Shown: positions 1 through 64,000 of the stretch, one piece after another
How the letters are laid out: every line of letters starts with the position of its first letter
Numbering within the stretch: the stretch's first letter is position 1
NCBI GenBank assembly: GCA_002163155.1
Contig: MAAO01000015.1
Span: 1 to 64,000, forward strand
Reading direction: 5' to 3'
Source of the DNA: Halobacteriovorax marinus
Lineage (GTDB): Bacteria; Bdellovibrionota; Bacteriovoracia; Bacteriovoracales; Bacteriovoracaceae
DNA length: 64,000 nucleotides
Notes under the pieces: model-generated
Told to the model about the DNA's origin: nothing
Database searches by the model: none
Seen by the model: the letters and a program-made list of their open reading frames with translations, nothing else
Position numbers and translations under genes: made by a program

Positions 1-466
1 GGGTTGCCATCAGAGTATTTACTGGAGACTTATCAACCATCTCTTGCGTTCGTTGCATCTCTCTTTCAGTCTCTAGCTTTTGAGTTACAACTTCCCATGT
101 CACCATAGGTCCTAAGTATTCACCATCATTACTAGTAATTGCGGAAACCAATAGATCTAACTTTTCAGGTCCCACATCAATCGTTGCCTGGTAAGGAAGA
201 TTCGAGGCATTTTTAATAATTCCTCTTTGATGTTCTGGAACTTTATGAAACCAGTCGATACTATTACCCACAAGATTATCAACCTTATCGGGTAGGTATT
301 GGGCAAGAGTTTCCAGTGTTTTTCTGGAATTTTCATTCATGTAAGTCATGACCCCCTCAGGCGTTGCCATCAAGGTATTTATGGGAGATAGATCTACCAT
401 TTTACCAAAGTTATTCTTCCCTTCTTCTTTTGTCTCTGGAAACATTTCTACAGCTTGATTTCTCAT
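1..466 (-). CDS. PAS-repeat methyl-accepting chemotaxis-type protein, N-terminal part (cut by window edge)
   Basis: The reading frame starts at ATG 466-464 behind GAGGAAAG and stays open to base 1, so only the first ~155 residues are visible. It contains a complete PAS-like unit beginning SPINTLMATPEGVMTYMNEN and the start of a second (SPVNTLMATP). The two copies are exactly 360 bases (120 residues) apart at the DNA level (361-400 versus 1-40). In related deltaproteobacterial proteins such tandem PAS units precede an MCP signalling domain; that part lies outside the window, so MCP is inferred from the position directly after cheA and cheW. It starts 10 bases after the cheW stop and is very likely in the same transcript. 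Confidence 0.75.
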   Translation of the reverse strand, partial: MRNQAVEMFPETKEEGKNNFGKMVDLSPINTLMATPEGVMTYMNENSRKTLETLAQYLPDKVDNLVGNSIDWFHKVPEHQRGIIKNASNLPYQATIDVGPEKLDLLVSAITSNDGEYLGPMVTWEVVTQKLETEREMQRTQEMVDKSPVNTLMAT

Positions 467-476
467 TCTTTCCTCA

Positions 477-941
477 CTAGTTTTCAAAATTTAATACTTT
501 TTCTAAATCTAATAATATTAAAAGGTTTTTTTCTAATTTATATACGCCACTTATAAACTTTTTTATTTTGTCTTCTAAAGTTTCAGGTGTAGGTTCATAA
601 GTTTCTTTCTCTACATCAATAACATCCAATATCTCATCCACTACTAAGGAATATAGAGAATCTCCAGAGCGAACTATAATATTCATATAATCCTCTTTAT
701 CTATTTCCTCTAAACCAAATAATGTTCTTAAGCTAATGGCCGTAACAATTTGTCCCCGTAAGTTGATTAAACCTTTCACATAGTTTGGTGCTAGAGGTAC
801 AGGTGTTAGAAGTTGAGGCTTAATAACTTCCTGAACATCCAAAACTGAAACTGCATAGTGACCATTTCCAATTTTAAATCCACACAATTGATTTAAATCC
901 ACTTGAGCAACTTGAGAATGCTCAACTGCAACTTCTCCCAT
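477..941 (-). CDS. cheW: Chemotaxis coupling protein CheW
   Basis: A 154-residue single CheW domain, the usual size for a scaffold that couples chemoreceptors to CheA. Family features visible are FKIGNGHYAVSVLDVQEVI near residue 22, the segment VKGLINLRGQIVTAISL near residues 55-72, and VVDEILDVIDV. There is no extra receiver domain. It starts 9 bases after the cheA stop and ends 10 bases before the PAS-protein start, so the three genes form one minus-strand operon. Assignment is firm; whether the pathway controls flagella, gliding or something else cannot be told from this window. Confidence 0.93.
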   Translation of the reverse strand: MGEVAVEHSQVAQVDLNQLCGFKIGNGHYAVSVLDVQEVIKPQLLTPVPLAPNYVKGLINLRGQIVTAISLRTLFGLEEIDKEDYMNIIVRSGDSLYSLVVDEILDVIDVEKETYEPTPETLEDKIKKFISGVYKLEKNLLILLDLEKVLNFEN

Positions 942-950
942 AATATTCTC

Positions 951-3686
951 CTATCCTACACAACTGAGAATGGCCGCTGCCACTTTCTCTTGATTTGTCT
1001 TATCCACAAACTTATTAAAACCACTACGTTCACTGCGTTCTTCATCTATATTGGAAATTCTACTTCCCATAGCAACTACAGGAATATCTGGATTCGTTTC
1101 TCTAATATGTTTTACTAGTTCCCACCCATTTAAATTTGGCATATCAAGATCAGTTATAACCAATTTCAAATCGGCGTTTTCCTTAATCCTATCCTTTGCC
1201 TCTATTCCATCGCATGCCAAGATAACGTCAAAACCTAATTCACTAATAACTTCCTTTTGAACACGACGATGCATAGGGGAATCATCCACTAATAGTATTT
1301 TTGATCCATGAATGATGGGTTCGCCTTTGCTACTACTTTGTATATCTACGAGACTATGAATATCTAAGAGAGAAACAGTTTTTTCATTTACAAAAAGTGT
1401 ACCCATAATACCGTCACGATCAGAAGTCTCAACATTCACATCGCTCTGACTAAAGGCTATATCTTTTATCGATTTCACTACTAATCCAAAAAAGGTTCCC
1501 CGTATTTTTACAACTACACACGCAATAAAATCATCCTGACCCGCATCCTCTCTTCTAAGTTCAGATGCTCCAGAAAGATTCAAAGCTTTCTCAATATCCA
1601 TTAAAATCATAGGCATATTTCTATAGCGAACGAGAGGTTGCTCACCAGTCCACTCGACGCTGCTAAAGGGAAACTCTTCTAATCTATTTACAAGACACAG
1701 AGGAATACCGTAATTCCTCTTATCTCCAAGTTCAGTGAGGAGTATTTCTTGAGACTCTCCATCAGAAATGAGATTTGCTTCTTCATCGGAGGAAGATATA
1801 TCTGCTTTTTGAGTTTTACCGCTATCAACAGAATTAAAAAACCCTAGGGCATCAATAATGAGGGCAACACGTCCATCACCCATAATAGTCGCTCCACCAA
1901 AGAGATTTAAATCTTTGAGTTTTCGTGACAAAGGCTTGACTACAATCTCTTCTGTGTCCAAAACATTATCGACAATCAATCCGTAACACTGGCCTTCAGC
2001 ATTTAAGATAACAATATTTAAAGAGTCACTAATGTTCCCGTTATCCTCTGATTCGATCTCTACAAGTTGTAATTTACTATTTAATCTAAAGACTGGAATG
2101 AGTTCACCTCTAAGTCGATAAAAATCAGAATCATGAACTTTTTCAATTCTAGTCTCTTCTAATTCTTTCTCAAGACGTACTAATTCCACTAAATTAATCT
2201 GTGGGATGGCAAATGTTTCCTCAGCAGATCTAATGACAAGAGCTGGAACAATTGCAAGCGTTAGTGGTATTTTTAATTTAAAACTTGTTCCATAGCCAAC
2301 TTCGGAAATAACATCGACAGATCCGCCAATTTTTTCAATATTACTTTTCACCACATCCATTCCGACTCCACGTCCAGAAATATTTGTGACTTGCTCAGCA
2401 GTAGAAAAGCCTGGAGTAAAAATAAGATTTAGGATTTGTCTTTCCGAAAATGTTTCAGCTTTTTCTTTGGAGATGACATTTTTACTTACGGCTTTTGCCA
2501 ATATTTTTTCAGGGTCAATCCCATTACCATCATCACTTATTTCAATCGTAACCTGACCACCTTCGTGATAAGACTTAATAGAAATATTCCCCTCTTCCGT
2601 TTTACCATTCGCAACTCTATTTTCTGGAGTTTCTATTCCATGGTCTACTGAGTTTCGTACTAAGTGAGTCATTGGATCACGAATGGCCTCCAAGAGTGTT
2701 TTATCTAGCTCAGTTTCTTTTCCAGAAATAGATAGTTTTATGCTCTTTCCTTGATTTCTTGATAAGTCTCTAACGATCCTTTCGAATTTCGTAAGAACAC
2801 TTCCCACAGGCTGCATTCTTGTTGTCATGATATCGTTTTGCAAATCAGTAGTAATAACGTTCAATTGTTGCGCTAACCTATTGAGCTCTGAAGAGTCATA
2901 ATTGTTAGCATATTGTAGAATTTGATTTCGATTTAAAACTAACTCTCCAACCACATTCATGATTTTATCTAAAAGTTGAACATTAACTCTTACGACACTA
3001 TCTGTAAGACTCATGACTTTCTTAGAGTCAAATTTTTCTTCAGTATTTACTTCTTCAACTACAGGTTGTGCTTTCACAACATCCACCTTTTTCACCTTTG
3101 CCAAAACTTCTTTAACTGGTTTCACGACTTCTGAAACAGGAACTTCAACATCTTTAATTTCATCTTTAATTTCATTTTTAATTTCATCTTTAATTTCATC
3201 TTTTTTGATGTTTTCAACTTGTGAAAGATCTTCAATAGCTTCACAAATTAAAACTGAATCATTGGGCTCAATAAGTTTTTGGTTCTCAATGGGGCTATCA
3301 GGTTCAGAAACTTTTTCTAACCTTGAAATAAGTTCTGAATAATCTTTACTCCCCTCTTCTTTTGTATTCTCAATATTTTTCAACATTTCCAAACACGCAT
3401 CAAAGCTTTCAAGGAGAACATCAATTATTTTTGAATTGCTTACTAATTCACCTTCACGAATAAGATCTAAAATATTTTCAGAACAATGAGTAACGCCCTC
3501 TAGTTTCTTTAACCCTAAAAAACTTGCAGACCCTTTTAATGTATGAACTTTTCTATAGATAGAATTTAATAGTTCTGTATTTTCATGTTGATTTTCATAT
3601 TTGGTAATCTCCTCACTGATTCCAGAAAGGTTATCGAAGGATTCAATTAAAAATTCATGAAGAATTGTTTCATTTACATCAGTCAT
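951..3686 (-). CDS. cheA: Hybrid chemotaxis histidine kinase CheA with C-terminal receiver domain
   Basis: About 911 residues, much longer than a standard CheA (~650). In order there is an Hpt domain with the phospho-accepting His in KVHTLKGSASFLGL, a linker with DEIK repeats, the P3 dimerisation helix (LLDKIMNVVGELVLNRNQ), a HATPase domain (LVRNSVDHGIETPENR, DDGNGIDPEKI, GRGVGMDVV), a CheW-like domain, a second diverged CheW-like region, and a receiver domain with LLVDDSPM, the phospho-Asp in VITDLDMPNLNGWELV and Lys in FVDKT. A CheA-CheY fusion of this kind occurs in FrzE of Myxococcus. A GTG at 3710 would add eight residues, but ATG 3686 gives a cleaner Hpt start. First gene of the cheA-cheW-PAS operon. 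Confidence 0.93.
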   Translation of the reverse strand: MTDVNETILHEFLIESFDNLSGISEEITKYENQHENTELLNSIYRKVHTLKGSASFLGLKKLEGVTHCSENILDLIREGELVSNSKIIDVLLESFDACLEMLKNIENTKEEGSKDYSELISRLEKVSEPDSPIENQKLIEPNDSVLICEAIEDLSQVENIKKDEIKDEIKNEIKDEIKDVEVPVSEVVKPVKEVLAKVKKVDVVKAQPVVEEVNTEEKFDSKKVMSLTDSVVRVNVQLLDKIMNVVGELVLNRNQILQYANNYDSSELNRLAQQLNVITTDLQNDIMTTRMQPVGSVLTKFERIVRDLSRNQGKSIKLSISGKETELDKTLLEAIRDPMTHLVRNSVDHGIETPENRVANGKTEEGNISIKSYHEGGQVTIEISDDGNGIDPEKILAKAVSKNVISKEKAETFSERQILNLIFTPGFSTAEQVTNISGRGVGMDVVKSNIEKIGGSVDVISEVGYGTSFKLKIPLTLAIVPALVIRSAEETFAIPQINLVELVRLEKELEETRIEKVHDSDFYRLRGELIPVFRLNSKLQLVEIESEDNGNISDSLNIVILNAEGQCYGLIVDNVLDTEEIVVKPLSRKLKDLNLFGGATIMGDGRVALIIDALGFFNSVDSGKTQKADISSSDEEANLISDGESQEILLTELGDKRNYGIPLCLVNRLEEFPFSSVEWTGEQPLVRYRNMPMILMDIEKALNLSGASELRREDAGQDDFIACVVVKIRGTFFGLVVKSIKDIAFSQSDVNVETSDRDGIMGTLFVNEKTVSLLDIHSLVDIQSSSKGEPIIHGSKILLVDDSPMHRRVQKEVISELGFDVILACDGIEAKDRIKENADLKLVITDLDMPNLNGWELVKHIRETNPDIPVVAMGSRISNIDEERSERSGFNKFVDKTNQEKVAAAILSCVG
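3151..3205 (-). repeat. 12-bp tandem repeat in the cheA linker (DEIK units)
   Basis: About four to five copies of a 12-base unit (TTAATTTCATCT on the plus strand) encode DEIKDEIKNEIKDEIK between the Hpt domain and the P3 helix. The unit is a multiple of three, so copy-number change would lengthen the linker without a frameshift. Confidence 0.8.
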
Positions 3687-3777
3687 TTTATTCTCATACA
3701 AATAGTTCACACGGAATTATGTTTCGTTAATGAAATTATTTTAAATGAAATAAAAAAATGAAGCACATTAAAGTTTC

Positions 3778-3817
3778 CTCAAGTTGTTAGCAATAAAGCC
3801 ATTGCAAACAACTTGAG
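3778..3817 (-). terminator. Long hairpin downstream of the acidic membrane protein gene
   Basis: Arms CTCAAGTTGTT (3778-3788) and AACAACTTGAG (3807-3817) pair perfectly. After one A/A mismatch, GCAAT/ATTGC continue the stem to a 6-base loop. It lies directly after the stop of the 3822-4889 gene and before the cheA promoter region. The U-tract on the minus strand is poor (GAAACTTTAATG), so termination is inferred from stem strength and position. Confidence 0.6.
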
Positions 3818-3821
3818 TTCT

Positions 3822-4889
3822 CTATTTACAGAATCTTGTTTCGGCCAATGTATTGATATTGTCGACTTGAACAGTACGACAATCAATGAAACTTCGATAG
3901 ACATTCGAAGGGTAACATTCAGGAGATTTAGAGTTTTGCTTACTCCAATCATTATTCTTTTTGCAGTTCAAATAACTTTCTTGATCAACGCAGGCCCAGT
4001 GTTTGCCTGTACAATTATAAGCAAGACCTCTCCCTGTATTTCTATAATTTGGAGGTTCTTGATAAGTTAACTTTTCTTTTACAACACTCTTAATCATCTT
4101 ACTTTCATCGGACTCTTTTGCTAAATTATCTAAGGCCTGTGAAAGATCCTTGTCTTGCCCAATCTTTTCACTAGGACTTTCTCCCATTGCGGCGTCCATA
4201 GCGGGAGCAGGAGCAGGATCAGTTTTTAAACTCAGAGCATTGTCTATCATGATTTCTTTAGGAGCTGGTTCAGGTTCTTTCACCTGTACAGCTTTTAGAA
4301 CTGGTTCAACAGGGGGCACTTCTTTGACTTCAACTGCCTTAGGCATGTCTTTTGCCATTTTCTTGGGAGCATCTTTAGCGACATCTTCTTTACCAGCAGC
4401 TTTATTAGCTGCTGCTGCTTTCTTAGCTGCTAATTTCTTTAAACGTCTTCTCTTTGAAGCTGCTAGCTGCGCAGGTGTTTTCTTCTTTCTTGCCTTTCTC
4501 TTTCTCGTTACAGGCTTTTGTTGAACAAGTTCCTCATCTCCACCCAAGAAGGTATCAACTCCAAGAACTACAAGTAAGCCTACGATGCCTAATCTTATTA
4601 TTTTTTGTTTTTTCTTTTTCTTTGCTGCTTCTTCATCGTCGTCTTCATCTTCTTCGTCTTCTTCATCTTCGTCTTCAAATTCCTCATCTTCATCATTTGA
4701 TTCAGATTTAGCTTTTGGCTTCAGTTTATCCTTAACGTTTATTTCTTCCGTTCTATCTTCAAACTCACCTTCTTCGACTTCAAACTCATCGTCGTCTTCA
4801 AATTCTTCATCAGATGAATTTCCACCCGGCAGTTTTGACCTTATCGTACTTACAAGGCCTTCCATTTTCTCTTTTAGATCGTCAAACAT
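3822..4889 (-). CDS. Acidic single-pass membrane protein with cysteine-containing C-terminus, function unknown
   Basis: The frame is open from 5039, but the supported start is ATG 4889, preceded by AAAGGAAAGAAG; the upstream extension would run into the divergent aldolase gene. The product is about 355 residues. It has a highly acidic N-terminal half (runs of E/D around residues 25-110), a lysine block, one hydrophobic segment (IIRLGIVGLLVVLGVDTFLG), then an Ala/Lys/Pro-rich stretch (KKLAAKKAAAANKAAGK). The C-terminal ~70 residues have several cysteines (NCTGKHWACVDQESYLNCKK). The acidic part is predicted cytoplasmic and the cysteine region periplasmic, where disulfides could form. I do not recognise the family. 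Confidence 0.75.
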   Translation of the reverse strand: MFDDLKEKMEGLVSTIRSKLPGGNSSDEEFEDDDEFEVEEGEFEDRTEEINVKDKLKPKAKSESNDEDEEFEDEDEEDEEDEDDDEEAAKKKKKQKIIRLGIVGLLVVLGVDTFLGGDEELVQQKPVTRKRKARKKKTPAQLAASKRRRLKKLAAKKAAAANKAAGKEDVAKDAPKKMAKDMPKAVEVKEVPPVEPVLKAVQVKEPEPAPKEIMIDNALSLKTDPAPAPAMDAAMGESPSEKIGQDKDLSQALDNLAKESDESKMIKSVVKEKLTYQEPPNYRNTGRGLAYNCTGKHWACVDQESYLNCKKNNDWSKQNSKSPECYPSNVYRSFIDCRTVQVDNINTLAETRFCK

Positions 4890-4974
4890 TCTTCTTTCCT
4901 TTGGAGGAATCAATAACTTATAATGTTCATAGTTATATAACTTATCGAATTTTAATAAAAAAGGTTGAGAGAAA

Positions 4975-5586
4975 GTGATTGATGATGGTGTAATTAAATA
5001 CGATAGGTCTAATTTTTCCCACTCAGGACCTTTAAACAAAGATTCTTGGGGTGATTTAGAGCAGTGGAGAGAAAAGCTCTACCAATTAAATCTCATTGGG
5101 GAGTACTTGCCTGAAAAGGTCGGTTTTGGAAATCTCTCAAAACTCTTAACTAGAGAAAAGGGAATTCAATTTGTTATCACTGGAACACAAACAGGTAAGT
5201 TCAAGAATCTAACAGGTGATCATTACTCACAAGTAGAAGGTTACGATCTAGAACATATGAAACTCTTCTCTAGAGGACCGCTTGAACCCTCTAGTGAGGC
5301 GCTAACTCACGCAGCTGTATATGAATCAGTTTCCACAATTAGTGCAGTTTTTCACATTCATAGCACTAAGATTTGGAAAGAAATGATCGACAATAACTAT
5401 GACGCTACTCCCGAAGATGTACCTTATGGAACACTTGAAATGGCGACTTGTGTGCAAGAGCTCATTGCTAAAAAAGAAAGTGGAACTATTGTCATGAAGG
5501 GTCATCAAGATGGTGTTATTGCCTATGCAACGACTCTAGATGAGTGTGGCAAACTTATCCTAGACTTAGCTAAAAAGTTTCTCTAA
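4975..5586 (+). CDS. Class II aldolase/adducin family protein
   Basis: 203 residues starting at GTG 4975 behind TTGAGAG. The class II aldolase metal-site motif is visible as HIHST (VFHIHSTKIWKEM, near residue 127), with an upstream N/G segment (VGFGNLSKLL) and FVITGTQTGKFKNL, where the family binds substrate phosphate. A third metal ligand is probably the His in VMKGHQDGVIAY. Family members act on sugar phosphates or methylthioribulose phosphate; the substrate cannot be named here. The gene converges with the ATP-grasp gene and overlaps its 3' end by 21 bases. Confidence 0.85.
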   Translation: MIDDGVIKYDRSNFSHSGPLNKDSWGDLEQWREKLYQLNLIGEYLPEKVGFGNLSKLLTREKGIQFVITGTQTGKFKNLTGDHYSQVEGYDLEHMKLFSRGPLEPSSEALTHAAVYESVSTISAVFHIHSTKIWKEMIDNNYDATPEDVPYGTLEMATCVQELIAKKESGTIVMKGHQDGVIAYATTLDECGKLILDLAKKFL

Positions 5587-6561
5587 CTCTCTTCTAGTAC
5601 TTTCTAGCTCTTCTAAGGTTTCACTAGAGATTGCAAAAGATATAAAGCGATCTGCTGGAGAGAGTAATTTTACTGATAATTTTTCATTTTCTAGTTTTGA
5701 GATAACTCTTCTTATTTCCTCGAAACTTGTCTTGGACTTATTCGATGCAATTATCCAGGCTAGATACTCTCCGCTAAAGTACCTTTCCAAAGACTTAACC
5801 ATGAGCCCCATAGTCTTTCTATAATTGACCTCTACAAAAGGGTGAAAACCTTTTTCGTAACTGAAAGTATCAACTTGAATTGACCCCTTGGCCCCAAGAG
5901 AAATGAGTTCATTCCTAATAACGTTTAGTAATTTAACATTGTCACTTCCAATCGTTTTAGAAAAATGATCGCCACTAACTAATCTTCCACCTTTAAACTG
6001 ACCTTTAGAATCTATATAATTTTCAACAATAAATTGAGTCTTACTATCTAAATCAAAAGTAATTCCGTAATCATGGCTCTTTTCAATTTTTGAACTAAGT
6101 ACAAATCGACCATTTGGTAATTTAAAATCATCTCGTGACTTAAATGTATAACTACCACGTCCAGAAAATCCCCACTCTTCTCTAGCAATAATAGGGAATT
6201 CTAAATTGGAAATATTCTTAGGATCAACAGTCGTAGCTATTGGTATCCAATCATTTTTAAGACCTAATTTAGTCATTTCAATTTTAGAATTAAATAACTT
6301 ACTTAACTTTAAGTCTTGATAATTTCCCCACCAGGCAATTGAAGCTCCCTTAGAGGTTATTCCATTTGAAACAACTCCTAAGCTAGAGATATAGTTTAAA
6401 TAGTCTTGTGTAAAAGTGTAATCGGATTTTAAGATAGCTTCATCTAATTCATTGATGAAGAAAAAGATATGATCAAACCAACTGGCTCCTTTTAGTTGTT
6501 TTTTAGAGCCAGCTAATTCTAATTCATAGTTATAATCAATATGAAATAATTTCTCTTTCAC
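5566..6561 (-). CDS. ATP-grasp family ligase-like protein
   Basis: 331 residues. The central segment FPIIAREEWGFSGRGSY looks like the ATP-grasp nucleotide-binding loop, and GSIQVDTFSYEKGFHPFVEVNYRKTMG resembles the family's metal-binding end (acidic residue, E-x-N-x-R). The N-terminal third is not recognised. It starts 4 bases after the helicase stop, so it is translated from the same transcript. ATP-grasp enzymes join a carboxylate to an amine or thiol through an acyl-phosphate; the substrate is unknown. The association with an RNA helicase is unusual. Confidence 0.7.
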   Translation of the reverse strand: MKEKLFHIDYNYELELAGSKKQLKGASWFDHIFFFINELDEAILKSDYTFTQDYLNYISSLGVVSNGITSKGASIAWWGNYQDLKLSKLFNSKIEMTKLGLKNDWIPIATTVDPKNISNLEFPIIAREEWGFSGRGSYTFKSRDDFKLPNGRFVLSSKIEKSHDYGITFDLDSKTQFIVENYIDSKGQFKGGRLVSGDHFSKTIGSDNVKLLNVIRNELISLGAKGSIQVDTFSYEKGFHPFVEVNYRKTMGLMVKSLERYFSGEYLAWIIASNKSKTSFEEIRRVISKLENEKLSVKLLSPADRFISFAISSETLEELESTRRELEKLFS

Positions 6562-6565
6562 TTAT

Positions 6566-9226
6566 TTATTTTTTCTTTCCAGTAAATTTTCTTTTCTTCG
6601 TTTTCTTCTTGCCGAACGATCCATCTTTTCCACCAGACTTTTTAGAATAGGATTTTTTGAAAGCTGCAGCTGCACCGCCGCCTGCACCTCTTTTTGGCCC
6701 ACCTTTTCTTGGTCCACCTCGCCGGGCAAATTTCCTCTGGCTAAAGCAATCTTCACAAATAGCAAACTTAGAATTATCTTCAAGCTTCTTTCCACAACTA
6801 GAACATGTGGGGACAATTTTTGCTGATAGAAGAGTATTTAACTTATCAACTGCTAGCCCTTTATTTTCTAAGAGATCACTCTCATTAAACATGAAGTTCT
6901 TATTATCAAAATGTCTGGCAAGCCATTGATAGAGTTCCACACATTTAATGGCGGTTTCTAGATAATCAATATCATTAGAATTTGAATCGACCGGCTCATT
7001 TAATATGCCCTGGGATTTTACAAAGTGAGTTAAGATCCACATATAGTATTGCACATGCTCAAGTAAACCTTGATTCACAGGTGCGCAAGCAAAACCAAAG
7101 ATCTCGGAACTAGTGAGATTACCTTCAGGATCGGCATCTTCCACCATCTCTGCGAGTTCAATCATTTCCTTCAATTCTACACAATAGAATGGTTTCTTAA
7201 AATCCATTGTGTGAAAGAGTCTGAGAAACTCTGAGAGTTTTAACCCAGGAAGATTACTTTCCTCTAGAGCAGCGTTGACCTGATTATAGATTTCTAAATC
7301 GGGACCAACCATACATTGAGTCGATTGATCTAATTTTGCTTCGAGGGCTTCATTGATTTCACCAAGTCCACCTTCAACTTTAGTCAGAGTTGTGGTGTAA
7401 CCTGTAGGGAAGCGTTTAAATCGGCCGGCACGTCCAGCAATTTGTTTGATCTCACTTTGTGTGATCATATGCTCTTTTCCATCAAAGAATTTTGTAAGTG
7501 TAGAGAATACAATTCTTCTAATAGGAAGATTCATTCCCATTGAGATAGCATCTGTACTAACAATGATATCTGTTTCACCTTCATCGAATTTTCTCGCCTG
7601 CTCACGTCTTACTTCAGGACTTAATCTTCCGTAAACAATGGAAACGCCAAAACCTATCTTCTCTAGGTCCCTTTTAAATCTAAGGGCATTTCTTCTAGAG
7701 AAAACAATGAGTGCATCATTTTTTTCAAGCTGTCCCACAACGATGGGCTTTGGTTCAACCTTTAATTCTGTCATTCGTTCGTAATTATTTACAACTAATT
7801 CATCACCACAAAGATCTGCGACTTTCTTTACTAAGTCATAGGCAGATGCATCTCCGCAGACATGAATTTCGGGAGCATTCATATTAACAAGTGCTCTCGT
7901 CCAGGCCCAGCCTCTTTGCTTATCCGTAATCATTTGAATTTCGTCAATGACACAACAATCAAATTTTTCTTGAAAACGCGCCATTTCAATTGTTGAAGAA
8001 AAATGTGTTGAACCTTCTTTTTCAATAACCTCTTCACCAGTTAACAGTGTAGTGGTGGCGCCTTTAGAATTTAGTGTATCGTAGAGCTCACCGGCCAATA
8101 GCCTAAGCGGAGCTAGGTAACAACCACTCTTGGCCTTACTTAGCGCCTCTACAGCGTGATAAGTCTTACCTGAGTTTGTTGGACCCATGTGGTAGATAAT
8201 AGTTCTCTTAGTTTCTCTAGCAGCAGAGTGAATCCAAAACTCTCCAAGATAATCATTTAAAATCTTAGAAGAAACATCTTTCTTCTTTAAGATAACAATG
8301 GCACGTACGAACTTGCGAAATTCTCTTTGCAAGTATCTCTTACCTTTCCAAAAATTAGTAGAAAGCGTTCCAAAGAATTTTACATATTCAGAGTCAGTGA
8401 TTAAGTCTTCAGAAAATTCATTATGACTAAGCCATTCTCTCAAGTGAGGAATAATATTTCTTGAATGGTCTTTTGCCAGCTCACTGGGGTAATTAAATCT
8501 TTCGTTTAAACTGCTTTTAATCTGAGATTCAAGTCGATTAAGTGACGATCGTTTTAATTTATTTCTAATCTTAAAAATTGTCTTATCTAGGTCTTTTTGT
8601 AATTCATTATAAAGATCACTCACAACCTCTAGAGGCTTATTTAAACTCTCTTCAATCTTCTTTTCACCTAGATCAATGCATTCCATACAACTTTCTAAAA
8701 CATACTCTCTAAGTCTTGTTCTATGAATTCCTACGCAGTTCATACACTGGCAATCAAGTTCAGAAAGTCTAAGCTCTAAATTAAAGTTTTCTAAAATAGT
8801 GGACTGAGTCTTTAAGTGAAAATCTTTCTTTTGCACACTCCACTCATGAAGAGCTTTCTGATGCAGAGTCATGATATTTAAATTGATTCCCCCATCTTGT
8901 CCAAAGAAGTATCTTTCTTGCTCAGGAAATAAACAATCATCTAAGAAGATTAAATCTAAGACATTATCTCTTTGCAGGAAATCGTAAAAAGGAATGTACT
9001 CTTTTCCAAATAGAGGAATGAGCGAGGGAAATTCTGTAAAAAAGGCGTGAAGAGACTTTTGAATATCTCTGACAAAATCTAGGATGATGGAAGCATCTTC
9101 GAGAGATCGAACATACTCATCATCATCACTGAAATTATTAATTTTTATTATTGTTTTTCTTTCTGTCTCTAGTTGATCTTTGACGTCATCAAATTCTACT
9201 AAAGAAGGGACTTCTGATTGGACCAC
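6566..9226 (-). CDS. SUV3-type ATP-dependent RNA helicase with two cysteine motifs and a basic tail
   Basis: 886 residues from GTG 9226 behind GGAG. The helicase core is unusually close to the mitochondrial SUV3 family: motif I GPTNSGKT (~residue 344), motif II DEIQMITDKQRGWAWTRAL (~428), a C-terminal RecA domain with VSTDAISMGMNLPI, and motif VI QIAGRAGR (~597). The N-terminal ~340 residues are lineage-specific and carry a CxCxxC...CxxC cluster (CQCMNC, CMEC, ~157-181). The C-terminus has a four-cysteine ribbon (CSSCGKKL...CEDC, ~807-826) and a Gly/Lys-rich tail. SUV3 unwinds RNA for degradation with an exoribonuclease partner; a similar role here is inference. No RNase gene is adjacent. Confidence 0.88.
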   Translation of the reverse strand: MVQSEVPSLVEFDDVKDQLETERKTIIKINNFSDDDEYVRSLEDASIILDFVRDIQKSLHAFFTEFPSLIPLFGKEYIPFYDFLQRDNVLDLIFLDDCLFPEQERYFFGQDGGINLNIMTLHQKALHEWSVQKKDFHLKTQSTILENFNLELRLSELDCQCMNCVGIHRTRLREYVLESCMECIDLGEKKIEESLNKPLEVVSDLYNELQKDLDKTIFKIRNKLKRSSLNRLESQIKSSLNERFNYPSELAKDHSRNIIPHLREWLSHNEFSEDLITDSEYVKFFGTLSTNFWKGKRYLQREFRKFVRAIVILKKKDVSSKILNDYLGEFWIHSAARETKRTIIYHMGPTNSGKTYHAVEALSKAKSGCYLAPLRLLAGELYDTLNSKGATTTLLTGEEVIEKEGSTHFSSTIEMARFQEKFDCCVIDEIQMITDKQRGWAWTRALVNMNAPEIHVCGDASAYDLVKKVADLCGDELVVNNYERMTELKVEPKPIVVGQLEKNDALIVFSRRNALRFKRDLEKIGFGVSIVYGRLSPEVRREQARKFDEGETDIIVSTDAISMGMNLPIRRIVFSTLTKFFDGKEHMITQSEIKQIAGRAGRFKRFPTGYTTTLTKVEGGLGEINEALEAKLDQSTQCMVGPDLEIYNQVNAALEESNLPGLKLSEFLRLFHTMDFKKPFYCVELKEMIELAEMVEDADPEGNLTSSEIFGFACAPVNQGLLEHVQYYMWILTHFVKSQGILNEPVDSNSNDIDYLETAIKCVELYQWLARHFDNKNFMFNESDLLENKGLAVDKLNTLLSAKIVPTCSSCGKKLEDNSKFAICEDCFSQRKFARRGGPRKGGPKRGAGGGAAAAFKKSYSKKSGGKDGSFGKKKTKKRKFTGKKK

Positions 9227-9283
9227 TGGTTCTCCATTATATTGGTATAGTGGTCCATGTTTAACTTACAACAACTAATCAGT

Positions 9284-10471
9284 CTAACGGTCTAGTTCTA
9301 CTACGAATGAAAGACCAAGTTTAGCAAATTTTGCTGCGTGATTTGAACCACCTCTTGATTGTTCTATTGTATCACGAGAGGTGTGAATGTTGTTATTCAT
9401 ATCATTTTTCTTTGCTTCAAATGGCATTGATGCAGGGTAACCTTGTCCATGCCATGATGCGTGATCAGAACAACCGTATCCACATCTGTCGTATCCCCAA
9501 CTCACAGTTGGAAGGTACTTATCAAGTAGAGTTCCAATGAATTCATTTTGTTGTTGGTTAGTGTAATCAGTCATCATAACGATATCTAAATCTGAACCTT
9601 TGAAATTTGTCATATCTAATTGCATAACTCCGATGATGTTGGCACCTTCAGCTTTCATTTCAGCAGCAATTTCTTTAGAACCTAAAAGTCCTACTTCCTC
9701 AGCTGCGTAACCCATAAACTTTAGCGTTTTAGTCGGCTTAAAGTCTGTCTCAACTAATACTCTAATAATTTCCGTTATAGTCGCTATACCTGAAGCGTTA
9801 TCATCAGCTCCTGGAGCATGGGCCCTTTCTCTTCCCCAAAAACCAGCAATTGAATCAAGGTGACCACCAACAATGATTGTTTCTTCTGACTCACCTTTTA
9901 TAGTTAAAATAACAGAAGGCTGTTTCCAACGAGCATGTTGATATAATTCAACACTAGCATCAGACCTATTGGTCACGAGTGAAGCCCATTTCTCAGAAAT
10001 CCACTTCGCTGCTTGAAGTCCTGTTTCAGATTTATAGTATCTATTTCTATAACTAGATAATTTCTTAATAACATTGGTGATGTTCTTTTCACTAACCTGT
10101 CCAATAAGAGGTGTAACTTCATCTTCAGCCGTTAGAGCGTAATCGGCAAACGGTGCAGACTTAGCAAAGTTTCTCTTTTCTACAGCATTAATCGAAGCAA
10201 GTGCATCTTCTAGAGAGTCGTGAAGCATGTAACCACCACAACGATTAAATTTTTCGTGCATTTCGTGACTTAATTGCAGTAGTGCATCTTCATCAATTTC
10301 GATGAGAGAAATTCCCCCAACTTTCTTAACGGCCTTCATTTTTTGTCCAAATAATTTATTGGAAAAATTTACGGCATCACTATCAATTGTAATAAGTTTT
10401 TTACTTGGTGCGGCAAAGATGTTTGCACTTAACAGTAGAGAGAGTGAAATCCATTTCAACGAGTTCTTCAT
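9284..10471 (-). CDS. Secreted M28 leucyl aminopeptidase (Vibrio aminopeptidase type)
   Basis: 395 residues with a signal peptide ending at ANIFA. All dizinc ligands of the Vibrio proteolyticus aminopeptidase family are visible in order: GGHLDS, PGADDNASG, the catalytic Glu pair AAEEVG, QLDMTN, and NNIHTSRDT. The cysteine pair CGYGCSDHASWH also matches. The ~100 residues between signal peptide and catalytic domain look like a removable propeptide. It should release N-terminal, mainly hydrophobic, amino acids outside the cell, consistent with feeding on protein. It stands alone, with the helicase gene's start upstream of its 3' neighbourhood. Confidence 0.95.
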   Translation of the reverse strand: MKNSLKWISLSLLLSANIFAAPSKKLITIDSDAVNFSNKLFGQKMKAVKKVGGISLIEIDEDALLQLSHEMHEKFNRCGGYMLHDSLEDALASINAVEKRNFAKSAPFADYALTAEDEVTPLIGQVSEKNITNVIKKLSSYRNRYYKSETGLQAAKWISEKWASLVTNRSDASVELYQHARWKQPSVILTIKGESEETIIVGGHLDSIAGFWGRERAHAPGADDNASGIATITEIIRVLVETDFKPTKTLKFMGYAAEEVGLLGSKEIAAEMKAEGANIIGVMQLDMTNFKGSDLDIVMMTDYTNQQQNEFIGTLLDKYLPTVSWGYDRCGYGCSDHASWHGQGYPASMPFEAKKNDMNNNIHTSRDTIEQSRGGSNHAAKFAKLGLSFVVELDR

Positions 10472-10640
10472 TTATTACTCCTATTTAAAAATCTTCCTGA
10501 TCTTTATCTTTTTTTAATATTCTAAGCCATTGTCAAATTAATAGCTGCAATTAAGTTCTTACAAAATAAAACTTTAAGGCAATAGTGTTCTGTGTAAAAA
10601 TAAATCCAGCAACTTAAGACCAGCAATTTGGAGAATTCCT

Positions 10641-11627
10641 ATGATCAATACATGGCTAACGGAAACATTTAAAATCAAGTATCCCATCATTATGGCACCT
10701 ATGTTTCTTGTGACTAATAATGAAATGCTTAAAGAGGCCGCTAAAAATGGAATCATGGGTTGTATTCCTGCTCTCAATTGGAGATCTCCCGAAGAGTTTG
10801 AAGCGGGAATTAAAGATCTCAAAGAAAATTGCCCTGGTCCTTATGGGATAAACCTAATCGTAAATAAATCTAATATCCATCTCAAAAAACAAATTGAGAT
10901 ATGTGCCAAGTACGCACCTGACTTCATTATTACTTCTCTTGGAAGTCCAGAAGAAGTTATCAAGAAGTGCTCCCCAAATGGTACTAAAGTATTCTGTGAC
11001 GTAGTTGACTTAAAATATGCCATAAAGGTTCAAGAGCTCGGAGCAGATGCCGTGATTGCAGTAAACTCAGGAGCAGGTGGACACGCAGGCCCTACACCGG
11101 CCTCTATTCTCGTTCCCCTTTTAAAAGAAGGTTGTTCGCTTCCAGTGATTAGTGCTGGTGGAATAGGAACAGGAACTGCACTTCTCTCGGCCCTTGCGCT
11201 AGGTTCAGATGGAGTTTCTATTGGTTCTCCATTTATCGCTACAAAAGAGAGTCCAGTCTCAGAAGGTTACAAACAAGCAGTAGTTGATTACGGCGCAAAA
11301 GATATTGTCATGACAACAAAAGTTTCAGGTTCACCTTGTACCGTTATCAACACTCCCTTTGTGCAAAAAATAGGAACGGAACAAAATTTTATTGAGTCCT
11401 ATCTAAATAAAAATAAGAAGTTTAAAAAGTACGCCAAAATGCTGACATATTATAAAGGTATGAAGCTTGTTGAGAAGGCCGCCTTCTCTGCCACATATAA
11501 AAGTGTGTGGTGTGCTGGACCTTCTATAGAATTCACTGATAAAATCGAAACGACAAAAGAGATTATCGACAGATTGATTTCCCAATATGAAGCCGCCGTA
11601 AAGGAACTTCAAAAGAGAATGGTTTAA
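10641..11627 (+). CDS. Nitronate monooxygenase / 2-nitropropane dioxygenase family FMN enzyme
   Basis: 328 residues, TIM-barrel type, with good SD GGAG 8 bases upstream. Visible family features are the N-terminal FKIKYPIIMAPMFLVTNNEM, AVNSGAGGHAG (the His region of the active site), VISAGGIGTGTALLSALALG (FMN phosphate binding) and GSDGVSIGSPFIATKES. The family oxidises alkyl nitronates, but many members are used as general flavin reductases or enoyl-type enzymes, so the substrate is open. The saccharopine dehydrogenase gene follows after 3 bases, which implies co-translation. Confidence 0.88.
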   Translation: MINTWLTETFKIKYPIIMAPMFLVTNNEMLKEAAKNGIMGCIPALNWRSPEEFEAGIKDLKENCPGPYGINLIVNKSNIHLKKQIEICAKYAPDFIITSLGSPEEVIKKCSPNGTKVFCDVVDLKYAIKVQELGADAVIAVNSGAGGHAGPTPASILVPLLKEGCSLPVISAGGIGTGTALLSALALGSDGVSIGSPFIATKESPVSEGYKQAVVDYGAKDIVMTTKVSGSPCTVINTPFVQKIGTEQNFIESYLNKNKKFKKYAKMLTYYKGMKLVEKAAFSATYKSVWCAGPSIEFTDKIETTKEIIDRLISQYEAAVKELQKRMV

Positions 11628-11630
11628 TTA

Positions 11631-12674
11631 ATGAATTCAGTTTTTTTACTTCGAAAAGAATTTAAAGCATTTGAGAGAAGGACGCCTCTAACCCCTGACA
11701 ACGCCAAGAAGTTAATAAGTCTTGGTCATGTTGTAAAAGTTGAGACTTGTCCTGATAGAATTTTTAAAGATGCAGATTATGAGAGCGTAGGCTGTACGCT
11801 TGTATCTATTGAATCGTGGAAAACTGAAGACAAAGACACTTTTATCCTTGGATTAAAAGAATTGCCGCTAGATTCTTTTCCTCTTATTCACAGACACATT
11901 TACTTTGCCCACATCTATAAAGGTCAGGCAGGTGCAACAGAAGTCCTAAATAGATACCAAAAAGGTTCTGGAAAACTCTTCGACCTTGAGTACTTAGTAG
12001 ATGAGAATAAAAGAAGAATAGCGGCCTTTGGAAAATGGGCAGGGTTTGTAGGAGCGGCGATCTCGCTAGATCGTTTCTATCAAAAATATTCTAATGAACC
12101 CTACTTACCTCTAAAGTCTTTTGAAAATATAGAATCTCTTTATTCCCATATAGAAGCTCATAAGAAGAACTGTCCTGAAACTCCGAAAGCAATAATTATT
12201 GGAGCTAAAGGTAGATGTGGAAGTGGAGCTAATGAAGTTTTTGATAACTTCAATGTGGAAGCAACTCCTTGGGACTATGAAGAAACAAAGAATGGTGGTC
12301 CCTTTGAAGAAATAAAAGAGCACGATATTTTTATTAACTGTGTTCTTTTAACTAGCAAGATTCCCCCTTTCGTTTCAAGAGAAATGTTAGCAGGAGAGAA
12401 GAAGCTTTCAATCATAGGCGACGTCAGTTGTGACCCTACAAGTGATCTCAACCCAATTCCTATTTATGATGACATTACAGACTGGGAAAAACCTTTTCTA
12501 GAAACTTGTGGTCTAGAGCTTCTCGCCGTAGATAATCTTCCCTCTATATTACCGAGAGAGAGCTCAATTGATTTTTCAAATCAGCTCATTAGTCATTTAG
12601 AGAATTTAGCAAGTGTCGGAGAGAGTGATCTCGTTTGGCAATCAAGCTTGAATATTTTTAACGAAAAATTATAG
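11631..12674 (+). CDS. Saccharopine dehydrogenase (NAD+, L-lysine-forming)-like
   Basis: 347 residues resembling fungal LYS1. The N-terminal domain has the alanine dehydrogenase-like pattern (LLRKEFKAFERRTPLTPDNAKKL, IHRHIYFAHIYKGQ), then FGKWAGFVGAAISLDRF, and a Rossmann segment IIIGAKGRCGSGANEVFDN. In LYS1 the enzyme releases lysine and 2-oxoglutarate from saccharopine, or works in reverse during lysine breakdown. No partner (LYS9 or LKR) is in this window. It is coupled to the nitronate monooxygenase gene. Assignment to the family is confident; direction in vivo is not. Confidence 0.85.
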   Translation: MNSVFLLRKEFKAFERRTPLTPDNAKKLISLGHVVKVETCPDRIFKDADYESVGCTLVSIESWKTEDKDTFILGLKELPLDSFPLIHRHIYFAHIYKGQAGATEVLNRYQKGSGKLFDLEYLVDENKRRIAAFGKWAGFVGAAISLDRFYQKYSNEPYLPLKSFENIESLYSHIEAHKKNCPETPKAIIIGAKGRCGSGANEVFDNFNVEATPWDYEETKNGGPFEEIKEHDIFINCVLLTSKIPPFVSREMLAGEKKLSIIGDVSCDPTSDLNPIPIYDDITDWEKPFLETCGLELLAVDNLPSILPRESSIDFSNQLISHLENLASVGESDLVWQSSLNIFNEKL

Positions 12675-12691
12675 AACCTGAAATAAGAAAA

Positions 12692-12716
12692 TCACCCCTA
12701 CAAATCGCAGGGGTGA
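12692..12716 (-). terminator. Intrinsic terminator of the M3 peptidase operon
   Basis: Stem TCACCCCT (12692-12699) / AGGGGTGA (12109+600 = 12709-12716) with a 9-base loop; on the minus strand it is followed by TTTTCTTATTTC. It lies between convergent genes, so it may also slow plus-strand transcription. Confidence 0.75.
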
Positions 12717-12730
12717 AATTAAAAATCTAA

Positions 12731-14761
12731 TTAAATTAAACCACCACGTCTTAACAGCGCATCTGGAGTTGGCTCAGATCCACGGAATTTCTTATATAAT
12801 TCCATTGGATGTTCAGTCCCCCCTTTAGAGAGAACATTGTCTTTAAATTTGTTGGCAATCTCTCTATTAAAGATTCCATTTTCTTTAAAGTATTCAAAGG
12901 CATCTGCATCGAGTACTTCTGCCCACTTATAAGAGTAGTAACCTGAAGAGTATCCTCCAGAAAAGATATGTCCAAAAGAAGTCGACATCATTGTTCCTTC
13001 CACTTGTGGAAGAAGACTAGTAGAACTCATGGCATCTTTTTCATACACTTCAGCATTTGTCACATCACTTGTATTCTTAGAGTGCCAGGCCATATCTAAA
13101 TTGGCAAAACTGATTTGTCTAAGAGTGGCCCTCGCTTCGTGGAAGTTAGAGCTGTCTTTGATTTTCTGAATGAGTTCAGTTGGAATAATTTCACCTGTTT
13201 TGTAGTGCTTGGCAAATAGGTCTAAACACTCTTTCTCATAGGCCCAGTTCTCAAGGATTTGAGAAGGAAGCTCTACAAAATCCCAGTAGACATTTGTTCC
13301 CGAAAGACTAGCGTACTTGGTATCTGCAAGCATTCCGTGAAGAGCATGACCAAATTCGTGAAATAAAGTTGTCACTTCATTGAAAGTTAATAGTGAAGGT
13401 TTTGTCTCTGTTGGTTTTGTAAAGTTACAAACTATTGACACATGTGGTCTTAGAACTATACCATTAAGATTGGATTGACCGCGGTAAGCTGTCATCCATG
13501 CCCCATTTCTTTTACCAGTTCTTGGAAAAAAGTCTGCGTAGAAAACTGCTACGTGCTCACCAGATTCATTAGTCACTTCGTAAGTCATAACGTCACTATG
13601 ATATTTTTGAATGTCTTTTTTCTCAGTGAAAGAAAGTCCAAATAACTTTGAAGCTACTTGAAAAACACCATCGATAACATTTTCAAGTTTAAAATATGGT
13701 TTTAACATTTCATCATCAACACTAAATTTTTCTTTCTTTAATTTCTCTGCCCAAAATGCATAATCCCAAGATTGAAAATCTTCTGCTCCACCATTTTTAA
13801 CGGCATATGCTTTGAGTTCATCAATTTCACTTACTGCAGCTGTTTTAGCTTTGCTTAATAGGTTCTCTAAAAAGTCTTGAACAGTTTTAGGATTAGACGC
13901 CATTCTCTCTTCTAATGTAAAATCTGCGTGAGTGTTATATCCGAGAAGTTTCGCTCTCTGATGTCTAAGAACAGAGATTTTCTTTATAGCTTCTTTATTA
14001 TCTAGCTCATCGCCTTTACAAGACTTTGTTCCATTGGCCCTAAAGAGCTTCTCTCTAAGCTCTCTTTTCTCAGCATATGTCATAAAAGGAATTAAGCTCG
14101 GGTAATCAAGAGTAATAACCCACTTCCCCTCGTGTCCCTTTTCTTTGGCAGTCATTGCTGCCGCTTCAACTACGCCTTCAGGAAGACCAGCAAGATCAGA
14201 CTCATTTTCAAGAATCATTTCATAAGAGTTCACTTCTTTTAAATTATTGTCTCCAAAATTTAATTTTAAAGTTGAAAGTTCCTCATCAATTTGTCTAAGT
14301 TCATTCTTTTGTTCTTCATTTAAAAGAGCACCATTTCTTACAAATGACTTATAGTTCTTTGTCAGAAGCATAAGATCTTCCGTATCAAGTCCTAAAGACT
14401 CTTTCTTATCAAAAATTTCTTTCACTCTTGAGAAGAGTTCAGCATCTAAGAGAATATCATTTCCGTAAGCTGTAATTTTTGGGGAAAACTCTTTAGCAAT
14501 TTCTTGCATTTCATCATTTGTTTCAGCGGATAATAAGTTAAAGAAAACTTCTGCCGTTTTCTCTACTAGTTCTCCAGAATTTTCTAGTGCTACAACTGTG
14601 TTTTCAAATGTTGGAGCTTCACTACTGCTCTTAATTTTTTCAATGTTTTCTTTAGCTGCCTTGATGGCACTCTCAAGTGCAGGCAAGTAGTGTTCATTTT
14701 TAATTTCTTCAAATGGAACAGTACCAAATACTGTTTTGTATTCATTTAGGATTGGATTCAT
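12731..14761 (-). CDS. M3 family metallopeptidase (dipeptidyl carboxypeptidase / oligopeptidase type)
   Basis: 676 residues, the normal length of Dcp/OpdA. The zinc site is LFHEFGHALHGML (~residues 465-477) with a downstream Glu in NVYWDFVELPSQILENW. The N-terminal FGTVPFEEIKNEHYLPALE is a family hallmark. There is no signal peptide, so it is cytoplasmic and probably degrades short peptides from imported or turned-over protein. Its start overlaps the stop of the carrier gene upstream by 4 bases (ATGA type), so the two are translationally coupled. Confidence 0.93.
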   Translation of the reverse strand: MNPILNEYKTVFGTVPFEEIKNEHYLPALESAIKAAKENIEKIKSSSEAPTFENTVVALENSGELVEKTAEVFFNLLSAETNDEMQEIAKEFSPKITAYGNDILLDAELFSRVKEIFDKKESLGLDTEDLMLLTKNYKSFVRNGALLNEEQKNELRQIDEELSTLKLNFGDNNLKEVNSYEMILENESDLAGLPEGVVEAAAMTAKEKGHEGKWVITLDYPSLIPFMTYAEKRELREKLFRANGTKSCKGDELDNKEAIKKISVLRHQRAKLLGYNTHADFTLEERMASNPKTVQDFLENLLSKAKTAAVSEIDELKAYAVKNGGAEDFQSWDYAFWAEKLKKEKFSVDDEMLKPYFKLENVIDGVFQVASKLFGLSFTEKKDIQKYHSDVMTYEVTNESGEHVAVFYADFFPRTGKRNGAWMTAYRGQSNLNGIVLRPHVSIVCNFTKPTETKPSLLTFNEVTTLFHEFGHALHGMLADTKYASLSGTNVYWDFVELPSQILENWAYEKECLDLFAKHYKTGEIIPTELIQKIKDSSNFHEARATLRQISFANLDMAWHSKNTSDVTNAEVYEKDAMSSTSLLPQVEGTMMSTSFGHIFSGGYSSGYYSYKWAEVLDADAFEYFKENGIFNREIANKFKDNVLSKGGTEHPMELYKKFRGSEPTPDALLRRGGLI

Positions 14762-16023
14762 AGATACTCCTTATTTGTCTTTAAAACTTTTTCTTGAACT
14801 TTAAATAAAGGAATTAATACAAAAAACCACGCAATTAGACAAATTCCTAAGCAATAATCTACAAAAGTTTCGCTTTGATAAAAAACGAGCACTACTGAGA
14901 TCACACCTTTTGAAAGACGGTAGATAACCATATCCACCACATACTTAGCACCATACTTTTGCCTCGCAACTAGTGGAAAATAAAGCATTTCCTTAGCCGC
15001 ACTAAATAAAGAATAATCAGTTCCTTTAAATAAGATAAAAGTCAGGGCGACAGGAAGTAGTGACGCACTCCCCAATGTGAAGCCGAGGCTAGACACCAGA
15101 AGAAAGAAAATAGGTATAAATATGTGAATTGTGCGGTTTTTCACAACATTAAAGAGAAAAGGAATAATTAAAACCTGCATAAAGAGAGAAATTCCGTTGA
15201 TGGCAGAATAGAGATTCCCTAGATAACTCACCTTTTCCGCTTTAGTTTGTACGAAACGTTCAAAGAGAATATTAAATTTAAAGTTCGCAAGGTTAATACA
15301 AAACTGGGAACAAATAATAATGAGAGCAATTAGAAAGACATATTTCTTAACTTCTAGAATTGAATGCAGTGGTGATTCATTCGTTCTCTTATCGAGCTTA
15401 TCTAAATTATCAAACTTCTTTCCTGTAAATTGAAAACAGACACAGGCAATTAAAATAAATACTGATCCAAAGAGTGCGATACCTTCGGCCCCTCCCAAAC
15501 TAGAGGCATAATTTGAAGTGATTTGACCCCCAATAATGCCCCCCATGGAACCTAGCGCTCCCATTGGCCCATAAATTGTTTTTGCGACCTTAAAGGACAG
15601 AATGGAATTAATGAAGGCCAACACCATATGAACCATCATAACGATGTAGACTTCCTTCCAAATAAAGAACACATACGCAAAGTTAGAGTTTCCTTGTTTT
15701 AGAAAGAATAAACTCACTGCAAATATAAGAAATGTTAAAATTCCGATAACCCAGAAAATAGAGTGTATTGATTTCTTTATTTGGAATTTATTGAAAATTG
15801 AGATTGTAATACTTAAGACAACTATAGAATAGAGCCAGGCATTGGGTGATTTCTTGGCCCCAAAAGTGTCTAGAAAAATCGCCTCGGCTGCACTCCTAAT
15901 CATAGGATAGGAAAAGAGTAGGAAGAACAAAGACAAACTGCCTAAGATTAAACCAACCTTTTTATCACGACTTAGATCCATAACCTGACTTTTTAAGTCA
16001 GAAAAATAATTTGAATTACTCAT
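14758..16023 (-). CDS. MFS-type carrier resembling ATP/ADP translocases (NTT/TlcA family)
   Basis: 421 residues with about 11-12 hydrophobic segments. The first helices contain LFSYPMIRSAAEAIFLDTFG followed by a Lys-rich loop, the same layout as in NTT/TlcA nucleotide carriers (small-aromatic helix, R, then acidic residue). The segment FKVAKTIYGPMGALGSMGGIIGG is also typical of this superfamily branch. True NTT proteins in intracellular bacteria exchange nucleotides with the host; many free-living bacteria carry NTT-like proteins of unknown substrate. The coupling to a cytosolic peptidase is notable. General MFS/NTT membership is likely; nucleotide transport is unproven. Confidence 0.7.
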   Translation of the reverse strand: MSNSNYFSDLKSQVMDLSRDKKVGLILGSLSLFFLLFSYPMIRSAAEAIFLDTFGAKKSPNAWLYSIVVLSITISIFNKFQIKKSIHSIFWVIGILTFLIFAVSLFFLKQGNSNFAYVFFIWKEVYIVMMVHMVLAFINSILSFKVAKTIYGPMGALGSMGGIIGGQITSNYASSLGGAEGIALFGSVFILIACVCFQFTGKKFDNLDKLDKRTNESPLHSILEVKKYVFLIALIIICSQFCINLANFKFNILFERFVQTKAEKVSYLGNLYSAINGISLFMQVLIIPFLFNVVKNRTIHIFIPIFFLLVSSLGFTLGSASLLPVALTFILFKGTDYSLFSAAKEMLYFPLVARQKYGAKYVVDMVIYRLSKGVISVVLVFYQSETFVDYCLGICLIAWFFVLIPLFKVQEKVLKTNKEYL

Positions 16024-16074
16024 TCACTTCCTTACGCTATCAATTTTTTCAACTTCAGCTATAATAATATATGA

Positions 16075-16881
16075 ATGGCGGTCAGCATGAAACCCAACAA
16101 TGAAAATGACAAAGTTTGCTTAGTTATCCCTTTTCATAATGAGGCTAAATCTGTTGCGCCCTTACTCCAGGAATGGATAAATACTCTAAGTTTTCATAAA
16201 ATCAATTTCACCATTTTAGCGCTTAATAGTGGTTCCACAGATGATACTCGCGGAGTGCTTAGAACTCTTACAGAGACATATCCACAACTGCTATTGAGAG
16301 ATATTGAAGACCATGGCCATGGGAAAGCGTTGATGGAAGGCTATAGAGATGCCATCCAATCAGATGCTGATTGGGTTTTTCAATGTGATAGTGATGGGCA
16401 AATTAGACCTCTCGAATTTTTAAAATTCTGGGATAACAGACACATTTATGAAACTCAAATTGGCTATAGAGCACAGAGGGCAGATGGATTATTTAGTTCG
16501 CTCTTCTCAAAATTCAATTCAAAGATTCTTTCAAAGATGTTTGGAACATATGTTTTAGATATCAATATTCCTTATAGACTGATCAAGAGAGATCTTCTCA
16601 GTATTATTATTAATGAAATACCTCCGACAACCTTTTTTCCAAATATATTTATCAGTCTACTCGCAGCAAAAACCTCAAATGGATTTAGCCAATCCCCCGT
16701 TGTCCACAGAGTAAGACAATTTCAACATACTTTGAAAACTTCACATTCAATGCTATTCACAAGTATTGAAGCTTTATTAGAAATAATTTCATTTAGATTT
16801 GTATTCTCTTCGAGAGTTAATGACATCACTTCAATAAAAAGTAGAAATGAAGAAAAGATAAGAAAAGCTATCTCAAAATAA
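16075..16881 (+). CDS. Family 2 glycosyltransferase
   Basis: 268 residues. The GT-A fold is seen in CLVIPFHNEAKSV, ALNSGSTDDTRGVL and the nucleotide-sugar-binding FQCDSDGQI. Its length and the DINIPYRLIKRDLL segment resemble undecaprenyl- or dolichyl-phosphate sugar transferases, but it has no C-terminal membrane helices. The start ATG 16075 has little SD; ATG 16087 is an alternative. It is divergent from the carrier gene, and its last 14 bases overlap the end of a minus-strand gene. Confidence 0.85.
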   Translation: MAVSMKPNNENDKVCLVIPFHNEAKSVAPLLQEWINTLSFHKINFTILALNSGSTDDTRGVLRTLTETYPQLLLRDIEDHGHGKALMEGYRDAIQSDADWVFQCDSDGQIRPLEFLKFWDNRHIYETQIGYRAQRADGLFSSLFSKFNSKILSKMFGTYVLDINIPYRLIKRDLLSIIINEIPPTTFFPNIFISLLAAKTSNGFSQSPVVHRVRQFQHTLKTSHSMLFTSIEALLEIISFRFVFSSRVNDITSIKSRNEEKIRKAISK

Positions 16882-17557
16882 GGTAGAACTCTTCGGTTCT
16901 CTTTCCCTTAGATTTTGTTAAAGAAGCTCCTTTCTTTATAGAAAGCTCTCGTTCCTTATTTGAAAGGTCATCTACAATGCCACCTAAGTTGACCCTCTGA
17001 CCCCTGTAAACTTGAACAGTAGTTATAATATTTGTTCTCTTCGACCCAAGAGAGACTGACACTTCCGTAACCCTGCCAGCTCCAGAACAACTTAGTGAAA
17101 TTAAAGTAGATCCCACATGTAACTGAGCAAGTTTTCCCTCCATGACCCTAAGGTTCGAAGTCGATTTAGAAACACTTGTTTCTTGAGTTTTTTTAAGTCT
17201 ATTTTTTTTACCAATAGAGTATTCATCACTCTCTCTATCAAGATTTTTTACATTTTCAATTTCAAAGTTACACTCACGGCCTCTTGTAAGAGCGCCTCCA
17301 CCATACCTAGAAGTAACGTTGTAATTCATTGAAATAAATTTATCGAATAATCCGCTACGATTCCCGGCCACTCCTATTTCAATACAGTGTTTGTTTGTAT
17401 TTTTTAAAATGATGTCATTAGGTGCTGTGATTTGCTTTAGATAATTTTCAACTTGATCAAGAGAAACTCGTCTACTAAAACAAAAACCTCGAAGGTCCAT
17501 GGCATGAACGCTCGAGGTTAATATAAGAATTAAAAATATTAGATTACTTTTTTTCAC
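16868..17557 (-). CDS. Exported protein of unknown function
   Basis: The frame is open to 17614, but a signal peptide begins only at GTG 17557 (VKKSNLIFLILILTSSVHA), giving ~229 residues. That start overlaps the 3' end of the regulator gene by 14 bases, so the genes are coupled. The mature part has the basic motif RKxxLKKTQETSVSKSTSN and two beta-rich segments (LQxGSTLISLSCSGAGRVTEVSVSLGS-like). The C-terminal section has short repeated strand patterns resembling secretin accessory domains, but I cannot assign a family. Two Cys remain in the mature N-terminus. Confidence 0.7.
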   Translation of the reverse strand: MKKSNLIFLILILTSSVHAMDLRGFCFSRRVSLDQVENYLKQITAPNDIILKNTNKHCIEIGVAGNRSGLFDKFISMNYNVTSRYGGGALTRGRECNFEIENVKNLDRESDEYSIGKKNRLKKTQETSVSKSTSNLRVMEGKLAQLHVGSTLISLSCSGAGRVTEVSVSLGSKRTNIITTVQVYRGQRVNLGGIVDDLSNKERELSIKKGASLTKSKGKRTEEFYLILR

Positions 17558-18083
17558 TAAGGTGAGAATCTCCAGTCTGGCTCTCAAAAAATGTTTCTGC
17601 ATTATCAAAATCACAGAAATTTAATGATGAGTGAAAGTTAAATTCACTCGGAACTTTACCACCAGTCTTCTCAATTCTATCACATGCACAAGCAAGGTTT
17701 TTCATAAAATCAAAGAATTTATAACTTGTTTCAGAACTCATTAAATGTTCCATTAAACAAGAGTCTCTATCAGCAGTCTCTTCAGAAACCCCTACAAAAT
17801 CTTTTAAGAAGTAAAAGAGCAATGTTCTAGAAGAGAGAATTCTATGAACTTCATCGTGTCCCTTCTCTGTCAGAACAAGAAACTTACAGTCCTCTTCTTC
17901 AGTCACAAGGCCTTTCTTCTTCAGGTTATTAAGTGCTGTTGAAACACTCCCCTTAGTAAGATTTAAGTCTTTTGCGATATCAGTAACTCGTGCAAATCCT
18001 CTACCTTCTTTGAGCTTATGAATAGTCAAAAGATAGTGGGCCATAGAGTGGGATAATTCAATTTTATGTGTTTTTTCTGTCAT
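17544..18083 (-). CDS. DtxR/MntR-family metal-dependent transcriptional regulator
   Basis: 179 residues. The N-terminal winged helix reads MAHYLLTIHKLKEGRGFARVTDIAKDLNLTKGSVSTALNNLKKKGLV, very typical of DtxR/MntR/IdeR. A dimerisation and metal-binding part follows with RDSCLMEHLMSSETSYKF, where Cys, Glu and His could be ligands, plus a CACD motif. It lacks the SH3-like third domain, like MntR. Whether it senses Mn, Fe or Zn cannot be decided. A palindrome inside its own promoter suggests autoregulation. Confidence 0.88.
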   Translation of the reverse strand: MTEKTHKIELSHSMAHYLLTIHKLKEGRGFARVTDIAKDLNLTKGSVSTALNNLKKKGLVTEEEDCKFLVLTEKGHDEVHRILSSRTLLFYFLKDFVGVSEETADRDSCLMEHLMSSETSYKFFDFMKNLACACDRIEKTGGKVPSEFNFHSSLNFCDFDNAETFFESQTGDSHLSEKK

Positions 18084-18096
18084 AACTACCTTTCTA

Positions 18097-18127
18097 GCAA
18101 AATTTGCAAAGTCGCGTCAATCGTCAA
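18097..18127 (-). promoter_or_regulatory. Candidate promoter and operator of the DtxR/MntR-like gene
   Basis: On the minus strand two TTGACG boxes (18127-18122 and 18120-18115) could serve as -35. Between the second and a weak -10 (CTAGAA) lies the palindrome GCAAATTTTGC (18107-18097), 14 bases before the start codon. A second element TTAGCCTAA (18147-18155) equals the centre of the DtxR/IdeR consensus. Both are seen directly; binding by the neighbouring regulator is inference. Confidence 0.5.
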
Positions 18128-18280
18128 CTTTTCTTTGCACTAGACATTAGCCTAACACGACTATGCATTGAAGTTAAACCCCTGAAATCATGGATTTTCT
18201 ATTCATGGCTAGATTTTCCCATACACTCAAACTTAGGGCCCATGTTAGAATGGTAAAGTATTGAAATGAGGAATAATTCG

Positions 18281-19897
18281 ATGAATTTTAAAACTATTTT
18301 AGTTCTCTTAATTTCACTTTTATCTCTTGAGTTACACGCTCAAGCGATTGGTGACACCAAATATGGGAATAACGATCCCACAAATCTTACTGATCAAGAC
18401 AAAGATCTTTCAAATAACTTCGTTCACGATCAAAGAGTTCAAAGAATTTATGAAGAAGAATGTACTAAAGACAGTAAAACTGAAGATGCCTGCCTAGGCT
18501 CTAAGGCCGATCCAAAAGTGGCAGGAATGAAGAGTTCCATGATTTCGGCTCTGGCAAAAGCCTACACCATGATTATTGGATTTGGTGCTGGTGGAGAACT
18601 TTCAACAAAGTCTAGCTTTGGTGATGAAGCCAAAGCAGCAGATACTAGTGCAACAGAAGGTACTGACAAAGCAAAAGATGGTGGAGAAGACGAAACAAAA
18701 GATTATTGTAAATATATACCTGTAGCGACTGAAGCCATCGCTATGTTCAATACAACAACAGAACAAAAGACTATTGGCATGCTTCCAAAAAGTGAAGCTA
18801 CCGCTCAAAAGGAATCTCTTTTAAAAGCTGCAGAAAATCATGAGACTAGAGCTAAAACTGCAAAAATCCAAACCACAGGTTGGGGAGCTTCAACAGTTTG
18901 TTATGTCGCTTCTATAAGTATGTCAGCAGCAAGCTGGAGTAGTGCTGGAAATATTGCAAAGGTTGCAGCCTCTGCTCTTCTTACTGGTTTCTATATGAAA
19001 CAGATTGGAGCCCATGAAGATTACGCCGAAAAAACAAGGGACATAGCTAATAAACTACCAGGTAAGGGTGATTGTAATCCTATCACGGACAAACTTTGTT
19101 TTTGTACGGAACCCACTTCAAAGAAAAGACCTGACTATGATAAGTACTGTAGAGCACACCTTCATACTAGAAAAATTGCCTACGCTTCAGAGAGAATGAC
19201 TTGTATCGATGAGAATATGAAAGAAGATCCGGCCTGCCAGTGTGCAGTCAGAGAAACTTGTATTGATAAGAAAGTCATGACTACAATTAAAGGTTTCGGA
19301 GGACTTGGATCACTTTCCTCACCTTCCTTTGGTGACTTTAAATCTCTTAGTAATGGTGAACTTAAATCTAAATCCCTAAGCAACGCGCAAACTTCTCTAA
19401 ACAATGCCTTAGCGAAGTTAAGAGAAGTGGATAAAAAGCTTCCAGCAAACAACTCCATTCTCTCAAAAAAACAAAGACAAGAGTTTAATGTTCTAAAAAG
19501 TGCAGGATTTCCGGATAACATAGCAAAGAAATTTGCTCAAATGCCACTAACTCCAGCAGCTAAGAAAAATATAGCGAACTTTAAAAATGGTTTTTCTAAT
19601 AAAAGTTATTCAAGACGCAGAAGTTCTAGAAAAAAGAGATCTAATGTTCTCACTTTCTCTGGTGGATCTGGCTCCAAAATTAGAAAGAAGTCTTCTGGCT
19701 CTAAATCAAATAATTTTTTAAAGCGTTTTGGACTTAAAAAGAAAAGAAGAAAGAAAGCTAGTGGTAAAGTTTTAAAGTTTGCTAATAGAGCACAACAAAG
19801 AGCTCAAATTTCAAGAAGTAGTGAAAAGGTCATTTTTGATATCATCTCTAGAAGATACCAAGTATCTGGCTGGAGAAGATTAGAATATATAAAATAA
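18281..19897 (+). CDS. Secreted cysteine-containing protein with a very basic C-terminus, unknown
   Basis: ATG 18281 is preceded by TGAGGAATAATTCG, a better start than ATG 18266. Product ~538 residues: signal peptide ending ELHA, an acidic N-terminal region with a hydrophobic stretch (SMISALAKAYTMIIGFGAGGEL), a Gly/Ala-rich hydrophobic pair around residue 210-235, a cysteine cluster (CNPITDKLCFCTEP, CQCAVRETC), then ~80 residues rich in Arg/Lys/Ser (RRRSSRKKRS, LKKKRRKKASGK). The layout suggests membrane-associated export with a nucleic-acid- or LPS-binding tail. No family recognised. A 21-base gap to the DCC gene suggests co-transcription. Confidence 0.75.
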   Translation: MNFKTILVLLISLLSLELHAQAIGDTKYGNNDPTNLTDQDKDLSNNFVHDQRVQRIYEEECTKDSKTEDACLGSKADPKVAGMKSSMISALAKAYTMIIGFGAGGELSTKSSFGDEAKAADTSATEGTDKAKDGGEDETKDYCKYIPVATEAIAMFNTTTEQKTIGMLPKSEATAQKESLLKAAENHETRAKTAKIQTTGWGASTVCYVASISMSAASWSSAGNIAKVAASALLTGFYMKQIGAHEDYAEKTRDIANKLPGKGDCNPITDKLCFCTEPTSKKRPDYDKYCRAHLHTRKIAYASERMTCIDENMKEDPACQCAVRETCIDKKVMTTIKGFGGLGSLSSPSFGDFKSLSNGELKSKSLSNAQTSLNNALAKLREVDKKLPANNSILSKKQRQEFNVLKSAGFPDNIAKKFAQMPLTPAAKKNIANFKNGFSNKSYSRRRSSRKKRSNVLTFSGGSGSKIRKKSSGSKSNNFLKRFGLKKKRRKKASGKVLKFANRAQQRAQISRSSEKVIFDIISRRYQVSGWRRLEYIK

Positions 19898-19917
19898 TCA
19901 AACGAAGGAAGTAGCAC

Positions 19918-20307
19918 ATGGACGTGCAAAAAAGTTTTGAATTACCCCTACTCGTTTACGATGGAGAATGCTCCATGTGTGAGCGCTTTGCAAAATCAAT
20001 CCATAAATTTGATTCCACTTCCCACATAAATATTCACTCTTTTCACGATGAAGATATTTTCGCCAATTTTCCCATGTTAAATGCTGAGGACTGCGATAAA
20101 GAAGTTCACCTCATTCTTGAAGATCAAAGCGTCCTAAGAGGAGCTAGAGTCGTCGAATACCTCGTGACTCTCAATCCCATGATAAAGAAAATATCTTGGC
20201 TGGTAGAGTCTGACGCAGGGAGAAAGGCTATAGATATCTTCTATAAATCAGCCAATATCTACCGTGAAACGTTGCTAAACAGATGTCCAAAATGTAAGAA
20301 TAAATAA
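19918..20307 (+). CDS. DCC-family (DUF393) thiol-disulfide oxidoreductase-like protein
   Basis: 129 residues with the family signature LLVYDGECSMCERF near the N-terminus (Cys18 and Cys21) and VHLILEDQSVLRGARVVEYLV further on. A further CPKC pair ends the protein. DCC proteins have a thioredoxin-like fold and unknown partners. It is followed after ~24 bases by the mannosyltransferase gene, so the three plus-strand genes 18281-21066 may share a transcript. Confidence 0.88.
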   Translation: MDVQKSFELPLLVYDGECSMCERFAKSIHKFDSTSHINIHSFHDEDIFANFPMLNAEDCDKEVHLILEDQSVLRGARVVEYLVTLNPMIKKISWLVESDAGRKAIDIFYKSANIYRETLLNRCPKCKNK

Positions 20308-20331
20308 CTTATTTAACTTTTGGAGTACGCA

Positions 20332-21066
20332 TTGCTACCTTTTGATAAGACCCTAATTATTATTCCTACATTTAATGAGATTGATAATATTGAAAGAATG
20401 ATTACAACTCTCTTTGATCTGCATAAAGGCGTGAGTCTTTTAATTATTGAAGACGGCTCACCAGACGGAACAGCTGCCGTTGTAAAGAAGTACCAAGAGA
20501 AATTCACAGACAACCTTCACATGATTGAAAGAACTGGAAAACTAGGACTTGGAACCGCTTACGTGACAGGATTTAAGTGGGCACTAGAGAGAGACTATCA
20601 ATTTGTTTTTGAAATGGATTGTGACTTTTCTCACGACCCTAATCAAGTTCCAGACTTATTAGAAGCTGCACAATCTAGTGATCTCGTTATTGGATCTAGA
20701 TATATCGGTGGAATTAGAATCATCAACTGGCCATTTAGAAGATTACTTCTCTCTTACTTGGCTTCAATCTACACTCGTTTCGTTACAGGAATTCCTGTTT
20801 TCGATACAACTGGTGGATTCAAATGTTTTACAAGAAAAGCGCTCTCATCACTAAACTTAGATAATATTATTTCTAAAGGATATATCTTCCAACTCGAACT
20901 GAACTACAAGGTTTGGGCTCAGGGATTAACTGTAAAAGAAGTTCCTATTACTTTCTATGAAAGAAGAGATGGGGAATCAAAAATGGCCGGTGGAATTATT
21001 TTTGAAGCACTCTTTTCTGTTGTTCGCTTAAGATTTCACAAAATGCTTGGAATACTTAATAAATAG
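20332..21066 (+). CDS. Polyprenol-phosphate mannosyltransferase (GT2, Dpm1-like)
   Basis: A TTG at 20332 sits 6 bases after GGAG, so it is preferred over the TTG at 20320; ~244 residues. Motifs of soluble Dpm1/Ppm1 enzymes are plain: IIPTFNEIDNIERM, IIEDGSPDGTAAVV, GKLGLGTAYVTGFKWAL, FEMDCDFSHDP (DxD metal site) and DTTGGFKCFTRKAL. The enzyme transfers a hexose, usually mannose from GDP-mannose, to a polyprenyl phosphate to supply extracytoplasmic glycosylation. No membrane segments, as in bacterial Ppm1 catalytic domains. Confidence 0.9.
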   Translation: MLPFDKTLIIIPTFNEIDNIERMITTLFDLHKGVSLLIIEDGSPDGTAAVVKKYQEKFTDNLHMIERTGKLGLGTAYVTGFKWALERDYQFVFEMDCDFSHDPNQVPDLLEAAQSSDLVIGSRYIGGIRIINWPFRRLLLSYLASIYTRFVTGIPVFDTTGGFKCFTRKALSSLNLDNIISKGYIFQLELNYKVWAQGLTVKEVPITFYERRDGESKMAGGIIFEALFSVVRLRFHKMLGILNK

Positions 21067-21085
21067 AACCCTATTAAGGGTTCTA
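21064..21085 (+). terminator. Hairpin at the end of the mannosyltransferase gene
   Basis: TAGAACCCT (21064-21072) and AGGGTTCTA (21077-21085) form a 9-bp stem with a 4-base loop that begins inside the stop codon. There is no long U-tract, so termination efficiency is uncertain. It lies between convergent genes. Confidence 0.6.
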
Positions 21086-21121
21086 TTCTAAAGCCAAATG
21101 GCTTCTACCTTAACCCGTTTA

Positions 21122-22177
21122 CTAAAAACCTAAAATATTCTGATCCCAAACAACATTAATAAGAACAGGGTCAAATCCAGAATCTAAAAGCTCATCTTTA
21201 TACTCTGTGATACTTCTAAATTTCTTTTCAATGGATAAATCCCAAAGATCTAGGAAGGAAATATTCACATTTTCATTATCGTTATTTAAATCAATTAAAT
21301 CCCAAAGAAATGAATAAACTCTCCACTCATTAGTTGGACCGTAACAAACATCAGCTGGCACATGTTCAATTTCAAGCGGGGCCCTTCTTTGCACCATATA
21401 TCTAAATTTCGCATCAGGATCATTTAAATCAACACTTACCCAAGCAGAGAAGAAACTCGCCCACCCTTCACTAAAGGCCAGTGTCTTTGTATAACACTCA
21501 TCAATTCTATGACGTCCACCTTGGCTTCTTCCAATCCTTGACTCTGAATAAATCGAGTGACCAATCTCATGACCAACAACATCCCACTGGTAACCTTGAG
21601 TGACGTTAACTCTTCCATTGTAGTAATCACCACTGGCTGGATAAATGATTCCCATTTTCCCTCTAAGAAAATCATTGCGTCCAATGGCCTTAAATTTATG
21701 AGTGATTTTACTAGCAAGATTCCATATTCCAAAAAATTGTCCTGCAAGAGAGTTGTACTTAAAAATAAGCTTTAAACCTTCACCGCACTTACCTTCAACC
21801 TTTAGATTATATCTTCTAGATCTTGGACCATTAATTTGAAATTTCTCTAATTTTAATTTCGCCGTAGCAATATAAGTTTCATCTCCAGTCTCACAAGCCG
21901 TTTGAATAGATTCAACACCATTCGCTGAAACATTTGAATTAAGAGTCAGATTAAAACTTAAACCTTTGATCTCAGTTTCTTTATCGTCTTGAACAATTAC
22001 GGCCTTAAAAGCAACAGCATTTCTTCTTATGGGATATCTATCAATGGTATCCACTTTTAAATCAGGAGAGGCCACAAGCGGAAGCATTATTGGAGTTGAT
22101 AGATCACTATCGTTAATGACATTGGCAAAAGTTATCTGAGACGTAAGTAACAGAGAAATTAATGAAATCCATTTCAT
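21122..22177 (-). CDS. Secreted zinc metalloprotease-like protein (HEIGH)
   Basis: 351 residues with a signal peptide (MKWISLISLLLTSQITFA). The zincin motif VGHEIGHSIY is at ~203-207, followed 30 residues later by EGWASFFSAW, where Glu237 would be the third ligand as in gluzincins. The N-terminal half is a beta-rich domain with one Cys pair. It matches no named family I can recall with confidence. Export and the HExxH...E layout support a degradative role outside the cytoplasm. Confidence 0.78.
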   Translation of the reverse strand: MKWISLISLLLTSQITFANVINDSDLSTPIMLPLVASPDLKVDTIDRYPIRRNAVAFKAVIVQDDKETEIKGLSFNLTLNSNVSANGVESIQTACETGDETYIATAKLKLEKFQINGPRSRRYNLKVEGKCGEGLKLIFKYNSLAGQFFGIWNLASKITHKFKAIGRNDFLRGKMGIIYPASGDYYNGRVNVTQGYQWDVVGHEIGHSIYSESRIGRSQGGRHRIDECYTKTLAFSEGWASFFSAWVSVDLNDPDAKFRYMVQRRAPLEIEHVPADVCYGPTNEWRVYSFLWDLIDLNNDNENVNISFLDLWDLSIEKKFRSITEYKDELLDSGFDPVLINVVWDQNILGF

Positions 22178-22260
22178 AAGTTTTCCTTTTTAAAAATTTT
22201 TACCATTGTATCTCTTAGAGGAAAGCCGTGTCATGACACCTTCAATCACTACACTTTTGC

Positions 22261-22821
22261 TCAGGTAATTTCAGAAATAGAAAGCTTACGTTCTAGTTCC
22301 TTCAGTCTCTTCTCTATACTTAGAATCTTCTTTTGATGATTAGAATTATTTTTATAAATAACTACTAAGCTCTGTTCTATTTGTTTTTCAAAGTTTGAAA
22401 ATGTCTTACTCAAGTGATCATTATTCTTCAATTCACTCATCACGTTTTCATTTTTAAGGATAAACCTTCTCAAATGACTAAATGCTCTCGCTATAAATAT
22501 TCCCATCTTTATGGCCTTAGGTGTTCTAAGAATAAAGGAAAGTGCATATGCTCCTTGCTCAGTAAACACACTTGGCGAGACGCCTTTTCGCATAGTTACA
22601 CCACTTCTAATCGCATTTTGCGATTTGAAATCCGCTAACTCACTGGAATCTAATTTAAAGTGAAAATCTGCTGGAAACCTTTCTATATTTCGTTTCACTT
22701 GTTCATTTAAGCGTCCCACAGGTATTCCGTAAATCTCTGCAAGATCAAAATCAAACATCACTTTTTGATCTCTGATTATGTAAATCTGATTTGTTACTTC
22801 TAAAATATCTTTATTACTCAT
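22261..22821 (-). CDS. ORF6N-domain DNA-binding protein
   Basis: ATG 22821 follows GGAGGAAGTG and is preferred over 22869; ~186 residues. The N-terminal ~85 residues are an ORF6N domain: IYIIRDQKVMFDFDLAEIYG, LNEQVKRNIERFPADFHFKL, and VFTEQGAYALSFILRTPKAI. A coiled-coil-like tail follows (LKRFIL... KRLKELERKLS). ORF6N proteins are common on phages and genomic islands and are thought to bind DNA. No integrase, phage structural gene or repeat is nearby, so it stands as an isolated copy. Confidence 0.9.
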   Translation of the reverse strand: MSNKDILEVTNQIYIIRDQKVMFDFDLAEIYGIPVGRLNEQVKRNIERFPADFHFKLDSSELADFKSQNAIRSGVTMRKGVSPSVFTEQGAYALSFILRTPKAIKMGIFIARAFSHLRRFILKNENVMSELKNNDHLSKTFSNFEKQIEQSLVVIYKNNSNHQKKILSIEKRLKELERKLSISEIT

Positions 22822-22954
22822 CACTTCCTCCGTCCTTAAAGTTATAAAAGGTCTATTTTTAAAAATCATGTTTTGATATTAAGAATGATTAAGCTTTTTT
22901 ATATTACAATCTCTGATAAGTTGAATAAATCAATCTAAGAAATGGAGTAAACAT

Positions 22955-23536
22955 ATGACCTCAACCTGGAAAGACTACTACGATAAAGTCAGCAAGAGAT
23001 CCACGCACCCTATTCTTAAAATAGCACTAGGACATTCTACTAAGATTGGTAAGGCCTATGACCTGGGAGCAGGAGCTGGCGTTGATACAAAGCATCTCAT
23101 TGAGAATGATTGGAAGGTTGTAGCCATTGATAAAGAGAAATCTTCAGCCAAGTATATAAAAGCACTCATTCCCAGTCATAAGAATTTAAAAGTTAAGACG
23201 AAAGGTTTTGAAGAATTAAAATTAACAAAGTCTGATTTAATTTTTGGCTCGGCTTCCTTTCCATTTTGCCATCCATTGGACTTTAATAAGTTTTGGAATG
23301 ATATGTCCTCATCTTTAAAAAAGGGTGGAATCTTAGCTGGTAATCTCTTTGGTCATAACGATACTTGGGCCAAGTCTTTTAAAGACAGAATGAGCTTTCA
23401 AAATCATAAGCAGATTTCAAAACTCTTTAATGGTTTTGATATTCTCTTTTTTGATGAATTAGAAGAAGATAGACCAACCGCCATGGGTCGCGAGAAGCAT
23501 TGGCATATTTATAGTTTTGTTCTTAGAAAATTATAA
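22955..23536 (+). CDS. Class I SAM-dependent methyltransferase
   Basis: 193 residues. The SAM-binding glycine motif is AYDLGAGAGVDTKHL (~35-49), followed by an acidic residue at the end of strand 2 (VVAIDKEKS) and the motif DLIFGSASFPFCHPLDFNKFW. It resembles TehB-type small-molecule methyltransferases. Substrate unknown. It has its own SD (AAATGGAGTAAAC) and ends at a strong hairpin. Confidence 0.85.
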   Translation: MTSTWKDYYDKVSKRSTHPILKIALGHSTKIGKAYDLGAGAGVDTKHLIENDWKVVAIDKEKSSAKYIKALIPSHKNLKVKTKGFEELKLTKSDLIFGSASFPFCHPLDFNKFWNDMSSSLKKGGILAGNLFGHNDTWAKSFKDRMSFQNHKQISKLFNGFDILFFDELEEDRPTAMGREKHWHIYSFVLRKL

Positions 23537-23554
23537 CTTTAACTAGCTATAATC

Positions 23555-23588
23555 ACGATAGGTAACCGCGTACCTATCGTACCTATCG
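23555..23588. repeat. Inverted and direct repeat between convergent genes
   Basis: ACGATAGGTA (23555-23564) and TACCTATCGT (23571-23580) form a 10-bp stem with loop ACCGCG, and TACCTATCG is repeated directly at 23580-23588, running into the 3' end of the membrane protein gene. It may act as a bidirectional terminator although U-tracts are absent. Confidence 0.7.
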
Positions 23589-24251
23589 GAAAGACTTGCG
23601 AGAAAAGATTTCTCTGTTGTAGGGTCTAAACGTCATTAGGACGAAAATCCATACGCCACCAAACTCTAGAATCTCACCTTTTTTTCCACCAGCGATAAGC
23701 TCAGTAATTCCTACTAGGATTAAGTAAGCTACAATGTGGAAGTTCTTAGGAAGTGGAACGGCCATACTGTCCACTAGCTTTTTTACCTTCTCTACTTTTC
23801 TATAAAGAACAGGAAGTATTAGAAAGTAAAATCCAATCATAATTCCAAGTAGTGTTCCAAAGATGATTTTATTAATTTTCTTTCCACCAACCACTAAGTT
23901 ATGAAAGTTTGTTTCAGCCTGAGAGTTATTCTTCATGAAGAATTCTGAAGATTTAATATCAAAAATTCTTTGTCCCCATGAAATTTCTTCTCCAAGACCA
24001 AAGAGAAAAAGGGAACCTAAAACAAAGAGACAAAAGAGAAAGAGCTTACCTCTAAAAGGTTTTAAGATTGAAATTCTGTAATAGCAAGCAACCGCACCAA
24101 TTAGAAGACCTAAAACGGTCATCCACTCGATAAAGCCATCTTCTTTTACATAGACACCTTCATACCAGCCAAGATTCTGATGAGAAATTACAGCACCGGC
24201 AATAGAGGCAATTAAAACAAAGGCAAACATAAATCTTTCAAGGGTGAACAT
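23583..24251 (-). CDS. Integral membrane protein, unknown
   Basis: 222 residues with about six hydrophobic segments. The most distinctive segment is FLFGLGEEISWGQRIFDIKSSEFF, with conserved-looking Glu, Trp and Arg next to a membrane helix, a motif seen in bacterial membrane proteins of unknown function. Its ATG overlaps the rpiB stop by one base (TAATG), so it is coupled to rpiB. Confidence 0.78.
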   Translation of the reverse strand: MFTLERFMFAFVLIASIAGAVISHQNLGWYEGVYVKEDGFIEWMTVLGLLIGAVACYYRISILKPFRGKLFLFCLFVLGSLFLFGLGEEISWGQRIFDIKSSEFFMKNNSQAETNFHNLVVGGKKINKIIFGTLLGIMIGFYFLILPVLYRKVEKVKKLVDSMAVPLPKNFHIVAYLILVGITELIAGGKKGEILEFGGVWIFVLMTFRPYNREIFSRKSFR

Positions 24252-24691
24252 TAAACATCTTCTCCAAGGTCAGTGAACTTTTCGATTCTGTCACTATGTC
24301 TACCGAATTGAAACTCAGCAAAGAGCCAAGAATCAATCATACTTTTAATTTCATCAATTGAGTTTGTTCTAGCACCAACACACATAACGTTGGCATTATT
24401 ATGTTCAATTGAAAGTTTCGCATCATGCTCAGTTCGACAAAGTGCCGCCCTGATTCCTTTAAATCTATTGGCCACCATGGATACACCAATTCCTGAACCA
24501 CAAAGAAGAATCCCTTTAGCATCATCTTTAGCTACACCTTTTGCTAAGGCAGCAGCGTAATCTGGATAGTCGCATCTCTCATTTTTATGAGTTCCTACGT
24601 CTTCAACCAGGTGACCTAGATCTATCAAATGTTGTTTTAGAATTTCTTTTTCTTCAAAAGCGGCGTGATCACAACCAATATAGATTTTCAT
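24251..24691 (-). CDS. rpiB: Ribose-5-phosphate isomerase B
   Basis: 146 residues, normal RpiB length. Visible features are YIGCDHAAFEEKE, DYPDYAAALAKGVA, the catalytic Cys64 in LLCGSGIGVSMVANRFKGIRAALC, HDAKLSIEHNNANV and VGARTNS. The enzyme interconverts ribose-5-phosphate and ribulose-5-phosphate in the cytoplasm. It starts just after the ahcY terminator, behind AAGAGGTAATCC, so it may have its own promoter or depend on read-through. Confidence 0.95.
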   Translation of the reverse strand: MKIYIGCDHAAFEEKEILKQHLIDLGHLVEDVGTHKNERCDYPDYAAALAKGVAKDDAKGILLCGSGIGVSMVANRFKGIRAALCRTEHDAKLSIEHNNANVMCVGARTNSIDEIKSMIDSWLFAEFQFGRHSDRIEKFTDLGEDV

Positions 24692-24701
24692 GGATTACCT
24701 C

Positions 24702-24732
24702 TTAAAAAAAATAAGCCCTACTTTCGTAGGGC
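24702..24732 (-). terminator. Intrinsic terminator after ahcY
   Basis: On the minus strand GCCCTAC-GAAA-GTAGGGC (24732-24715) is followed directly by TTATTTTTTTT. A textbook hairpin with a tetraloop and U-tract just before the rpiB SD. Confidence 0.92.
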
Positions 24733-24740
24733 CATTATTT

Positions 24741-26036
24741 TTAGTATCTGTAGTGATTTGCTTTGTAAGGCCCTTCAACAGGAATACTTAAGTAGTCAGC
24801 TTGCTCTTTAGAAAGAGTATCAAGTCTAACTCCAACTTTCTCAAGGTGAAGTCTTGCAACTTTCTCATCGAGGTGCTTTGGAAGCATGTAAACTTTGTTT
24901 TCATACTTATCAGAGTTATCCCAAAGTTCCATTTGTGCCATAACTTGGTTAGTAAACGAGTTAGACATAACAAATGAAGGGTGACCTGTAGCACAACCAA
25001 GATTAACAAGACGACCTTCAGCAAGAAGGATAAGTCTTCTACCATCTTTTCCGATGTATTGATCAACCTGAGGCTTGATATTAATTTTGTCGTAGTTGTT
25101 ATTTAAGTGAGCAACATCAATTTCATTATCAAAGTGACCGATGTTAGAGATAATTGCATTATCTTTCATCATATCAATGTGATTAGAATTAAGAACATCG
25201 TAACAACCAGTAGTTGTAACGAAGATGTCACCAAGTTTAGCAGCATCGTTCATTGGCATTACTTCAAAACCTTCCATAGAAGCTTGAAGAGCACAAATTG
25301 GATCAATTTCAGTAACGATAACTCTACCGCCAAGACCTTTTAGAGACTGAGCAGAACCTTTACCAACATCACCGTAACCAGCAACAACACAAACTTTACC
25401 AGCGATCATAACATCAGTCGCTCTTTTGATACCGTCAACAAGTGACTCTCTACAACCGTAAAGGTTATCAAACTTAGACTTAGTTACAGAATCGTTAATG
25501 TTGATAGCAGGCATTTTTAAAGTACCTTTTTCAACTCTTTCGTATAGTCTGTGAACACCAGTAGTAGTTTCTTCAGAAAGACCTTTAATTGCTTCGATCA
25601 TTTCTGGGAATTTATCGTGAACCATATTTGTAAGGTCACCACCGTCATCAAGAATCATGTTAAGTGAAGAACCGTCGGCCCACTTAAGAGATTTCTCAAT
25701 ACACCAATCGAACTCTTCGTCACTAAGACCTTTCCATGCAAATACAGGAATCCCAGCAGCAGCAATTGCAGCAGCAGCGTGATCTTGAGTTGAGAAGATA
25801 TTACATGAAGACCATCTAACTTCTGCACCAAGCTCAACAAGAGTCTCGATAAGAACAGCAGTTTGAATTGTCATGTGAAGACAACCAGCAATCTTAGCAT
25901 TTTTAAGAGGCTTAGAAGCTCCAAACTCTTTTCTTAAAGACATAAGTCCTGGCATTTCAGTTTCAGCGATTTGTATTTCTTTACGACCCCAGTCAGCTAA
26001 AGAGATATCTTTTACTTTATAATCAGTAAATTCCAT
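24741..26036 (-). CDS. ahcY: Adenosylhomocysteinase
   Basis: 431 residues, usual length. NAD-binding loop [19 protein letters not shown], the preceding [21 protein letters not shown], and the C-terminal [13 protein letters not shown] are all family hallmarks. The enzyme hydrolyses S-adenosylhomocysteine to adenosine and homocysteine, relieving inhibition of methyltransferases. The leader upstream can fold (see 26085-26134) and a strong terminator follows. Confidence 0.97.
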
Positions 26037-26084
26037 TTATTCCTCCAAATTTAGATTAAAAATCTTGTGTAATATAACACTTAG

Positions 26085-26134
26085 AGGGCCGTTGGGGCAA
26101 GAAACCTTTACCCAGATCATTGACCGAAGGCCCT
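26085..26134 (-). promoter_or_regulatory. Candidate structured 5' leader of ahcY
   Basis: On the minus strand an outer stem AGGGCC/GGCCCT (26134-26129 with 26090-26085) encloses an inner stem GGGUAA/UUGCCC (26113-26108 with 26100-26095). The inner stem uses a G-U wobble that would be a C-A mismatch in plus-strand RNA, so the fold favours the ahcY transcript. It does not match the SAH or SAM riboswitch consensus sequences I know. Confidence 0.4.
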
Positions 26135-26190
26135 AAAAAAGCTAAAAATCAGCATATTTCCCTTAGGACACATAGCAAAAAGGACTCTTT

Positions 26191-27132
26191 GTGGGTGATT
26201 ACACAAAGCTGAGCCAAAATGAGGCTCAAGACATTCTTAATCTTTACGATCTCGGAACTCTTACTGAGCTGCGTTCCCTATCGCTTGGAATCTCAAATTC
26301 CAACTATAAAGTGACTACTTCAGAAGCCTCTTATTTACTTAAGGTTTCAAATGATAAGGGACACGACGATCTTATTCAGGAACAAGAGATCTTAACATTA
26401 CTGGGTGAACTTGATTTTGAATTCTCACTAACTCCCTATCTTACAACTGATAAAAAAAGTGTTTACACCTATAACAATTTCTTTGGCGTGGTTTTTCCTT
26501 TTGTTGAAGGTATTGCTCCAGGACCTTGTGATCAGACTTGTTTTGAAATCGGTCAGGGTCTTGCGAAACTTCACCTAATCAAAAATGATTTTTCAAAAGT
26601 AAGATCTCATGATCAAGTTGGATTTGGAGCAAGAGATATTGCGAAGTATATTCAAAATGAAAAGTGTCCTAAAGACTTTAGGGAAATGGTTGCTTACTTT
26701 TTTCCTGACAATTTAGAAGCTTACATAAGTATTAATTTTGAAAAAGGTCTTATTCACGGAGACCTATATTACGATAATACCCTTTTTGATGACAACCACT
26801 TGGCAGTTCTTTTAGATTTTGAACAGTCTGGTCTCGGAGAATACCTCTTTGACTTGGGAATTTCTCTCTCTGGAACTTGTCTTGAAAAAGGGAGAATTAA
26901 TCGCTCTCTAGTGAAATCATATCTAGAAGGTTACGAGGCGATTAGACCTCTACCACAAATTGAAAAAGATCACTTAGACACTGCAACGATTGTAGGTTTG
27001 CTCTCAATTGCCCTTTGGCGAATTAAGCGTTTTAAAGAAGGTGATCTAAATCCACTGATGGCGAACAGCTATCAAGAACTACTAAATAAAGCCAAACTCT
27101 TTTGGGATGATAGGACAAATACAAATGACTAA
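26191..27132 (+). CDS. Homoserine kinase-like phosphotransferase (APH/ThrB-II fold)
   Basis: 313 residues from GTG 26191, six bases after AAGGA. The aminoglycoside-phosphotransferase fold is visible: SLGISNSNYKV loop, catalytic LIHGDLYYDNTLF (HGD...N) and metal-binding LLDFEQSG. The length and the N-terminal region match the ThrB type II kinase rather than drug-resistance enzymes. It would phosphorylate homoserine for threonine synthesis, though related kinases act on choline or methylthioribose. It is coupled to the downstream RNA methyltransferase gene by an 8-base overlap. Confidence 0.75.
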   Translation: MGDYTKLSQNEAQDILNLYDLGTLTELRSLSLGISNSNYKVTTSEASYLLKVSNDKGHDDLIQEQEILTLLGELDFEFSLTPYLTTDKKSVYTYNNFFGVVFPFVEGIAPGPCDQTCFEIGQGLAKLHLIKNDFSKVRSHDQVGFGARDIAKYIQNEKCPKDFREMVAYFFPDNLEAYISINFEKGLIHGDLYYDNTLFDDNHLAVLLDFEQSGLGEYLFDLGISLSGTCLEKGRINRSLVKSYLEGYEAIRPLPQIEKDHLDTATIVGLLSIALWRIKRFKEGDLNPLMANSYQELLNKAKLFWDDRTNTND

Positions 27133-28372
27133 TGAACAAACAACTAAAAAAGATCTCATCCAAGGAAAGTGGTACTTCGCCTCTTGTCCTTCTGGAATGG
27201 AAGAAATGCTCCTTGAAGAACTAAAGAAATTTGACTGTGGAAATTTTCAACAGTTCTTTGGTGGAATTCGTTTTAAGGCCGAGACTTGGAACGCCTTAGA
27301 GTTTCTTATCAACACAAGACTGGCCAGTAGAGTTTACCTAGAACTACATCAGTATAAATTCTATAAAGATGAAGATCATCATTCACTTGCAAAAGATAAG
27401 TGGTGGCACCATATTTTTTCAACTGAACAGACTTTTAAAATTACGACATTATTTGATAAGCAAGCAAGTGGATTTTTTAAGAACTCAATGATCATGTCAC
27501 TGAGATTAAAAGATGCCATCGCGGACAGCTTCAGACAACACGTGGGCTCACGTCCTAATATCTCAAAAGATAATCCTGATGTATCTATACTACAAAGAAT
27601 TGAAGCTATTGAAGGGCAAAAAGGATGGTTCAATAGAATCTATCTTGATCTTTGTGGAACTCCTCTAAGTCATAGAGGTTATAGACCAAGAGGTCACGAA
27701 GCTCCTCTTAGAGAAAACTTAGCCTCTGCTCTCATTCAGTCAACAGATTGGGATAGAGAAAAAGATATCTTCATGGATCCTATGTGTGGTTCAGGAACAA
27801 TTATAATAGAAGCCTTATACCTTGCGGCTGATTTGCCAGGAAGTTGGTTAAAACTTTACGGCCTAACTCTTGGAAATAAAGTTTTTGCTTTCCAAAATCA
27901 CCATTGGTTTAAACAAGAAGATTTTGATCAAAAAATAAAGGACTATGCAGCTGACCTTTTAAAGAAAGGTGATGCGGCCATAGGTAATATTCCAGGTGGT
28001 CAATTCTTTGGAAGTGATCTTTCTCCTAAAGCTCTTCGTATTTTTGAAAAGTCACTTGAGCTAGCCAACTTTCCAGTTGATCTCTGTGAGCTTGAAGTTG
28101 CTGACGCCCTTGAACTTAAGCCTTACGATGAAGCGCCCGGAATCGTTGTTTCAAACCCTCCTTACGGAGAGAGACTTGGACAAGAAGAAGATTTGCGTTC
28201 TTTCTACCATGACCTTGGGGAAAATTTTAAGAAGAACTATAAAGGGTTTCGTTGTTACATACTCACAAGTGATCCAGAACTTAGAAAAGCCATTTCACTA
28301 CAAACGTCCATGAGAAAACAATTTTTCAATGGTGGAATCGAATGTCGCTTTCTTAAGTACGACATCCGATAA
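27125..28372 (+). CDS. THUMP-domain rRNA methyltransferase, RlmL (m2G2445)-like
   Basis: ATG 27125 is within the end of the kinase gene; ~415 residues. A THUMP-like N-terminus (FASCPSGMEEMLLEELKKF... KFYKDEDHH) leads into a Rossmann methyltransferase with DPMCGSGTIIIEAL as the SAM loop and VSNPPYGERLG as the catalytic NPPY motif. This equals the N-terminal half of E. coli RlmL, which methylates 23S rRNA guanine N2; the RlmK half is absent, as in many bacteria. Confidence 0.88.
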   Translation: MTNEQTTKKDLIQGKWYFASCPSGMEEMLLEELKKFDCGNFQQFFGGIRFKAETWNALEFLINTRLASRVYLELHQYKFYKDEDHHSLAKDKWWHHIFSTEQTFKITTLFDKQASGFFKNSMIMSLRLKDAIADSFRQHVGSRPNISKDNPDVSILQRIEAIEGQKGWFNRIYLDLCGTPLSHRGYRPRGHEAPLRENLASALIQSTDWDREKDIFMDPMCGSGTIIIEALYLAADLPGSWLKLYGLTLGNKVFAFQNHHWFKQEDFDQKIKDYAADLLKKGDAAIGNIPGGQFFGSDLSPKALRIFEKSLELANFPVDLCELEVADALELKPYDEAPGIVVSNPPYGERLGQEEDLRSFYHDLGENFKKNYKGFRCYILTSDPELRKAISLQTSMRKQFFNGGIECRFLKYDIR

Positions 28373-28377
28373 AGAAA

Positions 28378-29205
28378 CTATTCGGTACTAAATCTATCGA
28401 CCAATTTCATGGCCATTTTTGGTGTAGAAAATTTCATTAAAGCATTCGAGTTTACAACTTTGTCCGAATGCTTTTCTGATTTTGAAAAGAAGTAAGGGCC
28501 TATATCACTATCTTTCAAAAAGATGGTGTGACCCTTTCCCGCAAATTTCCTGACGATAAATTCAGAGTCTAAGAAGCAAACTTCTCTGATCATGAAGTTC
28601 TTTGCCACATAAACAATGACACAGTAATCACTCAAATCTACGAGAGTTTTTCTTAATTTAACACCTTTTGGAGATGAGTGATCTCCCCAGTGAACCTTTA
28701 CTTCAACTCTCTTGCCGTCTAAAAAGAAATCAAATCCTCTTTGAGAAGTTGATTTTTTCTGATGTAGACCAAAGACACATTTCGCGTACCACTCACCAAG
28801 CTGAACTGGTAATTTTTTTCCATTCACAAGGATTTGCTGTTCACTTAAGACTTGGTAGCATTTATTCACAGTTTCAACTGCATCAAGAATTGATTTGTTA
28901 TCAGGCATCGCCAAAATAGACATGACCTTAGCCTGCCCTCTTTTTAGTTTTCTAGAAAATTGTATTTCATACCACTTTGAGAAACGATCAAACTCAAATA
29001 AATCGAGAGAATCACATATAAATCCACTTCTAATGAGTTGACCAATATTGTCGAGTCCTTCAATTTTCTTTTGAATATATCTAAAAGGTGTAAACGTTGA
29101 ACCGTCCTCACCTTTTAAGAAAAAATCATCTTTGTATAAGTCAGTACTACCGTGAGTTGTTTCGTTAAACTCAACGATAACTTTTAATATTGCAGCAGAA
29201 TCCAT
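28378..29205 (-). CDS. PD-(D/E)XK nuclease-like protein
   Basis: 275 residues. The segment LGEWYAKCVFGLHQKKSTSQ followed by GFDFFLDGKRVEVKVHWGD has the layout of the PD-(D/E)XK fold: Glu138, Asp159, then Glu168-x-Lys170. Restriction enzymes of several types use this arrangement, with the D and E-x-K residues binding metal. No methyltransferase or specificity gene is adjacent, so it is not an obvious restriction system. The N- and C-terminal parts are unrecognised. Catalysis is inferred only from the motif. Confidence 0.6.
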   Translation of the reverse strand: MDSAAILKVIVEFNETTHGSTDLYKDDFFLKGEDGSTFTPFRYIQKKIEGLDNIGQLIRSGFICDSLDLFEFDRFSKWYEIQFSRKLKRGQAKVMSILAMPDNKSILDAVETVNKCYQVLSEQQILVNGKKLPVQLGEWYAKCVFGLHQKKSTSQRGFDFFLDGKRVEVKVHWGDHSSPKGVKLRKTLVDLSDYCVIVYVAKNFMIREVCFLDSEFIVRKFAGKGHTIFLKDSDIGPYFFSKSEKHSDKVVNSNALMKFSTPKMAMKLVDRFSTE

Positions 29206-29252
29206 ATCGTCCTAAGTCTAGTAATTCAAAGTACATAGTATCACTAAAACGT

Positions 29253-30971
29253 CTAAAGCTCTAGCTCAGCCAAGTTGTTTTCGAAATTTAGGACACTATT
29301 TCCTATTCCAATATTTTTAACAAGCTGATATTGGCAAAAGACCTTAAAGTCGACAATTTTAGTCCTGTAATATTTCTTCTCATCTTCCGAACTTGTCTTG
29401 TCCATTTCCTTTTTAGCTAAACAAGCGTGTTCTAAAAGTAACCAAGAAACGACTAAATTTCCGCAGTAGTTTAAGAAGTCTGTGGCATGGGCCAGGATTC
29501 CAATTTCATTTTTCTCCATGGCCATCTTTCCAAATTTCTCAACAACTTTTTGAGACATCTCCATTGATTTTCCAATCATGGCTATTTCATGACTAAATTC
29601 CTTAGCTTCATCGGTACTCATGATGGCTTGAATTTTCTTCCCAAGAGCAAAGAATGTTTTTCCCTGATCCTTTAAAATTTTTCTTGATACAAAATCAATT
29701 GCCTGAATTCCATTTGTTCCTTCATATATACTGGCAATTTTAGTATCTCTAATGAATTGTTCTATTCCATATTCTGTACAAAAACCGTATCCACCATGAA
29801 CTTGAACAGCGTCAACTGAAACATTAAATCCTTCGTCAGAACAATAGGCCTTACAAATGGGAGTAAGTAGAGCAATTTCTTTAGCTGCAACCTCATCACC
29901 CTTGGCCTCTAAATCAAAGAGATTTCCTGTATATAAAGTAAGTGCTCGCATTCCTCTAGAGACTGCTCTCATTTTAAGTAGAGTTCTCTTAACGTCGGGA
30001 AGATTACAGATTTCAGTTCCAAACTGAACTCTCTCTCTGGCGTATTGTTCAGTTAACATGAAAGCTAAATTCCCTTGGGATTCACCTTGCAGACCACAGA
30101 GAAGTCTAGCTTCATTCATCATGATAAACATATTGGCCATTCCAGCATTTTCTTCGCCGATCATCTCGCCGATACATTCACCACCTTGACCAAAAGTTAA
30201 TTCACAAGTGGCTGAGGCGTGAATACCCATTTTCTCTTCAAGCTTTGTACAAACAACATTATTGTTTGAATTATCTTCCACATTAAATCTTGGAACTATA
30301 AATAAAGAAAGGCCCTTTGAACCTTTCGGAGCGCCAGGAGTTCTAGCTAATACAAGGTGGATATTATTTTCGTAGAGATCACTTTCACCAGACGAAATAA
30401 AAATCTTCACACCTTTAATTGAATATTTTCCACCATCAAGTGGTGCTGCTGTAGAGCCTGCTGCACCAACATCAGAACCAGCACCCGGTTCCGTGAGACA
30501 CATAGTTCCACCCCATGCTCCTTCCATCATTTTTGTTACATAGAGATCTTTTTGCTCTTGTGATCCAATTTGATGAATGACATTCATCGCCCCACGAGTA
30601 AGTCCGTAGTACATAGAGAAAGAAACATTCGCTCCAATGGCAATTGAATTACAAACAATTGAGATAGCATGCGGAGCTGGCATTCCACCAATATCTTCAG
30701 GATATCCTAGTGCGTACCAACCATTTTCATAGAATTGTTTATGTGGTCCGTGAAAACAAGCAGGAACTTTTACATTTCCATCAACAAGTTTTACACCTTC
30801 CGCGTCCCCTACCATTCTTGTTGGGTAGATCTCATTTTCAGTAAACTTATTGAATTGATCGATAATATCTCTCATTTCGTCTTCACCGTAATCATTCGTG
30901 TGATCCTGCACCTTGTTCATTTTAAATAAGTTGAAGTAGATGTCAGCTAGATCTGTTTTGAATTGGGCCAT
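29253..30971 (-). CDS. Acyl-CoA dehydrogenase (large, with C-terminal extension)
   Basis: 572 residues. The family signatures are present: MCLTEPGAGSDVG for FAD/substrate binding, ARERVQFGTEICNLPDV, QVHGGYGFCTEYGIEQFIRD and the catalytic Glu in IYEGTNGIQAIDFVSRK. The size and C-terminal helical extension match the FadE-like group that oxidises medium- to long-chain acyl-CoA. Cytoplasmic, FAD-dependent, passing electrons to ETF. It is monocistronic here, so no beta-oxidation partners are seen. Confidence 0.95.
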   Translation of the reverse strand: MAQFKTDLADIYFNLFKMNKVQDHTNDYGEDEMRDIIDQFNKFTENEIYPTRMVGDAEGVKLVDGNVKVPACFHGPHKQFYENGWYALGYPEDIGGMPAPHAISIVCNSIAIGANVSFSMYYGLTRGAMNVIHQIGSQEQKDLYVTKMMEGAWGGTMCLTEPGAGSDVGAAGSTAAPLDGGKYSIKGVKIFISSGESDLYENNIHLVLARTPGAPKGSKGLSLFIVPRFNVEDNSNNNVVCTKLEEKMGIHASATCELTFGQGGECIGEMIGEENAGMANMFIMMNEARLLCGLQGESQGNLAFMLTEQYARERVQFGTEICNLPDVKRTLLKMRAVSRGMRALTLYTGNLFDLEAKGDEVAAKEIALLTPICKAYCSDEGFNVSVDAVQVHGGYGFCTEYGIEQFIRDTKIASIYEGTNGIQAIDFVSRKILKDQGKTFFALGKKIQAIMSTDEAKEFSHEIAMIGKSMEMSQKVVEKFGKMAMEKNEIGILAHATDFLNYCGNLVVSWLLLEHACLAKKEMDKTSSEDEKKYYRTKIVDFKVFCQYQLVKNIGIGNSVLNFENNLAELEL

Positions 30972-31075
30972 TTTAAAATCCTTTTAAAGTATAATTCCCT
31001 GTAATTATAATTCAATTTTGGTTTTTGTGTGGAGTGGTATTTTAAAAGGATTTATTTTCTTGTGGCCCAAATGTA

Positions 31076-31102
31076 TAAAGGAGAGCAAATCGCTCTCCTT
31101 TA
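31076..31102 (-). terminator. Hairpin terminator of the Asn-repeat lipoprotein gene
   Basis: TAAAGGAGAGC (31076-31086) pairs with GCTCTCCTTTA (31092-31102), an 11-bp perfect stem with a 5-base loop. The U-tract is short, but the position after the lipoprotein stop and stem strength support termination. Confidence 0.7.
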
Positions 31103-31127
31103 GTATGCATATTATTTTTTTTAAGAA

Positions 31128-31841
31128 TTAGTAAACTGCTGTTGGGTTCTTCATTAAAGCTTTAGTTAAATCGATAATGTAATATCTAGAGTTGTATCTA
31201 AATCTAAATATTTTCGAGCGTTGGTTATAATTATTATTATTATTATTATTATAGTAGTTACTTAAATCAATTGATCCACTATAAGCACTAATTGACATCG
31301 AAATATCTTGCCAACCATAGTACTGACTATATTTCTCTACTTTAGAGGCATTTCGAATAATATTTAAAAGACCTTCTCTTAAGCTTGATACAGTTGATCC
31401 AAATTGAGAATCACTTACTGGTGCAGAGTACGTAGCTCCATTTGCCGTGAAGTTTCTGTATACAGTATTTCTATCACTATCTAAAAATCTCCAGTAATAG
31501 TTATTTACCTGAGACTGTGATCTTTCTTGTTGTTGTTCCATACAGTCGTCATAGCCCCAGCAAAAATCGAAGTTGAAATTCGAACTTGAGGAGTTATTCT
31601 TTGGAAATGAATATAATCCAGCATCACTTGCTTCATCAAAGCGGTTATTGGCCACTTCATTATAGAACTCATCTCTTGTATTAGCTCCCTGTCCTGGGTT
31701 CGCTGTAATCGATGTATTGACACCATTGATGGGTGTATTTGCAGCTCCTGAGTCGGTAGAGTTCTTATCTCCACCACATGAAGTCACCCCAAAGGCGATC
31801 ATAGCTGCAACTAGCAAATGTAATCCTGTTTTAAATTTCAT
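31128..31841 (-). CDS. Lipoprotein with Asn repeat, unknown
   Basis: 237 residues. The signal peptide ends in a lipobox with Cys at ~22 (FGVTSCGGDKN). The mature part is Ser/Thr/Asn-rich, contains an aromatic-acidic segment (FNFDFCWGYDDCMEQQQERS), and a run of seven or more Asn coded by the ATT microsatellite (SNYYNNNNNNNYNQ). The C-terminal region (FRFRYNSRYYIIDLTKAL) looks globular. No family recognised. Anchoring in a membrane leaflet is inferred from the lipobox. Confidence 0.8.
   Translation of the reverse strand: MKFKTGLHLLVAAMIAFGVTSCGGDKNSTDSGAANTPINGVNTSITANPGQGANTRDEFYNEVANNRFDEASDAGLYSFPKNNSSSSNFNFDFCWGYDDCMEQQQERSQSQVNNYYWRFLDSDRNTVYRNFTANGATYSAPVSDSQFGSTVSSLREGLLNIIRNASKVEKYSQYYGWQDISMSISAYSGSIDLSNYYNNNNNNNYNQRSKIFRFRYNSRYYIIDLTKALMKNPTAVY
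31230..31250. repeat. (ATT)7 microsatellite inside the lipoprotein gene
   Basis: Seven uninterrupted ATT units, read as AAT (Asn) codons on the minus strand. Slippage would change the length of the Asn tract without a frameshift. Confidence 0.95.
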
Positions 31842-31988
31842 CTCTCTTACCTCCGTAAAAACTCTAAACTAAAAAGTGTTTGTTCATGGTTATTAGAAGC
31901 AAGGATTGTGCCAAAGATGTGAATGTTCTTTAAGGGACTTAGCTAGAATGGTTTTGAGTCTTTCTTATACAGTGACTAAAGTTTAGAC

Positions 31989-32014
31989 AAAAAAACTCCC
32001 CATTCGGGGAGTTT
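31989..32014 (-). terminator. Intrinsic terminator of the FecR/EK-repeat gene
   Basis: On the minus strand AAACTCCCC-GAAT-GGGGAGTTT (32014-31993) is followed by further Ts. A 9-bp stem with tetraloop, about 40 bases after the stop codon. Confidence 0.93.
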
Positions 32015-32054
32015 CTTGTTCATAAAATAATCACTTCTCTCTATATCTTTATTA

Positions 32055-33560
32055 TTATCCTTTCTTATTCTTATGTTTCTTCTTATCTTTTTCTTTTTGT
32101 TTTTCTTTTTCTTTCTCGCGATCTTTATCTTTTTCGCGTTCTTTCTCTTTCTCACGCTGGCGCTCTTTTTCTTTTTCACGCTCTTTTTCTTTTTCACGCT
32201 CTTTTTCTTTTTCACGCTCTTTTTCTTTTTCACGCTCTTTTTCTTTTTCACGTTCTTTTTCTTTTTCACGTTCCTTTTCTTTTTCACGCTCTTTTTCTTT
32301 CTCGCGTTCCTTCTCTTTCTCTTTCTCTTTCTCTTTTTCACGCTCTTTTTCTTTCTCGCGTTCTTTCTCTTTTTCCTTCTCTTTTTCCTTCTCTTTTTCT
32401 TTTTCTTTCTCTTTTTCTTTCTCTTTTTCTTTCTCTTTTTCTTTCTCTTTTTCTTTTTCTTTCTCTTTTTCTTTCTCTTTTTCCTTCTCTTTTTCTTTTT
32501 CTTTCTCTTTTTCTTTTTCACTTTCTTTTGCTTTCTCTTTTTCCCTGTCTTTGTCGTTATTAGAGGCTATATCTCTTCCTGGAGATTTTTTCACAAGCAC
32601 TACTGGATCAATACGTTGCTTTTCCTCTACAGGTTCTGAGTTTTTAGGTCTTTCATCTCTATCTGTTGAAGCAACCTTATCTTCACTACCTTTCTTTTCT
32701 TCAGGGATAATCAGCTTATCTCTCATATTTTGAAAAATACTATCATTAATTTTCTTATCAACCTGAGACTGTTCTTTCATTACAGGCCTAGTATCTTCTT
32801 CTTTATTACCTTCTTCTTTTGAAGCAGGGACTCTAGAAGGTTCTACCGTTGGTGCCTTTATATTAAACTCAACACCTTTAACTAACTTTTTATCTACTTT
32901 CTTTCTCACATCATGTAAGAAAACTTCATCAGACTTTCTAGATCTCTTTGCCAAAGCAAAAACTCTTTTATTCATTCTTCTAATACTAGCTTTCTGTGCA
33001 ATTTTTTGTGACATCTTACCTAATGATGATTGATAAACGAAACCAGGATTAATCATCACCTTCTTGTTTTCACCCTTAGACTGAATTTCTAACTTTCCAG
33101 AAAGGAGTGCGATGTTAGTTGTAATTTTACCTTTGTACTTGAATACATCTGAAAGGATTTCTGTTCCCCTAATACCCATCGAAGCCGAAGGAGTATTAAT
33201 ATGTAAACTTCTAGTTTTCGATTTAACCGTAAATAAACTTCTAAGCTTACCTTTAGTAAGATTATAAACAGCTGTTCTGTCAGATTTTGTTTTAAATTCG
33301 AATTTATCTAGTGCGAATACTGAATTGGGACCCAATTGAAAAATCGTATCATCCTTCATAAGAAGTTTTATGACCGAACTCTTACCACTTACTATTTTAT
33401 CACCGACTGAAAGATGATCTCCTTTTTTAAGTTTGTACTTTGTTCCAGCAACCACTTTCTGCACATCACCATGAACTCGAACAACTCTCCCAATAGACTC
33501 CATCGCAAGAACTTGGAAACTAAGCGAGAAAACTAATATCGATAGTAAGATTTGTTTCAT
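32055..33560 (-). CDS. Exported FecR-domain protein with long EK/EKEKER repeat tail
   Basis: 501 residues with signal peptide MKQILLSILVFSLSFQVLA. Residues ~20-170 form a FecR domain: VVRVHGDVQKVVAGTKYKLK, GDKIVSGKSSVIKLLM, the motif NTPSASMGIRGTEI and ALLSGKLEIQS. A linker follows with basic and acidic patches. From ~340 to the end the sequence is almost purely E and K with regular R, in EK dipeptides and an EKEKER hexapeptide. Such a charged repeat likely forms an extended helix or polyampholyte chain. There is no FecI sigma factor or TonB receptor nearby. It is divergent from an outer-membrane barrel gene. Confidence 0.9.
   Translation of the reverse strand: MKQILLSILVFSLSFQVLAMESIGRVVRVHGDVQKVVAGTKYKLKKGDHLSVGDKIVSGKSSVIKLLMKDDTIFQLGPNSVFALDKFEFKTKSDRTAVYNLTKGKLRSLFTVKSKTRSLHINTPSASMGIRGTEILSDVFKYKGKITTNIALLSGKLEIQSKGENKKVMINPGFVYQSSLGKMSQKIAQKASIRRMNKRVFALAKRSRKSDEVFLHDVRKKVDKKLVKGVEFNIKAPTVEPSRVPASKEEGNKEEDTRPVMKEQSQVDKKINDSIFQNMRDKLIIPEEKKGSEDKVASTDRDERPKNSEPVEEKQRIDPVVLVKKSPGRDIASNNDKDREKEKAKESEKEKEKEKEKEKEKEKEKEKEKEKEKEKEKEKEKEKEKEKEKEKEKEKEKEKEREKEKEREKEKEKEKEKEREKEKEREKEKEREKEKEREKEKEREKEKEREKEKEREKEKEREKEKERQREKEKEREKDKDREKEKEKQKEKDKKKHKNKKG
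32177..32320. repeat. 18-bp tandem repeat, about eight copies (EKEKER)
   Basis: The CACG or CGCG marker of the unit recurs at 32177, 32195, 32213, 32231, 32249, 32267, 32285 and 32303, an exact 18-base spacing. One unit reads CACGCTCTTTTTCTTTTT on the plus strand. Less regular 6-base units (CTTTTT/CTTTCT) extend the array from ~32090 to ~32540. Confidence 0.95.
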
Positions 33561-33798
33561 GGGTGCTCTCCTAAAGCGAAGCTCTTTCCAAAAGTAATTA
33601 GTAGTAATTTTACCTTTAATTACGATTCCTACATATTATCGGAAAGTTAGAGAATTACTTGAGCAAAAAGCTCCATCTTTTATTGCCACTCAACTCCCAA
33701 GTCATTGAAAATTCATAAGCTAGAAATTCATACCGCGTAGAATGAGAATTTAATCTAAGTTACTATTTTTATTAAGATTATTTAAAACTTAAGAACTT

Positions 33799-35430
33799 AT
33801 GACTATTATCTTTAGATGTATTTTTACATTTCTTTTGCTTCATCAAGTTAGCGCCGCAACTATCGTTGGCGAGATGAATGAAGTGCGTCTCGCTAAGATC
33901 GAACTGGCGCTTGAGGACAAGGAATACAAGCTAGCGCTAAGACTAATAAAGACCAACCTAGACTCTGGCGAATTACATATCCCTACTTATTTTCTTCTAG
34001 CAAGACTACATATGGACCGCGGAAAGTATTCTAAGGCCATGAGAGCTTACTACTATGTCATAAAGAAAATTCATCCCATCGATGGTAAGAAAATAATCTT
34101 ACAACGAACCGAAAGTGGGCTGGTTAATTTACTAAAAAGTATTACCGTCCCTACCAATAAAGCTCTCGAAGTTTATATGGAAGTTGGAAAAACCTTCTAC
34201 TCTATTGCAGACAGTTTTGAACATAGAAAAGAATTTCGCATGCAACTCTATTTACATGCAAAGAAGTTTTTTAAAGTCTGTGAGAGATTTAGATATGATC
34301 TTGCTACAAGTAAATTCTTCATAGGGCTCGTGAACTCTAAATCGAAAAATGTCATGGACGCCATTGGAAATTTCTACGATGCCAAAGAACTTCTTATCGC
34401 AGGAAAAGCTGATCCAAATGAAATAAAGAAAATAAACTATCTCTTGGCCGAATCTCTCATTCGCGAAGGTAAGACAGATGCTGGAATTATCTATTTAAAA
34501 ACAATCACAACAGATAAGAATGTAGAAGCTTCTCTAAAGAAGTACGCCGAACTCTATTTAAGTGGAATTCGTTCAAGCTACTCAGCGCTAAGCTTTGGAA
34601 TCGATTATGCCTACAAATCAAATATTAACTCCCTAAATGAAGACGAGCTGGCCACCCAAACGGAGGCTGACTATATTACAAAAGATGGGGTCACTGTTAC
34701 TAAGAAAATTGGCCTTGTATTTTCATCTGGTCAGAAGGGAAATTTCACCTATAGAACAAGTGTCAGTATTAGTGATGAAGAAAATAAAAACCGCGAACTC
34801 GTAACTCTAGATTCAAGAAGTTACAGTGGGTACCTAACAATTAAGTACAACAACTTTGAAAAATCTATTTTCACAGTAGACTTCGGCTACGGGCAAGAAT
34901 ACAGCCCCATTAGTGCAGAGAGTGGACAAAAGAAAACAAGTGCCACTACAAGTCTAGATTTAGAATACTTACACAACATTAAATCTGGAACATTGAGCTA
35001 TAGCGTTCCCATTCGCTATCTTGAATCTGAATCCTCACAGAAGGCCAGTATTAATAAAGGAATTGGTCTGACCTATAGCCCATTCTGGAGTACTAAACAC
35101 TTCTCCCCCTCATATTCATTTAACATGACATCGGTTGATGAAGGAGAAGGTATTGCTTCTTCTCTACGCTATGATCTCTCCCTAAGTAATAGTTCTAGCA
35201 TTAGCGAAAACTTCAGTGTTTTTACATACTTAGCTTATTCTCAAAACAGTAATACAGATCCAGAATTGGCCTACAAAGATTACGACATAGGTCTCTACTT
35301 CACTTATTACATTCGATACTTCTCAGGACTCTCACTGGATACAGAGTTGAGTCAAAGCTTATCCACCACAGATGAAGGTAAAACAACAAAGAAATTTGAA
35401 ACCTCTTTAGGCCTTACCTATTCATTTTAA
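33799..35430 (+). CDS. Outer-membrane protein: helical-repeat N-terminus plus C-terminal beta-barrel
   Basis: 543 residues with signal peptide (IFRCIFTFLLLHQVSAA). Residues ~25-260 are helical with TPR-like spacing (KEYKLALRLIKTNLDSGEL, YFLLARLHMDRGKYSKAMRAY). From ~265 to the end the sequence is alternating polar/hydrophobic strands with Tyr/Ser and turns (ALSFGIDYAYKSNINS, FTYRTSVSISDEENKN), ending in Phe as outer-membrane barrels do. The layout recalls TPR-barrel proteins such as Slam/DUF560, but I cannot confirm that family. It diverges from the FecR gene across 238 bases. Confidence 0.8.
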   Translation: MTIIFRCIFTFLLLHQVSAATIVGEMNEVRLAKIELALEDKEYKLALRLIKTNLDSGELHIPTYFLLARLHMDRGKYSKAMRAYYYVIKKIHPIDGKKIILQRTESGLVNLLKSITVPTNKALEVYMEVGKTFYSIADSFEHRKEFRMQLYLHAKKFFKVCERFRYDLATSKFFIGLVNSKSKNVMDAIGNFYDAKELLIAGKADPNEIKKINYLLAESLIREGKTDAGIIYLKTITTDKNVEASLKKYAELYLSGIRSSYSALSFGIDYAYKSNINSLNEDELATQTEADYITKDGVTVTKKIGLVFSSGQKGNFTYRTSVSISDEENKNRELVTLDSRSYSGYLTIKYNNFEKSIFTVDFGYGQEYSPISAESGQKKTSATTSLDLEYLHNIKSGTLSYSVPIRYLESESSQKASINKGIGLTYSPFWSTKHFSPSYSFNMTSVDEGEGIASSLRYDLSLSNSSSISENFSVFTYLAYSQNSNTDPELAYKDYDIGLYFTYYIRYFSGLSLDTELSQSLSTTDEGKTTKKFETSLGLTYSF

Positions 35431-35466
35431 TGTGCTAATTTCGTGAAAATTTATTTGGAGTAAGAG

Positions 35467-37002
35467 TTGAAATCAATAAGTAATATAAGTGATAGAGCGC
35501 TACTAGTAATTCTAGATGGTTACGGTCTTGATGAAGCAGATCACAAAAATGCCATAAAACATGCCAAGACACCTAATATCGACCAGCTCTTTAAAGACTA
35601 CCCCTTCACTAAAATTGAAGCCGGTGGAGTTAAAGTTGGACTCCCAAAAGGTTTGGCCGGCAACTCTGAAGTTGGACACATGAATCTAGGAGCTGGGCGG
35701 CCAGTGAGACAAGACCTTGTGCGAATAAATGAATCAATTGAGAAAGGTGAATTTTCATCTCTAGAAGAATTAACCAAACTTAAAAATGTAGCGAGAAAGA
35801 ATTCTAAGAGAATTCACATTATGGGCCTACTCTCAGACGGAGGAGTTCATTCGCACATAGACCATATTAAAGAAGTCATCAGTGCTCTAAGTAAAGATGG
35901 CGACCTCGAAATTTTCTTTCACGCCTTTATGGATGGAAGGGATACTGCAAGAAATGTAGGCCATAAGTATGTTACAGATCTTTTGACTGTGCCTGGTTTT
36001 ACTTTTGCCTCTATGCAGGGAAGATCAATTGGTATGGATCGTGATCGCAGATGGGAAAAAGTAAAACATGCCTATGATACTTTTACAGGAGCTGGAGAAA
36101 CTACGACTCTCTCTCCAAGTGAATATTTAGAAGCAGAGTACAAGAAAGAACTCTACGATGAATTTGTGACACCTGTTTTATTTTCTAAAGACAGTGCCAT
36201 GAAAGATGGAGACTCAGTTTTCTTTATCAATTTTAGACCAGACAGAGCGATTCAATTATCTCTTTGTTTCAATGATCCAAAGTTTAGTGAATTTGAAAGA
36301 AGTTTCTTACCAGCACACTTTCTTTGTATGACTCCCTATATTCCAGATGAAGTAAAACTTCCTATTCTCTTCAATAAAGAAAAGCTAGAAGGTGTTATGT
36401 CTGAATATGTTTCAAGCATAGGTCTTAAACAATTCAAGATTGCTGAAACTGAAAAGTACGCACATATAACTTTCTTCTTTAATGGAGGGAGTAAAAAACC
36501 TTTTAAAAATGAAGAACACTTTCTTATAGACTCTCCAAAAGATGTCGAAACTTATGATCAAAAGCCAGAGATGAGTGCTCTTCCTGTGTTAGAGAAACTT
36601 ATTGAGAAGTTAGAAGATAAAGAAATTAACTTCTATCTAGTAAACTTTGCCAACTCTGACATGGTTGGACATACAGGAAACTTTCAAGCTGCTATAAAGG
36701 CGGTTGAAACACTTGATCACTGCGTGGCTAAACTTGTAGAAAAATGTGAAGAAGAAGGAGTGGCCCTAATCTTAACTGCTGATCATGGAAATAGTGATCA
36801 AATGGCATACGAAGATGGATCTCCTCACACTTCGCACACTAAATCATTAGTCCCTCTTTGTGTTTTTCATAAAGATTTAAAGAATTGTGAATTTAAAGTT
36901 ACTGACGGAGATCATTCACTTATGGATGTCTCTCCAACAATTTTATATATTTTAGGTAAGGAATATCCTCCCCTATTTACTGGAAAAAATATTTTTGAAT
37001 AA
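35467..37002 (+). CDS. gpmI: 2,3-bisphosphoglycerate-independent phosphoglycerate mutase
   Basis: 511 residues, usual GpmI length, from TTG 35467 behind GGAG. Visible are LLVILDGYG, the phosphoserine nucleophile in GNSEVGHMNLGAGR, HIMGLLSDGGVHSH, AFMDGRDT, and the metal site VNFANSDMVGHTG and ILTADHGNSDQM. It converts 3- to 2-phosphoglycerate using Mn. It is followed after 9 bases by pfkA, forming a glycolytic pair. Confidence 0.97.
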   Translation: MKSISNISDRALLVILDGYGLDEADHKNAIKHAKTPNIDQLFKDYPFTKIEAGGVKVGLPKGLAGNSEVGHMNLGAGRPVRQDLVRINESIEKGEFSSLEELTKLKNVARKNSKRIHIMGLLSDGGVHSHIDHIKEVISALSKDGDLEIFFHAFMDGRDTARNVGHKYVTDLLTVPGFTFASMQGRSIGMDRDRRWEKVKHAYDTFTGAGETTTLSPSEYLEAEYKKELYDEFVTPVLFSKDSAMKDGDSVFFINFRPDRAIQLSLCFNDPKFSEFERSFLPAHFLCMTPYIPDEVKLPILFNKEKLEGVMSEYVSSIGLKQFKIAETEKYAHITFFFNGGSKKPFKNEEHFLIDSPKDVETYDQKPEMSALPVLEKLIEKLEDKEINFYLVNFANSDMVGHTGNFQAAIKAVETLDHCVAKLVEKCEEEGVALILTADHGNSDQMAYEDGSPHTSHTKSLVPLCVFHKDLKNCEFKVTDGDHSLMDVSPTILYILGKEYPPLFTGKNIFE

Positions 37003-37011
37003 GGAATACTC

Positions 37012-37989
37012 ATGAGTAAAATTAAATCTATTGGTGTTTTATGTAGTGGTGGAGATAGCCCCGGAATGAACTGTGCGATTAGAGCAGTTGTAAGGTCGGC
37101 CATAAACGCAGGCCTTGATGTCTACGGAATCCAACGAGGCTTCTCAGGACTTCTTGAAGGAAATATTAAAAAGTTAGACGTCTCGAGTGTAGGAAATATT
37201 ATTCAACACGGTGGAACGATTCTACAGACTTCTAGATGTCTTGAATTTCATGAAGCAGATATTAGAAAAGAAGCTGCACATATTTTAAAGAGAAAGAAAA
37301 TTGATGCTCTAGTTGTTATTGGAGGAAATGGATCTTTTAATGGTACCTACGCTCTTCACTCAGAGCACGGTATACCAGTAGCAGGGATTCCAGGAACAAT
37401 TGATAACGACATTTCCGGTACCGACTATTCAATTGGTTTTGATACTGCTGTTCAAACGGCGATTGATGCAGTTGATAAGATTAGAGATACCGCCTCTTCA
37501 CATGAGAGAACTTTCATCGTTGAAGTGATGGGAAGAAAGTCTGCTGCCATTGCTCTTCACGTGGGTGTTTGTACTGGTGCAGAGAACGTTGTTCTTCCAA
37601 GTGACACACTTAATATCGAAGAAATTGCCAAAGATGTTAAACGAGGAATAAGCCGCGGAAAGAATTCTTCAATCATCATCGTAGCTGAAGGTGAAAAAGA
37701 AGGGCTAAGTCATAGAATCCGAGAAGAGCTCAAGAATGACCACGGTATTGATTCTCATGTTTGTATTTTAGGACATATTCAAAGAGGGGGAAATCCTTCA
37801 GGAATAGATCGTTTTATCGCCTCAGGTATGGGTTACATAGCGGTTAAAGATTTAATAAAAGGAGAAAAGGCCATTGTTACAGCTTACCGTCATGGAGAAG
37901 TTGTTACAGTTCCATTTTCAGAATGTCTTGAGAAGAAAACTGATTATCTTCCTCAGTATATAAACTTAGTTAAGACCCTATCGATTTAA
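37012..37989 (+). CDS. pfkA: 6-phosphofructokinase
   Basis: 325 residues. ATP-dependent PfkA features: VLCSGGDSPGMNCAIRAVV, VVIGGNGSFNGT, the catalytic GIPGTIDNDISGTDYSIGFDTAV, EVMGRKSAAIALHVG and HIQRGGNPSGIDR. The Gly following GGNGS (rather than Asp) is typical of ATP-linked group members of this type. Its 3' end overlaps the convergent ComM-like gene by 20 bases. Confidence 0.94.
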   Translation: MSKIKSIGVLCSGGDSPGMNCAIRAVVRSAINAGLDVYGIQRGFSGLLEGNIKKLDVSSVGNIIQHGGTILQTSRCLEFHEADIRKEAAHILKRKKIDALVVIGGNGSFNGTYALHSEHGIPVAGIPGTIDNDISGTDYSIGFDTAVQTAIDAVDKIRDTASSHERTFIVEVMGRKSAAIALHVGVCTGAENVVLPSDTLNIEEIAKDVKRGISRGKNSSIIIVAEGEKEGLSHRIREELKNDHGIDSHVCILGHIQRGGNPSGIDRFIASGMGYIAVKDLIKGEKAIVTAYRHGEVVTVPFSECLEKKTDYLPQYINLVKTLSI

Positions 37990-38506
37990 TTTTAATTTGT
38001 TTTTCAACCAGTGGTAGATGTAAAATCTCTTCCACTGGTAATCGCACCAACCCTAAACATTCTATCTGCCCTCTTCCCGTAATTATTTTCCAAACTTTTT
38101 CACAATTGTGTGAATTAAAGAAATGTAGATACTTGCCACTAATGCTAAGTGGTTTTACTATTCCATCTATGGAGACCTGACCTCCACAAAGACAATTATC
38201 AAGACTGGAAATTGAAAGAGCATTGGCCATATTCCAATAGAGAATAAGTATGGGTAACTCCAACCACTTTAGTTCTTCTTTTTTTAAAATTTTGTCTTCT
38301 TCTTCAACGCAGATGACATATCTCTTTAGAGGTATTGGTAGTTGAGATTTTCTAGTGAGGTAAATAATCTTCTCTCTTAAAATTTTCGAATTCTTAGAAC
38401 CAATTTTAATTTCGAGACCGGGAATACCATTTGTGGTGTAGGCAAAGACATTTGTCGTTTTATAGGTATTCTTGTAAACAGTTAGACCTTTAATCATCAA
38501 TTCCAA
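37970..38506 (-). CDS. Stand-alone ComM N-terminal (ChlI-type) domain
   Basis: 178 residues, TTG start 38506 seven bases after AAGGAG. It lines up with the first ~170 residues of ComM: NGIPGLEIKIGS (for NGLPGLTMVGLP), the RE...SQLPIPLKRY stretch, ELPILILYWNMANA, GGQVSIDGIVKPL (for GELALTGALRGV) and a final VEEILHLPL. ComM normally continues into an AAA+ Mg-chelatase ATPase; here the protein ends and no ATPase frame follows downstream before pfkA. Sequence is diverged, with acidic and cysteine substitutions. ComM remodels branches during transformation; this form has lost the motor. Confidence 0.75.
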   Translation of the reverse strand: MELMIKGLTVYKNTYKTTNVFAYTTNGIPGLEIKIGSKNSKILREKIIYLTRKSQLPIPLKRYVICVEEEDKILKKEELKWLELPILILYWNMANALSISSLDNCLCGGQVSIDGIVKPLSISGKYLHFFNSHNCEKVWKIITGRGQIECLGLVRLPVEEILHLPLVEKQIKIKSIGS

Positions 38507-38645
38507 AGTAAATCTCCTTAGAGATAAGGGTGATACAAGATTAACTTCTATTAAACATTCTTAAGTATTTGAATTCATGTAGCTTTCTCTTAGTAAATTT
38601 TACTCCTTTGCCCCAAGACCCTTTCAACTTCTGCTAAAAGAATTC

Positions 38646-39500
38646 ATGATAAAAATTCTATCCTCCCTACTACTTATTTCTAATATTCATGCATCAATAA
38701 GTGGATCTGATGATCGACATGAAATACTCGATGCTCCCCTAGATATTCAGGAGCTTTCAAAATCTATTGCAGCTCTTATCCCTAAGAAAGTTGTAGAGAA
38801 ACTACCTGATGGAAAGTTCAAGTTATTGGGTTTGAATTACGTAGAGAAATTAAATTTCTGTAGTGATGCGAGATTTGTTCAAAAACAACGATTGATTGCT
38901 AATTGTTCAGCTTTCTTAATTGATGAAAATAAAATTGGAACTGCCGGACATTGCATAGATGACGAAATGAATTTCTCTATTAATGATTACTACGTGGTCT
39001 TTGATTATCAAGTGACTGACAGAGATAATTCTGAATTTATTTTGGATAAGAACCAGGTTTACGAAATAGAAGAAACTATTCAAAGAGTATTTAACTTTCC
39101 AAGTGACAAAGACGTTGCCGTTCTTAAATTGAAAAGAAGTGTAAAAAATAGAAAACCATTAAAACTTGCCAGTAAGAGAATAAGAAATGGGTCTCCCCTT
39201 TATATTTTAGGTTTTCCTTTTGGTCTGCCTATGAAGTATCAAGACAATGGTTACGTCACAGGCGAGGAGGCCATGCATGGAGGAGTAGACTCTTTCACTC
39301 ACAACCTAGACACCTTCTCAGTGAATTCAGGCTCAGCTATTTTTAGCTCAGAGACAAATGAAATTGTAGGGATTCTAGTTCGTGGAAGCGGAGCTAACTA
39401 TGAAGAGAGAGAAGAAGAAAAGTGTAATGACTGGGGAGGCCTAGTTAGAAAGAGAGATCACTTCGGCGAAGGAAATTATATCGATCTTTTAAAATTCTAA
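38646..39500 (+). CDS. Exported trypsin-like (V8/S1 type) serine protease
   Basis: 284 residues with a short signal peptide (MIKILSSLLLISNIHA). Catalytic triad visible: His102 in IGTAGHC, Asp156 in SDKDVAVLKL and Ser228 in SVNSGSAIF. The layout resembles glutamyl endopeptidases, with an N-terminal pro-region of ~50 residues. Likely secreted. The 3' end overlaps the convergent small gene by 12 bases. Confidence 0.9.
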   Translation: MIKILSSLLLISNIHASISGSDDRHEILDAPLDIQELSKSIAALIPKKVVEKLPDGKFKLLGLNYVEKLNFCSDARFVQKQRLIANCSAFLIDENKIGTAGHCIDDEMNFSINDYYVVFDYQVTDRDNSEFILDKNQVYEIEETIQRVFNFPSDKDVAVLKLKRSVKNRKPLKLASKRIRNGSPLYILGFPFGLPMKYQDNGYVTGEEAMHGGVDSFTHNLDTFSVNSGSAIFSSETNEIVGILVRGSGANYEEREEEKCNDWGGLVRKRDHFGEGNYIDLLKF

Positions 39501-39962
39501 TTCATGATCACTGGAATAGATGCACGTTAATATATTTTTCTTAGAACCTGCATGATGACTCGCGAGCGAGAAAGCAAAAATATTTTGTAATTTCTTGCAG
39601 CTCTTTTTCACTTTACTACAATCAACAGATTTATCATCACAAGTAATTTTTAAAACAACTGAATCAGCAAATTCACAAAGAACTTTATTTTTTCCAAGAC
39701 TATCAACTCGACCTCTAATAAAAGACATCTTCTCTGATACATGCTTTAAGCAAAAATCAATTATTTCAACTTTCCTAGAAGTGCAATCAACGGCCGTCAT
39801 ACCGCTCGCCGACTCAAGAAGATTATTCTTAACTCCCATGGCGATACAAACTTGTCTAAAACTATAACTTTTGAAGGATAAATTAATGGCCTTGTTTTCA
39901 AGAACTTTTGAAAAGCAAGGCCATAGAGAAAATACCAATAGAATTAAAACTTTATTAAGCAG
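39489..39962 (-). CDS. Small exported cysteine-rich protein, possibly starting at CTG
   Basis: Around 157 residues if it begins at CTG 39962, which follows GAGGAC by 6 bases and gives a clean signal peptide (MLNKVLILLVFSLWPCFS). The only standard start, TTG 39938, would cut into that signal peptide. The frame closes at a stop four codons upstream of the CTG. Mature part has about eight cysteines (CTSRKVEIIDFC, ITCDDKSVDCSKVKKSC) and no known family. It overlaps the end of the glutamate dehydrogenase gene by 8 bases, so it is probably coupled to it. Confidence 0.6.
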   Translation of the reverse strand: MLNKVLILLVFSLWPCFSKVLENKAINLSFKSYSFRQVCIAMGVKNNLLESASGMTAVDCTSRKVEIIDFCLKHVSEKMSFIRGRVDSLGKNKVLCEFADSVVLKITCDDKSVDCSKVKKSCKKLQNIFAFSLASHHAGSKKNILTCIYSSDHELEF

Positions 39963-41214
39963 GGAAAAGTCCTCTTAATCTCATCGCTCTCTCAAGTCTT
40001 GATAGAGCTGAAATAAAGGCAGCTTTCTTCATATCTGTTTCATACTTTTGAGCTGTTTCATAAACGTTATCAAAAGAGTCTTTTAAAATATCATGAAGCT
40101 TACTGTTGATTTGATCTAAATCCCAAAAGAAGTTTTGTAGACCTTGAACCCACTCAAAGTAAGAAACAATAACACCACCAGCATTACAAAGAATATCAGG
40201 AATAATGAAACCACCTCTTTTCGTGATAATTTCAATCGCCTCTTTTGTAAGTGGACCGTTGGCACCTTCAGCAATGAATTTCGCTTTTACTCTTGGTGCA
40301 TTTTCTTTAGTTACAACACCATCGATAGCAGCAGGAATGAGAACGTCTACATCAAGTTCTAAAAGTTCTTCATTAGAAATGATAGTGACATTTTTAAGAT
40401 CTTTTAAATAGTTTCCACTCTTTGTCCATTCAGTACAATGAGTTATATCTAAACCATCGGCATTGTAAACAGCACCTGACACATCAGAGATGGCTACAAT
40501 TTTAGCTCCCTGTTCTGCAAGGTCTACAGCTGCAGGAACGCCCACTTTACCAAAACCGTGAATGGCGACAGTAGTATCTTTTCCAATTGTTAAACCTTTT
40601 TTCTGATAAGCAAAGTTCACACAGAAAGCAACACCTTTACCAGTGGCTTCTGCACGACCAAGGGATCCACCAATTGCGATTGGTTTTCCAGTTACAACAC
40701 CGGGAACCGTATAACCTTTAAGTTGTGAATACGTATCCATGAACCAGGCCATTGTTTGTCCATCAGTTCCAATATCTGGAGCAGGGATATCAATGCTTGG
40801 TCCAACAATCATATTAATTTCTGTGGCGTATCTTCTTGTCAGTGATTGAAGCTCTTGTCTTGAAAGTTCATTAGGATCTACTTCAATCCCACCTTTCGCT
40901 CCACCAAGTGGAAGTCCAACAAGGGCACACTTAAAAGTCATAAGCATAGCAAGAGCTGCTGTTTCAGAAAGATCAACTTTAGGGTGAAAACGAATCCCAC
41001 CTTTACCAGGGCCGAGAGTCATATTGTGTTGAACTCTAAAACCTTGAAAAGTTTTAACTGAACCGTCATCTAGACGGATAGGCACTGCAACTTGTAGTGC
41101 TCTTTTTGGATATTTCAATCTCTCTAGAATATTTCTATCTAGACCCATAACATCTGCAGCATCTTCTAGTTGCTTATAAGCATCTTTAAAAAGTGGCGCA
41201 TCAAATAAGCTCAT
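39955..41214 (-). CDS. Glutamate dehydrogenase-type amino-acid dehydrogenase
   Basis: 419 residues. Glu/Leu/Phe/Val dehydrogenase hallmarks: GFRVQHNMTLGPGKGGIRFHP, the catalytic Lys in ALVGLPLGGAKGGI, PAPDIGTDGQTM, the Rossmann IHGFGKVGVPAAVDLAEQG and FIAEGANGPL. It interconverts glutamate and 2-oxoglutarate/ammonia, most likely catabolic in an amino-acid feeder. Coenzyme choice is not decided here. A small exported protein gene is coupled downstream. Confidence 0.93.
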   Translation of the reverse strand: MSLFDAPLFKDAYKQLEDAADVMGLDRNILERLKYPKRALQVAVPIRLDDGSVKTFQGFRVQHNMTLGPGKGGIRFHPKVDLSETAALAMLMTFKCALVGLPLGGAKGGIEVDPNELSRQELQSLTRRYATEINMIVGPSIDIPAPDIGTDGQTMAWFMDTYSQLKGYTVPGVVTGKPIAIGGSLGRAEATGKGVAFCVNFAYQKKGLTIGKDTTVAIHGFGKVGVPAAVDLAEQGAKIVAISDVSGAVYNADGLDITHCTEWTKSGNYLKDLKNVTIISNEELLELDVDVLIPAAIDGVVTKENAPRVKAKFIAEGANGPLTKEAIEIITKRGGFIIPDILCNAGGVIVSYFEWVQGLQNFFWDLDQINSKLHDILKDSFDNVYETAQKYETDMKKAAFISALSRLERAMRLRGLFPA

Positions 41215-41342
41215 AAAGGCTCCTTAAATAGTTCATTATTTAGCATATATATTTACTAAATCTACTACTAGAAAGGAAACTTTAATAGTAATTTTTTTCA
41301 AGATTTTTTTGCTCTATTTACCCCAGTCGATAGATGGGGCTT

Positions 41343-42182
41343 CTAGAATGAATAGTTGTAGAGAACTTCGAAAGTCTGATTATCTATATCAGTGAAAGCT
41401 ACTTCTTTCACAGTCTGTGATGACGTGATGCGCGCCGTAATTTGTTTAGTTAAAGGTCTATCAACACGGGCCACATAGTCCCCGTCATTTACGTTGTAGT
41501 CTAAATTAGTTTTTAAACCAAGTTCAGAGATATCTTTGTTCATATTTACGTTAACTGTTCCATCCGCTTTAACAGTTGTCGTGTTCTGAACCCATGGGTT
41601 CTCCACATACATAAGCGCTTTTCCCTGCAGAACACGGGCCTTGAATTTAAATTTCACAAACTTAGATACGGCCACTGAAGTCTGAGGCTTTAAGGCCTTC
41701 TGAACGCTTCCCACTCTGTGCATTGTTGAACCTTCTTCCGCTTGTTTAATTTCTCCAGATAATCTCTTATCCAGGTATTTAATAATGTATTTATTAAAGT
41801 GTGCTTTTCGGTCCTGCTGATCCTTAATGTCATATAAACCAGTTGATTCTACGTCCCAGTTTCTTACGTATTCTTCTTCTTCATTCCAAGACTCATAAGT
41901 CTTTCTCATGGACTTCATAACACCTGAAGTATCTTCCACTAGGATATTTTCGTACCAAAGAACTACATTTCCAGGAAGATCACTAGTCTCAACGTCTGGT
42001 ACATAGTTACTTGGAGTTCTTTGTTGTGTTTTTGCGTAGGGATTTAACGAAGCAAGAAGCTTTGAATTTTCTTGATTGGACAATTTCTCACCGGCCTGAA
42101 CCTGAGTACATAAAGTGACTAAAACTAGTAAGTGACTAAGATTTAGACGGCCTGTAAAAATGTTGTATAGCGTTTGCTTCAT
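41343..42182 (-). CDS. Exported protein of unknown function, probably outer-membrane associated
   Basis: 279 residues with a signal peptide whose hydrophobic core (LLVLVTLCTQVQA) follows a basic N-terminus. The middle is charged and helical (RKTYESWNEEEEYVRNWD). The C-terminal ~110 residues alternate hydrophobic and polar residues and end in Phe (FEVLYNYSF), like a small barrel or beta-rich domain (VARVDRPLTKQITARITSSQ). No family recognised. Confidence 0.7.
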   Translation of the reverse strand: MKQTLYNIFTGRLNLSHLLVLVTLCTQVQAGEKLSNQENSKLLASLNPYAKTQQRTPSNYVPDVETSDLPGNVVLWYENILVEDTSGVMKSMRKTYESWNEEEEYVRNWDVESTGLYDIKDQQDRKAHFNKYIIKYLDKRLSGEIKQAEEGSTMHRVGSVQKALKPQTSVAVSKFVKFKFKARVLQGKALMYVENPWVQNTTTVKADGTVNVNMNKDISELGLKTNLDYNVNDGDYVARVDRPLTKQITARITSSQTVKEVAFTDIDNQTFEVLYNYSF

Positions 42183-42318
42183 ACAAGTTCCTATTTTTTC
42201 GTAGATTTCTCTTTCTCTACTTAAAATAGTGCAATTGGCATACCACTTCTACGCAACGCAGAAATGCTCCCTATAAAGGAGGTAGCACAGTAAGTATTCT
42301 AGCATGTTAGAAGGGGGC

Positions 42319-42344
42319 AAAAGAAAGGGGTCTAAAAAGACCCC
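42319..42344 (-). terminator. Intrinsic terminator of parAB
   Basis: On the minus strand GGGGTCT-TTTT-AGACCCC (42344-42327) is followed by TTTCTTTT. It lies ~20 bases after the parB stop. Confidence 0.9.
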
Positions 42345-42364
42345 CTAATTTGAAGAATTATAGT

Positions 42365-43279
42365 TTATTGATCGACCATATCTTTAGTCTCTTCGACTAG
42401 GGCCTTGAGAATACTCTGGGTCTTCTTGTCTAATTTCAGGTCTTTAGACTTCATATTCATAGCTTTTAAGAAGGCACTGGCGGACAATCCCTTGGGAAGT
42501 ACGGCTTTCTTTGTCGTCTTCTTTGTCGTCTTTTTAGTCGTTTTCTTAGTCACTTTCTTCTTACCAGCGGCAACGACACCACCAGAAATAGCTTTCTTAA
42601 GCTGAGCTCTTTTGGTGATTTCACCTGAGTGAACTAATTTCTCAAGTTTCTTCTTAAGAGGAGATGTCTCAAGGGCATCTAATTCAAGTAAGACGTACTT
42701 CTCAATATTGTGAAGTTTAGAGGCTTCTCTAAGTTTCTTAGGCATTCTCGCAATTAAGAGCGACCTGTGAACTTCAGATTTTGAAATACCTAGAGCAGAA
42801 CAAATTTTTCTCTCAGAAGCTTTTGTGGCTATTTGGTAATTTAAAATCCCATCGGCCTTATCTATATAGTGGAGCGCTTCTCTTGAAGAGTTTTCAGAGA
42901 ATTGAATCGCCATTAACTCTTCTTCAGATTTATTATCTAAAACAAAGCAAGGACACTCTTTTAAATTAATAAGAGACATGGCCCTATAACGTCTTTCACC
43001 ACAAATTAATGTGTAACCTTTCTTCGACTTATGAAGAACAAGTGGTTGGATCAGACCATTGACTTGAATATTAGAGGCAAGTTCTTTTAATGAAGAATCA
43101 TTGAACTTTGTTCTAACCTGCTCTTTAACGATGATATCTTTAAGTGAGATCTCATGTAACTTAGCTCCACGTAGTAAACGCTCGTCGGCTAATTTTATAA
43201 GGTCACGAGTAAGATTCTCTGACAGATCTATTGTTTTTCTTTGTTTTTTTGAAACTCTTGGCGCGAACGACTTTGCCAT
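42365..43279 (-). CDS. parB: Chromosome-partitioning protein ParB
   Basis: 304 residues. ParB/Spo0J N-domain: LKEIxxKDIIVKEQVRTKFNDSSLKELASNIQVNGLIQPLVLH-like with GERRYRAMSLI (CTP-binding box), FSENSSREALHYIDKADGI, and a HTH KASERKICSALGISKSEVHRSL. The linker contains KKTTKK repeats. It is ~46 bases downstream of parA in the same orientation. No parS-like site (TGTTTCACGTGAAACA type) was found by eye in this window. Confidence 0.93.
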   Translation of the reverse strand: MAKSFAPRVSKKQRKTIDLSENLTRDLIKLADERLLRGAKLHEISLKDIIVKEQVRTKFNDSSLKELASNIQVNGLIQPLVLHKSKKGYTLICGERRYRAMSLINLKECPCFVLDNKSEEELMAIQFSENSSREALHYIDKADGILNYQIATKASERKICSALGISKSEVHRSLLIARMPKKLREASKLHNIEKYVLLELDALETSPLKKKLEKLVHSGEITKRAQLKKAISGGVVAAGKKKVTKKTTKKTTKKTTKKAVLPKGLSASAFLKAMNMKSKDLKLDKKTQSILKALVEETKDMVDQ

Positions 43280-43325
43280 AACTATTTCCCCACATCCTTG
43301 TGATTAAAATATATTTTTCTACAGA

Positions 43326-44099
43326 TTAAAGACTTAAAGCTTCCCAAAGTTTTTGGTAATCTTCCTTCCCTCTACTATTTTTCCCCATCATAAATACTGG
43401 CTTACGCATTGAGATTGACTCTTGCATTTGAACCAAGTTTCTAATTGGTGGAGTAATACTAAATGACTGAGCTAATTCAACAATTCTTTGTTGCTCGATC
43501 TTTCTTCTTGTATCAACCATTGAAGGAATAATAGAGAAATCTAATGTTGGATTTTCAGTCTCTTTAATAATTTCAAAAGTATCCATCAGCTCTTCAAGTC
43601 CATCAATTGAGTAGTCTTGTGCTTGAGTTGGAATAAGAATTCTATTGGAAGCCACTAGCGCCATAATTAATTCATCACCAAGCATTGGTGGAGTATCAAT
43701 AACAACGTAGTCGTAATTTTCTGCAACTTCTTGAAGTCTTGATCTTAACAATCTTTCTTTCCGACCAGAATCTCTTCTGATTTCACTTTCTGATAGAATC
43801 AATAGTTTAGAAAGATTAGCCAGATGGCGACTTGATGGAATTAAAGTAATATTTTCGTAGAAGTCGGCATCACCTTCAGCCGGAACAATAACGTCTTCCG
43901 CTCCAACATCTCCAATAAGCCATTCAGGAATAAGAGTTCTTTGAATCTGAACACCTAAAGTTGAACTTAAGTTTGCTTGAGAATCTAGATCAATAACTAG
44001 AACTTTATGACCTTTATTGGCCAGGTGGCATACTAATTGGTAACACTGCATTGTTTTACCAACGCCACCTTTATTATTGGCAACTGTGATAACTTCCAT
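43326..44099 (-). CDS. parA: Chromosome-partitioning ATPase ParA
   Basis: 257 residues, Soj-like. Deviant Walker A KGGVGKT (residues 10-16), VIDLDSQANLSSTLG, the VIDTPPMLGDELIMALVAS and IPTQAQDYSIDGLEEL motifs are family hallmarks. It drives segregation with ParB bound at parS. A 7-bp inverted repeat with a 2-base spacer lies upstream at 44115-44130. A short N-terminus means no separate HTH domain, as in chromosomal ParA. Confidence 0.94.
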   Translation of the reverse strand: MEVITVANNKGGVGKTMQCYQLVCHLANKGHKVLVIDLDSQANLSSTLGVQIQRTLIPEWLIGDVGAEDVIVPAEGDADFYENITLIPSSRHLANLSKLLILSESEIRRDSGRKERLLRSRLQEVAENYDYVVIDTPPMLGDELIMALVASNRILIPTQAQDYSIDGLEELMDTFEIIKETENPTLDFSIIPSMVDTRRKIEQQRIVELAQSFSITPPIRNLVQMQESISMRKPVFMMGKNSRGKEDYQKLWEALSL

Positions 44100-44114
44100 G
44101 AATCACTCCTTAAA

Positions 44115-44130
44115 TAAGCATCTATGCTTA
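44115..44130. promoter_or_regulatory. Inverted repeat upstream of parA
   Basis: TAAGCAT-CT-ATGCTTA is a perfect 7-bp inverted repeat 16 bases upstream of the parA start codon. Position fits an operator or hairpin in the 5' UTR; no binding protein is known. Confidence 0.5.
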
Positions 44131-44287
44131 AAGACTATAAAGCCTAACATATTAAAATAGTAAGAAATGAGTCACACTTCGTCAAAGAAAGATCCTGTTT
44201 TTTTTAAAAGTCTAACGCCACCCATCATAGGACTGGACAATATGAGTAAAATGGACAATATTTGGGCCATAAAAAGGAAGTGAAATC

Positions 44288-44608
44288 ATGATTAAGACTA
44301 TCGATGCAAAAGAACTTAAGGCCAAGCTAGATAACGGTGAAGAGCTAATACTAATTGACTGTCGTGAGCAAGATGAATGGGATGATTCCCATATTGCTGA
44401 TGCCAAATTTGTTCCTCTAAGTAAATTTCAGGAACTCTTTGAAAATGAACTTCCTAATAAAGAAGCTCAAATAATTATTCAGTGTAGAAGTGGAAAGAGA
44501 AGCTTAAGCGCTTGCCAACTTCTTCTCGATGAAGATTACGACAACCTAACAAACCTAGAAGGTGGAATTATGGGTTGGATTAATAACGGATATGAAACTG
44601 TAAAATAA
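44288..44608 (+). CDS. Rhodanese-like sulfurtransferase
   Basis: 106 residues, a single rhodanese domain. The catalytic Cys66 lies in IIQCRSGKRSLSAC, matching the CRxGxRS active loop. It carries sulfur as a persulfide. It precedes nadA by 11 bases and the cysteine desulfurase gene, so a role in handling sulfur for the NadA iron-sulfur cluster is a reasonable inference. SD AAAAAGGAAGTGAAATC is present. Confidence 0.9.
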   Translation: MIKTIDAKELKAKLDNGEELILIDCREQDEWDDSHIADAKFVPLSKFQELFENELPNKEAQIIIQCRSGKRSLSACQLLLDEDYDNLTNLEGGIMGWINNGYETVK

Positions 44609-44619
44609 TTGGAATAACT

Positions 44620-45726
44620 ATGCTCAACTTGTTTGAAGAAGATAATAATGATCACCTCCCTTTAATCTCTGAAGAAGAATTATCTGATGAGCAAGTTCTA
44701 GTTGAACTTAGAAAAATTAAGGAAGAACTCAAGGACCAAGTTGTTGTTCTTGGGCATCATTATCAACAAGATGATGTTTTCCAATTTGCTGATGTCACAG
44801 GTGACTCTTTAAAGTTGGCACAAGATGCTGCTAACCTAGAAAAGCCTTATATCATTTTCTGTGGCGTGCACTTTATGGCAGAGACTACAGATATGCTTAT
44901 AAAGGATAATCAAAAAGTTATTCTTCCTGACCTTCGTGCGGGTTGCTCTATGGCAGACATGGCCAACAGAGAACAAGTGGATAACTGTTGGGAGTTTCTT
45001 CAAAAATCTACAAAAGAAAAAATAGTCCCCATTACATACATTAATTGTCCGGCGACACTTAAATCGTTTGTCGGAGAAAATGGAGGGAGTATTTGTACTT
45101 CTTCTAATGCTAGACCAATTATTGAGTGGGCCTTCACGCAAGGTGAGAAATTACTCTTCTTCCCTGATCAACACCTAGGAAGAAATACTTGTGCGGAGAT
45201 GGGAATCTCCCTTGATGAGATGGTTGTCTATAATCCAAATATGTACAACGGGGGCCTTACGGCTGAGCAAATAGATAAAGCTAAAGTCATTCTCTGGTAT
45301 GGTTACTGTTCAGTTCACCAAGGTTTCACCAAAGCTCAAGTAGACTCCCTAAAGAAAGACCGTCCTGAAACAACAATTATTGTTCACCCAGAATGTAGTC
45401 ACGATGTTGTTAAAGCCTCGCACGATAATGGCTCTACCGCTTACATCATTAATAAAATTAAAGAGGCGCCAGCAGGTGCAAGCTTCGCAGTGGGGACGGA
45501 AATAAATCTCGTCAACAGACTTGCCGCTCAACATCCAGATAAAGAAATTTTCTCATTATCTCCTTACCAATGTCTCTGTACGACAATGTATCGCGTTAGA
45601 CCCCGATGGTTGCTTGCCAGTTTCAGAGCGATAAAGGAAGATAGGCCCATTAATATTATTCAAGTCGATAAAGAGACAACTGAGCATTCATTGAAAGCTC
45701 TGAATAAGATGCTCGAGTTGAGCTAA
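44620..45726 (+). CDS. nadA: Quinolinate synthase
   Basis: 368 residues. NadA hallmarks: VLGHHYQQDDVFQFADVTGDSL, three conserved cysteines in RAGCSMADM, YGYCSVHQGF and YQCLCTTMY that hold the [4Fe-4S] cluster, and the substrate-binding AEMGIS and HPECSHDVV. It condenses iminoaspartate with dihydroxyacetone phosphate to quinolinate for NAD. Flanked by a rhodanese and a cysteine desulfurase. nadB and nadC are not in this window. Confidence 0.97.
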   Translation: MLNLFEEDNNDHLPLISEEELSDEQVLVELRKIKEELKDQVVVLGHHYQQDDVFQFADVTGDSLKLAQDAANLEKPYIIFCGVHFMAETTDMLIKDNQKVILPDLRAGCSMADMANREQVDNCWEFLQKSTKEKIVPITYINCPATLKSFVGENGGSICTSSNARPIIEWAFTQGEKLLFFPDQHLGRNTCAEMGISLDEMVVYNPNMYNGGLTAEQIDKAKVILWYGYCSVHQGFTKAQVDSLKKDRPETTIIVHPECSHDVVKASHDNGSTAYIINKIKEAPAGASFAVGTEINLVNRLAAQHPDKEIFSLSPYQCLCTTMYRVRPRWLLASFRAIKEDRPINIIQVDKETTEHSLKALNKMLELS

Positions 45727-45765
45727 GCTACACACGCGGTAAAATTTACTACTCAAGGAAGGGAT

Positions 45766-46923
45766 ATGATCTACGCTGATTACAACGGAAGTGCTCCAAT
45801 TTGTGATGATGTTAAAGAATATTTTATTAAAAGACTTCAAGATGGTCCATTTGCAAATCCCAACGCTATTCATAGACTAGGAACTAAAGTTCTTACGGCC
45901 ATGGAGAACTCTCGCGCAGTATGTGCCAAAGCTCTCGGTGCTAAATACTCACAAGTTATCTTTAACTCCGGTGCCACAGAAGGTATTACTCAAGTTTTTC
46001 ACAGTGTCCTTGATAAGGCGCTAGATGATGGAAGAGATATTATTATCACTTCAGGAATTGAACATTCAGCAATTATCAATTGTGCAAAATTCTATGAAAC
46101 AAAGGGATACGTCTATAAAGTTCTCCCTACTCTTGGAAATGGAGTTGTTGATTTAAACATCCTTAGAGAATGGGTAAAAGAAAATAAGAAGAGAATTGCT
46201 ATGATTTCCATCATGGCCGCGAATAATGAAACAGGTGTAGTTCAACCCTTTAAGGTTATAGCAGATCTCTGTAACGACAATGCTATTCCTTTTCTTTGTG
46301 ATACCACTCAGTTTATTGGAAAGAGTGAATTCAGTTTCAAAGAAAGTGGTATTGATTACGCCGTAACTTCTGGTCATAAGTTTGGCGCTCTGACTGGAAC
46401 AGGAATCCTACTAGCAAAGTATCCAAATAAATTAAATGCTCTCATTATTGGTGGTGGTCAAGAAAAAGGTATTCGTGGTGGGACGCAAAACTATCTCGGT
46501 TACGAAACTTTAGCCGTGGCCCTTGCTAGCTTTGAAAAGAACGGTGGAAAGTATCTCGACTTAAAAATTAAAAAACTCGAGTTTGAAGCTGAAATAAAAA
46601 AGCGTTTTCCTCAGGTTGTTATTCTTGGAGAAGAAGCTGAGAGAGTTCCCAGTACAACTTATGTGGCTTTTCCTGGTATTCATGGTCAAGCTGTTCAAAT
46701 CGAACTCGAATCAGAAGATATCTTTGTCACTACTTCTTCAGCCTGCTCTGACAATGAACCTGTAACTTCGAAGGTCTTAAAGGCAATGGGAGTTTCAGAT
46801 GAAATTGGTCGTGGAGTCGTTAGAATTAGTTTAGGTCATTGTAGCCCCCTTGAAAGTTATGACAAAATCCTCGATGCTTTAACTAAAGCATATGAAAAGC
46901 TAGGAAAGATCAAAAGTTTCTAG
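45766..46923 (+). CDS. Cysteine desulfurase (IscS/NifS-type)
   Basis: 385 residues. PLP-dependent: the Lys is in SGHKFGALTG, with NSGATEGITQVFH, NNETGVVQPF and DTTQFIGK nearby. The active Cys is in TTSSACSDNEPVTSKVLKAMG. It forms protein persulfide from cysteine. Given the upstream nadA, it probably supplies sulfur for the quinolinate synthase cluster, but no IscU-like scaffold is here. A 40-base gap separates it from nadA. Confidence 0.93.
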   Translation: MIYADYNGSAPICDDVKEYFIKRLQDGPFANPNAIHRLGTKVLTAMENSRAVCAKALGAKYSQVIFNSGATEGITQVFHSVLDKALDDGRDIIITSGIEHSAIINCAKFYETKGYVYKVLPTLGNGVVDLNILREWVKENKKRIAMISIMAANNETGVVQPFKVIADLCNDNAIPFLCDTTQFIGKSEFSFKESGIDYAVTSGHKFGALTGTGILLAKYPNKLNALIIGGGQEKGIRGGTQNYLGYETLAVALASFEKNGGKYLDLKIKKLEFEAEIKKRFPQVVILGEEAERVPSTTYVAFPGIHGQAVQIELESEDIFVTTSSACSDNEPVTSKVLKAMGVSDEIGRGVVRISLGHCSPLESYDKILDALTKAYEKLGKIKSF

Positions 46924-46934
46924 TAAGGGTAACT

Positions 46935-47981
46935 ATTAAAAAGATTCATTATTTCTGTATTCTATTTCTCACTCTTGCGTGTGCTACTGTTACAGTACCT
47001 ACGAAAGTTTTAAGCCAACCAGACTGGGAAAATATAGACGATGATGATGATGTTAAGAGAATCATCTTAACAGCTACGAACTTTCTCAATAGTTCTGTTA
47101 GTCCTAAAGTTGAAAACTACCACCAAGCTGGAATCATTTCAGTTGGTGGAACAACTTACTTAAAAAAATACCTAAACATTTTAAGAGAACGCTATGATGA
47201 TCAGATTCTCCTAGTAGATGCCGGAGACTTTATAGCCAAAGAGACATCTGCTGATGGCATTAAAGACGTAATAGATCATTATGATTCTTTAGGATACGAC
47301 GCGATACATTTTTCAGAAAGAGAATTGAGATTCATAAAAGCAGACAATCTTAATAAGTCTAAGAGCTCTTTTTTAAATACCAATATTATTGATCTAAAAA
47401 AACAGGCTCCATACTCTTCTAAGAGAATCGCTCCACATGTAATTAAAAAGATAAATGGTGTAAAAGTTGGAATTATGGCCATCACAACTTTTAAAAATAA
47501 AGATGCTAGAAAAGAGAGTTATCTAGATGGACTATTCTTCGAAGATCCAATTTTTAGTATTCTAAAAGCAAGGAAAAAGCTCTTAAGAAAAGGTGCCAAG
47601 GTCTTTGTTCTGCTAATGCAAACCTATAAAGCTGATGATTTAGAAAATACGATAAAAAGACTTCCTCCCAATTCTATACACGCTATTGTAAGCTCTGCCC
47701 CAGCAATGATTAATAAAAGAATTTTAAATATCCCTGTGATTCAAAACTCAGGTTCAGCAAAATACATTAGTAGAGTGGAGCTCTTCTACGATACCAAATC
47801 AAAGAAAGTCTTGTCCAAACGTTCAATTATTCATACTCCAACAAAACTCTGTTCTCAATTTTTCGCAGCGACTCTCGATTGTCACATTGACGATGATCAA
47901 TATAAGTCGAAGAAAATAGAACTCATTAAAGATAAGAGCTATAAGAAAGAGTCTGCTAGATTTTTAGGAATGAGTATTTAG
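46935..47981 (+). CDS. Degenerate 5'-nucleotidase (calcineurin-like phosphoesterase) with ATT start
   Basis: The frame is open from 46935 with no ATG/GTG/TTG until TTG 47325, yet translation upstream is clearly coding and begins with a signal sequence (KKIHYFCILFLTLAC). ATT 46935 lies five bases after AAGGG, just 11 bases after the desulfurase stop; ~348 residues. The body follows the UshA-type fold: GGTTYLKKYLNILRER, LLVDAGDF, VIKKINGVKVGIMAITT, KLLRKGAKVFVLLMQTY and VIQNSGSAKYISRVELFYD. Metal ligands are mostly lost: TNFLN replaces NDxHG and FSEREL replaces GNHEFD. Likely a binding or structural protein, possibly a lipoprotein at Cys16. Confidence 0.7.
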   Translation: MKKIHYFCILFLTLACATVTVPTKVLSQPDWENIDDDDDVKRIILTATNFLNSSVSPKVENYHQAGIISVGGTTYLKKYLNILRERYDDQILLVDAGDFIAKETSADGIKDVIDHYDSLGYDAIHFSERELRFIKADNLNKSKSSFLNTNIIDLKKQAPYSSKRIAPHVIKKINGVKVGIMAITTFKNKDARKESYLDGLFFEDPIFSILKARKKLLRKGAKVFVLLMQTYKADDLENTIKRLPPNSIHAIVSSAPAMINKRILNIPVIQNSGSAKYISRVELFYDTKSKKVLSKRSIIHTPTKLCSQFFAATLDCHIDDDQYKSKKIELIKDKSYKKESARFLGMSI

Positions 47982-48901
47982 TTACAGATTAAAACCTTAT
48001 TATCATCGCACATTGTTTTTAACTCTCCCTCGCAAAATCCGGCGGGACTATTATCAAAACATAATTCAAGCATCTCTACTCCCTTCCACTTAGTCCCCCT
48101 TGGACAAGCAGGCATTCCCTTCTTACCACAGTCAATGGGAGCACAGACTTTAGAACCCCCATTTGGACAGTTGAAATCAACGACAGGAATCCAGCCAGCA
48201 AGACATTCGTAACAAGAATTCTTTCCAATCACTTTACAGGTGCGATCTACTCTTTCGCAGAAATTTAGCTCTCCCGAAGAATCCTTCTTAAGACTTTGAA
48301 CTAACCAAGGATTTGTTCTTATTTTACGATTTTTTACTCTGGAGATCCTAAGCCCTTTTTTCCAGTACTTGGTTCCAAATGATTGGTACTTTAAAAAGTC
48401 ATGATTCTCTTTGAATATTTTTCTGTTCATATTCACTAAAGTTATTTCAATTTTTCTTTTTTCATTTTTATAAAGAAAAGTAAGACTCATTCCATAGGTT
48501 GCTTTTCTAATCTTCTTTCCACTTATAAAGTTATTAAGAAGCTTGAAATTAAAATCACTTATATTATCAAGAGAGAGAAAAGGTTCATAAATAGGAAGAG
48601 CTGGGCAAATAGAATTCGCTTCTTTTTTTACAAGAGTAATAATCCCAGTTTTCTTCTTAGAGGGAATTCTGTAATCCATGCAATAATTATCAGTTTCAAG
48701 TAATCTTTGCCAAACTCCTACGGGTCTTGAAATAGTTTTCCCGAGAGGAAATGCTGCATTGATTTTAAAAGTCGATTCGTAAGAGAGTGATGAAATCAAT
48801 GTCTTTTCAAAAACAAGACCCAGCTCATCATCAGTAAATAACTGCTTACAGGAAGTAGTAAATATCAAAATAAATATAAGAGCTAACTTAGTTCTGAGCA
48901 T
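47978..48901 (-). CDS. Cysteine-rich lipoprotein, unknown
   Basis: 307 residues, signal peptide with lipobox FTTSC. The N-terminal ~200 residues are probably globular; the last 100 contain 14 cysteines in EGF- or knottin-like spacing (CERVDRTCKVIGKNSCYECL, CPNGGSKVCAPIDCGKKG, CEGELKTMCDDNKVLIC). Its start overlaps the upstream membrane protein gene by 14 bases, so both are coupled. The convergent end overlaps the nucleotidase-like gene by 4 bases. No family recognised; many disulfides imply extracytoplasmic location. Confidence 0.75.
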   Translation of the reverse strand: MLRTKLALIFILIFTTSCKQLFTDDELGLVFEKTLISSLSYESTFKINAAFPLGKTISRPVGVWQRLLETDNYCMDYRIPSKKKTGIITLVKKEANSICPALPIYEPFLSLDNISDFNFKLLNNFISGKKIRKATYGMSLTFLYKNEKRKIEITLVNMNRKIFKENHDFLKYQSFGTKYWKKGLRISRVKNRKIRTNPWLVQSLKKDSSGELNFCERVDRTCKVIGKNSCYECLAGWIPVVDFNCPNGGSKVCAPIDCGKKGMPACPRGTKWKGVEMLELCFDNSPAGFCEGELKTMCDDNKVLICN

Positions 48902-50090
48902 ATTTCATACACCTAAACCCTATTTCTAAACTTCTTCCACCCACGCCTACAGGCTTCTCACTCCCCCACTCAATATTTTTATCTAAGTGGGCCACTCCAT
49001 CCCAAGAAAGCTTTTCTCCAATTTTGTGAACAGAATGATTTCCTGGGAAATAAAAACTAGAGGCCCTAAGATTACGGTCTGTTTCTAAATTATTTTCAAA
49101 AGTTTCAAAGGGTCCACCAAGGATTTCAAAAATCCCTGACCAACTTGAAGACTTAGTCATATGATTGAAAAAAGGAGTGATTTCAAAACAATCTTGAACG
49201 TAAGCTCTCTTACAATTCTCTTTTGATAGAGTGATGTCCTTATTCATTAAAAGGTTATAGAGAAAAGATTTTTTATTTCTTCTGACCCATGGGTAATCAT
49301 AACGAATAAGAGTGCTGCCAGGTTTTACAGAAGATAATGAAGGATAGAAGCTTGCAGCTTCAAGAACCTGAGCACTTGCCAAGATTTTCCCCTTAAAGGC
49401 ACAATATTGATGCATCTTATCTTTTTTTAGGAATACTGCAGGTCTCTCATTAGGAGAATGTTTTTCTAGATTTTGATTAGTGGTTGTTATCCACTCGTTC
49501 ACTTCGCGGTTCGTTACCAAAAACTTATCAATGAAAATGTTTCTGTTAAAGTTATCCCACACCCAAGAAAACTTTCTCTTAGTGTCTTTTTTTACTTTAT
49601 AACCATAGATCTTTTGTGGGAGATAAACATCACGGCAGATATCCTCTAAATCAATATTAAAAAGATCTCCATCAACTTCAAGTAAAATTCTTAAAAAGTA
49701 ATGGGGAATATCTTCTTCTAAAGAACTCGCTCTAGAAACAACACTATATAAAAGACCCTCTTTACTCTGCAAAATATTAAATTCTTTCTGTTTTTTTAAA
49801 ACACAATTTAGATATGTAGAATTACATTTTGAATAAGAGGGATCCACATTTCCTTTTATTCCTAATTCAGGACAAGAATTTTTAATCGATGGCCATTCTT
49901 TTGCGCTGGCACCTTGTTCCCATTTTTTAATTAGAGTTTCTGAAAAGACATTAATTTTAGAGATAACTTGAACGTCTTTATCAAGTTTGTTCAATTTCTT
50001 CCAATTAGTCCATTTAAACGATGCCACAATGACACCAAAAACGGTGAGAGTGAGTAGAAGAGTGAATAAAACGGTCTTTACTTTTTTCAT
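48888..50090 (-). CDS. Membrane-anchored protein with formylglycine-generating enzyme (SUMF1) fold, diverged
   Basis: 400 residues. An N-terminal helix (VLFTLLLTLTVFGVIVASF) anchors it. From ~residue 190 the FGE-sulfatase fold appears in order: IFIDKFLVTNREVNEWI, KMHQYCAFKGKILASAQVLEAASFYPS, YDYPWVRR, GIFEILGGPFETFENN (in place of GNVWEW), an acidic loop and IGFRCMKY. FGE active Cys residues are not clearly kept, so the enzyme reaction is doubtful. Domains of this fold also serve as binding modules (Pkn1, GldK-type). It is coupled to a Cys-rich lipoprotein. Confidence 0.72.
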   Translation of the reverse strand: MKKVKTVLFTLLLTLTVFGVIVASFKWTNWKKLNKLDKDVQVISKINVFSETLIKKWEQGASAKEWPSIKNSCPELGIKGNVDPSYSKCNSTYLNCVLKKQKEFNILQSKEGLLYSVVSRASSLEEDIPHYFLRILLEVDGDLFNIDLEDICRDVYLPQKIYGYKVKKDTKRKFSWVWDNFNRNIFIDKFLVTNREVNEWITTTNQNLEKHSPNERPAVFLKKDKMHQYCAFKGKILASAQVLEAASFYPSLSSVKPGSTLIRYDYPWVRRNKKSFLYNLLMNKDITLSKENCKRAYVQDCFEITPFFNHMTKSSSWSGIFEILGGPFETFENNLETDRNLRASSFYFPGNHSVHKIGEKLSWDGVAHLDKNIEWGSEKPVGVGGRSLEIGFRCMKYAQN

Positions 50091-50188
50091 ACTTTCTTTT
50101 TTTTAAGACTTTAATTCCATATGCGATTACAATTATATAAGGGCTTTTATAGATAAGAAAGCCCCGTTTTCAATAAGTAGGAGTATCA

Positions 50189-52381
50189 ATGGATTGGTTA
50201 GAAGAAGCGGATAAGAAAGATTCCCATAGCGAAGTGCATTCTTTTAGGGATTACATGGATATTTTTGAAAATAATCCAGTTCGTGAATTACGTCCAACAT
50301 ATAAGTACCTCTTAGATATGGTTAGATCCTATGGCATGGATGAAGAAGGAAATTACAAAGTTTTTCAATTTGCCTATCCTGATTCACCTCCGGTTTACGG
50401 ACAAAAGAAAACGCAACAGGCCATGGTTCAAAATTTAGAAAATTTTGAAAAAGAAGGCTTTAACAATAAATTCATTTTATTCGTAGGTCCCAACGGATCT
50501 TCTAAATCAAGTATTGTAAGACAATTCATGAAGGGTGCTGAAACATACTCCAAGTCTGATGAAGGTCTTCTTTATTCATTTAGTTGGATTTTTCCAATTG
50601 ATCAAAAGATTAAAGGAAATTTAGGATTTGCCGCGCAAGATACGAGCAAGGATCTAAATTCATTCGCATACTTAGAAGATAAAGATGTTTCTGCAATTCT
50701 TGGTAGTGAACTAAAAGATCACCCTCTTCTTCTTATTCCAAAAGAATATAGACAAGAAATTATAAATGAAAAATTGAAAGATAAACCAGAACACGCAGAA
50801 CTTATAAAAAGGTCTTACCTCTATAAGAGTGATCTCTCTAAAAGAAATCGCATGATTTATGATGCTCTTCTAAAAAGCTACAAAGGCAAACATTCTGAAG
50901 TTTTAAAACATGTAAGAGTAGAAAGAATTCTTATCTCAAAAAGGTACTCCACTAGTGCTGTGACTATTGAGCCACAACTTCATGTTGATGCAAAACTGCA
51001 ACAAATCACCATGGATAAAAGACTCGCCAGTCTACCTCCTTCTCTACAGAGTTTAAATCTCTTCTCCATGCAAGGAGAAGTTGTTCTAGCGAATAGAGGG
51101 ATTTTAGAATATTCAGATTTATTAAAGAGACCTCTTGATACTTATAAATATCTGCTAATGACCATGGAGACGGGAAGTATCAATCTTCAAGGAATTCTTA
51201 CTGAGTTAGATATTTTCTTTATTGGAACTAGTAATGAAGTGCATCTTGCGGGATTTAAGCAACACCCTGATTTTAATTCTTTTAAAGGAAGAATTAACTT
51301 CGTTAGAGTTCCCTATCTTTTAAACTTTAAAGATGAAATGAAAATTTATGAAGAGCAAGTGGAAGGTCTTAAAACAGATTCACTACTTGAGCCTCATGCT
51401 CTTGAAGCCTTTTGCCTATTTGCCATAATGACTAGATTACGTGCCAGTCAAACGAAACACTTTGAAGACTCTAAACTAGCTAAAATAGTGACCGCTCTAA
51501 ATCCATTAGAAAAAGCAAAACTCTATGCTACGGGAGAGCTTCCTAGCAAACTCGATTCAGAAGAAAAGCAGATTCTAAAGGTGGGAATTTCAGACTTGCA
51601 TAGTGAATTTGAATTTGAAAATCTCTATGAAGGAAAATTTGGTGTCTCTCCCAGAGATATGAAGAATAGCCTCTATAAAATTACTTCAAAACATTCGACT
51701 ATAACTTTTGTAGAAGTGATTGATTATCTCTACAAACTCATTCAAAAGAAAAATAACTACGACTTCTTAAATATGACTCCACAAGGTGATTTTCATCATC
51801 CAGCGAGGTTCATTGTTCTCATAAAAGAAGAATGCTTAAACCGCTTTGACCGTGAACTTAGAGACAGTCTAGGGCTAGTAGACGATAGATCTTATGAAGA
51901 TTATCTAAAGAAATATATTGAACATGTAAATGCGTCCATAAAAGGCGAAAGAATAAAAAATCCAATCACTGGTAAGTATGAGGATTTTGATAACTACTTC
52001 ATTTCAGAGTTTGAAAAAAGTATTGATTTGATTGAAAAACCAGAATCTTTTAGGTCTCACCTTATTTCTAAGCTTGGAGCATGGTATCTGGATAATCCAA
52101 ATAAGGAAATTATCTACAATGATGTTTTTCCCGATGTGGTTGAAAAACTACAAGAGTCATTTAGAGTTGAGCAGAAGAAAGTCATCGTTGAGATTTCAAA
52201 GCAGTTAGTCTTCTTTGAAAAAGAGCTAATTTCTATAGATGACGAAAAGTATCACTCTCCGCTCTCTGAAGAACATAGAGACCAAATTAAAATGGTGTTA
52301 GAAAACCTTATGACTAGATATGGCTATTCACAAAATGGAGCAATTGCGCTATTAAAATACATTATTAAGGAACGTTACTAA
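50189..52381 (+). CDS. prkA: PrkA-type serine protein kinase
   Basis: 730 residues. The PrkA N-domain shows SFRDYMDIFENNPVRELRPT, and the AAA-like domain has Walker A GPNGSSKSSIV (~100-108). Then comes the long helical-rich PrkA C-domain (TYGFFDxLS-like segments absent, but LLSRFDRELRDSLGL-like recognisable). YeaG/PrkA is usually found with YeaH and SpoVR, but here the next gene is a pseudouridine synthase, so the usual partners are missing. PrkA is involved in stress and stationary-phase responses. Confidence 0.88.
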   Translation: MDWLEEADKKDSHSEVHSFRDYMDIFENNPVRELRPTYKYLLDMVRSYGMDEEGNYKVFQFAYPDSPPVYGQKKTQQAMVQNLENFEKEGFNNKFILFVGPNGSSKSSIVRQFMKGAETYSKSDEGLLYSFSWIFPIDQKIKGNLGFAAQDTSKDLNSFAYLEDKDVSAILGSELKDHPLLLIPKEYRQEIINEKLKDKPEHAELIKRSYLYKSDLSKRNRMIYDALLKSYKGKHSEVLKHVRVERILISKRYSTSAVTIEPQLHVDAKLQQITMDKRLASLPPSLQSLNLFSMQGEVVLANRGILEYSDLLKRPLDTYKYLLMTMETGSINLQGILTELDIFFIGTSNEVHLAGFKQHPDFNSFKGRINFVRVPYLLNFKDEMKIYEEQVEGLKTDSLLEPHALEAFCLFAIMTRLRASQTKHFEDSKLAKIVTALNPLEKAKLYATGELPSKLDSEEKQILKVGISDLHSEFEFENLYEGKFGVSPRDMKNSLYKITSKHSTITFVEVIDYLYKLIQKKNNYDFLNMTPQGDFHHPARFIVLIKEECLNRFDRELRDSLGLVDDRSYEDYLKKYIEHVNASIKGERIKNPITGKYEDFDNYFISEFEKSIDLIEKPESFRSHLISKLGAWYLDNPNKEIIYNDVFPDVVEKLQESFRVEQKKVIVEISKQLVFFEKELISIDDEKYHSPLSEEHRDQIKMVLENLMTRYGYSQNGAIALLKYIIKERY

Positions 52382-52400
52382 CTAAGTAGGGCTTTGCATA

Positions 52401-53477
52401 ATGTCCATTATTGAAAAAACATTTGAAAGTGAACTCTACACTGCCGTATACCTTGTTGATGAAGAACATGACGGTATGCGGTTAGATCAATATCTTCAAC
52501 AATATTTAGCGAGCTGGTCCCGCGAACAAGTTAAGAAGAAAATTGCCGCTGGTGATATTCAAATCAAAGGAAGAGCTGGAAAACACCGTGCCAGTTCAAA
52601 AATCTACTTTAAAGACATTATTAAACTCATAACAAGAAAGACTATTCATGAAGATGAGTACTGGAATGGAGAACTCTTAAAATTGGATCTGGTTCCAGAG
52701 ATTATCTTTGAGGATAAAGACTTAGTCATCATCTCTAAACCCCCTTATATGGCAACTCATCCCACTGGGAAACACCTCTTCAATTGTGCCACAGTTTACT
52801 TTGAATCTCTCTACAAGAAGACGGCGCACTCAATACATCGTATTGATCGAGAAACTTCTGGGGTGCTAATGTTGGCCAAGAACCCTAAGTCCGCTCAAAC
52901 AATGACTACTTGTTTTGAAAAAGATCTGGTTAGAAAGTGTTACTTCTTTATTTCAGTTAATAAAGATTGGAATGGTGAAAAGTCTTTTGAATGTAAGAGA
53001 AGACTTGGCCCTAAAGAAGGTGGCCTTAAAAGAATCTATATTAATCACTTTGATGAAGAATCAGATGAAGGAAAACACGCCAGGACCCTCTATCAAATAG
53101 TGCACGAAGAAAATGGTTATGTACTTGGTCTTGCTTTTCCCATAACAGGGAGACAACATCAAATTAGAGTTCACGCCATGATCAACGGTCTCCCCCTGCT
53201 GGGAGACAAACTCTATCTTGGTTACTTTGAAATGTTTCAAAGGTTTAAGGACAATATAGCGACAAAAGAAGATCACGACTTAATGGATCTCAATCGTCAT
53301 GCTCTACATGCCATGGCACTACAAATTCCCTATAATGGAGAGAAGAGAATTTTCTCTTCGCATATCCCCCATGATCTCCAAGATTGGATCAAGAAAAATT
53401 TAACAATTGAAATTGAGACCTTAGATGAGCGCTTGCAAAAGCATATTAGTGATTACTTCATTAAAGAAACTAAGTGA
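52401..53477 (+). CDS. RluA-family rRNA/tRNA pseudouridine synthase
   Basis: 358 residues. N-terminal S4 domain (RLDQYLQQYLASWSREQVKKKI), catalytic Asp in HRIDRETSGVLMLAK, and TGRQHQIRVHAM with YLGYFEM. It converts uridine to pseudouridine in RNA. 20 bases separate it from prkA. Length is a little above family average. Its 3' end overlaps the HAD gene on the opposite strand by 25 bases. Confidence 0.92.
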   Translation: MSIIEKTFESELYTAVYLVDEEHDGMRLDQYLQQYLASWSREQVKKKIAAGDIQIKGRAGKHRASSKIYFKDIIKLITRKTIHEDEYWNGELLKLDLVPEIIFEDKDLVIISKPPYMATHPTGKHLFNCATVYFESLYKKTAHSIHRIDRETSGVLMLAKNPKSAQTMTTCFEKDLVRKCYFFISVNKDWNGEKSFECKRRLGPKEGGLKRIYINHFDEESDEGKHARTLYQIVHEENGYVLGLAFPITGRQHQIRVHAMINGLPLLGDKLYLGYFEMFQRFKDNIATKEDHDLMDLNRHALHAMALQIPYNGEKRIFSSHIPHDLQDWIKKNLTIEIETLDERLQKHISDYFIKETK

Positions 53478-54187
53478 TTATAAACACCATTTGGACCATC
53501 ATTTTCATCACCGTGTAGAATAGTCCTAGGTGTGTAGTCCAACTTGCTTAAGATATTATTTATACTTGAAACACCTACTGAGTTTTCAAAATATCTAAAC
53601 ATTGATTGATCATTCATTGAATCACCAAAGTAAATACAATGATCTAGAGAAACTTCAGATTGGTACTCAGCTATAAATCCCTTAACGGCTTTATACTTAG
53701 AAACGTCACCGTTCCAAAAATTTAAATGTACGCTGGAAGTTGAGAAGTTGATCTCTTCTTTTTCTAAAAATTGTTTAACGTCTTTTAAGAGGTCGACATT
53801 TAAAAGCAAGTCAGATAATTCAATCGCCCTATCAGTGAGCCTTCCAAAAGAATCTGAGCTTAATTTCAAAGAAGAAAATTTCTTTAATAAAGACTTGGTC
53901 ACAGATTCTAAACGTTTAATTTCTTTCTCTTCTATTAGTGGTATATCGAGTGGGTTTCCAAACTTATCCCTTCTAATTAAAACCCCTCCTCCTTCAGCAA
54001 TAACGTACTTTAAATCTGAGAAGTGGGTTAAGAGAAAGTGTCCCCAAGAAAGAGATCTTCCAGTGACAATAACTAAATCAACATTTTTAGATTTGCATAG
54101 GTTTAGAATATCAAAAAAACGAGGAGTAAACTCTGTTCCAAGAGTTAAAGTGCCATCAAAATCTGAAAAAACTATTTTAGGAGTCAT
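53453..54187 (-). CDS. HAD-superfamily phosphatase (Cof/SPP type)
   Basis: 244 residues. HAD motif I SDFDGTLTLG with nucleophile Asp9 and Asp11, motif II IVTGRSL, and motif IV YFGDSMNDQSMF. The cap is of C2 type. Close to Cof and sugar-phosphate phosphatases; the substrate is unknown. It converges on the pseudouridine synthase gene and starts immediately after the terminator of the downstream barrel gene. Confidence 0.9.
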   Translation of the reverse strand: MTPKIVFSDFDGTLTLGTEFTPRFFDILNLCKSKNVDLVIVTGRSLSWGHFLLTHFSDLKYVIAEGGGVLIRRDKFGNPLDIPLIEEKEIKRLESVTKSLLKKFSSLKLSSDSFGRLTDRAIELSDLLLNVDLLKDVKQFLEKEEINFSTSSVHLNFWNGDVSKYKAVKGFIAEYQSEVSLDHCIYFGDSMNDQSMFRYFENSVGVSSINNILSKLDYTPRTILHGDENDGPNGVYNHLVSLMK

Positions 54188-54190
54188 AAG

Positions 54191-54215
54191 AAATAAAGGG
54201 TCCTAAGAAGGACCC
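54191..54215 (-). terminator. Intrinsic terminator of the small barrel gene
   Basis: On the minus strand GGGTCC-TTCTTA-GGACCC (54215-54198) is followed by TTTATTTCTTA. It overlaps the 5' leader of the HAD gene. Confidence 0.85.
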
Positions 54216-54227
54216 ATTAAGAAATTA

Positions 54228-54839
54228 TTATAGAGGGTACGAAACACCAAGCATCACTGAAGTGTATGAATCTTTCACTCCAAATTGAACTTCAGCACTT
54301 CCTTGAAGATGGTTGTAACCATCAATTGGAAGATTTCCGTTAATCCCTAAGTTTGCACTAATTGTTGACTCGTAAGTCTTTGATTCACTATCAAGTGAAA
54401 TTCCCACAGGCATTGAGAAGAAAGGAAAAGCTTCCTTACCCCAAAAACTAAATCCTTTAGAGATAGTTGGAGCTAAAGATAATTTCGTACGAGAAACTTC
54501 ATTCTCTTTACCCATCTCAATCGTAGATTTAATAGAAATTTTTGGTTGTCTTAAGTAGTCTGGGTAGATTTCATAATCAACACCAGCAAAGAAGTTACTT
54601 GTTCTATCTCCACCAGAAATAGCAATACCACCGTCAAGAGTCGCTTTCTTACTCAACTTCTGAGTGTAACGAACTTGAAGTCCTAGTCCACCACCAGTTG
54701 AAGTTATTCCAAATAATTCAGAAGTAACTAACTTCTTTCCAGTCATTAGGGGGTAAGAAGAAATACCGGTACCAAGTGACCAAGCATTTGAACTTAATAG
54801 AGTAATTGTTATAAGGGAAATAAACTTTATTTTCTTCAT
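54228..54839 (-). CDS. Small exported beta-barrel protein
   Basis: 203 residues, signal peptide (MKKIKFISLITITLLSSNAWS). The mature protein is almost all alternating strands (SSYPLMTGKKLVTSELFGIT, LSLAPTISKGFSFW) ending VMLGVSYPL, compatible with an eight-stranded outer-membrane barrel. Not assigned to a named family. Confidence 0.72.
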   Translation of the reverse strand: MKKIKFISLITITLLSSNAWSLGTGISSYPLMTGKKLVTSELFGITSTGGGLGLQVRYTQKLSKKATLDGGIAISGGDRTSNFFAGVDYEIYPDYLRQPKISIKSTIEMGKENEVSRTKLSLAPTISKGFSFWGKEAFPFFSMPVGISLDSESKTYESTISANLGINGNLPIDGYNHLQGSAEVQFGVKDSYTSVMLGVSYPL

Positions 54840-55003
54840 GTCTCTCCATCCTTGAGAATAATGATTTTAATTGTTTTGTTAAGCACTATTGTAACTCTAT
54901 AAAGTCATTTGAGTCAAAATTGACTCGAAGCATATATATAAATATTCCCAGCTTATTGACTCCGTGGAAGAAAACCTTTATAAATTCTTCATAAGAAAAC
55001 TGT

Positions 55004-55080
55004 GGTGGTCGTAGTTCAGTTGGTAGAGCGCCAGATTGTGATTCTGGTTGTCGTGGGTTCGAGCCCCATCGGCCACCCCA
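55004..55080 (+). tRNA. tRNA-His (GTG anticodon)
   Basis: A full cloverleaf: G-1 then acceptor GTGGTCG/CGGCCAC, D-arm AGTTCAGTTGGTAGAGC, anticodon stem-loop CCAGATTGTGATTCTGG with anticodon GTG, T-arm GTGGGTTCGAGCCCCAT, discriminator C and encoded CCA at 55078-55080. The extra 5' G opposite C73 is the tRNA-His identity element. Only RNA gene in the window. Confidence 0.97.
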
Positions 55081-55134
55081 TTTTTTTCTTAACATTCACG
55101 AAAGTGATAATCTCTTCGGAGTGATTCATATTAG

Positions 55135-55168
55135 GCCTCCTTCACAACCCGTTGGAGGCTTTTTTTTG
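55135..55168 (+). terminator. Intrinsic terminator downstream of tRNA-His
   Basis: GCCTCC (55135-55140) and GGAGGC (55154-55159) with a 13-base loop, followed by eight Ts. It is ~55 bases after the tRNA CCA. Confidence 0.9.
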
Positions 55169-55307
55169 TCCAAAATCACCACAATCACGAAAGATATACA
55201 GGGCTACCCCCTAAAACTTGTGACCACACAGCTTTTTAAGTATGATTTCCCAAGCTTAGAAAATTAGACATAAATATGTCTAACTGATCTGAATTATTGG
55301 AGAAAAT

Positions 55308-56111
55308 ATGACAAAACTTAACTTAATCATTCTCGTATCACTCATATCTTTGAACTCTTTTGCAGACTCAACAAAGACAAATCAAATCGTTTCGACACCA
55401 AAAGAGAAATCATCTTGGAGCTCATCAATTGGAGTTGCAGCGATAACTAATAGTAAAATCTATCAAGGTGCCAAAGCTAAATCTATGGCGATTCCTTTAA
55501 TCACTATTAAAAAAGGTAACTTCTCTTTTGAAGGTGATAAATTTGTATATAAATTTTTAAAATTAGGGAATTTCACTTTCGCTACAAATCTTGGTTACCA
55601 AGCAAAACCTTATAAGAGAAAAGACTCTACTATCCTTCAAGGTATGGAAGAAAAGAAGAACGGTGCCTTGGCCTATCTCACGACAAAGTACAAATTTAAG
55701 AGCTATGGAGTAGAGTCAAGTATTGGACGTGTTCTAGGACAAAGTGAACAAGGTCTACAAGCAACTCTTGAAGCTAACTACAATCAATTCTATCCGACTT
55801 TCCTAGGGGGAATGCTCTCTTTAAAATACTCTCTGGGTGTAGACTACATGGACTCCACTAGAGCTCTCTATGTTTACGGCGTAAAGACAAGTGAAGTAAA
55901 TATTGCTCTTGGAAGATCTGCTTACAATGTTGGTCAAACACTAAGTCCCGTTGCCAAATTTAATACAGTTTATATCTTTGGAGCAGAGAGACAGTGGATG
56001 CTATTAAATAACTTTTCGTATCAATTACTTGATTCAAAAATTGTAGATAGTCCAATTGTAGAAGAAGACCAAGTTCTTGGATTTATGACAGGGTTAATAA
56101 GAAAATTTTAA
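55308..56111 (+). CDS. MipA/OmpV family outer-membrane protein
   Basis: 267 residues, signal peptide ending NSFADS. MipA/OmpV features: SSIGVAAITNSKIYQGAKAK (the family's Y-x-G start), IPLITIKKGNFSFEGDKFVY, and regular strand pattern to a C-terminal Phe. MipA can scaffold murein enzymes; OmpV types respond to metal or osmotic stress. Proposed role is general outer membrane function. Confidence 0.82.
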   Translation: MTKLNLIILVSLISLNSFADSTKTNQIVSTPKEKSSWSSSIGVAAITNSKIYQGAKAKSMAIPLITIKKGNFSFEGDKFVYKFLKLGNFTFATNLGYQAKPYKRKDSTILQGMEEKKNGALAYLTTKYKFKSYGVESSIGRVLGQSEQGLQATLEANYNQFYPTFLGGMLSLKYSLGVDYMDSTRALYVYGVKTSEVNIALGRSAYNVGQTLSPVAKFNTVYIFGAERQWMLLNNFSYQLLDSKIVDSPIVEEDQVLGFMTGLIRKF

Positions 56112-56129
56112 ACAATTCAAAGAGGCGAA

Positions 56130-56558
56130 TTAGAGAGATAAACTACTCTTTAAGTTCGCCTTATTCTTCACCATATCGGCCAGTGTAAAAGTCTCCAAAG
56201 TCTCATAGAAACTCTTCTTCGCTAAAGACAAAGCCGCCTTTAACTTACAAGCTGGATTCAATTTACAATTTCCCTTATCGCTAAAACACTCAACCAGAGG
56301 TGAATCCTCTTCGAGCTCTCTAATTAATTTTCCGATATTGAGTTTACTAGGTTCAAGCGCTAGATTGATTCCACCACTCTTTCCTTTGTAGGTATTTATT
56401 ATTCCCATTTTCGAGAGGTTATGAACAACCTTCACTAGGTGGTTATTAGAAATGTCGTACTTACCTGAAATTTCAGAAACAGTAGATAGCTCATCTCCCT
56501 TTACCGCTAGATAAATCAAGACCCTAAGACTGTAATCAGTAAAATTTGTTAAGCGCAT
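56130..56558 (-). CDS. nsrR: Rrf2-family regulator, NsrR-like (nitric oxide sensing)
   Basis: 142 residues. N-terminal winged helix MRLTNFTDYSLRVLIYLAVKGD is the NsrR signature start, with ISNNHLVKVVHNLSKMG as the recognition helix. Three cysteines (C91, C98, C104 in VECFSDKGNCKLNPACKL) would hold the iron-sulfur cluster that senses NO. It is divergent from a truncated haemoglobin gene, and the NsrR-type palindrome lies between them, which supports the assignment. Confidence 0.92.
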   Translation of the reverse strand: MRLTNFTDYSLRVLIYLAVKGDELSTVSEISGKYDISNNHLVKVVHNLSKMGIINTYKGKSGGINLALEPSKLNIGKLIRELEEDSPLVECFSDKGNCKLNPACKLKAALSLAKKSFYETLETFTLADMVKNKANLKSSLSL

Positions 56559-56611
56559 ACTCTTATCCCTAAATTTTCCTATTTACTTATATAGCATTGT
56601 ATCTTATTCTC

Positions 56612-56640
56612 CTTAATATGTATTTGAAATACATATTAAG
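56612..56640. promoter_or_regulatory. NsrR-type operator, perfect 29-bp palindrome
   Basis: Two 14-base arms around G56626; the core reads ATGTATTTGAAATACAT, matching the ATGyATTT...AAATrCAT pattern of NsrR sites. It ends 9 bases before the haemoglobin ATG and overlaps its SD, so a bound repressor would block that gene; nsrR itself starts 53 bases away on the other side. Confidence 0.9.
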
Positions 56641-56649
56641 GAGATAAGA

Positions 56650-57015
56650 ATGAAAACATTGTTTGAGAAGATTGGTGGAAGAGACGCCGTAAACGCAGCT
56701 GTTGAAAATTTCTACACAAGAGTGCTCGCAGATGAGCGAATTAATGGATTTTTTAAAGATATCGATATGAAATCACAGAGAAAGAAGCAGATCCTCTTTC
56801 TCACTTACGCCTTTGGAGGCCCAAATAACTACAGTGGTCAAAATATGCGTGATGGTCACGCTAAGTTTGTGGCACAAGGTCTCAATGATGAGCACTTTAA
56901 TGCTGTGGTTGAAAACCTGGCGGCGACTCTTACTGAGCTCAATGTGCCAGCAGAACTTATTCAAGAAGTGGCGAATATTGCAGAAACAACAAGGGCCGAT
57001 ATCTTAGGTCGTTAA
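56650..57015 (+). CDS. Truncated haemoglobin, group I
   Basis: 121 residues, group I size. LFEKIGGRDAVNAAVENFYTRVL, with Tyr22 at the B10 position, FGGPNNYSG, and the proximal His70 in MRDGHAKF. It likely oxidises NO to nitrate. NO response is supported by the flanking NsrR-like gene and operator. A strong SD (AAGGAG) lies within the palindrome's edge. Confidence 0.93.
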   Translation: MKTLFEKIGGRDAVNAAVENFYTRVLADERINGFFKDIDMKSQRKKQILFLTYAFGGPNNYSGQNMRDGHAKFVAQGLNDEHFNAVVENLAATLTELNVPAELIQEVANIAETTRADILGR

Positions 57016-57019
57016 GTCC

Positions 57020-57877
57020 TTAATTTAAGTCTTGCTTTGCCAACCACTCCACCGCTTTGTCGATATGAGGAGCAAGGTAAGACTTATCCCTATTCCACCA
57101 CACGCCAAACTTATAGGAAGCCAGTTTCCAATTTCTATCAAGCTTAACTTCAATCAACTCACCAGTAATGAGTTCTTTTTTAATAGTATAAGTTGGAATC
57201 ATCGCCCACCCTTGAGCATTGATACAGGCTTGTCTCACCAGCGCAATATCATTCACAGTTAAGCCAATTTTTAACTTGTCCCTCGTCATTTGATAAATCT
57301 TTGCGAGATTATTTCTTGAGTAGTGAATATGATCTAACTCACTCAGATCCTTTGAGGATTTAACCCCGTGACGACTTTTAAATTCTTTAGAGATTACAAT
57401 AGACATCTCCTCACTAGTAGAGCGCTTAAAGGCAATCTGAGGATCATAGGGTTTACCGCAATCAAACACCATGTCCACTTGTCCATTCAAGAGAAGTTTT
57501 TCGCTATCACTATCAAAAGTAATGAGATGAATATGGTACTTATCTTTTGGAAAGAGAGTTGTTACCGCCTCTATTAAATAGCGATGAGCAAACTCTCTAG
57601 TGGAAGCAATTTTTATTTCTATTTTCTGATCGAGAATACTTTGTTGAGTGGAAACTGCTTCTAGAGTCCAGGTGTTAAACTTTCTACCAAGCTCTGTCAG
57701 TACCCACTTCCCCTGTGCCTTTTCAATGACAGGTAGTTTTTCTGAAAGCCTTTTGAGGTTTCTAGAAATAACAGAAGGATCTCTTTTAAAAATCTCTGAA
57801 ACTTCAGCAATAGAATCACAACGTTCATATTCCAAGAGCAAGAGGGCGTCTTCTGTACTAAGGGCAAATGAGTTCAT
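57020..57877 (-). CDS. LysR-family transcriptional regulator
   Basis: 285 residues. The HTH reads ALLLLEYERCDSIAEVSEIFKRDPSVISRNLKRLSEKLPVIEK, a slightly diverged LysR helix. The effector domain follows (IASTREFAHRYLIEAV, QVDMVFDCGKPYDPQIAFKRS, DIALVRQACINAQGWAMIPTY). It converges on the haemoglobin gene (5-base gap) and is upstream of the HEWGTFT-type gene, which it may control. Confidence 0.88.
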   Translation of the reverse strand: MNSFALSTEDALLLLEYERCDSIAEVSEIFKRDPSVISRNLKRLSEKLPVIEKAQGKWVLTELGRKFNTWTLEAVSTQQSILDQKIEIKIASTREFAHRYLIEAVTTLFPKDKYHIHLITFDSDSEKLLLNGQVDMVFDCGKPYDPQIAFKRSTSEEMSIVISKEFKSRHGVKSSKDLSELDHIHYSRNNLAKIYQMTRDKLKIGLTVNDIALVRQACINAQGWAMIPTYTIKKELITGELIEVKLDRNWKLASYKFGVWWNRDKSYLAPHIDKAVEWLAKQDLN

Positions 57878-57903
57878 TGTGATTCCTTTTTTACTAGAGT
57901 GAA

Positions 57904-59172
57904 TTAATTAAATAATCCTCTATTCATACTTGTTATTAAATCGTTAACTTTTCTTTTAACTTCTTTTGAAATATTTAATTCCAATGCTCTTCTTAACTTT
58001 GGCTCTGGAAAGTGTCCAAGACCTTGCATCTGTCTTCCATTGATATCAAAGATGGAGACTTTGTCGTTAGCAACATCTGAGTTAACAAATTTAAGAACTT
58101 CTTCTTCATCAAGATCTGTAAGTATCTCAACTCTTCCCACTAAAGTTCTTACTAGATTTTTTGGAGCAGGAGTCATTGCTAGAGGAAGAATTTCATCCGT
58201 CCAAACTCTTGGCAATACATAGAGAAGTCTTAACCCTTCTGTTTGAAAGTATCCATTTTCCCAAGTTCCCACCATGGCCTTAGATTCATCTAAGTAAAGT
58301 CCACTAGCAACTAAGTCACTTACAATCACTTTCTTAGAAGCTTTAAGAAAAGTTTCAAAAGAATCGAATGACTCATACCCTTTTTGATTCTTTGTCAGTG
58401 CTACAGAAACTTTAGAGTTGGCAGCAAGACTTGCAATTGTAATTAATTCCTTCTTACCTGCTCTATTATTTAAAAGAGTCAGTCCATTAATGTCTTGATT
58501 AGATTTATTTTCAATAACTACAAAACCATTCTTACTAAATACTGTAAGGGGAACATCAAAATCGGCCAGTCCTCTATAGAAGATTAACTTTTCAGCGTCT
58601 GTACCCGCTTTAATGATATTTGAATTCACTTTCCTTGAAGGATTCCAAATACTATTTCCAGAGGTATTAGGTAGTGTCCCTTCTTTCTCTGTTGTCACTT
58701 GAACATCCCAAACAGCGTAACCATTTTTTGCTTCTACACTTGGATTTTGTTTTGAAGTTTTAGGATACCACTGTGAGATAACTCCATTTGGAAAATCGAC
58801 TCTAACGTTTACATCAATTTCTTTATCACTATAGAAGTAGATCACTGGTGTTTCCATTTTCTGAGTGATTCTCTCTGTGAAAGTGGGGATAGGCATAAGG
58901 TCCATTGACTGCGGAGTGAATCCACGAGTAACTGGTCCGCCACCATTGAAGGGAGGATCTTGTCTAGTTCCACGATTAGAGAGATTTGTCTTTTCAACTC
59001 TTGAAAGATCGTAGACAAAGTTTGGAAGTGCTTCTTCTTCATGGTGTAGACCTTGAATGATTTTTCCATTTGTTCCCACCACACTGGTAAACGTTCCCCA
59101 CTCATGGGCCTCATAAGCATTTGCAGCGAAGGCCATACTTAAAAGTAGTCCTGTAACTATTTTCTTATTCAT
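57904..59172 (-). CDS. Secreted protein of the HEWGTFT family, unknown function
   Basis: 422 residues, signal peptide ending FAANA. The mature start YEAHEWGTFTSVVG and the later KMETPVIYFYSDKEI are conserved hallmarks of a large exported family best known from planctomycetes and other bacteria; its function is undescribed. The fold appears beta-rich. An LysR gene lies 26 bases downstream in the same orientation. Confidence 0.82.
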   Translation of the reverse strand: MNKKIVTGLLLSMAFAANAYEAHEWGTFTSVVGTNGKIIQGLHHEEEALPNFVYDLSRVEKTNLSNRGTRQDPPFNGGGPVTRGFTPQSMDLMPIPTFTERITQKMETPVIYFYSDKEIDVNVRVDFPNGVISQWYPKTSKQNPSVEAKNGYAVWDVQVTTEKEGTLPNTSGNSIWNPSRKVNSNIIKAGTDAEKLIFYRGLADFDVPLTVFSKNGFVVIENKSNQDINGLTLLNNRAGKKELITIASLAANSKVSVALTKNQKGYESFDSFETFLKASKKVIVSDLVASGLYLDESKAMVGTWENGYFQTEGLRLLYVLPRVWTDEILPLAMTPAPKNLVRTLVGRVEILTDLDEEEVLKFVNSDVANDKVSIFDINGRQMQGLGHFPEPKLRRALELNISKEVKRKVNDLITSMNRGLFN

Positions 59173-59330
59173 TTAATACTCCTAATAAAGACTGCCATTA
59201 ATTGGCTTTAATAAGTCTTGCTTGAGAGCATTTATGGCCTAGAACGAGAATTGTTTCCAGTGCAATAAATGAAGTATAACATGCATTTTTTGCAATACTC
59301 ATATCTTGAAATATTTCCTATAAATCATCC

Positions 59331-60338
59331 ATGAAAAGAATCTTTCTAACCTACATTCTCTTAATTTCAGCTAGTTACTCTAGTCCTCTAGAGTTCTTAG
59401 AACTTAAGAGTCTTTCACTCGAGCATGTGGCCCAACTTACAAGTGCCTACCAAAAGGCGCAAGGCCTACACAATGAACAAAATGAACGTGAGCTCTCTCA
59501 CTCACTTCCAATTATTTCAACAAATCCTCATCATCACTCTGTGAGATATTGGTTGCGTGCTCAATTGAAGAATCAAAACCTAAGAGGCCTACCTATTTTG
59601 CATCTGGATTCCCACACAGATATGGGCTTCTCCCCTAGTCACTATAAAGTTAAAGACAAGTACTATAAGGTAAGTGAAATTCTTAATAACTTAACTCCCG
59701 AAAGTATTGAGAGTTTTCACTCTAGTCTCACCGACATTTCCCAAGTACTTATTCCGGCCATGGCGAGCAAACTTACAAACGAATTTCATATGTGTATGCC
59801 GCCTTGGTATAGCCGTACTGATCTCTTTAATAAAGAAATCCCCTTTCACCTCTATGAGTTCAATAGAGCGAACTTCGTGGGGGCGAAGATGAATAGACTT
59901 CTTCCGGTAACAAAAATCGTCAACACATTTACGAGCTCCCCATTTATTCATTCAGATAAATACCTCTCTAATACAAAAGCTGAAATGACTTTCTTTCGTT
60001 GTTTCACTGATGAGCTGCCAAATCTTAAAGGAGATTACATACTCAGCTTAGATCTTGATATTCTAAGTACCAATGGAGTTCATGGAGATCACGCGAGACC
60101 TATATCAACTCATAGAGATAGAAATGGAGAAGTTAGTGTTGTTGAATTCAAAGCTTTTAAGAATCGCTTAAAGAAAATTTTGACTATGATCAAAAAACTC
60201 AAAGCGAGAGGATCTCTTCCTAGAATCATTACGATCGCTGACTCTACTGAAACCCAAGGAGGCAACTATACGCCTACTGCGTTAGCACTTTTAGCAAATC
60301 AATATCTAAAAAGAGAATTAAATAAACTTTTAAATTAA
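59331..60338 (+). CDS. Exported UPF0489/arginase-fold-like protein
   Basis: 335 residues with a signal peptide (MKRIFLTYILLISASYSS). The sequence HLDSHTDMGF (D93, H95, D97) and LSLDLDILSTNGV (D241, D243) mirror the two metal motifs of ureohydrolases/UPF0489 proteins. UPF0489 members are mostly cytoplasmic; an exported version is unusual. Reaction unknown. It overlaps the LysR gene on the opposite strand by 4 bases. Confidence 0.78.
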   Translation: MKRIFLTYILLISASYSSPLEFLELKSLSLEHVAQLTSAYQKAQGLHNEQNERELSHSLPIISTNPHHHSVRYWLRAQLKNQNLRGLPILHLDSHTDMGFSPSHYKVKDKYYKVSEILNNLTPESIESFHSSLTDISQVLIPAMASKLTNEFHMCMPPWYSRTDLFNKEIPFHLYEFNRANFVGAKMNRLLPVTKIVNTFTSSPFIHSDKYLSNTKAEMTFFRCFTDELPNLKGDYILSLDLDILSTNGVHGDHARPISTHRDRNGEVSVVEFKAFKNRLKKILTMIKKLKARGSLPRIITIADSTETQGGNYTPTALALLANQYLKRELNKLLN

Positions 60339-61162
60339 GACAAGAGTTCTAAAACTTGTTTTTGAAGAGGGCTATAATAGTTTTGCTTTGAGTAACTAAG
60401 AACCAGTGGTCTAATATATTTTTTCTTATGTGTCGTAATAATAAACCGCTTATCAGAAACAACCAGATGTTTAGACATAACAGCACGACCAAGTCCAAGT
60501 GCCACACCATCAATAATGGAATAGACGTCTCCCATGAACATTCTATTGTAATCTTTGTCTCTTCCAATAACTTGGAAATATGACTCCGTGGCATTATCCA
60601 TGGAAGTATGATCAAGGAAAGTATTGGGGATAGTCTTATATTTCTTGGCCTCTATAATTACGTACTCTTCTTCCCCAATGATCACTTGTTCAGTTTGAGA
60701 AAGTTTAGGTTCATAGTCTGTAATAATGAAATCAGCTCGATTAGACTTTAAAATACTCTCGAGTTCAAACATTTCATATGATGTATATTCAATACTCACA
60801 CCGGGATACTTTCTCTGCAGGCTTGCTAGTTTAGGAATGAGAATTGATCTCATAATGGAAGAGAACGCCGCCACTCTAATTGTTCCACTAAGTTCATTCT
60901 GATATTGATCAAAACTTCCCAGGAAATCTTCCTGCATCTGCACGGCTTCCTTGGCATAGGACAAGAGCTTCTCACCGGTTGCAGTGAGAGAAAGTGAGCG
61001 AGGATGTCTTACAAAAACAGCTGCTTGCATGACTTCTTCAATTCTAGCGATCTTCTGACTAAGAGCTGATTGAGAAAGACCCAAATGAGCAGAGGCCTTA
61101 GTAAAGGTACCTGCTTTGTGGACTTCTAAGAATGTTTTTAATTCGTCGTATTTTAGTTCCAT
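60335..61162 (-). CDS. LysR-family transcriptional regulator
   Basis: 275 residues with the standard HTH: LKTFLEVHKAGTFTKASAHLGLSQSALSQKIARIEEVMQAAVFVR, then a typical periplasmic-binding-protein-like effector domain (IRVAAFSSIMRSILIPKLASLQRKYPGVSIEY). It sits between the UPF0489-like gene (convergent) and the small exported gene (divergent), and could control the latter. Confidence 0.94.
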   Translation of the reverse strand: MELKYDELKTFLEVHKAGTFTKASAHLGLSQSALSQKIARIEEVMQAAVFVRHPRSLSLTATGEKLLSYAKEAVQMQEDFLGSFDQYQNELSGTIRVAAFSSIMRSILIPKLASLQRKYPGVSIEYTSYEMFELESILKSNRADFIITDYEPKLSQTEQVIIGEEEYVIIEAKKYKTIPNTFLDHTSMDNATESYFQVIGRDKDYNRMFMGDVYSIIDGVALGLGRAVMSKHLVVSDKRFIITTHKKKYIRPLVLSYSKQNYYSPLQKQVLELLS

Positions 61163-61262
61163 AAGTTAATTTAATAGATACATCAATTTTATTAATTTTT
61201 CAAATATATCTTGTGGCCCTATAACTATTTCAACGTTCACCCCGGCAACAAGGAGAGAAAAA

Positions 61263-61637
61263 ATGAAAACAATCATTCTGGGAATAACATTACTATTAAG
61301 CGCGCAGAGTTTTGCTCTAACGTGTACATCAGAAGACAATGCTGAAAAACACCTAATCATTGAGAAGGCTCAAGGAGATAAAGTTAAAGGTCAAACTTTT
61401 GTCAAAGCAACTCTAAACCTATTTGTAGGTACAATGAGTTCAACTTTTCTTGAAGAGAATTACACTCTCTTCAATCAAAATGGTGAGAAGTTTAGCTTCT
61501 TACTAAAAAAGAACACACCGATTTTTCATGGATGTCGCACAAGAGTATGTCACACTCCATTTGAGACTGAAGAAGTGATCCAAAAAGGAAAACTTACAAC
61601 AGAAGATGGAGAGGATGAATATTATAAATGTATTTAA
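61263..61637 (+). CDS. Small exported protein, unknown
   Basis: 124 residues with signal peptide ending QSFA. Four cysteines in the mature part (LTCTSED, HGCRTRVCHTPF, YYKCI) could form disulfides. SD AAGGAGAGAA present. The next gene starts inside its last codons, so they are co-translated. Confidence 0.78.
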   Translation: MKTIILGITLLLSAQSFALTCTSEDNAEKHLIIEKAQGDKVKGQTFVKATLNLFVGTMSSTFLEENYTLFNQNGEKFSFLLKKNTPIFHGCRTRVCHTPFETEEVIQKGKLTTEDGEDEYYKCI

Positions 61638-62301
61638 TATTCTCTACTCCCTCCTAAGTTTCTTAGGCGGGAGTACTCTTTCAGAAGCCGTACTCTTTGA
61701 ATCACTTGAATCAAAGACGGAAATAGGAAAGGAAGTCTACAACGTAATCCAACTTAAGGTTGGATCAACTAAAGACGTCTGGACCATGAAACAATCCCAT
61801 CACGGAGTGCATTCCAAAGTTTGGGATCAAATTAAAATCATTGTACATAAAGAAGAGAAACCATATAAAGCCAGTTATCATCAACTCAGTAATGGTAAAG
61901 AGATCGACTATAAAGTGAGCTGCTTTCGCTGTCATAGTGGCGGTCCTCGTTTAGTGCGCCCTAACTACGATTCAAAAATGGCGAAACTCTCTTTAGAAAA
62001 ACAATTAACCATTCTTAAATGGAATCTTTTGATTAAAAGTTACGGTGAAGTTCAAATTAAAGGTAATAATTCCATAAAAAGAAAGATAGAGCTCATTACA
62101 GATATTAAAAGTTTTAAAAAAGAACTAGCGGTGAATTCTTGCTCTAAGTGCCACTACCAAGGAGGACCAAGAGCAGTTCTAACTAAAGCAAATACAGAAA
62201 CTATGAAATTCTTAGTGAAGAATAAGGCAATGCCTCCCTGGCCATATGAGCTGACAAAGAAGGATAAGAAAGATTTAAATAAGTTTATTCATGGATTCTA
62301 A
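61615..62301 (+). CDS. Exported protein with two CxxCH haem motifs
   Basis: From ATG 61615 (the ATG at 61606 has no SD), ~228 residues with signal peptide. Two c-type haem sites: Cys103-x-x-Cys106-His107 (CFRCHSGG) and Cys176-x-x-Cys179-His180 (CSKCHYQGG), each followed by GGPR. The motif MPPWPYEL near the end may supply the Met ligand. It overlaps the upstream gene by 23 bases. A diheme cytochrome c or haem sensor is likely. Confidence 0.82.
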   Translation: MNIINVFNILYSLLSFLGGSTLSEAVLFESLESKTEIGKEVYNVIQLKVGSTKDVWTMKQSHHGVHSKVWDQIKIIVHKEEKPYKASYHQLSNGKEIDYKVSCFRCHSGGPRLVRPNYDSKMAKLSLEKQLTILKWNLLIKSYGEVQIKGNNSIKRKIELITDIKSFKKELAVNSCSKCHYQGGPRAVLTKANTETMKFLVKNKAMPPWPYELTKKDKKDLNKFIHGF

Positions 62302-63272
62302 ACTTCAGTTTGATAGATTCTCTTGATCACTTCCTCAATAGGTCGCTCATGAACAGAGAGATCAATGAGAGAGTGTTTCCCCGCAAGATTAGTGATTAAT
62401 TCAGGAGCTTTAATAATATCCGTATTAAACTCCACCATAATCTTCTTCCCATCTCTTCTAACTAATTCACAGCCAACAGGCAGATGAACCTCTTCGTCAT
62501 TTTCAAGATCGAGTTCTAGGTTCTTATAATTTCCAAAACGTCCCTTTAAAGAGGCAATGGAGTCATCGTGAATAAGTTTTCCATTATCAATAACCATCAC
62601 TCTTTTACATAACGATTCCACATCATCTAGGTCGTGAGTAGTTAAGAGAATAGTTACTTTATCTTCTTCATTAATTTTTTTTAAGAATTGTCGAATACTA
62701 TCCTTCGCCATCACATCTAAACCAATAGTAGGTTCATCGAGATAGAGAATTTCTGGATCATGTAAAAGAGCAGCGGCGAGTTCACAGCGCATCTTCTGTC
62801 CAAGACTAAGTTTTCTAACAGGCGTATGTAGAAACTTTTCTAAATCAAGGATATCAATAAAGTTATCGATATTTTTCTTGAGCTTAGAAGAGGGAACTTT
62901 GTAGATTTTCCCAAGAAGATCAAAGGATTCAATAGGTGGAAGATCCCACCACAACTGAGTTCTCTGACCAAAGACCACACCAATCTGTTTAGCGTTTTCC
63001 TTTCTATTTTCAAAAGGCGTAATTCCATTCACAGAGATACTTCCCCTGGTTGGAACTAGAATCCCCGTTAACATTTTAATTGTTGTAGATTTACCGGCAC
63101 CATTTGGTCCTAAGTAACCCACACACTCTCCACGCTGAATTTCAAAGTTCACATCAGCTACCGCCTTCACAGTGGTGTGCTTTCTCGAAAAGAGATTCTT
63201 AGTCGCCCCCACCATTCCAGACTTATGTGTCATGATTTTAAATTCTTTTTCTAAGCCACTTACTTTAATCAT
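62298..63272 (-). CDS. ABC transporter ATPase (ABC-2 exporter)
   Basis: 324 residues. Walker A GPNGAGKST, signature LSLGQKMRCELAAALL, Walker B ILYLDEPTIGLD and the H-loop TTHDLDD are present; the C-terminus extends beyond the usual 240 residues. The start is directly after the permease stop (0 bases). Substrate unknown. The last 4 bases overlap the diheme gene. Confidence 0.93.
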   Translation of the reverse strand: MIKVSGLEKEFKIMTHKSGMVGATKNLFSRKHTTVKAVADVNFEIQRGECVGYLGPNGAGKSTTIKMLTGILVPTRGSISVNGITPFENRKENAKQIGVVFGQRTQLWWDLPPIESFDLLGKIYKVPSSKLKKNIDNFIDILDLEKFLHTPVRKLSLGQKMRCELAAALLHDPEILYLDEPTIGLDVMAKDSIRQFLKKINEEDKVTILLTTHDLDDVESLCKRVMVIDNGKLIHDDSIASLKGRFGNYKNLELDLENDEEVHLPVGCELVRRDGKKIMVEFNTDIIKAPELITNLAGKHSLIDLSVHERPIEEVIKRIYQTEV

Positions 63273-64000
63273 TTAACTACCTGTACTTTGATAATGTTTA
63301 ATTCCAAACTTCCAAAACTTCAAGGCCGCCGCTAGAAAACACAGGGCCACCAGAGGAGTTATATATTGAAAGAACTCAGGAGAATTTAAGGGTTCATGTT
63401 TATTGAAGAGAATAACTGTTGGATAATAACTGACAAATCCCACAGGAATAATAAAGAGAAAAATATTTCTAAGCCAAGGCTGATAAATAGAAACAGGATA
63501 CTTACTCATCTCCATTCCGCCGTAAGTAAAGGCGTTAAAGAGTTCAGCAGATTGAATTGTCCAAAAAGTAAATGTGGCCCCTATGAGAAATAGTGCAAAG
63601 TAGACAATCATGAGAGAAAAAAGAGTTGAGCAAATAATCCACAATTCAAATCCACCTGGATCAATTCCTCGCATATAGAGTGAAACAACTAGGGCAATCA
63701 CTCCTTGAATCAGTCTACCTACTCTATGCAACGCAAATGAATAAGGAAGAATATGTACCAAAGGAGATATGGGTCTTATTAGATACCTATCAAAATCTCC
63801 CGTGCGTACAAATTCAGGAATATGATTTAAACCAGAAGCTAAAAGTTGTGCGATTCCCATAGCGATAGTTGTTAATCCATATAGATAGACAACTTCCCAA
63901 AAGGACCATCCTCCCACACTCTCAAAGGTTTCAAATATAATATATATTCCACAGATATTCACAAGGGTCAGTATCGCCATGCCTAACATTTCGTAGAGGT
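63273..64000 (-). CDS. ABC-2 permease (DUF990-type), N-terminus beyond the window
   Basis: About 240 residues are visible; the frame remains open past the first ATG (63989) to base 64000, and the family is longer at the N-terminus, so this is probably a partial gene. Membrane helices are clear; the segment LNHIPEFVRTGDFDRYLIRPISPL is the family's most conserved region. Together with the ATPase and probably another permease outside, it forms an exporter. Confidence 0.85.
   Translation of the reverse strand, partial: LYEMLGMAILTLVNICGIYIIFETFESVGGWSFWEVVYLYGLTTIAMGIAQLLASGLNHIPEFVRTGDFDRYLIRPISPLVHILPYSFALHRVGRLIQGVIALVVSLYMRGIDPGGFELWIICSTLFSLMIVYFALFLIGATFTFWTIQSAELFNAFTYGGMEMSKYPVSIYQPWLRNIFLFIIPVGFVSYYPTVILFNKHEPLNSPEFFQYITPLVALCFLAAALKFWKFGIKHYQSTGS

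Follow-up and report, generated by a model that had tools for sequence, protein, structure and literature searches.

A gene on the minus strand of the 64,000-nucleotide window (the whole stretch of DNA analysed) encodes an 886-aa protein whose domain-model match, sequence, predicted fold and position in a tree all place it in the Suv3 helicase family. The helicase gene belongs to the core of the Bacteriovoracaceae-type family, from whose genomes full-length RNase R is absent. By analogy with mitochondria, we put it at about an even chance that the helicase and PNPase together replace RNase R in the decay of structured RNA. The gene, the parts of its protein and its two neighbours are located in the window as follows:

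6566..9226, minus strand: Suv3-family helicase gene, 886 aa, GTG start
8273..9226, minus strand: N-terminal all-helical domain, residues 1-318 (~310 aa), restricted to the Bacteriovoracaceae-type family
8816..8818, minus strand: codon of His137, candidate metal ligand, invariant (73/73)
8735..8752, minus strand: C159-x-C161-x2-C164, candidate metal ligands, invariant (73/73)
7781..8227, minus strand: RecA1 domain (DEXQc_Suv3), residues 334-482, Pfam PF22527, 4.2e-62
8162..8185, minus strand: motif I GPTNSGKT, residues 348-355, invariant
7931..7945, minus strand: motif II DEIQM, residues 428-432, with D428, E429, Q431 and M432 invariant
7418..7726, minus strand: RecA2 domain (Helicase_C), residues 501-603, PF00271, 3.9e-14
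7421..7444, minus strand: motif VI QIAGRAGR, residues 595-602, read from the sequence
6809..7417, minus strand: C-terminal helical domain of the Suv3 type, residues 604-806, aligning with human and yeast Suv3 at Z 30-36
6746..6805, minus strand: C808-x2-C811-x12-C824-x2-C827, candidate zinc site, 73/73 in the Bacteriovoracaceae-type family
6569..6745, minus strand: Lys/Arg/Gly tail, residues 828-886, predicted disordered, pLDDT below 50 from residue 836
9284..10471, minus strand: upstream neighbour, M28-type peptidase, adjoining the helicase gene in at least 63 of the 74 loci long enough, with no evident functional link
5566..6561, minus strand: downstream neighbour, 4 bases away, uncharacterised protein with a weak, ATP-grasp-like match to a PRK12767-type model (E 0.008), downstream in at least 51 of 70 loci

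The GTG start codon is preceded by GGAG 5 bases upstream. A preliminary description of this DNA had called the protein SUV3-type, and neither DEAD-box nor RecQ, from the motifs GPTNSGKT, DEIQM and QIAGRAGR. All three motifs are present in this open reading frame, and Pfam, PDB matches, fold and tree agree with the assignment. The PF22527 model scored 208.7 bits on the helicase against a cut-off of 27, whereas the Pfam DEAD model reached 22.3 bits (1.2e-4), under its cut-off of 26 and with motif II reading DEIQ, and the RecQ equivalog model reached 17.2 bits against a cut-off of 640. The closest PDB sequences were the Suv3 chain 6f4a of the mtEXO complex (2.4e-75) and human SUPV3L1 (about 3e-67), with proteins of the Ski2, Mtr4 and Hel308 types trailing at 6e-11 or weaker. 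Conservation was followed in two alignments, A1 with 30 loci out of 37 family genomes (own genome included) and A2 with the window and 72 of 80 loci, or 73 sequences. A length and completeness filter dropped L097, L124, L125 and L138 from A2, and L072, L075, L085 and L086 were omitted because, going by the listing alone, they are probably near-copies. Since 29 relatives with identity down to 51% keep the helicase features, chance was ruled out as their origin.

The AlphaFold2 model, built with 73 sequences, had a mean pLDDT of 81.9 and fell below 50 only at residues 836-886. Suv3 ranked first when the full model was searched with Foldseek (1.3e-32), and VIA-align gave Z scores of 35.6 for yeast Suv3 and 35.2 for human Suv3, while the next family reached 17.6. 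Across four Suv3 entries the scores were 35.6, 35.2, 34.4 and 30.2, with the C-terminal helical domain included in the match. The structural alignment to the human and yeast proteins begins at residues 306-327 and runs through 804-806, ending before the C-terminal Cys motif; because of this span, residues ~306-806 are, on the predicted model, a complete Suv3 core. The bacterial helicase shares RecA1, RecA2, the C-terminal helical domain and the motifs with eukaryotic mitochondrial SUV3 (human SUPV3L1; mtEXO Suv3, PDB 6f4a), at 33% identity over the structural alignment. It differs in that residues 1-305 are not recognisable as the eukaryotic N-terminal domain; its four-Cys module and basic tail fall outside the stretch that aligns.

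A tree was built from 35 rows, comprising 30 Suv3 proteins, among them ten rows from the Bacteriovoracaceae-type family, and five outgroup helicases that we take to be Ski2-like. The outgroup consisted of five weak DEXQc_Suv3 matches, three from genomes outside the family and two from within it. In this phylogeny with bacterial and eukaryotic SUV3, a check suggested in the preliminary description, the helicase grouped with Suv3 and not with another family, the 30 Suv3 rows standing on a 100/100 branch against the outgroup. Within Suv3, clades were recovered for the Bacteriovoracaceae-type family (100/100), eukaryotic Suv3 (97/95), an alphaproteobacterial long type on a long branch (100/100), and G043 with G334 (99/98), two genomes of another family of the phylum (f8). 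The joining order of these groups is mostly weakly supported, and the branch uniting the Bacteriovoracaceae-type family, eukaryotic Suv3 and Bacillota reached only 86/94. In an AU test run after the tree had been seen, forcing the Bacteriovoracaceae-type family together with G043 and G334 was rejected (p 0.017), and separate acquisitions of Suv3 by the two groups are therefore likely but not certain on the sequence data. The alphaproteobacterial long type (Sinorhizobium, Sphingomonas and, by the tree, Paracoccus) shares the Suv3-family core but is a distant clade that lacks the four-Cys module; its neighbours are an S4-domain protein, ferredoxin and CarD, whereas the helicase here has the M28 peptidase and others. 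Bacterial members of the family are not new, since the available text of a review places Suv3 in eukaryotes and purple bacteria (PMC5818665). Our search of the open-licence literature returned no study of this helicase, nor of Suv3 replacing RNase R.

Two cysteine clusters and a basic tail had been described as additions to the eukaryotic protein. The C-terminal cluster, given as residues 807-826, is present and invariant (73/73), but its true positions are C808, C811, C824 and C827. A CxxC-x12-CxxC motif of the same kind stands at the end of 8 out of 18 other Suv3 proteins (two from Azospirillum, and those of Lachnospira, Butyrivibrio, Priestia, Cytobacillus, G043 and G334), so that it is neither unique to this protein nor special to it. 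These bacterial proteins share the Suv3 core and the four-Cys module with the helicase, but none of the 18 has its N-terminal domain, and their own N-terminal regions differ or are nearly absent. The tail behind the module stood as described, with 39% Lys and Arg over its 59 residues and predicted disorder. Across 108 family proteins (of 110, some genomes being in both sets) its median composition is 36% Lys+Arg and 4% Asp+Glu.

The N-terminal domain is without recognised relatives. Predicted alone with AlphaFold2 it gave a pLDDT of 92.5 and was nearly all helix. A PDB sequence search with the domain gave no significant match (best E 0.09), Foldseek gave a best E of 1.5, and Pfam gave nothing above cut-off for the window protein, with weak matches scattered over family members. 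No Suv3 chain appeared among the structural matches listed, of which the best had Z 8.2, although weak or missing matches of this kind are compatible with a Suv3-type N-terminal domain; the likenesses to dynein, syntaxin and designed bundles, which reach Z 8.2, were taken as generic to helical folds. A profile of the domain found none of the 18 outside Suv3 proteins (best E 0.078). In 356 genomes of the phylum it gave 121 strong matches, all in the Bacteriovoracaceae-type family by hand count, and four weak hits (E 2e-4 to 6e-3) to open frames of ~200 aa in another family.

The first cysteine cluster lies in this domain. It had been placed at residues 157-181, and its cysteines are present, but at C159, C161, C164, C180 and C183, off by 1-2 residues. 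A single zinc cluster over C159-C183 was ruled out by variation at two of these positions: H137, C159, C161 and C164 are each found in 73/73 sequences, although identity to the window's N-terminal domain is only 25-50%, while C180 occurs in 30/73 and C183 is not conserved. The set is therefore a histidine with CxCxxC and not a five-Cys cluster. In the domain model, H137 falls within helix 116-146 and C159, C161 and C164 at the start of helix 162-193; because the invariant residues lie on these two helices, a metal site pinning them together is plausible. Of the two zinc ribbons proposed earlier, what stands is two invariant sites that are candidate metal sites judging from the sequence; the first is the H-C-C-C set, and the second recurs in other Suv3 proteins of bacteria.

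A strong DEXQc_Suv3 match (E 3.4e-34 or better) was found in 120/129 genomes of the Bacteriovoracaceae-type family, whose members include relatives named Bacteriovorax, Halobacteriovorax and Bacteriovoracaceae. All nine genomes without one are below 90% complete, and among high-quality genomes (completeness 90% or more, contamination 5% or less) the helicase is present in 73/73. Outside the family, only G043 and G334 have a strong match among 239 genomes of the phylum, the rest being weak, from 1e-11 downward. Two genomes, G113 (L159, L160) and G078 (contigs C1 and C20), hold two copies each and may represent assembly mixtures, since both show raised contamination (5% and 9%).

Gene order around the helicase was compared among relatives as lower-bound counts, hits beyond a set distance being uncounted. 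By operon logic and the loci of relatives, the conserved neighbours give no functional clue and show no connection with RNA decay. Between the helicase and the next gene (window 6561-6566), the relatives L061, L063, L068 and L116 carry a gene of ~270 aa that is missing in the window, presumably for a ferritin-like DUF455-type protein. An acidic protein of low complexity, with cysteines in its C-terminal part, is encoded at window 3822-5039; it is conserved nearby in relatives and has no Pfam match. At window 14758-16023 lies a TLC-type ATP/ADP transporter (PF03219, 2.7e-10), also near the locus in several relatives, which might help to take up nucleotides from prey. An origin of the helicase from a mobile element or phage was not supported, as the relatives in plasmid and phage records are all distant and cover less than 80% of the query. 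Salicola phage SCTP-2 (L152, 440 kb) encodes at 3114-4934 a helicase of the Suv3 type, with 33% identity (E 3e-58), under the annotation hypothetical protein 83. PADLOC matches were generic helicase-core matches, and a defence role was set aside.

The distribution of Suv3 in the phylum is clearly complementary to that of RNase R. Full RNase R (TIGR02063, E 1e-120 or better) was found in 0/129 genomes of the Bacteriovoracaceae-type family against 214/239 others (368 genomes in all), and any RNB domain in 8/129 against 222/239. The same holds for high-quality genomes, with full RNase R in 0/73 of the family and 153/161 of the others; these 161 hold a strong Suv3 match in 2 and an RNB domain in 156. 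The splits between the family and the others, and the high-quality counts of 73 and 161, were tallied by hand. G043 and G334 are themselves without any RNB domain, and none of the 222 RNB-bearing outside genomes has a strong Suv3 match. Among genomes outside the family, Suv3 thus occurs in 2/17 without RNB versus 0/222 with it (Fisher's p 0.005, for genomes that are not independent). PNPase (E 1e-100 or better) is present in 343/368 genomes. The search for an exoribonuclease partner, as first suggested, yielded one PNPase gene in the own genome, a full-length one, along with one RNase E/G and no RNB domain. The RNB match at G240:C7:152264-153235 falls within an open frame 24,670 codons long, which may reflect masked sequence or be a giant gene.

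Because the Bacteriovoracaceae-type family is without RNase R but retains PNPase, it would need a strong helicase for structured RNA. According to the available text of the sources, Suv3 acts together with a 3'-5' exonuclease, and in the mtEXO crystal its N-terminal domain contacts the nuclease (PMC5818665, PMC5758563). RNase R, described in the same review as a nuclease with its own helicase activity, is an unrelated enzyme that would share with the Suv3 system a role in degrading structured RNA in the 3'-5' direction; a similar role can be served in E. coli by PNPase with a helicase, and the rnr pnp double mutant is inviable (PMC5818665, as far as its available text goes). By extension from Suv3 biochemistry in mitochondria, the helicase would load on 3' single-stranded RNA ends in an ATP-dependent manner and open structured RNA so that PNPase can digest it. 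The C-terminal four-Cys module and basic tail might hold RNA or ribosomes, and the N-terminal domain, pinned by its putative H-C-C-C metal site, might be a docking site for a partner, for instance PNPase or RNase E. We infer that Suv3 and PNPase jointly cover the work of the absent RNase R in this family. The absence of RNase R from this family thus adds support to the role in RNA degradation suggested earlier, while the coupling to PNPase is drawn by analogy.

Several observations weigh against replacement. The genes for Suv3 and PNPase lie apart, on contigs C6 and C1, and nine DEAD-domain matches in the own genome (E 2e-37 or better) represent proteins that could assist PNPase instead. Eight genomes of the family hold a short RNB protein as well as Suv3; the nine proteins (L180-L188) are open frames of 488-613 aa, all under the RNase R and superfamily cut-offs, and a Pfam scan of four of them detected no cold-shock domain. 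One of the short proteins, L187, has an HTH_RNase_II domain. Five high-quality genomes outside the family are without RNB, and while G043 and G334 have Suv3, G047, G267 and G295 have no strong match, so that RNB loss does not require Suv3. Caulobacter has matches for both the Suv3 and RNase R families, and Suv3 is therefore not always paired with loss of RNase R. The correlation also rests on few independent events, as the Bacteriovoracaceae-type family counts as roughly one and G043 with G334 as at most one or two more. Since the Suv3 of G043 and G334 does not group with that of the family in the AU test, the pairing of Suv3 with RNase R loss may, on the sequence data, have arisen twice.

The small number of events also speaks for a different function, in which the helicase would act without PNPase, in ribosome assembly or in quality control of rRNA, and the absence of RNase R would be a coincidence of lineage. 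The basic tail and Cys modules would suit rRNA binding, and the own genome has other helicases for decay. We regard this function as unlikely though worth keeping in view, as the known Suv3 proteins in the two sources above work with exonucleases and both outside genomes with Suv3 are also without RNB. A helicase acting mainly on DNA or R-loops is distinctly improbable: Hel308-type DNA helicases are among the non-Suv3 sequence matches, and the title of PMC4207899 reports that rice SUV3 binds DNA as well as RNA, but sequence and fold are far closer to Suv3 than to Hel308. Use of the helicase to break down prey RNA during predation, a link raised in the preliminary description and suggested by relatives in Bacteriovorax and Halobacteriovorax, which we take to be predatory genera, found no support and is very improbable, as the gene occurs throughout the family, in a conserved order among ordinary genes, and has so few strong matches in the phylum's other families, which presumably also include predators.

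Replacement of RNase R by Suv3 and PNPase can be extended to a fuller proposal, in which the whole family swapped RNase R for a mitochondrion-style pair, with a new metal-pinned N-terminal domain coupling the helicase to PNPase or RNase E, and in which the swap was repeated in another family of the phylum. We put this forward tentatively and consider it doubtful as a whole. If true, the RNA degradosome of animal mitochondria would have a free-living parallel here. The family-wide presence of Suv3 without RNase R provides a clean natural test of Suv3 and PNPase standing in for RNase R. Replacement would explain how structured RNA is cleared in these bacteria and would offer a bacterial model of the human mitochondrial SUV3-PNPase machine.

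Follow-up and report, generated by a model that had tools for sequence, protein, structure and literature searches.

A conserved gene pair for a FecR-domain protein and a predicted TPR-barrel outer-membrane protein in Halobacteriovorax marinus and its relatives

Introduction

FecR domains are best known as halves of iron-signalling anti-sigma systems; in the FecA-FecR pair, the domain serves a signal relay. TonB and TolA extend long, charged arms across the periplasm. Several other envelope systems are relevant here: a retention module at the N-terminus holds the adhesins LapA (TolC-like pore) and CdrA (two-partner system) (PMC13090378), and the described features of DUF560/Slam proteins are TPR domains and a 14-strand barrel (PMC8406197). 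In S. meliloti, the targets of the cAMP regulator Clr include one FecR protein and one TPR protein (PMC5498481). The literature searched yielded no paper that deals with FecR-domain proteins of Bdellovibrio or Halobacteriovorax; one genome of the predator family holds 16 FecR proteins.

Here we describe two divergent genes of Halobacteriovorax marinus, encoding the FecR-domain protein P0001 and the predicted TPR-barrel protein P0002, which lie in a stretch of 64,000 nucleotides (the window; contig MAAO01000015.1, positions 1 to 64,000). The two genes make up a conserved envelope module, of which we found no description in the literature searched. An earlier sequence-only reading had described a signal peptide and one FecR domain, followed by a tail of about 150 residues of almost only E, K and R with an exact 18-base repeat; across a 238-base divergent gap lay an exported helical-repeat/barrel protein. 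Each of these elements was recovered (Table 1), with the helical-repeat and barrel parts predicted by an AF2 model.

Table 1. Coordinates of the features discussed, as positions in the window.
Feature	Position	Strand	Basis
FecR-domain exported protein P0001, 501 aa	32055..33560	-	ORF, PF04773
P0001 signal peptide, ~residues 1-20, MKQILLSILVFSLSFQVLA	33501..33560	-	sequence
FecR domain, residues 54-156	33093..33401	-	PF04773 E 8.8e-10
P0001 linker, residues 227-346, probably disordered	32523..32882	-	AF2 pLDDT mostly <50
Charged tail, residues 336-501, cationic end KDKKKHKNKKG	32058..32555	-	sequence
E/(K,R) run, perfect alternation, 120 residues, 348-467	32160..32519	-	sequence, codon positions
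Exact 18-nt period over 92 nt (EKEKER units)	32161..32252	.	
6/36/54-nt array	32061..32543		TRF
Terminator-like hairpin 3' of FecR gene	31993..32014	.	sequence
Divergent intergenic region, 238 bp, between P0001 and P0002	33561..33798	.	
TPR + 14-strand predicted outer-membrane barrel protein P0002, 543 aa, signal peptide	33799..35430	+	ORF, AF2
TPR-like helical domain, residues 27-257	33877..34569	+	weak Pfam TPR matches, AF2 helices
14-strand barrel, residues 261-542, aromatic C-terminus	34579..35424	+	AF2, structure matches
gpmI-like phosphoglycerate mutase, 36 bp downstream of P0002, syntenic neighbour (context only)	35467..37002	+	

The FecR-Domain Protein

P0001 carries a single PF04773 domain that scores 39.4 bits against a curated cut-off of 24, and the best fold matches of this domain are the FecR-family structure 4m0n (Z 11.9) and PupR 6ovk (Z 11.8). 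Its signal peptide lacks a lipobox on inspection, and its orthologues have similar Sec signal peptides. The protein shares with the FecR/PupR regulators a domain and fold, a probable periplasmic site and a predicted outer-membrane partner; however, where the regulators have an anti-sigma domain and a transmembrane helix, P0001 has a signal peptide, and its mature part opens directly with the FecR region. Neither a sigma factor nor a TonB receptor is encoded among the ORFs at 27-41 kb of the window or in the syntenic loci—the partner here is a TPR-barrel. A canonical FecIRA set was therefore rejected, as the sequence-only reading had also concluded, because the anti-sigma domain, the transmembrane helix and neighbouring genes for an ECF sigma factor or TonB receptor are all missing.

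A further likeness is to the LapA/MpAFP module (NF033682; 5ix9), in which an N-terminal periplasmic domain is likewise followed by a long extended segment. Residues 20-114 of P0001 superimpose on 5ix9, the cell-surface anchoring domain of MpAFP, with Z 7.0 (74 of 76 residues, rmsd 2.1), and a profile built from six partners had 5ix9 as its sole sequence match in the PDB (E 3.2e-4); the stretch of P0001 matched by both profile and fold is residues 25-90. The NCBIfam model retention_LapA (NF033682) reaches P0001 at 23.2 bits, below its cut-off of 50, and matches eight of nine FecR partners, all below cut-off. In contrast to these adhesins, which use type 1 secretion, P0001 has a Sec signal peptide and lacks adhesin repeats and LapG. 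Together, the FecR/PupR and MpAFP comparisons, drawn from profiles and models, point to a periplasmic location for P0001. Downstream of the gene, the start of the segment in the sequence-only reading (31989) coincides with the terminator-like hairpin; terminator-like sites in the region are no more numerous than in shuffled sequence.

The Barrel Protein

The AF2 model of P0002 (mean pLDDT 83, pTM 0.69) predicts an N-terminal TPR-like domain followed by a 14-strand barrel, the latter matching CymA with Z 23.1 over 272 residues and OmpG with Z of about 21. The top Foldseek matches include the TPR-barrel protein BcsC, and the exopolysaccharide exporters BcsC and PgaA share with the model a periplasmic TPR region followed by an outer-membrane barrel. 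These exporters have 16 strands, whereas the P0002 model has 14, on which ground membership was rejected; additionally, the TPR domain of P0002 is much shorter, and no polysaccharide synthase genes adjoin it. The predicted layout of N-terminal TPR domain and 14 strands is also that of Slam/DUF560 proteins (PF04575, PF24575), but neither DUF560 nor TPR_Slam matched any of 10 members of the P0002 family at E<=1, and the neighbour is a FecR protein rather than a TbpB-type substrate. No Slam structure was found among the Foldseek/VIA matches, although P0002 may still have such a fold.

Conservation of the Pair

A profile search through the order (129 genomes) and the phylum (369 genomes) found the P0002 family, as defined here by that profile, in 32 of the 369, all within the window's own family (placed by named loci as Bacteriovoracaceae/Halobacteriovoraceae). 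Among 59 relatives, ten further genomes hold P0002, mostly with a divergent FecR match alongside. A divergent FecR gene adjoins the barrel gene in 22 of 31 inspected Bacteriovoracaceae barrel loci, the window's own included, across 12 genera; the usual order is rlmL, a 275-aa gene, acyl-CoA dehydrogenase, lipoprotein, FecR, barrel, gpmI, pfkA. Both genes are missing from the slot before gpmI in three congeners (G001, G003, G004) and in one genome of another genus (G015), with the neighbours in order. The sequence-only reading had put forward conservation of the neighbour pair in relatives as a check, and on this point it was not refuted. No promoter match in the divergent region rose above chance (judged by shuffles), and no Rfam match was found.

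Conservation is not symmetrical. Nine genomes have the barrel without an adjacent FecR gene: FecR is missing beside a retained barrel in G011, G146 and G110, is absent in G010 and G089, where the barrel lies in another context, and does not adjoin the barrel in G099, G103, G100 and G075. In some partners (L079, L081, L138) the FecR domain is found only in degenerate form. Judged by gene content, relatives appear to gain or lose the two genes mostly as a pair, with FecR alone lost in some lineages; because such lineages keep the barrel, it looks like the core, and FecR like a common but dispensable partner. Where both are present, their divergence is correlated: in a mirror-tree analysis of 17 FecR/barrel pairs, whose alignments stand at only about 20% identity and call for caution, the partial rho was 0.48 when controlling for gpmI (permutation p 5e-4), so that the distances correlate beyond phylogeny.

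A second type of locus joins the same two kinds of protein. Locus L023, which belongs to the window's own genome, has three consecutive genes for FecR, a TPR-barrel and a CHASE2 cyclase; the loci L185 and L187 have the same three. By hhalign, the TPR-barrels of this type are homologues of P0002 (prob 95.7, E 8.6e-9, 456 columns). PF24575 TPR_Slam matches the L023 barrel with E 4.5e-4, short of its cut-off. Another divergent pair of FecR and TPR-barrel genes lies at L173, on a deltaproteobacterial contig. That FecR and TPR-barrel proteins recurrently occur together is the best argument for their joint working. Four FecR-fused paralogues whose C-terminus is aromatic (L020, L024, L026, L030) were considered as FecR-barrel fusions and left out as evidence; hhalign found no homology between P0002 and the C-terminal region of the L020 group (prob 0.2).

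The Charged Tail

Residues 348-495 of P0001 are exclusively E, K, R, D or Q. Within them, the run at 348-467 has E first and K or R second in every pair (60 E; 49 K and 11 R), giving a kappa of about 0.001; the exact length of the underlying array depends on the assembly, which is in 16 contigs. AF2 draws the tail as one predicted 153-residue helix, and the tail shares its composition, and this modelled helix, with ER/K single alpha-helices. Canonical single alpha-helices have i,i+4 salt bridges; in contrast, i,i+4 pairs in the run are all like-charged (0% opposite, with 100% opposite at i+3), and membership of this class was rejected. The strict alternation corresponds instead to the low-kappa end of the (Glu-Lys)25 polyampholyte series, whose well-mixed chains have been modelled as expanded coils (PMC9213797, PMC7503639). 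On these models the tail may be either helix or coil. Comparison can also be made with TonB and TolA—the arms are similarly long and charged, and the tails of partners L074 and L136 are TolA-like and Ala/Lys/Glu-rich; however, P0001 has no inner-membrane anchor.

Outside Arg codons, adjacent repeat units show 49 mismatches at third codon positions and no mismatch at first or second positions. Such a pattern is unlike plain drift, and the frame is probably translated and kept, with selection for the protein; the argument is of moderate strength because tandem duplication copies changes, and the independent events may number only 3 to 6 (a one-in-three argument gives p between about 0.04 and 0.001).

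Among the relatives compared (one genome per species), the nearest orthologue, L073 (65% across the FecR region), has no such run, and neither has the own-genome paralogue L024 (66%) or any other P0001 orthologue read. The tails of these other orthologues are short, Pro-rich (L078, L133), Ala/Lys-rich (L074, L136), Arg/Lys/Glu-rich (L077, L135) or coiled-coil-like (L076, L079). In DNA sequence, this genome is the only one with the EK pattern at the FecR/barrel locus; elsewhere in the family the pattern is found in unrelated proteins, two of which resemble an AMP ligase and a sensor kinase. The run is therefore probably a recent expansion specific to the lineage. Since close homologues lack it, the tails of other orthologues bear no relation to it, and EK runs crop up in family genes of other kinds, the tail is, by comparison of sequences, striking but peripheral to the module. 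The sequence-only interpretation is upheld as to a conserved, co-lost pair that is no FecIRA set, and is not supported where it makes the EK tail the part that does the work. Its picture of the tail as a length-variable spacer or surface filament, crossing the periplasm and attached to or displayed by the barrel, is conjectural.

Possible Roles of the Pair

Given the conservation of the pair, its co-loss, the correlated distances and the second FecR/TPR-barrel locus type, the likeliest role of the FecR protein is that of a periplasmic accessory to the barrel. The explanation we favour, and think somewhat more probable than not, is that both gene products belong to a single accessory module of the envelope, in which FecR docks on and modulates the barrel. 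P0002 would place its 14-strand barrel in the outer membrane and its TPR domain in the periplasm. P0001, Sec-exported and non-lipidated, would reside in the periplasm, with its FecR domain bound to the side of the barrel that faces this compartment; the TPR domain is the likeliest docking site. By analogy with FecR-type domains on outer-membrane receptors, it would be an accessory partner that regulates or gates the barrel, or simply accompanies it. The C-terminal arm would be an extension that varies by lineage, grown here via the EK/EKEKER hexamer/18-mer repeat; as a well-mixed polyampholyte it may stay extended, soluble and non-sticky in the periplasm. Against this explanation stand the nine genomes in which the barrel persists without FecR, the degenerate FecR domains of three partners, and the low identity of the mirror-tree alignments.

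The loci with a CHASE2 and cyclase gene beside FecR and a P0002 homologue suggest a different role, in which barrel and FecR relay an outer-membrane signal to an inner-membrane receptor, the arm bridging to an unlinked inner-membrane partner. The comparable FecA-FecR relay and the two Clr targets in S. meliloti are consistent with such sensing, but the conserved window-type locus has no cyclase, sigma factor or sensor gene and the arm is specific to its lineage; we put this at around one chance in a handful. The resemblance of residues 25-90 to the MpAFP anchoring domain, by both profile and fold, argues for display at the surface, with FecR as a periplasmic stopper and the arm threaded through the 14-strand barrel. 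An arm that follows the domain and varies fast, and retention_LapA matches in most partners, though below cut-off, fit that architecture, which is the one described for LapA and CdrA (PMC13090378). Yet the FecR domain is not followed by any adhesin, repeat or secretion domain, the C-termini of several partners are short or form folded helices, LapG protease (PF06035) was not matched in this genome (G000), the retention_LapA score falls well short, and FecR/PupR folds are better matches, so display of this kind is improbable. More improbable still is an anchored surface thread, in which the polyampholyte arm would pass through a dedicated TPR-14-strand barrel as a zwitterionic, anti-adhesive or reach-extending fibre on the predator; such a thread, with a Sec-exported FecR/retention-type periplasmic stopper, would be of a new kind.

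Equally doubtful is Slam/type XI-like secretion, with P0002 exporting its FecR neighbour to the surface. The modelled TPR domain and 14 strands are as described for DUF560/Slam, and the homologous L023 barrel approaches TPR_Slam; on the other side, the P0002 family itself has no such match, a TbpB-type substrate barrel and a lipobox on P0001 are lacking, and several lineages keep the barrel and lose FecR. A separate question is whether the tail alone is a near-neutral microsatellite expansion without a specific role, which is compatible with any reading of the pair. We regard this as a serious contender, if short of even: EK runs occur in unrelated family proteins and are missing from the nearest orthologue and paralogue. 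Variation confined to third positions outside Arg codons and perfect alternation across 120 residues speak against it; neutrality is weakened by the codon pattern, but the independent events are few.

Implications

The tail of P0001 is a rare natural example of a 120-residue perfectly alternating polyampholyte, a kind of sequence known mainly as a model polymer. The wider point concerns the pair: FecR domains here are recurrent, probably periplasmic companions of TPR-barrel outer-membrane proteins, with at least two distinct types of FecR + TPR-barrel locus, one of which includes a CHASE2 cyclase gene. Should the two proteins prove to be physical partners, they would define an outer-membrane module that is open to test by two gene deletions.

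FecR proteins across the genome and their C-termini

The 4.55-Mb genome of this strain holds 16 FecR-domain ORFs (L001-L016) with differing C-terminal regions, many of them exported. Larger FecR proteins, of 630-716 aa, are found at L020, L024 (the paralogue of P0001), L026, and L030; these share a repeated motif, GGYxDxxTGxYxPP / GGFDxxTGxYxPPxGL, and most end in an aromatic residue. The longest, at L026, possibly carries a C-terminal barrel; after it come a TolC-like gene and a putative ECF sigma factor gene of 177 aa. Among relatives, the FecR partners of genus g58 (L143-L146 and L149) have a conserved, helical-looking C-terminal region of ~280 aa containing the motif VWDVASRS...KWG. EK-type runs also occur internally in unrelated proteins of other family members (L113, L115, L117, and L125), among them one that resembles an AMP ligase and another that resembles a sensor kinase.

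Other features in the window

The small lipoprotein gene is syntenic with the P0001/P0002 pair and is retained where the pair has been lost; the coordinates of this and other features are collected in the table.

Features of the window and of related loci
Feature	Position	Details
Tandem array	window 3149-3203	12-nt units; TRF
Tandem array	window 4612-4696	15/18/30-nt units; TRF
Small lipoprotein (CGGDKN)	window 31128-31841	Asn/Tyr-rich stretch
TTA array	window 31225-31252	in Asn/Tyr-rich stretch of lipoprotein gene
Tandem array	window 42505-42559	12/24-nt units; TRF
FecR, TPR-barrel, CHASE2 + cyclase genes	L023:4-4920 (G000:C1, about 919.5-924.4 kb)	co-directional
FecR protein, TolC-like gene, 177-aa gene	L026:4166-8490	FecR protein of 716 aa
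FecR / TPR-barrel pair	L173:936-3740	divergent; groundwater deltaproteobacterial contig

Related gene arrangements

The L173 pair, which shows weak similarity to the P0002 profile, points to a possible wider spread of the divergent FecR / TPR-barrel arrangement. The gene order of L023 recurs at L185 and L187, and the L023 row is an apparent outer-membrane-to-cyclase sensing operon.
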